The notes under the pieces were generated by a model, which was not told where the DNA came from, did not search any database, and was given only the letters and a program-made list of their open reading frames with translations. The translations under genes were made by a program, and so were the position numbers. A stretch of DNA of 38,411 nucleotides, taken from contig CAKUGU010000023.1 of NCBI GenBank assembly GCA_934654815.1, forward strand, positions 1 through 38,411, read 5' to 3'. Of the stretch, positions 1 through 38,411 are shown one piece after another (within the stretch, counting starts at the first letter, position 1; each line of letters starts with the position of its first letter). Source of the stretch: an uncultured Ellagibacter sp. Its GTDB lineage: Bacteria > Actinomycetota > Coriobacteriia > Coriobacteriales > Eggerthellaceae.

Positions 1-45
1 CGCTCCCGTCGCCGCCCTCCCTCTCGGGCCGCGGCGCGAAGATGT

Positions 46-74
46 ATACTACCCGCACTCCCCTGGGGCGTCAA
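46..74 (-). promoter_or_regulatory. Sigma70-type promoter reading leftwards out of the window
   Basis: On the minus strand a -35 hexamer TTGACG (plus 69-74) is followed by a 17-base spacer and a -10 hexamer TAGTAT (plus 46-51). Spacing is ideal and both hexamers match five or four of six consensus positions. It would drive a gene to the left of the window, divergent from the SDR gene at 284. The spacer holds the palindrome CCCCTGGGG (60-68). Confidence 0.5.
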
Positions 75-138
75 GGGTCGCCTCTTTGCTCCACGATTCC
101 TCCACAACTATCGAAAAGTTCGCTTTATGTTACTAACC

Positions 139-154
139 GATTAACATTTTAATC
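139..154. promoter_or_regulatory. Palindromic operator candidate GATTAA-N4-TTAATC
   Basis: A perfect 6+6 inverted repeat (139-144 and 149-154) with a four-base centre lies in an AT-rich stretch between the leftward promoter and the SDR gene. Its size and symmetry suit a dimeric helix-turn-helix regulator. No regulator gene is visible next to it in this window, so the partner is unknown. Confidence 0.3.
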
Positions 155-283
155 CCGCCTTGCACCGCGCCACCGACAGGCAAGACTCCCCCTCTTTATA
201 TAGTTGCTTCAGAGACAGGCCGAGCAAGAGCCGACCCGCTAATTCCGCATGACGGCTCTTACGGTTTCACGGTAGGAGGAAAC

Positions 284-1084
284 ATGGGTTACTTCACGGG
301 CAAAACCATCATCATCACCGGCGCGGGGTTCGCCGCGCTTAAGGACGGGTCGGCCGGGTCCATCGGCTACGGCATCGCCACAGCCTTCGCGAAGGAAGGC
401 GCGAACCTCGTTATCACGGGCCGCAACACCAAGAAGCTCGACACAGCGAAGGAGAAGCTCGAGGCAGAATACGGCATCGAAGTGCTGACGGCACAGGCCG
501 ACGTGAACGCCGATGCCGACAACAAGGCCGTAGCGCAGGGCGTCGTCGATGCCGCGATCGGGAAGTTCGGGCGCATCGACGCGCTCGTCAACAACGCGCA
601 AGCATCCGCGTCGGGCGTGACGCTTGCCGACCACACCCCCGAGCAGTTCGACCTCGCCATCTATTCCGGCCTCTATGCCGCGTTTTACTATATGCAGGCG
701 TGCTACCCGCATCTGAAGGAGACGAAGGGCTCGGTCGTCAACTTCGCAAGCGGCGCCGGCCTGTTCGGCAACTACGGGCAGTGCGCCTATGCCGCCGCCA
801 AAGAGGGCATCCGAGGCTTGAGCCGCGTGGCCGCCACCGAATGGGGTCCCGACGGCATCAACGTGAACGTCGTGTGCCCTCTTGCCTGGACCGCTGCGCT
901 CGAGAACTTCAAGGATCAGTACCCCGATGCGTACAAAGCCAATGTGCATATGCCTCCGATGGGCCACTACGGCAACGTGGAGACCGAGATCGGCCGCGCG
1001 GTCGTTCAGCTGTGCGGGCCCGACTTCAAGTTCATGAGCGGCGAGACCATCACCCTCGAGGGCGGCATGGGACAACGCCCGTAG
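284..1084 (+). CDS. SDR family NAD(P)-dependent oxidoreductase
   Basis: This 266-residue protein is a classical-length short-chain dehydrogenase/reductase, which oxidises or reduces an alcohol/carbonyl pair with a nicotinamide cofactor. The N-terminal Rossmann motif begins TGAG, but the glycines are spread by a longer loop ending in GSIGYGIA, reminiscent of the FabI-type divergent SDRs. The NNA motif occurs as LVNNAQ. The catalytic Ser156, Tyr169 and Lys173 (YAAAK) are all present. The C-terminus ends in a GETITLEGG segment typical of the family. The start is fixed by a strong ribosome site (GGAGG) just before the ATG. It appears monocistronic, with a hairpin terminator at 1120-1162. The substrate cannot be told from sequence; steroid, fatty-acyl or sugar substrates are all possible. 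Confidence 0.9.
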   Translation: MGYFTGKTIIITGAGFAALKDGSAGSIGYGIATAFAKEGANLVITGRNTKKLDTAKEKLEAEYGIEVLTAQADVNADADNKAVAQGVVDAAIGKFGRIDALVNNAQASASGVTLADHTPEQFDLAIYSGLYAAFYYMQACYPHLKETKGSVVNFASGAGLFGNYGQCAYAAAKEGIRGLSRVAATEWGPDGINVNVVCPLAWTAALENFKDQYPDAYKANVHMPPMGHYGNVETEIGRAVVQLCGPDFKFMSGETITLEGGMGQRP

Positions 1085-1119
1085 CAAACTCGCACACCCT
1101 TCGACATCCCCTTCCTGAA

Positions 1120-1162
1120 GATGCGGCCGACTCGAGCACATTCGAGCCGGCCGCATCGTTTT
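1120..1162 (+). terminator. Rho-independent terminator after the SDR gene
   Basis: A stem of GATGCGGCCG (1120-1129) pairs with CGGCCGCATC (1148-1157). It is extended by an inner CTCGA/TCGAG stem around a six-base loop and followed by GTTTT. The stem is long and GC-rich; the T tract is short. Confidence 0.65.
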
Positions 1163-1252
1163 CGGAGCAACCGGCACAAATCCCTCGCGCATTTCCTGGC
1201 GCATGCCGTCAACGAATCAGCGACGGTCTGCCTTTGCATCGTGCGCGTTCCT

Positions 1253-1258
1253 TATACT
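1253..1258 (+). promoter_or_regulatory. -10 element (TATACT) for the Ala-rich protein gene
   Basis: TATACT lies 29 bases upstream of the ATG at 1287. The nearest -35-like hexamer, TTGCAT at 1234-1239, is only 13 bases away, so the -35 assignment is unresolved. Confidence 0.35.
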
Positions 1259-1286
1259 GAGACGGTCCGCGACAAAGGAGCTTCTT

Positions 1287-1844
1287 ATGGCAGAAACGAC
1301 ACATGCAACGAACGCGCCGTTCGGCAAGGCGGCGCAGGGCGAACCCGTGGTCGTGATCCCCGAAGTGCTTCCCGTGGAGGGAGAAACGACGCTGGGGCAA
1401 AAGGCCAAGGGCGTGGCGCAGATGACCGCAGGAAGCGTTTTGACCGCCGCGGGCGTTCCCCTGCTGTTGCTCCCTGGGCCTGGCGTTGCCGCCATCGCGG
1501 GAGGCGCCGCGCTCATCAGTAAGGGCGACCGCAATTTCACGGGACGTAAGGCGGCGCCGATCGAGGAGAAGCTCGACGAGGCCGCGGCCCGAGGCGCCGA
1601 AGCAGCAAAGAACGCCGCACGGGAAACCGCGAAGACCGTCGCTGCCGGAACTGCCGTCGCCGTTCCGAAGGCGGCCGAGAAGATCGCGCAGGGAGCGAGC
1701 GCCACGGTACGAGCCGCAAAACCCATCGCGCGCAAAGCGGCGCGCTTCGCCGCGAGCGGCGCCTTGACGGCCGCGCGCGCAGGCGGGCATCTTGCCCGAA
1801 AGGGCGCCGCGGCGATTCGGGGTAATCGGGGTAAAAGGAAATAA
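1287..1844 (+). CDS. Alanine-rich small basic protein of unknown function
   Basis: I do not recognise this 185-residue protein. The N-terminal 45 residues are mixed and acidic. A hydrophobic, glycine/alanine segment follows (roughly residues 46-78, including VPLLLLPGPGVAAIAGGAAL) that could be one membrane hairpin or a buried helix. The remainder is an almost continuous Ala/Lys/Arg/Glu helix-former with phasin-like heptad character, ending very basic (GNRGKRK). The ATG at 1287 is preferred over an upstream in-frame ATG at 1203 because it is preceded by AAAGGAG at good spacing and follows a TATACT box. It is followed after 34 bases by the nitroreductase gene, so the two may be co-transcribed. 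A polymer-granule, membrane-associated or nucleoid-associated role is possible, but none is supported directly. Confidence 0.7.
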   Translation: MAETTHATNAPFGKAAQGEPVVVIPEVLPVEGETTLGQKAKGVAQMTAGSVLTAAGVPLLLLPGPGVAAIAGGAALISKGDRNFTGRKAAPIEEKLDEAAARGAEAAKNAARETAKTVAAGTAVAVPKAAEKIAQGASATVRAAKPIARKAARFAASGALTAARAGGHLARKGAAAIRGNRGKRK

Positions 1845-1878
1845 GCGCCGAACGGCGCGAACGCTAAGGAGAACCAGA

Positions 1879-2556
1879 ATGGGATCACTCGACACTATCC
1901 GAGCACGGCACTCGGTACGCAGCTACGAAGAACGAGGGCTTTCCAAGGAGGACGCGGCCAAGCTGCGAAGCGTCGTTTCCCGATGCGCGAAGGAAAGCAG
2001 GCTTGACATCCAACTTGTCACAGACAATCCCGAGGCGTTCCAAGTCGTCGCGCGGTTCGGCGTCATCCGAGGAGCAAGCACCCATGTGGCGTTCGTGACG
2101 AAGGGCAGCGAATCCGACGAGGCCATCGGGTACTGGGGGCAGAAAATCGTGCTCGCCGCGCAGGAGATGGGGCTCAACACGTGCTGGGTGATGATGATGG
2201 CACGAAAGAAGTCGAAAGCGGAGGTGCCCGCAGGGATGCGCACTCGCATCGGCATAGCCGTCGGATACGGGAAGAACCAGGGCACCCCGCACAAGTCGAA
2301 GCCGGTCGATGAGCTCGTCGCCGTCGAGGAAGGCACGCCCGCACCGCAGTGGTTCGAAGTCGCAGCCGAGGCCGCCATGTTGGCGCCAACCGCGATGAAC
2401 CACCAAAACTTCCACATCACGCTGCTCGCCGACGGCCAAACGGTGCGCGTCGAGACCAAACCGAGCGGGACCAACGTCATCGACCTCGGAATCGTGAAGC
2501 GCAACTTCGAGGAAGCGGCGAATGAGACAGGCGCCGTGTGGAAGTGGGAGAAATAG
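1879..2556 (+). CDS. Nitroreductase family protein (TM1586-type)
   Basis: This 225-residue protein resembles the FMN-dependent nitroreductases, more precisely the putative TM1586 nitroreductase group, in which two related half-domains sit in one chain. The N-terminal RARHSVRSY motif is the family's FMN-phosphate contact (R..S.R.Y). The middle holds GYWGQKIVLAAQEMGLNTCWV, the usual helix and strand near the flavin. The second half contains APTAMNHQNF, the APTA-N-Q segment typical of the family. Residues toward the C-terminus (VDLGIVKRNFE-like) close the fold. The ATG at 1879 is chosen over an in-frame ATG at 1792 because AAGGAGA precedes it and the family motif begins a few residues later. The physiological substrate is unknown. 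Confidence 0.85.
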   Translation: MGSLDTIRARHSVRSYEERGLSKEDAAKLRSVVSRCAKESRLDIQLVTDNPEAFQVVARFGVIRGASTHVAFVTKGSESDEAIGYWGQKIVLAAQEMGLNTCWVMMMARKKSKAEVPAGMRTRIGIAVGYGKNQGTPHKSKPVDELVAVEEGTPAPQWFEVAAEAAMLAPTAMNHQNFHITLLADGQTVRVETKPSGTNVIDLGIVKRNFEEAANETGAVWKWEK

Positions 2557-2673
2557 TCCTAGCCGAACGCGCACATAGACGGAGAAAGAGCGTGCGTCGC
2601 GCCACGGGTCGGACTCCTCTCGAAAATTCGACCCGAATTCGACCCATCGGCCTTCACTTGAGTGGATGAGAAG

Positions 2674-2702
2674 AAAAAAGCCATCGGCTTTTTGCCGATG
2701 GC
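2674..2702 (-). terminator. Rho-independent terminator of the initiator tRNA
   Basis: Read on the minus strand, GCCATCGGC, a five-A loop and GCCGATGGC form a perfect nine-base-pair stem followed by six T. It lies 11 bases past the tRNA CCA end, so the tRNA appears to be a single-gene transcription unit. Confidence 0.85.
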
Positions 2703-2713
2703 CTGGTGTTTCA

Positions 2714-2791
2714 TGGTCGCGGGGGGAGGATTTGAACCTCCGACCTTCGGGTTATGAGCCCGACGAGCTGACCAGACTGCTCCACCCCGCA
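2714..2791 (-). tRNA. Initiator tRNA-fMet (CAU anticodon)
   Basis: On the minus strand this 78-base sequence folds into a full cloverleaf. It has a D stem GAGC/GCTC, anticodon stem TCGGG/CCCGA with loop CTCATAA, T stem GGAGG/CCTCC with TTCAAAT, and an encoded CCA. The three consecutive G-C pairs in the anticodon stem (GGG/CCC) mark an initiator rather than an elongator methionine tRNA. The first acceptor pair is U1 with G72, not a Watson-Crick pair, again as expected of an initiator. A terminator follows immediately. Confidence 0.95.
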
Positions 2792-2963
2792 ATATTGTGC
2801 GTTCAACTTTTCGCCTTTGGAAAAGCTGCAAGACTGTATATTAGCGTTTTATGCTGAAACTGCAAATACCTGATTTCTCTCTTCACAATTTCTTGATATA
2901 TGGACAAGTTCAAGAATCGTTCCGGAGAGGGCTTTTCCCGCGATTCTCCCCATATGTGGCGTA

Positions 2964-2969
2964 TATAAT
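2964..2969 (+). promoter_or_regulatory. -10 element (TATAAT) in the AT-rich leader of the membrane protein/activase operon
   Basis: A perfect TATAAT sits 55 bases before the ATG at 3024 in a conspicuously AT-rich stretch (about 2800-3000). No convincing TTGACA-like hexamer lies 16-18 bases upstream, so this may be an extended or activator-dependent promoter. Confidence 0.35.
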
Positions 2970-3023
2970 AATGTCTCTCAACAATATTATCCATATCATC
3001 TGGGGAAAGGACGGCCGGCCGAG

Positions 3024-3743
3024 ATGCCCGATACGCGCAACCACTACCATGCGCTGCCTTCCCCGCGCATGGCGCGCCAGGCCAAGCCGCTCCCCGACAA
3101 ACTCGAGTTCTTCCACCTGTTTTGGATCTTCATCATCTGCAGCGTCGTCGGGCTGGTGGTCGAGACCATCGTGAGCTACCCGATCGACGGCATCTGGAAA
3201 GACCGCGCGGGGCTCATTTGGGGGCCGTTCTCGCCCATCTACGGCGTGGGCGGGCTGCTCATCACCTTGGCGCTGTGGCGGATCCGCGACGCGGGGCCGC
3301 TCGCGCTGTTCCTCGTCTCGGGCTTCGTCGGCGCCGGGTTCGAGTTCATCGCCGGCTGGTTCTGGAAGACGTTCTTCGGCATCGTCGCGTGGAGCTACGC
3401 CGACCAGCCGTTCAACCTGGGCGGATACACGTGCCTCGGCATGGCGATCGTATGGGGGCTCGCCGGCCTTGCATGGATGCACCTCGGGCTTTCGCCTCTT
3501 CTGCGCATCATCGAGACCATTCCCCTCGCCGTGCGCAAACCGCTTACCGTGATCGCCTGCATCTATATGGCCGTCAACATCGCGATGACCGTGTTAAGCT
3601 TCAACTTCTGGTACGAACGGCAAAACGGCGACCCGATAGAGACGCCCCTCCAATCGTATTTTGCGGAACACTACGGCGACGAGTTTATGAGCGAGCGCTT
3701 TCAAACCATGTCGCTTTACGCCGAGCTTGTGAAACGTGGATAG
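3024..3743 (+). CDS. CmpB-like putative ABC transporter permease (PF06541 type)
   Basis: This 239-residue polytopic membrane protein has about six hydrophobic segments. They include FFHLFWIFIICSVVGLV near residue 30, a segment around IWGPFSPIYGVGGLLI, one around LALFLVSGFVGAGFEF, and a last one near residue 180. The GPFSP.YG.GG motif and the conserved E in GFEF are characteristic of the putative ABC-transporter type IV (CmpB/DUF1113) family. That family's biochemical role is not established. The start could be the ATG at 3024 or the in-frame ATG at 3069; neither has a strong ribosome site. It ends one base before the next ATG, so it is almost certainly co-transcribed with the giant activase gene. 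A membrane anchor or transport partner role for that operon is inference. Confidence 0.8.
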   Translation: MPDTRNHYHALPSPRMARQAKPLPDKLEFFHLFWIFIICSVVGLVVETIVSYPIDGIWKDRAGLIWGPFSPIYGVGGLLITLALWRIRDAGPLALFLVSGFVGAGFEFIAGWFWKTFFGIVAWSYADQPFNLGGYTCLGMAIVWGLAGLAWMHLGLSPLLRIIETIPLAVRKPLTVIACIYMAVNIAMTVLSFNFWYERQNGDPIETPLQSYFAEHYGDEFMSERFQTMSLYAELVKRG

Positions 3744-3744
3744 A

Positions 3745-6700
3745 ATGACTGACAAACTTCACTACAACCTGGGAATAGACGTCGGATCGACGACGGCGAA
3801 GGCCGTGATATTCGACCCTGCGCGCGACGAGGTCGTGTTCTCGCGCTATGTGCGGCACAACGCGCATCAGGTCGAAACCGTCGCGAAGCTGCTCCGAACG
3901 TGCGCAACCGACTTCCCGAACGCCGCCTTCCGCGTCGTCGCCTGCGGGTCGGGCGGCACGACCATCGCCGACATCCTCGGCGTGCCGTTCGTCCAGGAGG
4001 TCGTGGCGAACTCGCTCGCCGTGCGCCGCGACTACGCGAACGTGCGCTGCGCGATCGAACTGGGCGGACAGGACGCCAAGATGGTGTTCTTCGACCGCGA
4101 CGACGCGACCGGCAAAACGTCCGTGTCCGACATGCGCATGAACGGATCGTGCGCGGGCGGCACCGGCGCGTTCATCGACGAGATGGCCAAGCTTCTGAAG
4201 GTCCCCGTGGAAGAATTCGACGCGCTCGCGGCACGCGGGCAATCGGTGCACCAGGTGTCGGGACGCTGCGGCGTCTACGCCAAAACCGACATCCAACCCC
4301 TGCTCAACCAGGGCGTCTCCAAGGAAGACCTCGCATTGTCGTCGTTCCACGCCATCGCCAAGCAGACGATCGGCGGCCTGGCGCAGGGGCTCGACATCAA
4401 CCCGCCCGTCATCTTCGAGGGCGGCCCGCTCACCTTCAACCCGACGCTCGTTCGGGTGTTTGCGGAGCGCCTTGAGCTTTCGCCCGACGACGTCGTGGTC
4501 CCGACGCGCCCGGAGACGATCGTCGCTTTCGGCGCCGCGCTCGCAGCCGACGAGCTGTTCGCCGAGGAGGCGGGTGCAGAGGTGGAAGACCTCGCAGCCG
4601 CCGCCGATGCGCTCGAAGCAGCCGCCGCCCATCCGGAGGAAACGTCGGCGGGCACCACGTTCTTCGCCTCCGACGCCGAACGCGATGCGTGGGAACGCGA
4701 GCACGCGCTGCCGCCGCAAACCGCGCAGGCTCCGGCTCGCGGTACGCGCATAAGCGCCTACCTGGGCATCGATTCCGGCAGCACCACTACGAAGTTCGCA
4801 CTCGTTTCCCCTGATGGCAAGCTCGTCGACTCGTTCTATGCGCCGAACGAGGGCGAGCCGCTCGACGTGGCGCGAACCGCCCTTTTGGCCCTGCGCGACC
4901 GGTACCGCGAAGCGGGCGCGACGCTCGACATCTTGGGCGTGGGCACGACCGGCTACGGCGAGCTCATGTTCGCGAAGGCGTTCGGCGCCAACTACCACAC
5001 GGTCGAAACGGTCGCCCACGCGCGCGCCGCCGAGGCGTGCGTCCCCGACGCGAGCTTCGTTTTGGACATCGGCGGGCAGGACATGAAGGCCCTCTGGATC
5101 GACGGCGGCATCATCACCGACATCGTCGTGAACGAGGCGTGTTCTTCCGGCTGCGGATCGTTCCTCGAGAACTTCGCGTCGTCGCTCGGGATCGAAGTGA
5201 AGGACATCGCCGAGGCAGCGTTCTCCTCGAAGCGCCCGGCCGTGCTCGGAAGCCGCTGCACCGTGTTCATGACGAGCAGCATCGTGTCCGAGCAGCGCAG
5301 CGGGAAGACCCCCGCCGACATCATGGCGGGCCTGTGCCGTTCGATCATCGAGAACGCGTTCACCAAGGTCATCCGCGTGCCGAACCTCGAAAGCCTGGGC
5401 GACAGAATCGTCGTCCAAGGCGGCACGTTCTTGAACGACGCCGTGCTGCGCGCGCTCGAGCAGCACGTGGGCAAACCCGTCACGCGCGCACCCTACCCGG
5501 GGCTCATGGGCGCCATCGGCATCGCGCTGCTCACACAGGAGCATCTCGAGGACGCGCGCGAAAGCGGCGCGGGCGAGTCGGAATCGCCGGCATTTTCCCT
5601 CGACTTCCTCGACACGTTTTCCTACACGCAGGAATCGAACCTCGTGTGCCCGTTCTGCGCGAACCATTGCAACCGCACGCGCATCACGTTCTCGAACGGC
5701 GATTCCTGGATCACCGGCAACCGCTGCCCGCGCGGCGAGGTTGTGGGGAACCCGAAAGACGAGGTCGTCCGCAAACAGGTGAAACGCATTTCCCAAGCAG
5801 CCGAAAGCGTTCCCAACCTCTTCGACGAGCGCGAAGAGCTGCTCTTCCGCGCGTGGCCGCACCCCGAGCCGCTGCACACGCGCGCGACGACCATCGGCCT
5901 GCCGCGGGTGCTGTCGCTGTGGGAATACGCCCCGTTCTGGACGACGCTTTGGCGCACGCTCGGATTCACGGTGAAGCTCTCGCGCCCGAGCACGCGGCGC
6001 ATGTACGAAAACGGCCTTTCGGCTGTGACGTCCGACACCGTGTGCTTCCCTGCGAAACTTACCCATGGACACATCCGTGACCTGGTGAAACAAGGCGTCG
6101 ACCGCATCTTCATGCCGTCGGTCACCACCGTGTCGTCGGAAAACACCTCCGACGTGAGCCAGTCGATGTGCGCCGTGGTGAAGGGCTATCCCATCGTGAT
6201 GCGCAATTCTGACAACCCCGAGAAGCGCTTCGGCGTGCCTTTCGACGCCCCGCTGTTCCATTGGCTCGCCGAGAAGGACATGACGCGTCAGCTCACCGAG
6301 TACCTGAAGCGCGACTTCGGCGTCGACGCCGACGAGGCGAAGCGCGCTATCGACGCCGCCGAGGCCGCGCAACGCGCCTTCAAATCGAAGCTCGCCGAAC
6401 GGGGAAAGCAAGTCGCCGACGAGGTGGAACGCGAAGGTTCTTTCGCCGTCGTGCTCGCCAGCCGCCCCTACCAGAACGACGCGCTCGTGAATCACGAGCT
6501 GCCGCGTTACTTCACCGAGCTCGGCATCCCCGTTCTCACGGCCGATTCCGTGCCGCACGTGAACGAGGTCGACCTGTCGAAAAGCCGCCTCGACGTGGTG
6601 AACAACTTCCATGCACGCATGCTCTCGTCGGCGGTGCTCGCCGCTCAGGACGACACGCTCGAGTACGTGCAGCTCGTAAGCTTCGGGTGCGGGCACGACG

Positions 6701-8565
6701 CTTACCTTTCCGACGAGATCATCCGTCTCATGCACCTTGCGGGGCCGAAAGCGCCGCTCGTTCTGAAGGTCGACGAGAGCGATGTGCAGGGCCCACTGCG
6801 CATCCGCGTGCGATCGTTCATCGAGACCGTGCGCCTACGCCGCAAGAAGAATGCGGCCGCCAACGCCGTTGCGGAAGGAGGCCGGACCGCGGGCGCGCAT
6901 GTCGCGTGCTCGCCTGATCTGCCCGACCCCTACCCGCAGAAGTTCACGAAGGACCGCGCCAAGGACACCGTCGTGCTCATCCCCAACACCTCGCACGCCT
7001 TCTGCCGCCTGATGTCGGCGGCGTTCGCCGGACAGGGGCTGCGCACCGAACCGCTGGAAATCGGTCGCGAAGAGGCCATCCGCCTGGGAAAACAGTACGT
7101 GCACAACGACATCTGCTTCCCCGCGCAGATCGTCATCGGAGAGGCGCTCGCGGCGCTGCGCAGCGGGAAGTACGACCTTGACCACGTGGCCATCGGAACA
7201 GGCAAGTACGTCGGCGACTGCCGACTCACGCATTACTGCGCGCTCCTGCGCAAGGCGCTCGACGACGCAGGGTACCCGCAAGTTCCCATCATCACCAACG
7301 ACGACGTCGACTCGCACCACGTGCACCCCGGGTTCAAGATGAACACGCGCTCAGCGCTGCGCATCGCGATGTCGCTGCCGATGATCGACGCACTCGAAGA
7401 GCTGCTGCGCAAGATGCGCCCCTACGAGCTTGAGCCGGGAGCGGCGAACCGCGCCTTCGACGAGGCGCTCGACATGCTGATCGAAGGCCTCGAGACGAAA
7501 TCGCATGCGAAGTTGAAGCGCGCGTTCGCGCGGGGCATCGAGCGCATGAAGCAGGTTCCTTACGATCGGTCACACCTGAAGCCGCGCGTGCTCATCGTGG
7601 GAGAGTACCTGCTGAACTTCCACCCGGGAGCCAACCACGACGTGGAGCTGTACCTGGAGAAAAACGGCATGGAGGTCATCGAGGCGCGCATGACCGACGT
7701 CATCCGAAAGACGTACTTCTATCAGCACGCCCAGGAAAAGGAATACCATGTGACCAGGCCTTTCACCGAGAAAGCCTGGCATGCCGTGGCTGATAGCGTG
7801 TTCGACGTCGCCCACAACACCTGCGACGCCATCGCGAGCGCGCACCCGCTCTACGAGCCGCCGTGCCGCATGCCCGACCTCGTGCGCGCAAGCGATCCCA
7901 TCATCCACCACACGTTCGACGCGGGCGAAGGCGTGCTCATCCCCGGCGAGATCCTGCACCACGCGGCGCACGGCTGCACGTCGTTTCTGATCCTGCAGCC
8001 GTTCGGGTGCCTGCCCAACCACGTGGTGGGACGCGGCATCGCCAAGCGGCTGAAGGAGCTATACCCGAACGCGAACATCCTGCCTTTGGACTACGACCCC
8101 GACGTGAGCTTCGCGAACATCGAGAACCGCCTGCAGATGCTCATCCTGAGCGCCAAGGGCGCCGCCGACGCGACCGAGGAGGGCACAGCCGCAAATACGG
8201 CGACGGCCGCCGCAACCGAAGACGCGCCCGCAGCGGCGCACTCGGGAAAGCACGCGCCCGAAGCACTGACGGACGCGATCGCCTCGGCGGCGAGCACCGC
8301 GGCGGAGGCGGCCAACGACGCCGCACACGTCGTCGCGGGCGCCGCCGCCTGCACGCTCGACGCAGCCTACTTCGCTTCCGACACCGCCGCGACCGCAGCC
8401 CAGGCCGCCTCGCACGCGTCGGAGGTCGCGGCGACGCGTGCCCAGGATGCCGCCGCCCACCTGAAGGACGCGGCCCAGCAGGCGCACGCCCGTCGCGTCG
8501 GCGAGGATCACGCAAGCGGGACGACCAACGCGGCCGAACCGTCGGACGAAGGAGCACGTTCATGA
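3745..8565 (+). CDS. Giant tandem acyl-CoA dehydratase activase / HgdC-HgdB-like protein
   Basis: This about 1,606-residue cytosolic protein carries two BcrAD/BadFG-type ASKHA ATPase domains in tandem (residues 5-265 and 337-600). Each has the DxGSTT phosphate loop and a GGQD motif. Each also has two cysteines spaced 39 residues apart (C136/C175 and C466/C505), the spacing of the [4Fe-4S] ligands in the HgdC activator. HgdC-type activators use ATP to inject an electron into 2-hydroxyacyl-CoA dehydratases. A cysteine cluster follows (C635, C638, C642, C661). Then come long DUF2229/HgdB-like regions (about 690-1470) with repeated CFPA motifs. The last about 134 residues are an Ala-rich helical tail not expected for the family. 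The ATG at 3745 is chosen, but a GTG at 3736 is possible; both lack a clear ribosome site. No separate dehydratase subunits are present in the window. The stop overlaps the amidohydrolase start as ATGA. Confidence 0.9.
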   Translation: MTDKLHYNLGIDVGSTTAKAVIFDPARDEVVFSRYVRHNAHQVETVAKLLRTCATDFPNAAFRVVACGSGGTTIADILGVPFVQEVVANSLAVRRDYANVRCAIELGGQDAKMVFFDRDDATGKTSVSDMRMNGSCAGGTGAFIDEMAKLLKVPVEEFDALAARGQSVHQVSGRCGVYAKTDIQPLLNQGVSKEDLALSSFHAIAKQTIGGLAQGLDINPPVIFEGGPLTFNPTLVRVFAERLELSPDDVVVPTRPETIVAFGAALAADELFAEEAGAEVEDLAAAADALEAAAAHPEETSAGTTFFASDAERDAWEREHALPPQTAQAPARGTRISAYLGIDSGSTTTKFALVSPDGKLVDSFYAPNEGEPLDVARTALLALRDRYREAGATLDILGVGTTGYGELMFAKAFGANYHTVETVAHARAAEACVPDASFVLDIGGQDMKALWIDGGIITDIVVNEACSSGCGSFLENFASSLGIEVKDIAEAAFSSKRPAVLGSRCTVFMTSSIVSEQRSGKTPADIMAGLCRSIIENAFTKVIRVPNLESLGDRIVVQGGTFLNDAVLRALEQHVGKPVTRAPYPGLMGAIGIALLTQEHLEDARESGAGESESPAFSLDFLDTFSYTQESNLVCPFCANHCNRTRITFSNGDSWITGNRCPRGEVVGNPKDEVVRKQVKRISQAAESVPNLFDEREELLFRAWPHPEPLHTRATTIGLPRVLSLWEYAPFWTTLWRTLGFTVKLSRPSTRRMYENGLSAVTSDTVCFPAKLTHGHIRDLVKQGVDRIFMPSVTTVSSENTSDVSQSMCAVVKGYPIVMRNSDNPEKRFGVPFDAPLFHWLAEKDMTRQLTEYLKRDFGVDADEAKRAIDAAEAAQRAFKSKLAERGKQVADEVEREGSFAVVLASRPYQNDALVNHELPRYFTELGIPVLTADSVPHVNEVDLSKSRLDVVNNFHARMLSSAVLAAQDDTLEYVQLVSFGCGHDAYLSDEIIRLMHLAGPKAPLVLKVDESDVQGPLRIRVRSFIETVRLRRKKNAAANAVAEGGRTAGAHVACSPDLPDPYPQKFTKDRAKDTVVLIPNTSHAFCRLMSAAFAGQGLRTEPLEIGREEAIRLGKQYVHNDICFPAQIVIGEALAALRSGKYDLDHVAIGTGKYVGDCRLTHYCALLRKALDDAGYPQVPIITNDDVDSHHVHPGFKMNTRSALRIAMSLPMIDALEELLRKMRPYELEPGAANRAFDEALDMLIEGLETKSHAKLKRAFARGIERMKQVPYDRSHLKPRVLIVGEYLLNFHPGANHDVELYLEKNGMEVIEARMTDVIRKTYFYQHAQEKEYHVTRPFTEKAWHAVADSVFDVAHNTCDAIASAHPLYEPPCRMPDLVRASDPIIHHTFDAGEGVLIPGEILHHAAHGCTSFLILQPFGCLPNHVVGRGIAKRLKELYPNANILPLDYDPDVSFANIENRLQMLILSAKGAADATEEGTAANTATAAATEDAPAAAHSGKHAPEALTDAIASAASTAAEAANDAAHVVAGAAACTLDAAYFASDTAATAAQAASHASEVAATRAQDAAAHLKDAAQQAHARRVGEDHASGTTNAAEPSDEGARS

Positions 8566-9356
8566 CCGTCGTAGACGCGCACGTTCACGTATATCCCGAC
8601 AAAATCGCAGGTAAAGCCTCAGAAAGCGTCGGCGAGTTCTACAGCTACCCGATGGAATCGGCGTCGGGCTCGGTCGACGCGATGCTCTCGCTCACCGAAG
8701 GGTCGCCGATCACCCATCACATCATCTACTCCGTGGCGACCAAGCCGTCGAACGTCGAACACATCAACGACTTCATCGCCGGAGAATGTCGCAAGCACCC
8801 TAACTTCATCGGGTTCATGGCGATGCACCAGGACTACCCCGACCCACAGCGTGAGATAGAGCGCGCGCAAAAGCTCGGTCTTAAGGGGATGAAGCTCCAC
8901 CCCGACACCCAGGGCGTGAACATGGACGACCCGCGGCTCATGCGGATCTACGAGATGATCGAGGGGAAGATGCCCCTCGTCGTTCATTGCGGCGACTACC
9001 GTACCGACTATTCGCACCCGCGTCGCATGAAACGCATCCTGCACGAGTTCCCCAACCTCGTCGTCGACGCCGCGCACTTCGGCGGCTGGTCGGTGTTCGA
9101 CTTGGCCGTGGAATACCTCGAGGACGAGAACTGCTTTTTGGACATGTCGAGCGCGCAGACGTTCTTGGGTCCGCGCCGCACGCGGGAGCTCTGCGAGCTG
9201 TACGGGGCCGACCGCATCCTGTTCGGGTCGGACTTCCCCATGTGGAGCCCGGTCAAGGAATACGACCTGTTCCACAGCCTGGGGTTCAACAAGTGCGATT
9301 TCGAGAAGATGACCTGGCACAACGCCGAGCGCTTCGTGGGGGAGGACATCGAGTAG
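8562..9356 (+). CDS. Metal-dependent amidohydrolase family protein (Amidohydro_2)
   Basis: This 264-residue TIM-barrel hydrolase has the metal-ligand pattern of the amidohydrolase superfamily. It begins with D-A-H-V-H (HxH) a few residues from the N-terminus. A KLHPD segment follows around residue 110, then VVHCGDY (His) and DAAHFGG (His) on later strands. The catalytic Asp is in LFGSDFPM near the C-terminus. This set is that of the PF04909 group, which includes decarboxylases and lactone or amide hydrolases. The start is the ATG at 8562, which overlaps the activase stop by four bases and has GAAGGAG in front of it, so translation is coupled. Co-expression with a CoA-dehydratase-type activase suggests a role in anaerobic acid or ring catabolism, but that is inference. 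Confidence 0.88.
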   Translation: MTVVDAHVHVYPDKIAGKASESVGEFYSYPMESASGSVDAMLSLTEGSPITHHIIYSVATKPSNVEHINDFIAGECRKHPNFIGFMAMHQDYPDPQREIERAQKLGLKGMKLHPDTQGVNMDDPRLMRIYEMIEGKMPLVVHCGDYRTDYSHPRRMKRILHEFPNLVVDAAHFGGWSVFDLAVEYLEDENCFLDMSSAQTFLGPRRTRELCELYGADRILFGSDFPMWSPVKEYDLFHSLGFNKCDFEKMTWHNAERFVGEDIE

Positions 9357-9480
9357 GCCGACTTCGCACCTGCGCCGTCGGCCGATCTGCGCGAAAGCGC
9401 CTTGTGCAGATCCCTCCCCTGCCTCGGTTGGATTCCGCGGCACAGCGCGCCTTTCACCTGCCGTGCGCTGTGCCAACCGA
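9356..9480. repeat. Three consecutive stem-loops between convergent genes
   Basis: Three inverted repeats fill the 135-base gap between the amidohydrolase and the CNNM gene. They are GGCCGAC/GTCGGCC (9356-9362, 9377-9383), GATCTGC/GCAGATC (9384-9390, 9406-9412), and a long compound stem TCGGTT..GGCACAGCGC/GCGCTGTGCC..AACCGA (9424-9480). None is followed by a T tract on either strand. They probably act as bidirectional mRNA 3'-end or decay barriers rather than intrinsic terminators. Confidence 0.5.
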
Positions 9481-9491
9481 CCGTGAACGTG

Positions 9492-10814
9492 CTATTCCTC
9501 GTCAGGGTCCTGCGGCTTCTGCTCGACCGCGACCGAGATCTTGTCGATGCGGTGGCGGTCCATTTCCACGACGGTGAACGTCGCCTTGGCCTCGCGGCCC
9601 TCGAGCGTCACCGTGTCGCCCTCCTGCGGGATGCGGTCGAACGCCGCAAGCAGAAGGCCGCCCGCCGTCTCGCATTCGTCCGATTCCTCGGGAAGGAACC
9701 CGATGAGCTCTTCCAAGTCGTCGATCGGCAGCGAGCCGTCAATGAGGTAGGTCCCGTCGTCGCGCTTCACCACTTCGTCATCGATCCCGTGGCTGTATTC
9801 GTCGTCGACGTTGCCGACGATCTGCTCCATGATGTCGCTCATCGTGACGATGCCAGCGGTGCCGCCATGCTCATCGACCACGACGGCGATCTTCGTGTGG
9901 CGCTTCTGAAGGAATTGCAAAAGCTTCGCGATGGGAATGCTCTCAGGAACGGCGTTGAGCTCGCGCACCGGCAAATCCTCCATCGACGCGTCAGATTCCA
10001 TAAGGAACAGATCCTTCACGTGCACGAACCCGACGAGGTGGTCTTTGCTCCCCCGGCACACCGGGTAGCGCGTGTACTTGTAGCGTTCAGCCAGCTCGCG
10101 GTTCTCGGCGAGCGAATCCTCCAGGTCGAGGCACACGAGCTCGGTGCGCGGCGTCATGATCGCCTCGGCGTCTTTATCGCCCAAATCGAAGATGTTGTCG
10201 ACGTACTCATTCTGGTCGGGGTCGATAAGGCCGTTCTCGGTCGACTCGTCGATGAGCAGTTTGATCTCCTCGTCGGTGTACACGTCGTGCTCGTTGGCCG
10301 GGTCGTGCCCCGCAAGGCGGACGACGCCGTTGGTGATGCCGTTGAACAGCACCATGATCGGGTAGGTGATGCGGTAGAACCACAGAAGCGGCGTGGCCGT
10401 CATGAGCGCGTAACGCTCGGTCGCAAAGATGGCGAACGACTTGGGGATGAGCTCGCCGGTGACCACGTGGAGCGTCGTCATGAGGAAGTAGCCGATCGCG
10501 ACGGAAATGACCGAGATGACGGCGTCGGGCAGGCCGAACAGCACGAACAGCGGGCGGATGAGCGCCGAGATGGCAGGTTCGCCCAACCAGCCCAAAGCGA
10601 GCGAGGCGAGCGTGATTCCCAGCTGGCAGGCCGAAAGGTAGGCGTTGACGTTCTCGGCGATCGTCTTGGCGTTCTTCGCGCCGGGTTTCCCCTCGTCGTA
10701 AGCGAGCTCGATCTGGGATTTGCGGACGCGGACCATGGCGAATTCCGCGATGACGAAGAACGCGTTCATCAAGAGGAAGAACACTACGAGAATCAGGCTT
10801 GCTGCTATGGGCAT
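9492..10814 (-). CDS. CNNM/CorC-HlyC family membrane protein with CBS pair
   Basis: This 440-residue protein belongs to the hemolysin C/CorC (CNNM) family, linked to Mg2+/Co2+ efflux or divalent-cation homeostasis. An N-terminal DUF21 transmembrane domain spans residues 1-190 with about four membrane segments, including the family GELIPKSFA motif. A CBS pair follows, opening with the characteristic MTPRTE at residue 220 and containing VVVDEHGGTAGIVT in the second CBS. The CorC_HlyC C-terminal domain runs from about residue 345 to the end (the DGTYLIDG..LPIDDL region). AAGGAGG lies 14 bases before the start codon. It is transcribed apart from the TetR gene behind it (176-base gap) and converges on the amidohydrolase operon. 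Ion specificity cannot be told from sequence. Confidence 0.92.
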   Translation of the reverse strand: MPIAASLILVVFFLLMNAFFVIAEFAMVRVRKSQIELAYDEGKPGAKNAKTIAENVNAYLSACQLGITLASLALGWLGEPAISALIRPLFVLFGLPDAVISVISVAIGYFLMTTLHVVTGELIPKSFAIFATERYALMTATPLLWFYRITYPIMVLFNGITNGVVRLAGHDPANEHDVYTDEEIKLLIDESTENGLIDPDQNEYVDNIFDLGDKDAEAIMTPRTELVCLDLEDSLAENRELAERYKYTRYPVCRGSKDHLVGFVHVKDLFLMESDASMEDLPVRELNAVPESIPIAKLLQFLQKRHTKIAVVVDEHGGTAGIVTMSDIMEQIVGNVDDEYSHGIDDEVVKRDDGTYLIDGSLPIDDLEELIGFLPEESDECETAGGLLLAAFDRIPQEGDTVTLEGREAKATFTVVEMDRHRIDKISVAVEQKPQDPDEE

Positions 10815-10990
10815 GTAATCGACGGGCCTCCTTGGGCGTGTTTCGTGTTTGACTTCTCAGTATGCCACATGCATGCGCACCGTGCCGAGAATCGTCACCT
10901 GTCCGTTCCCATTCGCGGAGCGTGCGGAAGGCGAAGGCCGTAGGGCGCGCGGATGAGCCCAAGATTTCAGCAATGGTTTCGGCGAATCCC

Positions 10991-11635
10991 CTATTCCGCC
11001 TGATACCAGGACAACAGCATAGCGACGAAATCGCGGGTTTCGGCTTGGAGGTCGATCGGCGCCGCATCGACGCCCAGTTCGTCGAGCGCACGCAGCACCA
11101 TCGGATTGTTCAGGCACGACCCCGCCAGACCGACGCAGTGGTGGTACACCGTGTTCGCGAAACGCTCGACGCGGTCGGGCGCGATGCCGAGCACGCCCGC
11201 CATCTGATCCGAAAACGGCTCGAGGATTTCATAATACCGACGCTTGAATTCCCTGAGCTTCTCGTAGCCCACGTTCGTCTCGATAACCGAGTACAACAAA
11301 TCGCCGTAGCGGAAAAAGTCGCGATGGGCGGCGGCTATCCCCGACCACACACTGGCGATGGTGGCGTTATCGAACCCGCAACCGGCAGGCAGCGCGGCCA
11401 TGAGCGCGTCCATGTACCCATCGCGCTTGTCGGCGAACACGGCAAGGAAGACCTCTTCTTTCGTAGCGACGTACTTGTAGAGGTTCGTGCGCGACCATCT
11501 CAGTTCGTCGGCCAGAGTGGTCAGTGTGATCTCGTGAAAGGGCCGTGTGGCGAACTGATGGTCGAGCGCCGCTTTGACCTGCGCCAATCGTTCAGCCTTC
11601 TGCTCATCGCTTCGCGCGCGAATATAGTCTGCCAT
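10991..11635 (-). CDS. TetR family transcriptional regulator
   Basis: This 214-residue protein has an N-terminal TetR-type helix-turn-helix (about residues 30-65). It includes FHEITLTTLADEL, then WSRTNLYKYVATKEEVF, the canonical recognition helix and the following K-E-x-x-F. The remaining helical domain is the ligand-binding and dimerisation part and is not diagnostic. AGGAAG precedes the ATG at fair spacing. It is divergent from the iron-type alcohol dehydrogenase across a 231-base AT-rich region holding a palindrome at 11732-11741. Regulation of the dehydrogenase and of itself is therefore the simplest hypothesis. Its inducer is unknown; an aldehyde or alcohol would fit the neighbour. Confidence 0.9.
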   Translation of the reverse strand: MADYIRARSDEQKAERLAQVKAALDHQFATRPFHEITLTTLADELRWSRTNLYKYVATKEEVFLAVFADKRDGYMDALMAALPAGCGFDNATIASVWSGIAAAHRDFFRYGDLLYSVIETNVGYEKLREFKRRYYEILEPFSDQMAGVLGIAPDRVERFANTVYHHCVGLAGSCLNNPMVLRALDELGVDAAPIDLQAETRDFVAMLLSWYQAE

Positions 11636-11731
11636 GATGACGCTTCCTATTTCTCTTTTCGCCTAGTCGTACGAGCGGACCGCTCGAGTTTTCTTGTCCA
11701 TCTTCGCACTATACCATATGAGATACAAAGT

Positions 11732-11741
11732 TATACGTATA
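11732..11741. promoter_or_regulatory. Palindrome TATACGTATA, TetR operator candidate
   Basis: A perfect ten-base palindrome lies about midway in the divergent region between the tetR gene and the alcohol dehydrogenase, upstream of the putative dehydrogenase promoter. Autoregulatory TetR proteins typically bind such sites. Assignment to this regulator rests only on position. Confidence 0.35.
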
Positions 11742-11773
11742 CGGATAATAAGTGACATTATGAATCTTATAGC

Positions 11774-11802
11774 TTTACAAGCGACGTTTTGTCTCTTAAA
11801 CT
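11774..11802 (+). promoter_or_regulatory. Putative promoter of the alcohol dehydrogenase gene
   Basis: TTTACA (11774-11779), a 17-base spacer and TAAACT (11797-11802) resemble a sigma70-type promoter about 65 bases upstream of the ATG at 11867. Confidence 0.4.
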
Positions 11803-11866
11803 AGCGAATGCTCAACCCCAACGCAGATATGTCGCCAATGCAAGAAGCAGAGAAAGGAACATCACG

Positions 11867-13033
11867 ATGCTTGGAGATTTCACCTATTGCAACCCTACCC
11901 GCGTTCATTTCGGTAAGAACGCCATGAAGGCGCTCGGCGAGGAGCTCTCGAATTACGGTCAAATCGTGCAGTTGGTTTACGGCGGCGGCTCGATTAAGCG
12001 TAACGGCATCTACGACCAGGTCGTTTCCGTGCTCAAAGAAGCCGGCAAGACGATTGTGGAAGACGGCGGCGTCATGCCGAACCCCACCGCCGATAAGCTT
12101 CGCGAAGGCGTGAAGATCGCTCGCGAGAACAACGTCGATTTCATCTTGGCGGTAGGCGGCGGATCGTGCTCCGACTACGCCAAAGCCGTATCGGTGTCCG
12201 TCAACTGCGACGACGACCCGTGGGAGAAGTACTTCGCACGCTTTGAAGAGCCCACCTGCGCAATCGTCCCCGTCGGCGTGGTCCTTACCATGGCCGGCAC
12301 CGGTTCGGAGATGAACGGAGGGTCCGTTATCACCAACCACGAGAAGAACCTGAAGATCGGTCATGTGTTCAGCACCGACGTCGCCCCGAAATTCGCCATC
12401 ATGAACCCCGAGTTCACGTTCAGCTTGCCGAAATACCAGATGGTCGCCGGCATCTTCGACACCATGAACCATATCACCGAGCAGTACTTCTCCGGCACCG
12501 ACGACAACACGTCCGACTACATCATGGAAGGCCTCATGCGCGGGCTTATCGTGGCTAGCCGCGCTGCCGTGGCCGACCCAACCGATTACGAGGCGCGCAG
12601 CAACATCATGTGGACGGCGACCTGGGCGCTCAACACGCTCATCGGTTGCGCGAAGACGCAGGACTGGGAAGTGCACATGCTCGGCCAGGCAATCTCGGCC
12701 GTCACCGACGCCACGCACGGTATGACGCTTTCCGCCGTGGCGCTGCCGTACTATCGCCGCATCATGGGCTTCGGCCTGCCGAAGTTCGCACGCTTCGCCA
12801 CGAATGTGTGGGGTATCTCGGCCGAGGGCAAGACCGACGAGGAGCTCGCCGCTGCCGGCCTTGACGCCATGGAAGCGTGGATGCGCGAGATCGGCTGCGT
12901 CATGAACGCCTCCGAGCTGGGCTGCGACGAGTCCATGCTGGACAAGCTCGCCGACGCAACGCCCGTGATGAAGGGCGGCTACCACGAACTCAACCGCGAG
13001 GAAATCATCGCCATCTTCCGCGAAAGCCTGTAG
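11867..13033 (+). CDS. Iron-containing alcohol dehydrogenase (BdhA/YqhD type)
   Basis: This 388-residue enzyme belongs to the group III iron-containing alcohol dehydrogenases, which interconvert aldehydes and primary alcohols with NAD(P)H. The opening FTYCNPTRVHFG is the usual butanol-dehydrogenase-like start. GGGS in ILAVGGGSCSDYAKA binds the cofactor pyrophosphate. The metal ligands Asp198, His202, His270 and His284 are all in place. The MAGTGSEMNGGSVIT segment is typical of the YqhD/BdhA branch. The ATG at 11867 is preferred over an in-frame ATG at 11789 because AAAGGA precedes it and the family homology begins here. The upstream 26 codons overlap the likely promoter. It is a single-gene unit divergent from tetR and convergent with menEC. 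Confidence 0.93.
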   Translation: MLGDFTYCNPTRVHFGKNAMKALGEELSNYGQIVQLVYGGGSIKRNGIYDQVVSVLKEAGKTIVEDGGVMPNPTADKLREGVKIARENNVDFILAVGGGSCSDYAKAVSVSVNCDDDPWEKYFARFEEPTCAIVPVGVVLTMAGTGSEMNGGSVITNHEKNLKIGHVFSTDVAPKFAIMNPEFTFSLPKYQMVAGIFDTMNHITEQYFSGTDDNTSDYIMEGLMRGLIVASRAAVADPTDYEARSNIMWTATWALNTLIGCAKTQDWEVHMLGQAISAVTDATHGMTLSAVALPYYRRIMGFGLPKFARFATNVWGISAEGKTDEELAAAGLDAMEAWMREIGCVMNASELGCDESMLDKLADATPVMKGGYHELNREEIIAIFRESL

Positions 13034-13056
13034 GAAATCCCACCTGGCTCTCTCGC

Positions 13057-13094
13057 GCCTTGATGCCTGACGACCCGCCCGCCGGCGTCAAGGC
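13057..13094. repeat. Stem-loop between convergent ADH and menE-menC genes
   Basis: GCCTTGATGCC (13057-13067) pairs with GGCGTCAAGGC (13084-13094) with one G-T pair and a 16-base loop. There is no T tract. It probably protects or ends transcripts from both sides. Confidence 0.4.
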
Positions 13095-13132
13095 GCAACG
13101 CGTCGCTGAAAATTCGTTCGCATCACGACAAG

Positions 13133-15994
13133 TCAGTCGATCGTGATGCGATCAACCTCCACGGCGGCAAGCGCCTCCCGGCACAGGTCGCACCCGAGGC
13201 CCGCCTCGTGCCCTGCTCGGTTGAGGGTTACGATGCCGCGCTCGGCGGTGTAGGGAGGCTCGGTGACGTCGACGTCGAAGTAGCGCGAGGTCGAACCGAT
13301 GTCGCCCGGCATCACCACCTGGGGCAGCGCGCCGAACGCAGCATGCATCCGCTTCGAGATGCCCGTGTCGTACATGCCGCCCATCCACACCTCGCGGTTA
13401 CGACGGCGCGCCTCGCAGATGAAGCGCAGCGCAGGCTCGACGCCCCCGAACTTCGCCACCTTCACGGCGAAGCATCGCAGCTCAGGATGCGAAAGCGCCT
13501 CGTAGGCCTCGCGCGCGTTCACGAACGATTCGTCGAGGCACACGGGCGTGGCGATCGAGCGCTGCAGGTTCGCGAGGCGCGCGAACGGGTGCTGGCGGCC
13601 CTGCGCTCCGTGCAGCACGCGAAGGGGCTCCTCGATCCACGCGATGCGGAGCGCGTCGTATGCGCGAAGCTCTTCCAAGTCGCGGTCGGTGAAGCTCTGG
13701 TTCGCATCGAGCGTTACGATGAGCTGGGGAAACGTCTGGCGAACAGCTCGCACGGCGGCGAAGCTCCCCGGCGCGACCTTCAGCTTCACCCGTCGGTAGC
13801 CCGCCTCCACGCACTCTGCGACGGCGGCGACCGTGTCGTCGGGACTTCCCATACCCACCACGGCACCTGCGGCGACGGCCGTTTGCGCCGCGCCGCCCTC
13901 GCGACCGCCGGATGTGCCCGCCGCTCGCGGGAAGCGGTACGCGACCGCCCCGCCGCGTGCCTTCTCGATCGCGTCGTATTCTTCGGCGAGCAGGCGCCAC
14001 AGCGGCTTGCCCGTCGCCTTCCCGTAAAGGTCCCACATCGCCGGCTCGATCGCCCCGCACGCAAGCGGGTAGCGGTCGAGCCCGGGGATGGCACCGAGCG
14101 ATTCGCTCACCTCGCGCGGGTGCAGGAAAACCTGCGAGAGGATTTTCGGCGCGACGACCTCCCGCATGATCTCGAGATCCTGCTCGATCGTTTCGGGAAG
14201 GTACCAGTCGGTCGAGAACGCCACGCATTCGCCGAGACCGACGCGCCCTCGGCCATCGACGACCTCGACGATGACCGATTCGCGGCTATCGAGCGTCGCC
14301 TTCGCCGTGACGAACGGCTTCTTGAAGGGGATGCGCACCCGATGAAGAATGACTTTCACGATTTCGAGGCGCTCGTCGTAGGCAAGCTCGATCGAGGCGC
14401 GGTCGAGCTTGCCGATGCCCTTGCGGGGCAGCTCGTCGACCGCGAAGATCCGTTTCGGTTGGTAGATCTTCGAGAGGCTCCCCGAAAGCTGGTCGGACAC
14501 GGAACGGGCGAAGGCGTGATTGCCGGGCTGCGACGGGCTCGGCGGCGCCTGGCGGTGCGCGGGCGCTTTCCCCGGCCCGAGGTTCCTGCCGAAATGCGCA
14601 CCGCGGACCGGGCGCTCGAACGGGGAGGCCGCGCCATCGATCGGCTTCGGCGCCGCCTTCCCACGCTCGACGAACGCGACCGGGCGACGGCCCCACGCGG
14701 GATCAGGCGCACCGAACACATGCGCGTCGGCGACGCCGGGGACGCGCAGGAGCTTCTCGACGATTTCGGCGGGGTAGACGTTTTCCCCGCCGGACACGAA
14801 CATGTCCGAGGTCCGCTCCTTCACGTAGATCTTGCCACCCGCAAGCGCCGCGGTATCGCCCGTGAGGAAGAACCCATCGACGGTGAAGGCGGCCCGCGCG
14901 TTCAAGTAATTCGAAAACACGCCGGGGCCCTGCACGGCCAACCGCCCGTACCCCGATGGGTCGGCATCGACGATGCGCGCATGATAGCCGGGCAATAGCG
15001 ACAGGCCGCCGTCGAACGCGCCGTCTATCAGGGTGTTCGCAATCTGGCTGCACGTTTCCGTCATACCGTAGCTTGCGTAGACGCGCCCGCCGACGCGATA
15101 TGCCCGTTCCACCGTGCTCGCATTGAGCGCCGCCCCGCCGAGCAATATGCACCGATAATGGGACAGAAGCGACCCGTCGGAATCGACGGCGAGCATATCC
15201 TGAAGCATCTTGTCGACGACCGAGACGTGAGTCGCGCCGACGAGCGCGGCATCAGCGAGAACGCGCGCCGCATCGAAATGCGCGTAGAGGCGAAACGGCG
15301 TCTGGTTGGCGACGCTACGCGCGACGACCTCGAACCCGCCGATGTGGTACAGCGGCAAGACGGCCTGCCACATGCCGCTCCCACGCACGGAAAGCGACCC
15401 GTTCGACGCGGCGGCGGCAGCCATGAGCTTGCGCCAGGTAAGGGGGACCGCCTTGGGCTTGCCCGTGGTGCCGGACGTGAACATGATAAGCGCGCGGGCC
15501 TCGTCGTCGAACAGATGCGCTTCGTGCTCGGCGAAATGCGTCGCCTCGTCTTCGGCGTCTTGCTTCGCCCCCATGATCGGACGATGCCCCCGCGGCTGGG
15601 CGCCCTCACCCGACAAGGCGGCGACGGCGTGCGAGACGAGCGCGCGGGCACGGGCTTCGTCGATGCGGCAGGTTACGCGAAGCCCCTGCGCCTCGAGATC
15701 GAACACGCGCGAGAGCTTCTCCGACGCGGTGAGACGGTTGTTGAGAGCCACGAGCGTGAACCCGCCGTACCCGGCAGCCAGAACGAGCAGCACGAATTCG
15801 GGACAGTTCGGCAAATCGACCGACACGCAGTCGCCCCGATGCACGCCTTTGCCGCGCAACCGGCGCGCGATCTGAGCCGCAAGAAGCCGCGTTCTCCGAT
15901 AGGTGAACAGGTGCTCGGTCCCGTCGTTTTCGATGAACGCGAAGAAAGCCCCGTTGGGGTTTGCCTTTGCTGTGCTTTCAAAAGCGCTGATCAT
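13133..15994 (-). CDS. menE-menC: Fused o-succinylbenzoyl-CoA synthetase / o-succinylbenzoate synthase (MenE-MenC)
   Basis: One uninterrupted frame of 953 residues holds two menaquinone enzymes. Residues 1-545 are MenE, an acyl-adenylate-forming ligase activating o-succinylbenzoate with ATP and CoA. It has the P-loop MFTSGTTGKPKA, YGMTETC, the FLTGDTA motif, ERTSDMFVSGGENVYP and the catalytic lysine in GKLDR. Residues from about 546 are MenC, an enolase-superfamily dehydratase making o-succinylbenzoate. It has K-L-K, LDANQ, IEEP, LDES and KVAKFGG, so the base lysines and metal ligands are all present. An unusual low-complexity insert of about 50 residues (445-498, Pro/Gly/Arg-rich) interrupts the small MenE C-terminal domain. 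The ATG at 15994 matches the expected MenE N-terminus but has a poor ribosome site; the frame runs open upstream across menB. A GTG at 14359 could restart MenC alone, but no stop separates the two enzymes. Confidence 0.9.
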   Translation of the reverse strand: MISAFESTAKANPNGAFFAFIENDGTEHLFTYRRTRLLAAQIARRLRGKGVHRGDCVSVDLPNCPEFVLLVLAAGYGGFTLVALNNRLTASEKLSRVFDLEAQGLRVTCRIDEARARALVSHAVAALSGEGAQPRGHRPIMGAKQDAEDEATHFAEHEAHLFDDEARALIMFTSGTTGKPKAVPLTWRKLMAAAAASNGSLSVRGSGMWQAVLPLYHIGGFEVVARSVANQTPFRLYAHFDAARVLADAALVGATHVSVVDKMLQDMLAVDSDGSLLSHYRCILLGGAALNASTVERAYRVGGRVYASYGMTETCSQIANTLIDGAFDGGLSLLPGYHARIVDADPSGYGRLAVQGPGVFSNYLNARAAFTVDGFFLTGDTAALAGGKIYVKERTSDMFVSGGENVYPAEIVEKLLRVPGVADAHVFGAPDPAWGRRPVAFVERGKAAPKPIDGAASPFERPVRGAHFGRNLGPGKAPAHRQAPPSPSQPGNHAFARSVSDQLSGSLSKIYQPKRIFAVDELPRKGIGKLDRASIELAYDERLEIVKVILHRVRIPFKKPFVTAKATLDSRESVIVEVVDGRGRVGLGECVAFSTDWYLPETIEQDLEIMREVVAPKILSQVFLHPREVSESLGAIPGLDRYPLACGAIEPAMWDLYGKATGKPLWRLLAEEYDAIEKARGGAVAYRFPRAAGTSGGREGGAAQTAVAAGAVVGMGSPDDTVAAVAECVEAGYRRVKLKVAPGSFAAVRAVRQTFPQLIVTLDANQSFTDRDLEELRAYDALRIAWIEEPLRVLHGAQGRQHPFARLANLQRSIATPVCLDESFVNAREAYEALSHPELRCFAVKVAKFGGVEPALRFICEARRRNREVWMGGMYDTGISKRMHAAFGALPQVVMPGDIGSTSRYFDVDVTEPPYTAERGIVTLNRAGHEAGLGCDLCREALAAVEVDRITID

Positions 15995-16077
15995 CAGGTG
16001 AAACGCTCGCCGTTCTCTTCGGAAATGCCGTGGTGCGGGAAAAGCCGGCCCGCTCTCACCGAGCCGGCGACGCGCCC

Positions 16078-16917
16078 TTAGGGGAACTTCGAATACTGGG
16101 TGAAGTCGGGGGCGCGCTTTTCCTTGAACGCGTCGCGGCCTTCCTTCGCCTCGTCGGTGGTGTAGTACAGAAGCGTGGCGTCGCCGGCGAGCTGCTGGAT
16201 GCCCGCAAGCCCGTCGGTCGCGGCGTTGAAACTCGCCTTCATGAAGCGCAGCGCCGTCGGCGAGAACTGCAGCATCTCGCGCGCCCATGACACGCATTCC
16301 GCTTCGAGGTCGTCGAAGGGGACGACCTTGTTCACGAGCCCCATCTCGAGCGCCTCGACAGCCGTGTACTGGCGGCAGAGGTACCAGATCTCGCGAGCCT
16401 TCTTCTGCCCCACGACGTTCGCGAGGTAGCCCGCGCCGTATCCCGCGTCGAAGCTGCCCACCTTGGGGCCGGTCTGGCCGAACTTGGCGGTTTCGGCCGC
16501 GATGGAAAGGTCGCACAGAAGGTGCAGCACGTGTCCACCGCCGATGGCGTAGCCGTTCACCATGGCGATGACGGGCTTGGGGACCACGCGGATGAGACGC
16601 TGCAAATCGAGCACGTTCAGGCGGGGGATGCTATCCTCGCCGACGTAGCCGCCGTTGCCGCGGATCTTCTGATCGCCGCCCGAGCAGAACGCCTCGTCCT
16701 CGTGGCGTCCATGGTGGTTGGCGCCCGTGAGAATGATGACGCCGATCGACGCATCGTCGCGCGCGACCGTGAACGCATCGTACATCTCGTTCACGGTAAG
16801 CGGGGTGAACGCGTTGCGCCGTTCGGGGCGGTTGATGGTGATCTTCGCGATACCGTCGGTGGTTTCATAGATGATCTCGCGATATTGCTTCGCAACATGC
16901 CATTCGATGTCGCTCAT
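16078..16917 (-). CDS. menB: 1,4-dihydroxy-2-naphthoyl-CoA synthase (MenB)
   Basis: This 279-residue crotonase-fold enzyme closes the second ring of the naphthoquinone, turning o-succinylbenzoyl-CoA into DHNA-CoA in the cytosol. The oxyanion-hole regions appear as FCSGGDQ and [11 protein letters not shown]. The diagnostic active-site segment reads [14 protein letters not shown]. The Gly in QTGP, where the mycobacterial type has Asp, puts it in the bicarbonate-dependent type I group like the E. coli enzyme. The C-terminal [13 protein letters not shown] is also typical. AAAGGAC lies just before the ATG. It is followed after 83 bases by menE-menC and preceded by menH on the same strand. Confidence 0.97.
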
Positions 16918-17028
16918 GGGCGTCCTTTCCGCGACGGGGTTGAAGGGATTTCGCCCATGGTAACGCGGACGGCGCGTTTGCGGAACCCGGGCAGGCGATT
17001 ATGCGCGGAAAGAGGAGAAGCGCCTGCT

Positions 17029-18030
17029 TCAGGATGCGGCCGGCGGACGATTTTCCGCAACGTCGAGCAGCTTCGATGCGAACGCTTCCGGTTGCTCGAG
17101 GTGAATGTTGTGCCCGGCGCCCTCCATGATGCGCACGTCGACGGCACGGGCGGTGTCGCCTGCGAGGGACTTGGCGACGGCTCGATACTTCGCGTCGAGC
17201 GCGCCCGCCAGGTATGCTACCGGCACGCCCGCTTCGACGAGTGCCCGCAACGCGCGAACCGCTTCAGGGCGAACAGGCATCGCCTGCGCGCCCGCGCACT
17301 CGAACGTGAGGGCGAGCGCGTTCGCGTCGTTCGAGAGGCGCTCGGCCGAGACTTCCGCGCGCGTTTCGGCATCAAGCGCCTTCTGGCTTTCGAACAGGGA
17401 AAGCGACTCCCAGTACCTCATGAACGGGGCGACGCCCTCCTCGCGCAGGCGGGCCGCCCACCCGGCGTTGCGCTTCGCAAACGCGGCGCGCTCGGCCGAA
17501 TCCGCAGGTCCAAGCCCTGCCGATTCGAGCACGAGAGCGCGAAAGGGCACGCTGGCGCGCTTGCTCGATGGGATTTCGAGAGCGCGCCGGCGCCCCGTCG
17601 GGCAATCGCCGGATAGAGCATCGCAGAAATGCCCCGGCGCGGTTCCGCCGGCAACGCGCTGCGCCGCGCAAAGGGCCACACGCCCTCCCATGGAATAGCC
17701 GACAAGCACAGGACGCGCGGCCTCGACCTGCGCGACAGCCTCGCAGAACGCGAGCACCGCTTGGGCTTGGAAGTCGATGTCGTAGAAGCGCGCAGAATCG
17801 GGGCGATCGCTTTCGCCGTGCCCCATCAGGTCGAGCGCGTAGACGTTCGCACGCGCCTCGCTGGCCAGCGCGGGCGCGATGCGATTCCACGAGCACGCGT
17901 TTTGCGCAAACCCATGCACCAGGACGAATGGCGAGCCAACCCGCTGTCCCACCGGCGTCGTGCTCGCCGCCCACGTTCTCACGCCGAAACGCACGTCCTC
18001 GAAGTCGAAATGTCCCGCTCCGCTTAGCAT
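17029..18030 (-). CDS. menH: Alpha/beta hydrolase, probable MenH (SHCHC synthase)
   Basis: This 333-residue alpha/beta hydrolase lies between menD and menB, and most likely eliminates pyruvate from SEPHCHC to give SHCHC. VLVHGFAQNACSW forms the oxyanion loop. VGYSMGGR carries the nucleophilic Ser. An Asp follows in AYLAGALDAKY, and GAGHNIHLEQPEAF holds the catalytic His with the MenH-like HLEQP context. It is about 60-80 residues longer than usual MenH. Much of the excess is a Pro/Gly/Cys-containing insert after GGRVALCAAQ. Start at the ATG 18030, with a GGAAGGGCGG stretch upstream. The promoter-like element at 18094-18118 lies about 60 bases before it. Function rests on context as much as motifs, since MenH resembles many other hydrolases. 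Confidence 0.82.
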   Translation of the reverse strand: MLSGAGHFDFEDVRFGVRTWAASTTPVGQRVGSPFVLVHGFAQNACSWNRIAPALASEARANVYALDLMGHGESDRPDSARFYDIDFQAQAVLAFCEAVAQVEAARPVLVGYSMGGRVALCAAQRVAGGTAPGHFCDALSGDCPTGRRRALEIPSSKRASVPFRALVLESAGLGPADSAERAAFAKRNAGWAARLREEGVAPFMRYWESLSLFESQKALDAETRAEVSAERLSNDANALALTFECAGAQAMPVRPEAVRALRALVEAGVPVAYLAGALDAKYRAVAKSLAGDTARAVDVRIMEGAGHNIHLEQPEAFASKLLDVAENRPPAAS

Positions 18031-18093
18031 GCCACCGCCCTTCCATCGCTTTCGTCCTTAATCGTTCCCCATCTTCTGCAAAATTGCCGCGCC

Positions 18094-18258
18094 GTGGACA
18101 TTTTAGTCCGATTTGCGAATTCGAGTCCGCAAGCTCGGTAGATGCCGGAACCATCGGAAAGCCCGGACCTGGGATTATGGAAGTAGTCTTTCCCGCCCTT
18201 CCCTTTTCTACGAGCAAGACGGATCTTCGCGACTCGCAAATCGAGCTAAAATGTCCAC
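18094..18258. repeat. Inverted duplicated promoter-like element between menH and nfo
   Basis: Two 25-base copies, 18094-18118 and 18234-18258, are inverted and differ at only two adjacent positions. A 115-base spacer separates them. Weaker similarity continues inward for about another 25 bases in each arm. Each copy contains TAAAAT, a -10-like hexamer, oriented outward toward menH (18105-18100, minus) and nfo (18247-18252, plus). The first copy also contains the palindrome GGAC-TAAAAT-GTCC. Neither copy has a recognisable -35. It may be a shared operator/promoter or a dispersed repeat family. Confidence 0.75.
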
Positions 18259-18279
18259 GAAGCAGCAGAAAGGACGCAT

Positions 18280-19116
18280 ATGCTCACCATCGGATGCCAC
18301 CTGTCGGTCGCGAAGGGATTTCTCGCCATGGCGAAGTCGGCCGCGTCGATCGACGCCAACACGTTCCAGTTCTTCACGCGCAACCCGCGCGGCGGGAAGG
18401 CGAAGGCCATCGACCCCGCCGATATGAAAGCGTTCCACGAATACGCCGCCGAGCACGGCATCACTCGCATCCTCGCGCATGCGCCCTACACGCTGAACCC
18501 CTGCTCGAAGAACCCCGATACGCGCGAATTCGCACGTCAAACGCTTGCCGAAGACCTCGCTCGCATGGAAGAAACGCCTGGTCAACTCTATAACATGCAT
18601 CCCGGCAGCCACACCGGCCAAGGAACGGAAGCTGGGATAGAGATGATCGCCGAGACGTTGAACGAGGTGCTGCGCCCCGAACAGACAACCACGCTCCTCC
18701 TCGAAACGATGGCGGGAAAAGGAAGCGAGGTTGGGCGCACGTTCGAGGAGATCGCCGACATCATCGACCGCGTCGAGATCGATTCGCATGTGGGCGTGTG
18801 CCTCGACACGTGCCACGTGTGGGACGCGGGCTACGACATCGCCGGTGACCTCGACGGCGTGCTCGACGAGTTCGACCAAGTCATCGGGCTCGATCGACTC
18901 CGTGCGATTCACCTGAACGACAGCCTGAACCCCTGCGGCGCGCATAAGGACCGCCATGCGCGCCTCGGCGAAGGGCATATCGGGCTTCAGGCCCTACTCG
19001 CCGTGACGCAGCACCCCGACCTGCGCGATTTGCCGTTCTACCTGGAAACGCCCAACGACACCCTCGCCGGATACGCGGCGGAGATCGCCACCGTGCGGGA
19101 AGCGGCGGGCGAATAG
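18280..19116 (+). CDS. nfo: Deoxyribonuclease IV (AP endonuclease Nfo)
   Basis: This 278-residue TIM-barrel nuclease incises DNA 5' to abasic sites in base excision repair. The length matches the family. The metal ligands can be followed in order: CHLSVAKG (His), AHAPYTLN (His), NMHPGSHTG (His), [10 protein letters not shown] (Glu), [13 protein letters not shown] (Asp, His), IHLNDS (His), [13 protein letters not shown] (Asp, His) and YLETP (Glu). The trinuclear zinc site is therefore complete. AAAGGA precedes the ATG. It is a single plus-strand gene inside the minus-strand menaquinone region, divergent from menH and convergent with menD. It shares the inverted promoter-like element with menH. 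Confidence 0.97.
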
Positions 19117-19179
19117 CCGCCGACGACGGACGGGGAGCAAAGGCGGGGAGATGGGCAGGCCCCCCGCTCATGGCGCTTG

Positions 19180-21042
19180 CTACTGGTAAGAACGGTAGCG
19201 GTCCTTCAGGCGTTTGAGCGGCAGCTTCACTTCGATGAGCGTGATGCCCGGAATGCCGAGGAAATCGCCATAGACCTGGGCGAATTCGTCGGGCGTCGAT
19301 GCCACGCGGTACGGCACGTTGAAGGCGCGCGCCGCATGCTCGAAGCAGATGTCCTGAGGAGCCGAGAAGAGGCGCTCGAAGTACGGCTCGTCGGACGCCT
19401 GCGGGAGCATTTCAAAAACGCCGCCGCCGTTGTTGTTCAGAAGCACCACGACGATGCTCGGGGCGGTCTCACCCCGCTCGGCCGCAACCTGCAGAAGCTC
19501 GCGCTGCAAAGCCAGCGCGCCGATGTCGTGTTGAAGCGTGAAATCCCCGGTTAGAAACGTCGTTTGCGCGAAGTGCCGCGATACACCCAACGCGGTGGAG
19601 ACCGTGCCGTCAATGCCGTTGAGACCGCGGTTGCAGAGCACGGCGACGTTCTTCTCGCGTTTCGTGTAGAAGGTGTCGATTGCTCGGACGGCCATGGAAT
19701 TCGCCGAGAACACGCATGACCCCTCGGGAGTACGCTCCATGATCGCGCGTACGAAAGCGCCTTCAGGGGCGATACCGTCCTGCCCGCACGCGCGCGGCCA
19801 CGTCGATGCATCGTCGACGCGCTCGATGCGCTCACGCTCCTCATCGTTCGCCTTCGCCCAGGCGCGTAGGAAACCCCGCTGCGCCTCGCTCGGCTGGAAG
19901 GCGTCCGACCCCCCATTCGACGCCGCCGACGCGAGGGCGCGCACGAACTCGAGCGGCGAGAGCGCTGCGAACAAGTCGGTGCCGTAGTTGAAATCGCGCG
20001 TCTGACCAGCGTCGACGACAATCCCCACCGGCCGTTTGGCGCCGAGTGCCCGCACGCACCGCTTCGAGATGGGATAGCGCCCGAAGCGCACGATGACGTC
20101 GGGCAGGGGGCAATCGTCGCGGCCGAACACGTTGCCGTAGTTGTCGATGACGACCCCGGAGGAAACCGAGCGCAGCCCCGAAAGCGGGTCGGCGAGGACG
20201 GGCAGACCGAATCGCTCCGCCCACAACGCAACCTCCCGCGCCTCGAACGCGGTTTCGCACGTTCCCTCGCCCGCGAGCACCAGCGCGCGGCCCGAGGCGA
20301 TCGCGCGTGCGACCCGCCCTACCTCCGAAGGCGCAAGCGAAGCCGTCGTCAGGGCCATGGGCGCATCGGGGAAAGCGGCGCCGCGGCCCGCGGAATACGC
20401 ACCCTGAACCGAGAAATCGGGCAGAAGCGGCTCGTCGAGGGGGAAGTTCGCCTGCACGGGCCCCGCCAGTTGGTCGCACCCGCGCGAGGCCACCTGCGCG
20501 CCCGCGCGGTCGTCGACGCGAGCCCCTTTCGGAAGCGCAGACACAACGAGCTCGCGCGCCGCCTGGCGGAAGAACGCGACGGCGCGCGGCGACTCTTCAG
20601 GAAGCGGCATCTGCACGAATCGGCGAACGTGCTCGCCGTACGCTTTTTCCTGGTCACAGGTTTGCGGCGCCCCGAGCCCCTGCAGATGCGGCGGCCGGTC
20701 GCCCGAAAGCACGATCAGGGGCACGCGCGAGCTTTCCGCCTCGAGCACCGCCGGGTAGTAGTTGGCGAGCGCCGTGCCCGACGTGCACACGAGCGCCACC
20801 GGGCGCCCCGACGCCTTGGCGAGCCCCAGCGCGAAGAAGCCCGCACTGCGCTCGTCGACATCGACGTACACCGCGAGGCGCTCGGGCTCGCGGCGGGAAA
20901 GCTCGAAGGCGCACACGGCGAGCGCGGTCGATCGCGAGCCGGGGCTCACCACCACCTCGCGGACGCCCCATGCGGAAAGCTCGTCGAAGAACACCGACAC
21001 GGCAAGCGCCGCCGCACGACGCGTTTCGTCTCCTTTTGCCAT
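19180..21042 (-). CDS. menD: SEPHCHC synthase (MenD)
   Basis: This 620-residue thiamine-diphosphate enzyme joins 2-oxoglutarate to isochorismate in menaquinone synthesis. The N-terminal VVVSPGSRSTALA and DERSAGFFALGLAKASGRP segments are MenD signatures. CTSGTALANYYPAVLEA follows, and SGDRPPHLQGLGAPQT is the conserved central motif. The diphosphate and metal site is GDFTLQHDIGAL near residue 500, followed by NNNGGGVFEMLPQ. It is somewhat longer than the usual 550-590 residues, with loop insertions around 180-230. The ATG at 21042 has AAAAGGGG before it. It is in line with, but not directly adjacent to, menF (upstream) and menH (downstream); nfo lies between menD and menH on the other strand. 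Confidence 0.97.
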   Translation of the reverse strand: MAKGDETRRAAALAVSVFFDELSAWGVREVVVSPGSRSTALAVCAFELSRREPERLAVYVDVDERSAGFFALGLAKASGRPVALVCTSGTALANYYPAVLEAESSRVPLIVLSGDRPPHLQGLGAPQTCDQEKAYGEHVRRFVQMPLPEESPRAVAFFRQAARELVVSALPKGARVDDRAGAQVASRGCDQLAGPVQANFPLDEPLLPDFSVQGAYSAGRGAAFPDAPMALTTASLAPSEVGRVARAIASGRALVLAGEGTCETAFEAREVALWAERFGLPVLADPLSGLRSVSSGVVIDNYGNVFGRDDCPLPDVIVRFGRYPISKRCVRALGAKRPVGIVVDAGQTRDFNYGTDLFAALSPLEFVRALASAASNGGSDAFQPSEAQRGFLRAWAKANDEERERIERVDDASTWPRACGQDGIAPEGAFVRAIMERTPEGSCVFSANSMAVRAIDTFYTKREKNVAVLCNRGLNGIDGTVSTALGVSRHFAQTTFLTGDFTLQHDIGALALQRELLQVAAERGETAPSIVVVLLNNNGGGVFEMLPQASDEPYFERLFSAPQDICFEHAARAFNVPYRVASTPDEFAQVYGDFLGIPGITLIEVKLPLKRLKDRYRSYQ

Positions 21043-21170
21043 CGAAACCCCTTTTCACCTGCGAAAATAAACTAGTCGACCCTAAGTCAGCCATACGTGA
21101 CGCAACAACCTCAAGCTGCGAGAAGGCCGCCCGGCATGGCGGCGCGCGCAGCCCTTTACCCTCGAAGCGG

Positions 21171-21176
21171 TATAAT
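21171..21176 (+). promoter_or_regulatory. -10 element (TATAAT) for the THEP1-like gene
   Basis: A consensus TATAAT lies 37 bases upstream of the ATG at 21214, in the divergent menD/NTPase region. No good -35 is spaced correctly. Confidence 0.4.
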
Positions 21177-21213
21177 CAGCCCGACGCCCCGAACGAAAGC
21201 GAGAACCTAAAGC

Positions 21214-21924
21214 ATGCTCTTCATACTGACAGGAGATATCCAGATAGGCAAGACGCGATGGCTCCTCGAGCTTACGCGCGAGCTCGCGCGCGACGGCGTC
21301 GCGTGCGCGGGCGTCATCGCGCCGGGCATATGGGTGCCCTCCGAAAACGGCGATGAAAACGGGTTCGAAAAGCTCGGCATCGAGAACGTGCTTTTGCCGC
21401 GAAACGAGCGCATCCCCTTCGCGACGAGACGCGACCTCGCGCTGGCCGACGGAACGCTCGACCCTTCAAGCCAAAGCGCCCGGATGAAGCTCGGCTGGGA
21501 GATATCCGACGCAGCGATCGCCCAGGTGAACGCCCACTTCGACGACCTTGCGAAAGCGGCGGGTGGTGGGAAGGCGCCGGAAGCGGAAACAGCGGGCGAG
21601 AAGGCGGCGGCAGGCGCGGACGGAACGCGCGGCACGGCAACGCCGGGCACAGTCGGCCCGTGCGCGGCGCACTCAGGTTGCCTGCTCGTCGTCGACGAGC
21701 TCGGACGGCTCGAGCTCCTGCGCGGCCAAGGGCTCACAAGCGCGCTCGCCCTCCTTGACGCGGGGCCTACGCCCGCGTTTCCCCATGCCCTCATCGTGGT
21801 GCGAGAAACGCTCATCGACCAGGCGCGGGAGCGATTCGCCAACGTCTGGGGCAATCCCGTCCCCATAGCGCCCAACGACAACGCGCGCCTCGCAGTGCGC
21901 CGCGCGTTCGGCCTTGACTCGTAG
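21214..21924 (+). CDS. THEP1-like P-loop NTPase (NTPase_1 family)
   Basis: This 236-residue protein looks like the nucleoside-triphosphatase THEP1/NTPase_1 family. The Walker A motif starts at residue 7 as GDIQIGKT, directly at the N-terminus as in that family. Walker B reads LLVVDELGRLEL, the family's DE-G-x-x-E-L pattern. The C-terminal RETLIDQARERF stretch is also compatible. An Ala/Gly/Glu-rich insert of about 40 residues (112-150) splits the two motifs and is probably disordered. It is an isolated plus-strand gene between menD and the ABC importer. Family members hydrolyse NTPs, but their physiological role is unclear. A GC hairpin at 21938-21976 ends the unit. Confidence 0.75.
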   Translation: MLFILTGDIQIGKTRWLLELTRELARDGVACAGVIAPGIWVPSENGDENGFEKLGIENVLLPRNERIPFATRRDLALADGTLDPSSQSARMKLGWEISDAAIAQVNAHFDDLAKAAGGGKAPEAETAGEKAAAGADGTRGTATPGTVGPCAAHSGCLLVVDELGRLELLRGQGLTSALALLDAGPTPAFPHALIVVRETLIDQARERFANVWGNPVPIAPNDNARLAVRRAFGLDS

Positions 21925-21937
21925 CGGTCCGAACACA

Positions 21938-21976
21938 GCGGGGGCCCGAAGCGCATCGTGCGCCTCGGGCCCCCGC
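21938..21976. terminator. Strong GC hairpin between convergent genes
   Basis: GCGGGGGCCCGA (21938-21949) pairs perfectly with TCGGGCCCCCGC (21965-21976), with an inner GCGC/GCGC stem. There is no T tract on either strand. It lies 14 bases past the NTPase stop and about 50 bases past the lipoprotein stop, so it may serve both. Confidence 0.5.
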
Positions 21977-22028
21977 GTTCCCACCGAAGCGCCGCAGCCG
22001 GCAAAACCAGAGCGGCGCGTCCGCCTTC

Positions 22029-23171
22029 CTACTTCGCAGGCGTGGCGTGAGCGGTGAGCTCCGTCACCTCGGCGTCGGTCAAGTCGTAGTGGTAGAAGGT
22101 CTTGAAGTAGTCCTTCGCGACATCGGAGATGCTCGTGGTGAATTTATCCGGGTACAGCACACGCGGCAGCCACTGCATGCCGAGCACCTGGTTCACCGAC
22201 GGCGGGCTCGACAGCCAGTTGTACGGCTCGCTCGGAACCTGGTAGTACGTGCCGTCCTGGATGGCCGTGAGCGAGGACCAGGTGGGGTCGGTCGCGGCGG
22301 ACTCATAGAAGTCGCCCGCGTCCTTGCCGTTGGTGGCGAACAGGATGACGGCCGGGTTCCAGTTGGCGATCTGCTCGAAGCTCACCTCGTTGCCCGTGCC
22401 TGAACCCGACGCCTTCTCCACGACGCCGACGTTGTTGGCGCACATGTCGACCACGCCGCCCTGGTAGGCGCCCTTCGCGATGATGTTCAGGCCGGAATCG
22501 CCCACGCAGTACAGCACGTTCGCACGTTCGTTCTCGGGGATGCCCGCCATGACCGAGGAGGTCTCGTCGTAGGCGCTCTTGCAGTAGTCGGCCAACTCCT
22601 TCGCGCGCTCGGGGGTGCCGAGCAGCTCGCCGAGCATGGTGTAGGTCTCGTCGTAGGAATCGAGCGAGGATGCGATGTGGACCACCGGGATGCCGATCTG
22701 CTCCTGCAGCGCGTCGAGGTCGTCCTTCATGCCGTCCTTCGCCTCGCCCACGTCGATGACGACCTGCGGGTCGGCCGCGGCGACGGCCTCCTTGTTGAAG
22801 TCGCCCTTGCCGCCGTAGATCTGGCCGAACATACTAAGCGACGCGTACTCGCCGCCCAGGTACTTCGCCTGATCGTCGGAAATCTTCGTGGCCAGGCCCA
22901 CCAGCTTGTCAGGGGCCACCGTCAGAAGCACGTTCTGCGCGAGCGGGCCCGACGCCGCGACGCGATCGACGCTCGCCGGGAGCTCCACCTCGCGGCCGAG
23001 CGAGTCGGTGAACGTGCGCGTCTCCGACTGCGCGGCCTGCGAGTCGCCGCCTTGGCTGGACGCCTCCTTCTGCCCGCCGGAGCACCCCGCGAGCGAGAAC
23101 GCGAGCACGAGCGCCACCGCTGCCGCGAGCGCGGCGAGACCTGCGCGGCCGCGCGTCTTCGTCTTTCCCAT
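22029..23171 (-). CDS. ABC transporter substrate-binding lipoprotein (FecB/BtuF/MolA type)
   Basis: This 380-residue cluster-type periplasmic-binding-protein-2 has a basic N-terminus, a hydrophobic core and a lipobox L-A-G-C with Cys30 as the lipidation site. It is therefore anchored on the outer face of the membrane. The mature protein starts with the TFTDSLGREVELPASVDRV segment typical of binding proteins for iron complexes, cobalamin or molybdate. VVIDVGEAKDG and the tail PPSVNQVLGMQWLPRVLYPD also fit this class. The ATG at 23171 is chosen because AAGGAGG precedes it and the signal peptide starts here, not at an in-frame ATG 33 bases upstream. It is the last gene of a permease-ATPase-lipoprotein operon. 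The ligand is not decidable from sequence. Confidence 0.9.
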   Translation of the reverse strand: MGKTKTRGRAGLAALAAAVALVLAFSLAGCSGGQKEASSQGGDSQAAQSETRTFTDSLGREVELPASVDRVAASGPLAQNVLLTVAPDKLVGLATKISDDQAKYLGGEYASLSMFGQIYGGKGDFNKEAVAAADPQVVIDVGEAKDGMKDDLDALQEQIGIPVVHIASSLDSYDETYTMLGELLGTPERAKELADYCKSAYDETSSVMAGIPENERANVLYCVGDSGLNIIAKGAYQGGVVDMCANNVGVVEKASGSGTGNEVSFEQIANWNPAVILFATNGKDAGDFYESAATDPTWSSLTAIQDGTYYQVPSEPYNWLSSPPSVNQVLGMQWLPRVLYPDKFTTSISDVAKDYFKTFYHYDLTDAEVTELTAHATPAK

Positions 23172-23193
23172 TCTTCCTCCTTCTGTAAGGTTC

Positions 23194-23979
23194 CTATTCG
23201 TCATTTATCTCGCTTACAGGCACGCAGACGCGCACCTTGTCGCCGTAAAGGGAGTTGACCTCGACGTCGACGCCGTAGATGCGCCCGACGAGATCGGCCG
23301 TGATCACGTCTTTCGGGTCGCCGTACGCCTCGACCGTGCCGCCGTATATCACGAGCGTCTTGTCGGCGAAGAGAAACGCCTGGTCAGGCTGGTGCGTCGA
23401 CTGGACAATGGAGAGCCCCTCGCGCGCGAGCTGCTTCACGCACGACAGCACACGGACCGTGTTGCCGTAGTCGAGCGCGCTCGTGGGCTCGTCCATGACG
23501 ATGGTCTTGGCGTTCTGCGCGAGCGCCCGGGCGATGAGCACGAGCTGCTGCTCGCCGCCCGAGATGTGCGTGTACATGCGGTCGGCCAAATGCCCGATGC
23601 CGATGCGCTCGAGGGCCGCCTCGGCGCGCGCCACCTGCGCGCGGCCCGGCGTGCCGAAGACGCCCACGTCGGCGCCGGTGCTCATGAGCACCACGTCGCG
23701 CACCTTGTAGTTGTACACCGGCGCGTGCGTCTGGGGGATGTAGGAGATCTCGCGGGCGCGCTCGCGCACCGAAAGCTCGCGCAGGTCCTTCCCGTTCACG
23801 CGGATGGTGCCCTCGTACCCCCTGTTCAGGCAGAGGATGCAGCGGAACAGCGTCGACTTGCCGACGCCGTTGGGCCCGAGCACGTTCACGAGCGCGCCGT
23901 CGGGGATGCTCACGTTCACGTCGCGCAGCACCTCGTGCTTGCCGTAGGAGAACCCCAAGTGTTCGATGTCGATGCTCAA
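23194..23979 (-). CDS. ABC transporter ATP-binding protein (FecE/BtuD type)
   Basis: This 261-residue nucleotide-binding subunit powers the importer. Walker A is GPNGVGKST with Lys41. The Q-loop is in SYIPQTHAP, the signature is ISGGEQQ, Walker B is TIVMDEPTSALD, and the switch His is in QSTHQPD. The start is best taken as TTG at 23979. This overlaps the permease stop as TTGA, has GAGGGAG upstream, and places the typical FSYGKHEVL segment near the N-terminus; no ATG is available before it. The lipoprotein gene follows after 22 bases. Confidence 0.92.
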   Translation of the reverse strand: MSIDIEHLGFSYGKHEVLRDVNVSIPDGALVNVLGPNGVGKSTLFRCILCLNRGYEGTIRVNGKDLRELSVRERAREISYIPQTHAPVYNYKVRDVVLMSTGADVGVFGTPGRAQVARAEAALERIGIGHLADRMYTHISGGEQQLVLIARALAQNAKTIVMDEPTSALDYGNTVRVLSCVKQLAREGLSIVQSTHQPDQAFLFADKTLVIYGGTVEAYGDPKDVITADLVGRIYGVDVEVNSLYGDKVRVCVPVSEINDE

Positions 23980-25070
23980 ATCTTTCGCTCCCTCGTGATG
24001 AGATACAGGAAGAACGGCGCACCGACGAACGCGGTCAGGATGCCGATGGGGATCTCGGAGGTGGCCACGAGGCGCGCGATGTCGTCGACGATGAGGAGGA
24101 ACCCGGCGCCCATGAGCATGCTCGCCGGCATGAGCTTGCGGTAGTCGCAGCCCACGAGCATACGGCACAAATGCGGGATGACGAGCCCCACCCAGCCGAC
24201 CATGCCGGTCACCGCCACGCTCGAGGCGGTGACGAGCGTGGCCGCCAGCAGGATGACGACGCGCATGCGCCGGGCGTTCACCCCCATCGTGGCGGCCTCG
24301 TCGTCGCCCATGGTGAGGATGTTGATGCGCCAGCGCGCGGCGAAGAGCACCGCACATCCGAGAAACATCGGCAGCGCCACGAGAGCGACGTCGGACATCT
24401 TCGCGCTCGTCAGGCTTCCCATCAGCCAGTACGTGATGGCGGGAAGCTGGTCGGTCGGGTCGGCGATGAGCTTGGTGAACGACACGCCCGCCTGGAAGAG
24501 CGAGCTCACCATGACGCCGGCGAGCACCACCACGAGGATGCGGTTGCCCTTCGCACGGCTCGATATGAGCAGGACCAGAAACACGGTGAGGATGGCGACG
24601 GCGAACGCCGCCACGCTCGTCGCGAACGCGCTCGCGCCCACAAGGATGGCGACGGCGGCGCCGAGAGCCGCGCCTTGGGAAGCGCCCAGGATGTCGGGCG
24701 ACACGAGCGGGTTCTGGAACGTCCCTTGGAACGCCGCGCCCGCCGCCGCCAAGCAGCAGCCGACCATGAGCGCGAGCAGGATGCGGGGCAGGCGCACGTT
24801 GAAGAAGAGCGTCTGCTGCTGGTTCGTCCAGAACTGGTCGATGGGGAACAGCTGGCCGAGCAGCATGCAGACGGCGTCTGTGGGCTCGATCGGGTACTTG
24901 CCGAGCAGAAGCGAAACCGCCGTCGCCACGATGACGATCGCGACGAGCGCCACGATGACGATGTCGTCGCGGGCGCGTGAGCTTATGGCGCTCCGGGAGC
25001 GCGTATCGAGACATGCCGGCTCGTAAACCGAGCCCGTCTCGGTGTCGAGGCGCTGTGCACGCTTCCCCAT
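23976..25070 (-). CDS. FecCD-family ABC transporter permease
   Basis: This 364-residue integral membrane protein has about nine or ten hydrophobic segments after a 35-residue cytosolic leader. FecCD hallmarks are visible: RLPRILLALMVGCCLAAAG, FQNPLVSPDILG with GAALGAA, and near the end GWVGLVIPHLCRMLVG followed by EIPIGILTAFVGAPFFLYLI. It forms the channel for an iron-complex, cobalamin or related substrate, with the following ATPase and lipoprotein genes. AAAGGAC precedes the ATG. It is the first gene of its operon; the 206-base region upstream holds direct and inverted repeats that may be operators. Confidence 0.93.
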   Translation of the reverse strand: MGKRAQRLDTETGSVYEPACLDTRSRSAISSRARDDIVIVALVAIVIVATAVSLLLGKYPIEPTDAVCMLLGQLFPIDQFWTNQQQTLFFNVRLPRILLALMVGCCLAAAGAAFQGTFQNPLVSPDILGASQGAALGAAVAILVGASAFATSVAAFAVAILTVFLVLLISSRAKGNRILVVVLAGVMVSSLFQAGVSFTKLIADPTDQLPAITYWLMGSLTSAKMSDVALVALPMFLGCAVLFAARWRINILTMGDDEAATMGVNARRMRVVILLAATLVTASSVAVTGMVGWVGLVIPHLCRMLVGCDYRKLMPASMLMGAGFLLIVDDIARLVATSEIPIGILTAFVGAPFFLYLITRERKI

Positions 25071-25105
25071 CGGCCGCCCGTCCTTTCCCTCGCGATATCG
25101 TTAGT

Positions 25106-25184
25106 GCGAATGTAGCGAAATCGGGAAAATGACGCAACCGCGAATATACCGAAATGAGGACTATATCGCGAACCGTCATTCGCG
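25106..25184. promoter_or_regulatory. Operator-like repeats upstream of the FecCD importer operon
   Basis: GCGAAT-N4-CGAAAT occurs twice as a direct repeat, 25106-25121 and 25140-25155, 34 bases apart. It is followed by the inverted repeat CGCGAA-N6-TTCGCG at 25167-25184. Minus-strand -10-like hexamers TATATT and TATAGT lie among them. The arrangement suggests a regulated promoter, perhaps metal-responsive, but the sequences do not match the Fur or DtxR boxes I know. Confidence 0.35.
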
Positions 25185-25276
25185 TAATCCCAGGTAATCG
25201 CTATAGTTTTGAGAAGTGATTATTCTTATTTTTGGCTATTCTAATTTATGCATAAGATAGCGTCCTTCACGCCCCG

Positions 25277-26524
25277 TCACTCGCCGAACGCGCTCAGGAT
25301 GGTCTTCAGCTTCATGTCGATCTCGTCGAACTCGTCGTCGGCGACGCTTCCCTCGACGATGCCGCAGCCCGCGTACACCCAGCCGCCCTCGCCGTCGAAC
25401 ACGCCGGTGCGCAGCCCCACCGAGAACGCACCGTCGCCGTCGCCGTCGATGTAGCCGCACGCTCCCGCGAAGAATCCGCGGTTGTAGCCCTCGATCCTGC
25501 GGATGAGCATCTTCGCCTCGCCCACGGGGGTTCCCGCCACGGCGGGCGTCGGATGCAAGTCGCCCACGATCTCAGGCAGCTCGACCCCTTCGAGCACCTT
25601 CGCGCTGACGGGGGTGTGCAGGTGCTGGACGTGGCGCAGCGCGAGGATCTGCGGCGCCTTCGGGATGTCGACGTCGTGGCAGATGCGTCCAAGGACCTCG
25701 CGCATGAAGTGGACCACGTGCTCATGCTCGGCGCGGTTCTTCCCGTCGGACAAAAGCTCGTCCGCCAGCCGCTTCGCCTCGGCGGCGTCCTTGCCCGCCG
25801 GGCACGTTCCCGCCAAACACATGCTCTCGACGGCCTGCCCGCGTTTCCGCACGAGAAGCTCCGGCGTGCAGCCGCAGAAGAACACGTCGGCGTAGCGGTA
25901 CATGATGACCGTGCCGCGCGCCGAGCCGTCGATCAGGTTCACGAGCAGGTCCTTCGACGAGAACGGGTGCGCCGCAGAAAGCCGCTGCCGGCGCGACAGC
26001 ACCACCTTTTCCACCCGCCCGTCGCGAATCGCGGAAAGCGCGTTTCCCACCTCGCGGCGCCATTCCTCGCGCGAATCGGCCTCGAGCGTGAAGGGGATGA
26101 GTTCCCTCGTGCGAGGACGCGCCGTCGCCGCCTGGCGCGCGAAACGGGCGATGCGGCCCGGGTACACGGCCGACAGGCTGTTCACCTGGAGCATGCGCCC
26201 GCGCTCGTTCTCGATGAGCACCACCTCGGGCAGCATGAGGCGAAGGCGGGGGAACGCCTCGAACAGCTCGTCGGTGGGTTTCGGGTTCTCGGCATCGAAG
26301 CGGTTGAACGAGAAGAACACCGGCGGCTGGCAGATGGGCCCCTCGACCTCGTACTCGACCCCTTCCATCGACGGGAGCGCGATGCAGCGCCCAAGGCCCA
26401 GATACCGGCACGCGCGCTGCTTGTCGTAGTACGCGAACTGGTCGGTGAACCCCTTTTGCAGCGAGCAGAACGCGTCGACGATGTCGGCGTCGATGGGCTG
26501 GGAATAGGTGTGGATGCGCGTCAT
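25277..26524 (-). CDS. menF: Isochorismate synthase (MenF)
   Basis: This 415-residue chorismate-utilising enzyme converts chorismate to isochorismate, the first committed step of menaquinone synthesis. The conserved C-terminal half is easily followed: VEKVVLSRRQRL (catalytic base Lys), FFCGCTPELLV, LAGTCPAG, EHEHVVHFMREVL, LHTPVSA, LHPTPAVAGTP, GFFAGACGYIDGDGDGAF and CGIVEGSVADDEFDEIDMKL with the Mg-binding glutamates. The N-terminal half is variable, as in the family. GAAAGG lies 9 bases before the ATG, and a TATAAT box lies at 26581-26586. It heads the minus-strand menaquinone region but is separated from menD by the ABC importer and the NTPase. Confidence 0.95.
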   Translation of the reverse strand: MTRIHTYSQPIDADIVDAFCSLQKGFTDQFAYYDKQRACRYLGLGRCIALPSMEGVEYEVEGPICQPPVFFSFNRFDAENPKPTDELFEAFPRLRLMLPEVVLIENERGRMLQVNSLSAVYPGRIARFARQAATARPRTRELIPFTLEADSREEWRREVGNALSAIRDGRVEKVVLSRRQRLSAAHPFSSKDLLVNLIDGSARGTVIMYRYADVFFCGCTPELLVRKRGQAVESMCLAGTCPAGKDAAEAKRLADELLSDGKNRAEHEHVVHFMREVLGRICHDVDIPKAPQILALRHVQHLHTPVSAKVLEGVELPEIVGDLHPTPAVAGTPVGEAKMLIRRIEGYNRGFFAGACGYIDGDGDGAFSVGLRTGVFDGEGGWVYAGCGIVEGSVADDEFDEIDMKLKTILSAFGE

Positions 26525-26580
26525 GGGGATGCCTTTCGGAAACGTTCGGGAAACGGCTGATCGCCTCGGTTGCCCGACCC

Positions 26581-26586
26581 ATTATA
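26581..26586 (-). promoter_or_regulatory. -10 element (TATAAT) for menF
   Basis: TATAAT on the minus strand lies 56 bases upstream of the menF ATG, in the divergent menF/fhaA region. No good -35 is found 17 bases upstream. The rest of the 294-base gap (26525-26818) holds the fhaA leader; I see no further gene. Confidence 0.4.
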
Positions 26587-26818
26587 AGGACTGCGGAGGC
26601 GCGCTTGCGTCCGAAAGGGAAGCGCACCGCGAAAACCCCTCTCGCCGCACGGGAGGAAAGCCCCGCGCGCCGCGCGTCCCCCATGCGCCGCGTTTTCGAG
26701 AATTGAGTGACAATTGGGCAAAACACACGGTTGCCCCTGTGCGAATGTGGCAAGATGAAGTATTACGAAATACCATATCGGCCGTTTTTCGCCGAATAGG
26801 ATACCTAAAGGAGATGCG

Positions 26819-27949
26819 ATGGGCTTCTTGTCCAAGTTCGAAGGCAAAATGGAAGACACGTTCGAAGGAGCCGCCGACAAGATGGCGGGCGCTCCGCTGT
26901 CCCCCGTGCAGATTGCCAAGAAGGCCGAGAAGCAGATGCGTCGCAATAAGATGGTCGGCGCAGGGAAGCAGTACGCGCCCACGCTCTACACGGTGCTCGT
27001 GAACGCCGACGACGACGAGCGGTTGTTCGGCTACTACCCCACGCTCGCAGGCGAAACCGAGACCTACCTTTCCGCGAAGGCGGCCGAGGAGGGGCTCATC
27101 ATGGACGGTCAGCCGCTCGTGCGCTTCATCGTCGACGAGGGGCTTCGCCATGGCAAGTTCGACGTGGTCGCCGAACCGGTCGCAGCCCCGCTCATCGCCC
27201 AGCTGCGCGCCGAGGAGATGCAGCGCTACGGCATCGCCGGTGCACCGGCCGCCCAGGCGGGCTATGCACGCGGCGGACGGGCTCCCCAGCAGCAGGGCCG
27301 CCAAAACCCCTACGCACAGCCGGCCCCGCAGAGCGCCGCCCCCTACGACGAGTACGGCTACGACCAGCCCTATGAAGAGCAACCCTACGATGACGGGTAC
27401 GATGAGGGCTACGGCTACGACGGCAACGACGGTTACGGCTACGACGACTTCGGGGGCTACGACGACGACCAGCCCTTCAACGCCGCACCCGCCGCGCAAG
27501 GCCAGCCGCAGCAGCAGCGTCAGCCGCGCGCGAACACGTTCGCCCCGGCCGCGGCAGCCGCCGCGCAGAACGCCGCGGCGCAGGCGGCGCCCGCCTACGC
27601 CGCGCCCCAAACCATGGTGTTTCCCGAGGTCGCAGCGAGCCAGCAGCGCCAGGCAAGCGCCCCTGCGCGCGCACGCCTTATCGACGTGACGAACGGGCAG
27701 ACCCACCCGCTCGGCTCGGCGCGCCAGCTCATCGGCCGCGAGTCGACCTGCGACATCGTCGTACCCGACATCAACGTCAGCCGCACGCACGCCGAGCTGC
27801 GCTATGAGCAGCCGGGCGTGTGGGTCCTCACCGACCTCGGATCGACCAACGGCACCGTCGTCAACGGCCGCCAGATCACCTCGCAGGTGCTCCAAGGCGG
27901 CGAAACCATCGTCATGGGAATGACGAGCCTCCAATTCGTTCTCGGTTAA
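26819..27949 (+). CDS. fhaA: FhaA-like protein (DUF3662 + FHA domains)
   Basis: This 376-residue cytosolic phosphothreonine reader has an N-terminal DUF3662 domain (about 10-125) and a C-terminal FHA domain (about 285-376). The FHA domain shows IGRESTCDIVVPD, NVSRTHAEL and LGSTNGTVVNG, which carry the phosphopeptide-binding Arg, Ser, His and Asn. Between them is a Gln/Ala/Pro-rich linker with a striking Tyr/Asp/Gly tract at residues 176-220. In actinobacteria FhaA binds phosphorylated cell-wall proteins and is a kinase substrate. AAAGGAG precedes the ATG. It opens a five-gene operon whose last gene is the PASTA kinase. Confidence 0.93.
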   Translation: MGFLSKFEGKMEDTFEGAADKMAGAPLSPVQIAKKAEKQMRRNKMVGAGKQYAPTLYTVLVNADDDERLFGYYPTLAGETETYLSAKAAEEGLIMDGQPLVRFIVDEGLRHGKFDVVAEPVAAPLIAQLRAEEMQRYGIAGAPAAQAGYARGGRAPQQQGRQNPYAQPAPQSAAPYDEYGYDQPYEEQPYDDGYDEGYGYDGNDGYGYDDFGGYDDDQPFNAAPAAQGQPQQQRQPRANTFAPAAAAAAQNAAAQAAPAYAAPQTMVFPEVAASQQRQASAPARARLIDVTNGQTHPLGSARQLIGRESTCDIVVPDINVSRTHAELRYEQPGVWVLTDLGSTNGTVVNGRQITSQVLQGGETIVMGMTSLQFVLG

Positions 27950-27965
27950 GCGGGAAAGGCACATC

Positions 27966-28379
27966 GTGATCGACGTCGTACTGCTCATCGCACGCCTTCT
28001 GTTCGTGGCGCTGCTCTACCTGTTCCTGTTCGCCATCATGAAGACGGGCGTGGGGCTGGTGCGCGGCCAGCGCAAGAAGGAACGCTCCTGGAACCTTTCG
28101 GTCGAGCGTGGCCCCAAAGAGCTGCGCGGCGTCACCATCGCCGTGCGCGGCCCCATCGTCGTCGGGCGCAGCCCCGGCGCCGACATCGTCATCGGCGCCG
28201 GATACGTTTCGGCGCGCCACGCCATGTTCAACCCCATGGGACAGAATCTCTTCATCGAGGACCTCGGATCCACCAACGGCACCGCCGTCAACGGCAAGCC
28301 AATCAGCGGGCCCGTCGCCTTGAAGAATAAGGACGTCGTGCAGATCGGCGACGTCGCGATTCGGGTAAGGTTCGCATAA
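27966..28379 (+). CDS. fhaB: FhaB-like membrane-anchored FHA protein
   Basis: This 137-residue protein has one N-terminal transmembrane helix (about residues 4-24), a basic stretch (GQRKKER), and a C-terminal FHA domain from residue 50. The FHA motifs VVGRSPGADIVIG, YVSARHAMF and LGSTNGTAVNG are intact. In actinobacteria FhaB (FipA) links Ser/Thr kinase signalling to septal and lateral wall synthesis. The start is a GTG at 27966 with AAAGG upstream, 16 bases after fhaA. The stop TAA overlaps the next ATG by one base. Confidence 0.92.
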   Translation: MIDVVLLIARLLFVALLYLFLFAIMKTGVGLVRGQRKKERSWNLSVERGPKELRGVTIAVRGPIVVGRSPGADIVIGAGYVSARHAMFNPMGQNLFIEDLGSTNGTAVNGKPISGPVALKNKDVVQIGDVAIRVRFA

Positions 28380-29698
28380 TGCCTCGTCAGAAAGCACAGC
28401 AGGAATACTCACGCCCCGAGCGCGGGCGGGCCCGCTCAACGCGCGGCCGCGTGCGCTCGTCGGCGACGTTCGGAAGCCGCACCGACGTCGGGTGCGTGCG
28501 CGACCACAACGAGGACAGCCTCGTCGTCGCGCCGCCGCTGTTCGTCGTGGCCGACGGCATGGGCGGCCACGCCGCGGGCGAGGTCGCATCCGAAATCGCC
28601 GTGCGCGTTCTCTCCGACCGCGCACCCGAGCACCCCGACTCCGAAGCGCTCGGACGCGCCGTGCAGGCCGCCAACCACGCCATCCTGAAGGCCGCCCACG
28701 AAGGCCGCGGCCGCGAGGGCATGGGGACCACGTGCACCGCCGCCATGCTCGAGGGGGAGAGGCTCATCATCGCCCAGGTCGGCGACTCGCGCGCCTACCT
28801 TCTCCATCGGGGGCACTTGCAGCAGCTAACCCGCGACCACAGCCTCGTGGCCGACTTGGTCGAGGCGGGGCAGATCACCGCCGAGGAGGCACGCGTCCAC
28901 CCGCAGCGCTCGGTCATCACGCGCGCGCTCGGAAGCGACCCGCGCACCGTGGCCGACCTGTACGAGATCAACGTCGAAGCGGGCGACCGCTTGCTCTTAT
29001 GCTCCGACGGGCTTTCGGGCATGGTCCTCGACGCCGACATCGAGGCGACGCTCAATCGCATCCGCGACCCGCAGCGCTGCGCGTCGCAGCTGGTCAACGA
29101 GGCGATCGCCGCGGGCGGCCACGACAACGTCACCGTCATCGTGGCAGACGTGGCGGGCTACGCCGAGAAGCACCGCAAGAAGATCGCCCGCAAGACGAAG
29201 GTGACCATCGCACTCGTCCTCGTCCTTCTGGCGGCCATCATCGCAGGGGCCGCCTACGGGCTCAACTACTGGGTGTCCACCGCAGCGTTCCTGGGCGTGA
29301 ACGACAACAAGGTCGCCATCTACCGCGGCGTGCCGGGAGACCTCTTCGGCATCTCGTTCTCGACGCTCGAGGAGACGACCGACATCGACGTCGACGACCT
29401 GCAGCCGGGGCTTGCCAACCGCCTGCGCGACGGGCAAATCACCGCCGACAACCTCGACGCGGCGAAATCGCTCGTCGCCGAATACGAGCAGGAGGTTTCC
29501 GCCAAGAAGGCCGCCGAGGACCAGAAGGCCGAGGCTGCCAAGGAAAAGCAGGAAGAGAAGGCCGCGCAGGACTCCACATCCGCCTCGGGCTCATCGAAGA
29601 GCGGCAGCGCCTCTGCGTCCGCCACCGGCAACGAGTCGTCTTCAAGCTCGGCATCGAGCCAGAAGTCCGTGAAGACCTCGGGCGGTGACGCCGAATGA
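28379..29698 (+). CDS. pstP: PP2C-type Ser/Thr phosphatase with membrane anchor
   Basis: This 439-residue protein carries a PP2C domain (about 25-260) that would dephosphorylate the PASTA kinase and its targets. The metal-binding and core motifs are RDHNEDS, VADGMGGHAAGE, GTTCTAAM, VGDSRAYLL, LCSDGLSGMV and GGHDNVTVI. A single membrane helix follows (about 274-296), then an extracellular segment of about 140 residues. That segment has a Lys/Glu/Ala coiled-coil stretch and a Ser-rich tail. The start overlaps the fhaB stop, and the stop overlaps the next start as ATGA, so the operon is translationally coupled. Domain order matches actinobacterial PstP. Confidence 0.94.
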   Translation: MPRQKAQQEYSRPERGRARSTRGRVRSSATFGSRTDVGCVRDHNEDSLVVAPPLFVVADGMGGHAAGEVASEIAVRVLSDRAPEHPDSEALGRAVQAANHAILKAAHEGRGREGMGTTCTAAMLEGERLIIAQVGDSRAYLLHRGHLQQLTRDHSLVADLVEAGQITAEEARVHPQRSVITRALGSDPRTVADLYEINVEAGDRLLLCSDGLSGMVLDADIEATLNRIRDPQRCASQLVNEAIAAGGHDNVTVIVADVAGYAEKHRKKIARKTKVTIALVLVLLAAIIAGAAYGLNYWVSTAAFLGVNDNKVAIYRGVPGDLFGISFSTLEETTDIDVDDLQPGLANRLRDGQITADNLDAAKSLVAEYEQEVSAKKAAEDQKAEAAKEKQEEKAAQDSTSASGSSKSGSASASATGNESSSSSASSQKSVKTSGGDAE

Positions 29699-32490
29699 CG
29701 AGGCGCAACATCGAGCTTACGCTTCTCTGCATCGCGGCCCCGCTCGTCATCCTCATGTTCGCGATGCTCGCCGTGAACGAGGGCCAGGCGCTCGATCTGC
29801 AGACACTCGGCGTGCCGCTCGGGCTGTTCGCGGCGTTCATCATCTCGCACATCGCCACGCGCAAGCTCGCCCCCGAGGCTGATCCCGCCATCCTTCCCAT
29901 CGGGTTCGCCCTGTCGGGCATCGGCATCGCGTTCATCACGCGCATCGCCCCGTTCTCCGACAGCCCCAACATGGCGATCAACCAAGTGGCGTGGCTGTTC
30001 GTCGGCGTCGTGCTCATGATCTTGGTCATGGCGTTCCTGAAGAACCCCGACAGGCTCGCCAACTACAAGTACACCCTCGCCATCGTCGGCGTCATCCTAC
30101 TCCTCTCCCCGATGATCCCGGGACTCGGCCAGGAAATCTACGGCAGCCGCATCTGGCTGCATATCGGCGGGTTCTCCTTCCAGCCGGGCGAGTTGGCGAA
30201 GATCATCATCGTGTTGTTCCTCGCCGGCTACCTCGCGCAGAACCGCGAGATGCTCTCGGTGTTCACCTGGCGCGTCGGCCCGTTCAACCTGCCCGACATC
30301 CGCACGCTCATCCCCCTTCTGGTCATGTGGGGCATGGCCATGCTCATCGTCGTGTTCGAGAAGGACCTCGGCAGCGCGCTCGTGTTCTTCCTCGTGTTCC
30401 TGGCCATGCTCTACGTCGCGACGGGCAAGAAGTTCTACCTGGTCGCGGGCCTGCTCCTCGTCGCCGTCGGCGGCGTGGGGGCGTATTTCGCCTTCGACCA
30501 CGTGCAGACGCGCGTCACCACCTGGCTCGACCCGTTCGCCGACGCCCAGAACACCGGCTATCAGCTGGTGCAGACGCTCTATTCGCTCGCCGACGGCGAC
30601 CTGTTCGGCACGGGCATCGGGCGCGGCATGGCCGGCGGCGGCAACGGCATCACCCGCATCCCCGTCGTGGAAAGCGACTTCATCTTCGCCGCGATCGGCG
30701 AGGAGACGGGGCTTTTGGGCGCGGCCGGCCTCTTGCTTTTGTACCTGTGCTTCGCCATCCGCGGCTTCGTCACGGCGGCCCGCGCGAAATCCGACGTGAG
30801 CTCGCTCATCGCGGCCGGCCTGACCTCGATCATCGTGCTCCAGGCGTTCATCATCGTCGGCGGCGTCACGCGCCTCATCCCGCTGACGGGCATCACGCTG
30901 CCCTTCGTGAGTCAGGGCGGCTCGTCGCTTCTGGCCGCGTTCATCATCATGGGCTTCCTTCTGCGCTGCGGCGACGAGGGGACGGGAACCGACACCGCGG
31001 TCGCAAGCGCCACCACGGCCATCAACGCGAACAGCGTGCTCGGGCGCGTGTCGCTCGGCAAGCGCCTCACCCATACCATGATCGTGTTCTCGCTCATGTT
31101 CGCAGCGCTCGTGGCGAACCTCACGCTCATCATGGTCGTGCAGGCAAGCGACTACCAGAACATGCCCGCGAACAACCACACCTTGGCGCGCGAGGCGAAG
31201 ACCGAGCGCGGCACCATCTCGACCATCGACGGCACCGTGCTCGCCCAGAGCGTGAGAAACGACGACGGCACCTACTCGCGCGTGTACCCGGCAGGCGACT
31301 TGGCCAGCCATGTCGTCGGCTACACCTCCTCGAAGTACGGCACGAGCGGCATCGAGGCGAGCTACAACGACACGCTCAAGGGCGAGAAGAACTTCGCCTC
31401 GGTAAGCGACGTCGTGAACTCGCTCGCGGGCGTGAACACGCCGGGCAACGACGTCACGCTCACCCTGAACTCGACGATCCAGCAAGCCGCGCAAGACGCG
31501 CTCGAAGGTCAGACGGGCGCCTGCGTCGTCATGGACCCGAAGACGGGCGCCGTGCTCGCGATGGCGAGCTCGCCCACCTACGACGCGTCCGACGTCGACG
31601 ACGTCATCGCCGACTCGTCGAGCTCGAGCGAGCTGTACAACCGCGCGACCCAGGCGCTCTACGCCCCGGGCTCCACGTTCAAGATCATCTCGCTCGCGGC
31701 ATCGCTCCAGGAAGGCGTCGCCACGGAGGCGAGCATGTACCAGTCACCCGCGACCATGGACATCGGCAACGCGGCGGTCACGAACTTCGAGCACCACAAC
31801 TACGGCACCATCTCGCTCGCCCGCGCGACCGAGCTTTCTTCCAACGTCGTGTTCGGCCAGCTCGGCGTGCAGTTGGGAGCCGAGAACCTCGTGAACTACT
31901 CGAAGCTGTTCGGGTTCAACATGGACATCGACTTCGACTTGCCGCTCGCCACCTCCGTCATGCCCGACGCGAAGGACATGACCACGTGGGAAACCGCATG
32001 GGCGGCGGCGGGCGAGCCCGTCGGCGAGGGCAAGACGAGCGCGCACCCCAGCCCGGCAGGCCCCCAGGCGACCGTGCTCGAGATGGCGCTCGCCGGATGC
32101 GGCATCGCCAACGACGGCACGATCATGCAGCCCTACCTGGTCGACGGCATCTACAACGCAGACGGCCAGCGCAGCTACACCGCGAACCCGACGAAGCTTT
32201 CCCAGGCGATAAGCGCCGACGTGGCCAAGCGCGAGCGTACCGTGCTCGAAGGCGTCGTGAAGAACGGCACCGGCACCGCCGCCGCGATCGACGGCACCAC
32301 GGTCGCCGGCAAGACGGGCACCGCCGAGCACAACGGCTACAACGACGTGTGGTTCGTCGGCATGGCGCCGTCGGATAGCTGCGATGTCGTCGTCGCGCTC
32401 GTGATCGAGAAGGGCGAGTCGAGCGAATACGCCGCGGGGCTCGCGCAAAATGTGATTAAAACCGCACTGGAAGTGCAAGGAGATTTATAA
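29695..32490 (+). CDS. SEDS glycosyltransferase-class B PBP fusion (FtsW/RodA + PbpA)
   Basis: One 931-residue frame joins a SEDS peptidoglycan polymerase and its cognate transpeptidase. Residues 1-440 are a polytopic FtsW/RodA-family domain. It has the conserved NTGYQLVQTLYSLADGDLFG region, then TRIPVVESDFIF with the catalytic-loop Asp328, and LPFVSQGGSS. A further helix (about 457-485) precedes an extracellular penicillin-binding domain. The active-site motifs are S660-T-F-K (SxxK), S715-S-N (SxN) and K873-T-G. The PBP half is PbpA-like. RodA or FtsW and a class B PBP normally act as a two-protein complex; here stoichiometry is fixed at 1:1. It lies between the phosphatase and the kinase, as rodA and pbpA do in other actinobacteria. 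Confidence 0.95.
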   Translation: MTRRNIELTLLCIAAPLVILMFAMLAVNEGQALDLQTLGVPLGLFAAFIISHIATRKLAPEADPAILPIGFALSGIGIAFITRIAPFSDSPNMAINQVAWLFVGVVLMILVMAFLKNPDRLANYKYTLAIVGVILLLSPMIPGLGQEIYGSRIWLHIGGFSFQPGELAKIIIVLFLAGYLAQNREMLSVFTWRVGPFNLPDIRTLIPLLVMWGMAMLIVVFEKDLGSALVFFLVFLAMLYVATGKKFYLVAGLLLVAVGGVGAYFAFDHVQTRVTTWLDPFADAQNTGYQLVQTLYSLADGDLFGTGIGRGMAGGGNGITRIPVVESDFIFAAIGEETGLLGAAGLLLLYLCFAIRGFVTAARAKSDVSSLIAAGLTSIIVLQAFIIVGGVTRLIPLTGITLPFVSQGGSSLLAAFIIMGFLLRCGDEGTGTDTAVASATTAINANSVLGRVSLGKRLTHTMIVFSLMFAALVANLTLIMVVQASDYQNMPANNHTLAREAKTERGTISTIDGTVLAQSVRNDDGTYSRVYPAGDLASHVVGYTSSKYGTSGIEASYNDTLKGEKNFASVSDVVNSLAGVNTPGNDVTLTLNSTIQQAAQDALEGQTGACVVMDPKTGAVLAMASSPTYDASDVDDVIADSSSSSELYNRATQALYAPGSTFKIISLAASLQEGVATEASMYQSPATMDIGNAAVTNFEHHNYGTISLARATELSSNVVFGQLGVQLGAENLVNYSKLFGFNMDIDFDLPLATSVMPDAKDMTTWETAWAAAGEPVGEGKTSAHPSPAGPQATVLEMALAGCGIANDGTIMQPYLVDGIYNADGQRSYTANPTKLSQAISADVAKRERTVLEGVVKNGTGTAAAIDGTTVAGKTGTAEHNGYNDVWFVGMAPSDSCDVVVALVIEKGESSEYAAGLAQNVIKTALEVQGDL

Positions 32491-32569
32491 ATAAGGTATG
32501 CTGATGCGAACCGTGCAAACAACAGGATACAAACGCAGCACAGCAGGTGGACCGAAGGAGCGAGTGTAA

Positions 32570-34615
32570 GTGTCTAGCGCAGCGATGATAGGCAGAGTCT
32601 TCAACAACCGATACCAGATCACCGAACGCATCGGCATCGGCGGCATGGCCGAGGTGTACCAAGCGCAGGACAATGTGCTCGGTCGCCGCGTCGCCGTGAA
32701 GGTGATGCTGCCCCAGTACGCGGCCGATCCCGCGTTCGCACAGCGCTTCCGCCAGGAAGCCGCCTCCGCCGCGAACCTGCAGAGTCCCTACATCGTGAAC
32801 GTCTACGACTGGGGCCAGGACGACGGCACCTACTACATCGTCATGGAGTTCATCCGCGGCACCGATCTTAAAACCGGCATCGTACAGCGCGGCGCACTCA
32901 ACCAGCGCAAGGTCGCCGAAATCGGCTCGCAGGTGTGCCAGGCGCTTTCGGTCGCGCACAACCAGGACATCATCCACCGCGACATCAAGCCGCAGAACAT
33001 CATGGTCCAACCCGACGGCAACGTGAAGGTGATGGACTTCGGCATCGCGCGCGCCAAGAACTCGGTCAATTCCAAAACCTCCACCGTGCTCGGAACGGCC
33101 CACTACATCTCGCCCGAGCAGGCGCAGGGCAAAGAGCTTACCGCCGCGAGCGACATCTACTCGCTCGGCGTCGTGCTGTTCGAAGCCGCAACGGGCAAGC
33201 TTCCCTTCGATGGCCCCGACGCGATCAGCGTCGCGATGAAGCAGGTGAACGAGGAGGCTCCCCTGCCGAGCGACTTCAAGCCCGACATCGACCCGGGCCT
33301 TGAGAGCATCATCGTGAAGGCCATGCAGAAGAACCCCGCCGAGCGATTCGCCACGGCGAACGACATGCGCCTCGCGCTGAACGACTTCCTCGCGGGCCGT
33401 CCCGTCAACGTGGGCCCCGCCGCCATGGCCGGCGGCTTCACGAGCGAGCAGACGCGCGTCATGGGGCCCGTCGACGGCCGCGTCGCTTCTGCCGACAGCA
33501 CCATGGTCATGCCGCAGGGCGCCGTGAAGCCGGTTTCCCATTCCGGGCAAACCGCCTACCGCGCCACCGATACCATGCCCGAGGAAAAGGGCGGCAAGAA
33601 GAAGGTCGGCCTCATCGTGGGGCTCATCGCGGCCATCGCCGTCATCGCCATCGCCGCGCTCGCGTTCTCGGGAGCCTTCGCATCAGGCGACCCCGTGCCC
33701 GACGTGAAGGGCAAGACGCTCGAAGAGGCGACGAGCATCATCGAGAAGGCGGGCTTCACCGTCGGCACCACGAACTCGGTGCACGACGACAGCGTCGCCG
33801 CCGGCAGCGTCGTGAGCCAAGACCCCACCGCGGGTACGAAGAAACCCGCAGGCACGAAGATCAACCTGAACATCTCCCAGGGCACCGAGCAGGTCACCGT
33901 TCCCGACATCACGGGCAAAACGCCTGATGAGGCGCAACAGCTTGCCGACAAGGCCGGGCTTACGCTCAAAGCCGGCACGCCCGTGTACGACGACAAGGTC
34001 GAGAAGGGCAAGATCTCGACGCAGGATCTGAAGGCGGGCGACAAGGCAGCCAAGGGCTCCGTCATCACCTACGCGCTCTCCCTCGGCAGCGAGAAGGTCG
34101 CCGTGCCCGACGTCACCGGCAAGTCCGAAAGCGATGCGCGCGCCGCGCTCAAGAACGCCGGCTTCGAGGTCTCGGTTTCCCAGGAATCGAGCTCGAAGGT
34201 GGAAAAGGGCTACGTCATCCGACAGTCCCCGAGCAGCAGCGAGAGCGCCGACAAGGGCGCGACCGTCTCCATCACGGTGAGCAGCGGCTCGAAGACGACC
34301 TCGGTGCCCAACGTCGTCGGCAAATCCGAAGGCTCCGCGCAGACCACGCTGAGCAACGCCGGGTTCAACGTCTCGACCGAATACACGTCGAGCTCGAGCG
34401 TGAGCAAGGGCAACGTGATCAGCCAAACGCCCGAATCGGGCACGTCGCTCGAGCCGGGCAAGACGGTGCATCTCGTCATCTCCACCGGTTCGTCGAGCAG
34501 CAATTCCGGGTCGGGCAATGGGAACAATAGCGGCTCGAACAGCGGCAACGGAAGCAATGGCGGGAACTCCAATTCTGGCAACTCGTCTTCGGGCTCGTCG
34601 TCGGGTAATAACTAG
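32570..34615 (+). CDS. pknB: PASTA-domain Ser/Thr protein kinase (PknB/PrkC type)
   Basis: This 681-residue receptor kinase senses peptidoglycan fragments or lipid II outside and phosphorylates wall and division proteins inside. The kinase domain (10-275) has the glycine loop IGIGGMAEVY, Lys44, H136-R-D138-I-K-P-Q-N and D156-F-G. An activation loop rich in Ser/Thr (SKTSTVLGT) is followed by SPEQ. A juxtamembrane linker leads to one helix (about 345-370). Four extracellular PASTA repeats begin near residues 374, 442, 510 and 577, each opening with a VPD/VPN-x-x-GK motif. The last 35 residues are Ser/Gly/Asn-rich. The start is a GTG at 32570 with GAAGGAG upstream; an ATG five codons later is possible. 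A strong terminator follows. Confidence 0.96.
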   Translation: MSSAAMIGRVFNNRYQITERIGIGGMAEVYQAQDNVLGRRVAVKVMLPQYAADPAFAQRFRQEAASAANLQSPYIVNVYDWGQDDGTYYIVMEFIRGTDLKTGIVQRGALNQRKVAEIGSQVCQALSVAHNQDIIHRDIKPQNIMVQPDGNVKVMDFGIARAKNSVNSKTSTVLGTAHYISPEQAQGKELTAASDIYSLGVVLFEAATGKLPFDGPDAISVAMKQVNEEAPLPSDFKPDIDPGLESIIVKAMQKNPAERFATANDMRLALNDFLAGRPVNVGPAAMAGGFTSEQTRVMGPVDGRVASADSTMVMPQGAVKPVSHSGQTAYRATDTMPEEKGGKKKVGLIVGLIAAIAVIAIAALAFSGAFASGDPVPDVKGKTLEEATSIIEKAGFTVGTTNSVHDDSVAAGSVVSQDPTAGTKKPAGTKINLNISQGTEQVTVPDITGKTPDEAQQLADKAGLTLKAGTPVYDDKVEKGKISTQDLKAGDKAAKGSVITYALSLGSEKVAVPDVTGKSESDARAALKNAGFEVSVSQESSSKVEKGYVIRQSPSSSESADKGATVSITVSSGSKTTSVPNVVGKSEGSAQTTLSNAGFNVSTEYTSSSSVSKGNVISQTPESGTSLEPGKTVHLVISTGSSSSNSGSGNGNNSGSNSGNGSNGGNSNSGNSSSGSSSGNN

Positions 34616-34648
34616 CGCCGCGAAGCCGAGCAGCTCCTGAAACCGCGA

Positions 34649-34684
34649 TCGCCCCTGCAAGAGCAATCTTGCAGGGGCGATTTT
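34649..34684 (+). terminator. Rho-independent terminator of the fhaA-pknB operon
   Basis: A perfect 14-base-pair stem (34649-34662 with 34667-34680) closes a GCAA tetraloop and is followed by TTTT. It is located 33 bases after the kinase stop codon. Confidence 0.9.
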
Positions 34685-34840
34685 CGTATGCAGAGAAAGA
34701 CATCGACCCGCGCGTAGGGCGGCCCGCAGGTCGCACCTCTTCTCCATAAACAGAAGAAGCCGCCCGTTTTGCGAGCAGCTTCTTTCATCGAACAACTCTT
34801 GCCCGTGCAAGTCAAGTCTTTTCTTCGCGCGCGCCTTTCC

Positions 34841-34846
34841 TATACT
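34841..34846 (+). promoter_or_regulatory. -10 element (TATACT) of the 6S-like RNA gene
   Basis: TATACT lies about 7 bases before the predicted RNA 5' end. The -35 region is not consensus (CTTTTC at 17-base spacing). The stretch 34685-34840 shows no open frame that I would call and no other signal. Confidence 0.5.
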
Positions 34847-34853
34847 AAAGGCA

Positions 34854-35027
34854 GGTTCCGCTCCCCGAGTCATACATGCGGTGGACCGACGTTTCTTTAT
34901 CAGGGAGCTCAAGATAGCGTGCGGAACGGAGATTCGTGTCCGTTGATACGAAAGCCGGGAAGCAAGCTGCGAGCACCCACCTTTCGAGGTGGGTTCACCC
35001 TGGACTCGTCGGGGGTGGAACTTTTTT
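34854..35027 (+). ncRNA. ssrS: Probable 6S RNA (SsrS)
   Basis: A non-coding stretch of about 174 bases has a -10 box before it and a T6 run after it. Its two ends pair: GTTCCGCTCCCCGAGTC at the 5' side with GACTCGTCGGGGGTGGAAC at the 3' side, forming a closing stem. On the 3' side of the interior a small stable hairpin, CCCACCT-TTCG-AGGTGGG, is followed by TTCACCC. The preceding CTGCGAGCACCCACC resembles the conserved 3' half of 6S RNA, which has CTGCGACGACAC and then a hairpin. 6S RNA mimics an open promoter and sequesters the housekeeping RNA polymerase. Identity is by pattern recognition and was not tested with a covariance model. Confidence 0.68.
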
Positions 35028-35066
35028 CATGCCCGTATGCGTTTAGGCAGCGGCACAGCCCGGGCT

Positions 35067-36506
35067 CTACGCGCTCGGGATCCTCAGCACGAACGTCGTG
35101 CCTTCCCTTTCTTCCCCATCGATGGCGATCGACCCGCGGTGATAGAGCACCGCATGTTTCACGATGGCAAGACCGAGGCCCGTGCCGCCCGTTTCCTTCG
35201 AGCGGCTCTTGTCGAGCCGGTAGAACCGTTCGAACACCTTTTCCCGCTTGTCCTCAGGAATTCCCGGACCCGTATCGCTCACGCGCACGACGGCGCGCAT
35301 GCGCCCGCGTTCGGCCGGCGGGAGCGAGCGCGCGTCCTTCTCGAGTTCCACCGCAGTGGGAAGCTCGAGTCTCACGGACACAGTGACCCGCCCGCCCTCG
35401 TGGTTGTAGCGGATGCCGTTCTCGACGAGGTTGTACAGCATCTCCTCGATGAGCGTCTCCGCGCCCATGATGCAGGCGTCCTCGCCCTCGACGCTCACGT
35501 TCACCTTGCGGTCGGACGCGAAGCGATCGAGCCGCGCAGCCACGCGCTTCGACACCTTCAACAGATCGATCCTCGCCGCGGCGTCGAGGGAAAGCGACGT
35601 CTCGTCGAGCCGCGACAGCGTGAGCACGTCGTCGATGAGCGCACGCATCGACTGCGCCTCGTCATAGATAAGGCCGGCGAACTTCTGGCGATCGGACGCG
35701 TCGACCATGTCGTTCTTCATGAGCTCGGCATAACCGGAAATCACCTGCAGAGGTGTTTTCATCTCATGGCTCACGTTGCTCGAGAAGTCCCGGCGCATCG
35801 ATTCGGCGCGCGCGAGCTCCTCGTTTTGCCCTTTGAGCAGGCGTTGCTGCTCGTCGATGCGCTCGAGCAGCGGGTCCATCTCCTCGTAGATCTCGTTTTC
35901 GAGCGGATCGGAGAAGTCGAGCGCGTCGATCGGCTGCATGATGCGCGAGGTGAGCTTCTGCGAAAGCAGGAACACGAGCAGAATGGCCACAAGAAGCGTG
36001 AGCGCGATCGGGGCCATCATGCCGCTGAAGAACGCGAGCAGCGAATCGCGCGTTTCCGAGAGCCGAACGACGCTGCCGTTATCGAGCTTCACGGCCGAGT
36101 ACAGCGTGTCGGTTCCCGCAGTGTCCGAATAACGGGACACTTCGCCCTCGCCGCGAGCGTCGGCCTCGAGCACTTCGGGGCGATTCGCGTGGTTTTCCAT
36201 CGTCGAGGCGTCGGCAACGCTGTCGTAGAGCACCGTACCGTCGGCGCCGATAAGCGTGTAGCGGAATTGGTCGGAAAGCTGCCGCTCGAGAATGGCGCGG
36301 TCGGTGTCGCTCGTCTGCCCGTTGAGCGTTTCCGCGACGTTGCGCGTCGCCTGCGACAACGTCGACTCGGCATCGCGCTCGTAGCCAAGGTAGAAGATCG
36401 CGCTCATCGCCGCGCCGAAGAGGAACAGCATGACAAGGGTGAACGCGAGAACGCTTCTGAAAATGCGCCCCGACAGGCTTTTCACAGAATGATGGGTGGG
36501 GCTCAT
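35067..36506 (-). CDS. PhoR-like sensor histidine kinase
   Basis: This 479-residue membrane kinase has a first helix (about 17-41), an extracellular domain of about 120 residues, and a second helix (about 160-183). A linker and a HisKA domain follow, with the phosphorylated His247 in NVSHEMKTPLQVI. The ATPase domain shows NLVENGIRYNHEGG (N box), DTGPGIPEDKR (G1), FERFYRLDKSRS (F box) and GGTGLGLAIVK (G2). The start at 36506 overlaps the regulator stop as ATGA. The context, behind a PhoB-like regulator and a PstB-like protein, suggests phosphate or envelope stress sensing. The ligand is unknown. Confidence 0.92.
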   Translation of the reverse strand: MSPTHHSVKSLSGRIFRSVLAFTLVMLFLFGAAMSAIFYLGYERDAESTLSQATRNVAETLNGQTSDTDRAILERQLSDQFRYTLIGADGTVLYDSVADASTMENHANRPEVLEADARGEGEVSRYSDTAGTDTLYSAVKLDNGSVVRLSETRDSLLAFFSGMMAPIALTLLVAILLVFLLSQKLTSRIMQPIDALDFSDPLENEIYEEMDPLLERIDEQQRLLKGQNEELARAESMRRDFSSNVSHEMKTPLQVISGYAELMKNDMVDASDRQKFAGLIYDEAQSMRALIDDVLTLSRLDETSLSLDAAARIDLLKVSKRVAARLDRFASDRKVNVSVEGEDACIMGAETLIEEMLYNLVENGIRYNHEGGRVTVSVRLELPTAVELEKDARSLPPAERGRMRAVVRVSDTGPGIPEDKREKVFERFYRLDKSRSKETGGTGLGLAIVKHAVLYHRGSIAIDGEEREGTTFVLRIPSA

Positions 36507-37195
36507 GAGGCGCTCCTTAAGGTATAGCCGACGCCGCGGACGGTGCAGATACACCCGTCGGCGCCGGACGACGCGGCGGCGAGCTTCTGGCGCAGCGTCT
36601 GGATATGCACGTCGACCGTGCGCGTCTCGCCGACGTAGCTCACGTCCCACACGTCCTCGAGCAGCTGCCGGCGAGAAAGCACCTTGCCCTCGTTTTTCAT
36701 CAGCGCATGCAGCAAATCGAATTCCTTCAACGTAAGCGAAACCGGCTTGCCACCGGCTTTGACCGTATGGGCGGACGACACGAGCTCGATCGGACCGCAC
36801 ACCAGGGTGTCGGAGCTGTTGACGGCCGGAGCCTGCGCCCGGCGCAGCAGCGCGTTCACGCGCGACACCAGCTCCATCATACCGAAAGGCTTCGCCAAAT
36901 AATCGTCGGCGCCCGCATCGAGCCCGCAAACCTTGTCGAATTCGGTGCCCTTCGCCGTGAGCATCATGGTCGGGATGTTCTTCGTCGCCGGACGGCTACG
37001 AAGTGCACGCAAAACCTCAAGGCCGTCCACCTCCGGCAGCATGATGTCGAGAAGAACCAGGTCGGGAAGCGTTTTCTCACATGCTTCGAAGAACTCGCGA
37101 GCGCAGGGGAAGCCTTCGGCCTCGAACCCCGCCTGCTTGAGCGCGTAGACGGTGAGGTCGCGTATGTTGGTGTCGTCTTCTACGTAGTAGATCAT
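36503..37195 (-). CDS. PhoB/OmpR-family response regulator
   Basis: This 230-residue regulator has a receiver domain with the acidic pair in YYVEDD and the phosphoacceptor Asp50 in LVLLDIMLP. The Thr-Ala in MLTAKG and the Lys-Pro in YLAKPF complete the receiver. A winged-helix DNA-binding domain follows, with LTLKEFDLLHALMKNEGKVLSR, TRTVDVHIQTLRQKL and a terminal VRGVGY. It is the middle gene of a three-gene minus-strand operon: PstB-like protein, 115-base gap, regulator, kinase. The N-terminus (MIYYVEDD) lacks the usual few extra residues but is complete. Confidence 0.94.
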   Translation of the reverse strand: MIYYVEDDTNIRDLTVYALKQAGFEAEGFPCAREFFEACEKTLPDLVLLDIMLPEVDGLEVLRALRSRPATKNIPTMMLTAKGTEFDKVCGLDAGADDYLAKPFGMMELVSRVNALLRRAQAPAVNSSDTLVCGPIELVSSAHTVKAGGKPVSLTLKEFDLLHALMKNEGKVLSRRQLLEDVWDVSYVGETRTVDVHIQTLRQKLAAASSGADGCICTVRGVGYTLRSAS

Positions 37196-37310
37196 GATGG
37201 TCGCAATCCAATCGAGCCCGGCTTTCAGGATGTGCAGCCATCATCGCGCGAGGCGGTCAAGAAGCAATCGGACTTGCGTCAAGAGAAGGTAAAGAAACAG
37301 CCACGGCGCT

Positions 37311-38195
37311 TTAGCGCATGCGCCCCTCGAAGAACGACCGCGCACGATAATCGGCGCTCGGGGAAGTGAGTTCGCTAGGCGTTCCCGTTTCGACGAGCCG
37401 GCCTTCGAGGAAAAACGCCGCCCGATCCGCGAGGCTTTCGACCTCGCACGCGTCACACGATTCAATGACAACGGCGATTCGCCGCTCCTTCGCGATGCGG
37501 CGTAGCGCGTCTTGCACGACGTGTGCATCGTCGCGGGAAAGCCCGCGCGTCGGCTCTTCGACGAGAAGCGCTTCGGGGCTGCGAAGAAGCGCCTGAGCAA
37601 GGCGGACAAGCCGCTGCTCGAGCGGCGAGCAGGAACTGACGCGCGCCCTCATATGCGGCGCAAGGCGTTTCTTCACGCCCATGGCATCGAGCGCGGCATC
37701 GATCGCCTCGCAAAGGGCGGCCTCTGCATGAACGCCACGCAGGCGCAAGGGGCGCGCGAGCGCGTTGTAGACGCTCTGCTCCTCGGAAAGGCCCGCCGCG
37801 AACGCCGTCGCCGCAAGGTTTCGCGCTCGGTCAGGGGAAACGTCGTGAAGAACGCTCATGCCCGCAACGAGGATGTCTCCCTCGCTTTCCCATTCGCCCG
37901 CCCCGGGAAGCGTTTGCCCGACCGCACAGAGCATCGTCTGCGCGCCGCACCCGCGCGGGCCGCAAAGCGCAAGGACTTCCCCGGAGTAGGCTTCGAAGGA
38001 AACGCCTTCGAGGGCGCGAAACGTCCCATACGAGAAGCCGAAATCGTGCACTTCGATAACCGTCTTAGCGGCAGGGGCCGTCTTCGCCTCGTGCGCTGCG
38101 GCGCCGGCCAAAACCTGCTCGGCAGCGCGCACCACGTCCGCCGCCTCGCCATTTGCCCTCGAACGAGAAATCGGACAATCCAGTAAACCACGCAT
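37311..38195 (-). CDS. Degenerate PstB-like ABC pseudo-ATPase
   Basis: This 294-residue protein matches PstB, the phosphate importer ATPase, from residue 45 on. It has YGTFRALEGVSFEAYSGEVLAL, then a spacer with SVYNALARPLRLRG at the place of the PstB SIYDNVAYGPR segment. The C-terminus DRAAFFLEGRLVETGTPSEL follows the PstB pattern. However, every nucleotide motif is altered. Walker A is GPRGCGAQT (Ala85 for Lys). The Q-loop Gln is Ala133. LSGGQ reads SCSPL (188-192). The Walker B Asp is Glu213 (Glu214 kept), and the H-loop His is Ser246. The frame is intact, so this is not a decayed gene by frameshift. A 44-residue N-terminal extension is added. The ATG at 38195 is chosen because AAGGAG precedes it. 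It heads the operon with the regulator and kinase. I infer a non-hydrolysing signalling role; a weak ATPase cannot be excluded. Confidence 0.85.
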   Translation of the reverse strand: MRGLLDCPISRSRANGEAADVVRAAEQVLAGAAAHEAKTAPAAKTVIEVHDFGFSYGTFRALEGVSFEAYSGEVLALCGPRGCGAQTMLCAVGQTLPGAGEWESEGDILVAGMSVLHDVSPDRARNLAATAFAAGLSEEQSVYNALARPLRLRGVHAEAALCEAIDAALDAMGVKKRLAPHMRARVSSCSPLEQRLVRLAQALLRSPEALLVEEPTRGLSRDDAHVVQDALRRIAKERRIAVVIESCDACEVESLADRAAFFLEGRLVETGTPSELTSPSADYRARSFFEGRMR

Positions 38196-38301
38196 CGCAT
38201 TCTCCTTTGCTTCTGTCCCTATCATCGGGGCGAAGCATCAGATGCATGTTGAAGGGAGGTCATTCTTTCGTAAATACGGAAGCGCGACGCGGTAAGAAAG
38301 A

Positions 38302-38325
38302 TAAAAGCCGGTCAACCGACCGGCT
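38302..38325 (-). terminator. Rho-independent terminator of the tRNA-Leu
   Basis: On the minus strand, AGCCGGTC, a GGTT loop and GACCGGCT form an eight-base-pair stem followed by TTTAT. It lies about 13 bases past the tRNA CCA. Confidence 0.8.
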
Positions 38326-38337
38326 CATGCTTCGAAA

Positions 38338-38411
38338 TGGTGCGGGCGAAAGGACTTGAACCTTCATGGGGTTGCCCCCATACGGACCTGAACCGTACGC
38401 GTCTGCCAATT
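38338..38411 (-). tRNA. tRNA-Leu (CAG anticodon), 5' end cut by the window edge
   Basis: The minus strand holds the last 74 bases of a class II tRNA. It has an anticodon stem ACGG/CCGT with loop containing CAG, a long variable arm TGGGG..CCCCA typical of leucine tRNA, a T arm with GGTTCAAGTCC, an acceptor 3' strand GCCCGC, discriminator A and an encoded CCA. The acceptor 5' strand and part of the D arm lie beyond the window. Confidence 0.9.

Follow-up and report, generated by a model that had tools for sequence, protein, structure and literature searches.

The window, as we call the whole stretch of 38,411 nucleotides that was analysed, carries near its right-hand end a minus-strand gene of 294 codons with zero internal stops. 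It is followed on the same strand by genes for a PhoB-like response regulator and a PhoR-like histidine kinase and then, on the opposite strand, by pknB and a gene for an FtsW-PBP fusion. The features of the locus are as follows.

29695..32490, plus strand: FtsW-PBP fusion, a syntenic marker
32570..34615, plus strand: pknB-type PASTA kinase, a syntenic marker adjoining phoR
35067..36506, minus strand: phoR/pnpS-like histidine kinase, 479 aa, with sCache-like, HisKA and HATPase_c domains
36503..37195, minus strand: phoB-like response regulator, 230 aa, with Response_reg and Trans_reg_C domains
37196..37310, minus strand: gap of 115 nt between the pseudo-ATPase gene and phoB
37311..38195, minus strand: PstB-derived pseudo-ATPase gene, 294 aa (span includes the stop codon)
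38202..38207, minus strand: Shine-Dalgarno-like AAGGAG, ~6 nt ahead of the ATG at 38195
38305..38326, minus strand: terminator-like hairpin 3' of the tRNA, from a hairpin scan
38340..38411, minus strand: tRNA-Leu gene, truncated by the window end, assigned by likeness to the tRNA-Leu(CAG) of genome G445

No PAS domain was matched by Pfam in the window kinase, and the hairpin scan of the window revealed no terminator-like site in the 115-nt gap. Because a tRNA-Leu gene and a terminator-like hairpin lie upstream, the pseudo-ATPase gene may start its own transcript, a suggestion to be read with the fact that the two overlapping hairpin sites in the window do not exceed the 2.1 expected by chance. 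Since the window extends just 216 nt upstream of the gene and stops within the tRNA-Leu, the upstream lack of transporter genes is better judged in G445, where the place of tRNA-Leu(CAG) matches the tRNA-Leu segment of the window at 98.75% identity across 80 nt. In G445 the same tRNA, and then an unrelated gene, lies upstream of the pseudo gene, and pstS, pstC, pstA and phoU gave no match beside it. An earlier note, made from the window alone, had claimed a dead PstB copy adjoining phoBR with no transporter genes next to it; the adjacency recurs in G445, so that linkage has been read in two places, and the claim about transporter genes holds for G445 and for the 216 nt that the window shows. 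Between the window and G445, protein identity is 88% for FtsW-PBP, 84% for PhoB, 76% for PhoR and 41% for the pseudo-ATPase. Those homologues of the kinase that bear names come from Gordonibacter, Enteroscipio, Eggerthella and Raoultibacter, all of which we take to be Eggerthellaceae.

Two fused genes were also observed in the window. The FtsW/RodA domain and the penicillin-binding transpeptidase form one 931-aa ORF (29695-32490); in a sample of 396 genomes from the phylum, at least 15 gave near-full-length matches in a single open frame. At 13133-16516, a 1127-aa ORF joins an AMP-binding enzyme to an enolase-type domain; adjoined by genes for an enoyl-CoA hydratase, a hydrolase, a TPP enzyme and a chorismate-binding protein, it looks like part of a menaquinone cluster with a MenE-MenC fusion, if these tentatively assigned names are right.

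The protein has lost the ATPase motifs of PstB

We compared the window protein with 28 intact PstBs, of which 26 belong to the same family and 2 to the class. In this alignment, Walker A carries K85A and S86Q, the Q-loop Q133A, the signature LSGGQ (189-193) reads CSPLE, Walker B carries D213E with the catalytic Glu214 retained, and the H-loop carries H247C; the C-terminal GR is retained, in the form DYRARSFFEGRMR. Consequently, all four motifs by which a PstB would be recognised (Walker A GxxGxGK[ST], LSGGQ, Walker B DE and the H-loop His) are altered, and, to judge from these residues, ATP hydrolysis is very unlikely. The alignment agrees with the earlier note that the Walker A Lys, Q-loop Gln, LSGGQ, Walker B Asp and H-loop His are lost in an intact frame; its calls of K85A, Q133A and D213E stand, and two others need correction, the H-loop residue being Cys247 and not Ser246 and the signature CSPLE and not SCSPL.

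The change extends well beyond these motifs. The intact PstBs have a mean mutual identity of 67%, compared with ∼24% between them and the window protein. Among 96 columns conserved to at least 95% in the intact PstBs, 44 are replaced in ten of ten pseudo proteins, 31 of them variably and 13 always by a single residue. In total, the ten proteins share 27 retained columns and 27 that are derived and invariant, the latter including Cys78, Arg81, Gly93, Thr95, Gly135, Glu138, Asn144, Ala145, Gly218, Asp223 and Asp248.

The pseudo-ATPase most probably descends from the pstB of a pst-phoBR operon

The best NCBIfam match of the window protein was PstB (TIGR00972) at 92.2 bits, 251 bits short of the cut-off of 343.2; the G445 pseudo protein scored 93.2 bits and was likewise under it. 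The ABC ATPase domain PF00005 matched at 43.3 bits, above its gathering cut-off of 25. A first AlphaFold run on a 10-row alignment modelled the N-terminal half poorly (pLDDT 65.7). The model compared by Foldseek (pLDDT 88.8) points to an ABC fold: among 1,794 matches, E. coli PstB structures 9k3s and 9k3x ranked first and second (TMq 0.73 and 0.76), with the qualification that intact PstBs were mixed into the model's alignment, so that the predicted fold may lean towards PstB. In a tree of 62 proteins, the ten pseudo proteins were monophyletic (100/100) on a stem of 1.9 changes per site and formed one clade with all PstBs (96/96). The PstBs formed a branch excluding the pseudo group (99/94), an arrangement that long branches could have caused; constraining the pseudo group with the syntenic PstBs cost 18.6 lnL units and was not rejected (p-AU 0.093). 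The profile, fold and tree results thus support the PstB origin proposed earlier, and by the same three an ABC family other than PstB was rejected, the tree giving no other.

The gene neighbourhoods are consistent with this origin. In G437, the syntenic place holds pstS-pstC-pstA-pstB-phoB-phoR, adjoining pknB and ftsW-pbp as in the window, and its PstB is intact (412.6 bits). A PhoR match at E ≤ 1e-90 was found in 89 of 138 family genomes, and the phoBR regions of 44 of those 89 Eggerthellaceae genomes were read. phoB preceded phoR in all 44 loci, and in 29 a Walker-A-bearing PstB lay upstream on the same strand within 4 kb; upstream in the remaining loci were the pseudo form in one (G445), a pstB fragment in one (G261) and nothing PstB-like in 13, of which one (L105) runs off its contig. 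When the PstBs of these loci were checked for motifs, those of L087, L090 and L091 missed the strict signature pattern, that of L113 the C-terminal pattern and the fragment in L119 three patterns. Because a pstB gene stands upstream of phoBR in 29 of 44 loci and G437 shows the whole operon in synteny, we read the pseudo gene as the pstB that remained after the loss of pstS, pstC and pstA. Its origin from the pstB of a pstSCAB-phoB-phoR operon common in Eggerthellaceae is strongly supported.

Remnants of pst genes were also seen elsewhere near phoBR. In G261 (L119, 4963-5750), there is a pstB with a large internal gap together with a piece of PstA, and in G175 (L120, 11007-11108) a piece of PstS; these are independent erosions of the pst operon. 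As judged by eye from translations, the gene before phoB at places where pst is absent resembled a Na/phosphate cotransporter in L107, L109 and L116 and an MscS-type channel in L097, L100 and L108.

The dead form is conserved within a small clade

Searches for relatives found at least eight close homologues (P0002-P0009; 62–93% identical, 293–311 aa) and, with a profile, at least 35 more distant ones (P0242-P0276), these counts being lower bounds because each protein search scored only ∼8,000 candidates. We call the distant group, and with it G445, Ellagibacter-type because P0263, labelled uncultured Ellagibacter sp. by its source, has the motifs of the G445 clade. Its members P0242-P0270 (n = 29) are 246–323 aa long, and P0271-P0276 (n = 6) 181–215 aa. 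None of the 43 family proteins that span Walker A has Lys at position 85 (44 were tabulated, window protein included, and P0273 alone does not cover the motif); in P0009 a Lys sits one position later. The expectation that the motif loss would be conserved across relatives is therefore borne out. P0009, 62% identical to the window pseudo-ATPase, and kinase P0123, 89% identical to the window kinase, probably lie on one contig, the longest contig of both having 71,542 bases. In P0270 (315 aa), the N-terminal part is pseudo-PstB and the C-terminal part resembles an intact ABC ATPase of another kind, so that it looks like a recombination product or an assembly chimera. Chance or a sequencing error in one genome was rejected as an explanation of the window gene because at least 37 relatives of 246–323 aa, one of them chimeric, exist besides the window protein.

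The form is lineage-specific, being restricted to a small clade of gut bacteria related to Ellagibacter. With a profile built without the G445 protein, only G445 among 138 family genomes scored far above the rest (2.1e-66; next 2.9e-32). When that protein was included, 201 of 396 class genomes matched at E ≤ 1e-30, and again only G445 stood out (2.3e-125; next 6.3e-39). Few candidates were scored per genome (17 in the 138-genome search and 6 in the 396-genome search), so weak relatives may be missed. In 28 of the 29 other loci of the 138-genome search (L013-L041), all five checked PstB features were present, the exception (L033) lacking only the C-terminal pattern; of nine other loci from the class search, eight had all five and L124 had no usable ORF. 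A single-protein scan of genome contigs returned distant ABC ATPases only, and a first phylum search returned none in 396 genomes; both results fit a rare clade. An origin in viruses was rejected, 0 of 42 pattern matches in one viral-contig scan encoding a relative.

Selection still acts after the loss of the motifs

In the dN/dS comparison that the earlier note had proposed, codon maximum likelihood between the window and G445 genes rejected omega = 1 (LR 69.5); because dS is saturated (estimate 20.9), only this rejection is of use and the omega value itself (0.03) is not usable. Differences at codon positions 1, 2 and 3 were 0.46, 0.39 and 0.65. Both results may partly reflect the period before the death of the ATPase. 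We therefore rely on a comparison of per-site variability between the nine proteins of the close clade and 28 of the Ellagibacter-type clade (P0242-P0269, with the chimera P0270 and the six short proteins excluded), which is free of the time before ATPase death because both clades lack the motifs. Variability in the two dead clades correlated over 284 columns (rho 0.32, p 3e-8; Fisher odds 2.7, p 5e-5), and 0 of 2,000 permutations within residue class gave a value as high. The correlation was also found at 174 core sites that have one consensus residue in the Ellagibacter-type clade and another in PstB (rho 0.26, p 6e-4). Against the intact PstBs, variability correlated for the close clade (rho 0.30) and hardly for the Ellagibacter-type clade (rho 0.11, p 0.07); rows within a clade are related, so all these p-values are a guide only. 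Overall, selection still acts on the pseudo gene after the loss of its motifs.

Fifty-four columns are invariant and identical in both dead clades, most densely in the former P-loop (76-84), at 93-98, in the stretch after the Q-loop (129-144), in the C-terminal helix (281-292) and in an N-terminal helix (V21-L29). Of 11 listed positions from the catalytic and signature residues, 9 have a different consensus in the two clades. The window gene shows neither the broken frame nor the absence of purifying selection by which a pseudogene would be recognised: its frame is intact, omega = 1 is rejected and its constraint is shared.

Some strains lack the gene or carry broken copies

The sole other genome examined in the genus of G445, G446, is collinear with G445 except for 1,032 bp spanning the entire pseudo gene, and identity is 97% across the 911 nt of the phoB region next to them. 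Because the window and G445 share the gene, G446 would have lost it rather than never having had it, although its absence there may be an assembly error. Among the short proteins, P0271 and P0274 pass into one shifted frame of the gene at their ends, and P0272 into the other shifted frame. In P0275 and P0276 the likeness to the family stops at the Q-loop and an unrelated tail follows, and the start of P0273 is different. These breaks may reflect read errors in metagenomes. The earlier note had named three findings that would speak against its proposal, of which a retained Walker A Lys and placement in another ABC family did not appear and frameshifted orthologues (P0271, P0272 and P0274) did. 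The gene is dispensable in some strains.

These observations fit a slowly dying relic, the functionless last gene of an eroded pst operon, caught at stages of loss that vary by strain. Absence from G446, the six frameshifted or otherwise broken homologues, the similar erosion near phoBR in G261 and G175 and the fast change of the protein (41% identity against 76% for PhoR, which also counts against a needed role) would all follow from it. Yet 36 of the 43 listed family homologues (8 close and 35 distant) have 246–323 aa and reach the family's own C-terminus, a count biased by the preference of protein databases for intact ORFs. Further, a functionless gene does not readily account for site-specific constraint common to two dead clades, nor for the third-position excess with omega = 1 rejected. 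In a simulation of random mutation without indels (300 runs), the frame stayed stop-free in 48% of runs at 0.05 substitutions per site; this share fell to 4% at 0.2 and to zero at 0.85. Weighing both sides, we consider a relic doubtful.

A second Pst system offers another possible partner

On another contig of G445 (L044, 5550-11708) lies pstS-pstC-pstA-pstB-pstB-phoU-phoB, with both PstBs above the TIGR00972 cut-off (345.3 and 369.7 bits), and G446 has a gene set like it. In the genus search (E ≤ 1e-20), the matches in G445 were the pseudo gene and one PstB on the contig of this second operon. The pseudo-ATPase might act on an ABC transporter such as this second Pst, either as a non-hydrolysing partner or as an inhibitor, docking on the permease groove or pairing with an intact PstB and throttling transport with PhoR untouched. 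In ABC importers, the stretch after the Q-loop faces the permease. In the pseudo proteins it is among the best conserved parts, with G135, E138, Q140, V142 and N144 showing no variation in either clade and four of the five departing from intact PstBs; two intact PstBs and permeases are at hand elsewhere in G445. However, two motifs of the dimer interface, the signature and the H-loop, have been lost, and the second Pst system persists in G446, where the pseudo gene is absent. We regard this putative role as improbable.

A new ligand, in which the ALCGPRGCG loop (Cys78 gained, Cys83 kept) would sense a nucleotide, a metal or the redox state independently of phosphate transport, is suggested by the invariance of C78, R81 and C83 in both clades where the 28 intact PstBs have invariant Ile78 and Ser81, but this proposal leaves the position beside phoBR unexplained and is very improbable.

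Discussion

Most plausibly, the pseudo-ATPase has a non-catalytic role in Pho signalling. We propose that pstS, pstC and pstA would have been lost from this place in the common ancestor of the window and Ellagibacter-type lineages, of which at least G445 carries a second pst-phoU operon, different in type, at another place. The pstB gene would have stayed beside phoB, lost the residues for ATP binding and hydrolysis and acquired a short helix at the N-terminus together with other residues that became fixed, and its product would have persisted as a non-catalytic ABC-fold protein, most likely acting by binding. By mimicking one state of PstB, it may engage PhoU, PhoR or the second Pst transporter and so bias phosphate signalling, and it would be dispensable in some strains. 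In this broad form, as a functional non-catalytic protein in phosphate signalling or transport control, it is the reading that we tentatively favour.

In its narrower form, the protein would be, as proposed earlier, a dedicated signalling adaptor of PhoB/PhoR; it would work independently of ATP and set PhoR output after loss of the pump, perhaps by imitating one frozen state of the pump that is gone or by connecting PhoR with the second Pst system. In E. coli, PstB and PhoR are both bound by PhoU (PMC4423584, as far as the available part of that report describes). In addition, the accessible part of PMC5775613 describes an E. coli PstB variant, Q160K, that does not transport and yet signals phosphate sufficiency. 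Together, these results make a PstB of fixed state that holds PhoU or PhoR possible in principle. The window kinase without a Pfam PAS match and the lack of a phoU match beside the gene in G445 count against such holding, and we consider the dedicated adaptor unlikely.

The mechanism of phosphate signalling from Pst to PhoR is unsettled; one proposal holds that the conformation of the transporter is what PhoR and PhoU read (PMC5775613). A PstB that is expected not to hydrolyse ATP and is kept beside phoBR without its pump offers a natural test of signalling by shape only. The protein is also a clear case of an ABC motor protein outliving the loss of its catalytic residues, and within one bacterial family an intact operon, a dead copy, broken copies and outright absence can all be seen.

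Comparison with known systems

Among the titles and abstracts listed in searches of the open-access literature, none described a PstB-derived pseudo-ATPase with PhoR. The closest known protein is PstB of the PstSCAB importer (TIGR00972; 9k3s/9k3x), which the pseudo protein resembles in best HMM and fold match, C-terminal GR and slot before phoB-phoR, and from which it differs in its ∼24% identity, lost ATPase motifs, score 251 bits under the cut-off and lack of pstS, pstC or pstA beside it. Heterodimeric ABC transporters such as TAP and CFTR have degenerate nucleotide-binding sites that are still in use and are similar in that ABC ATPase sites without catalytic residues serve a purpose; these sites belong to a working transporter that retains one good site, whereas the pseudo-ATPase consists of one soluble-type domain and has no permease gene as a neighbour.

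Adjacent pstB genes have been described for Enterococcus faecalis (PMC12096839). According to the available part of that report, tandem pstB1/pstB2 are alike in providing a second PstB-type protein with a role unlike that of the main ATPase, but they keep the four ATPase motifs and lie in a pst-phoU locus, neither of which applies to the pseudo gene. The nearest parallel in signalling is offered by E. coli PstB Q160K and E179Q which, in the part of PMC5775613 available, are non-transporting forms under which a defined signal to PhoR/PhoU persists; these are laboratory mutants in a complete PstSCAB-PhoU system, whereas the pseudo gene stands with no pstSCA or phoU beside it.
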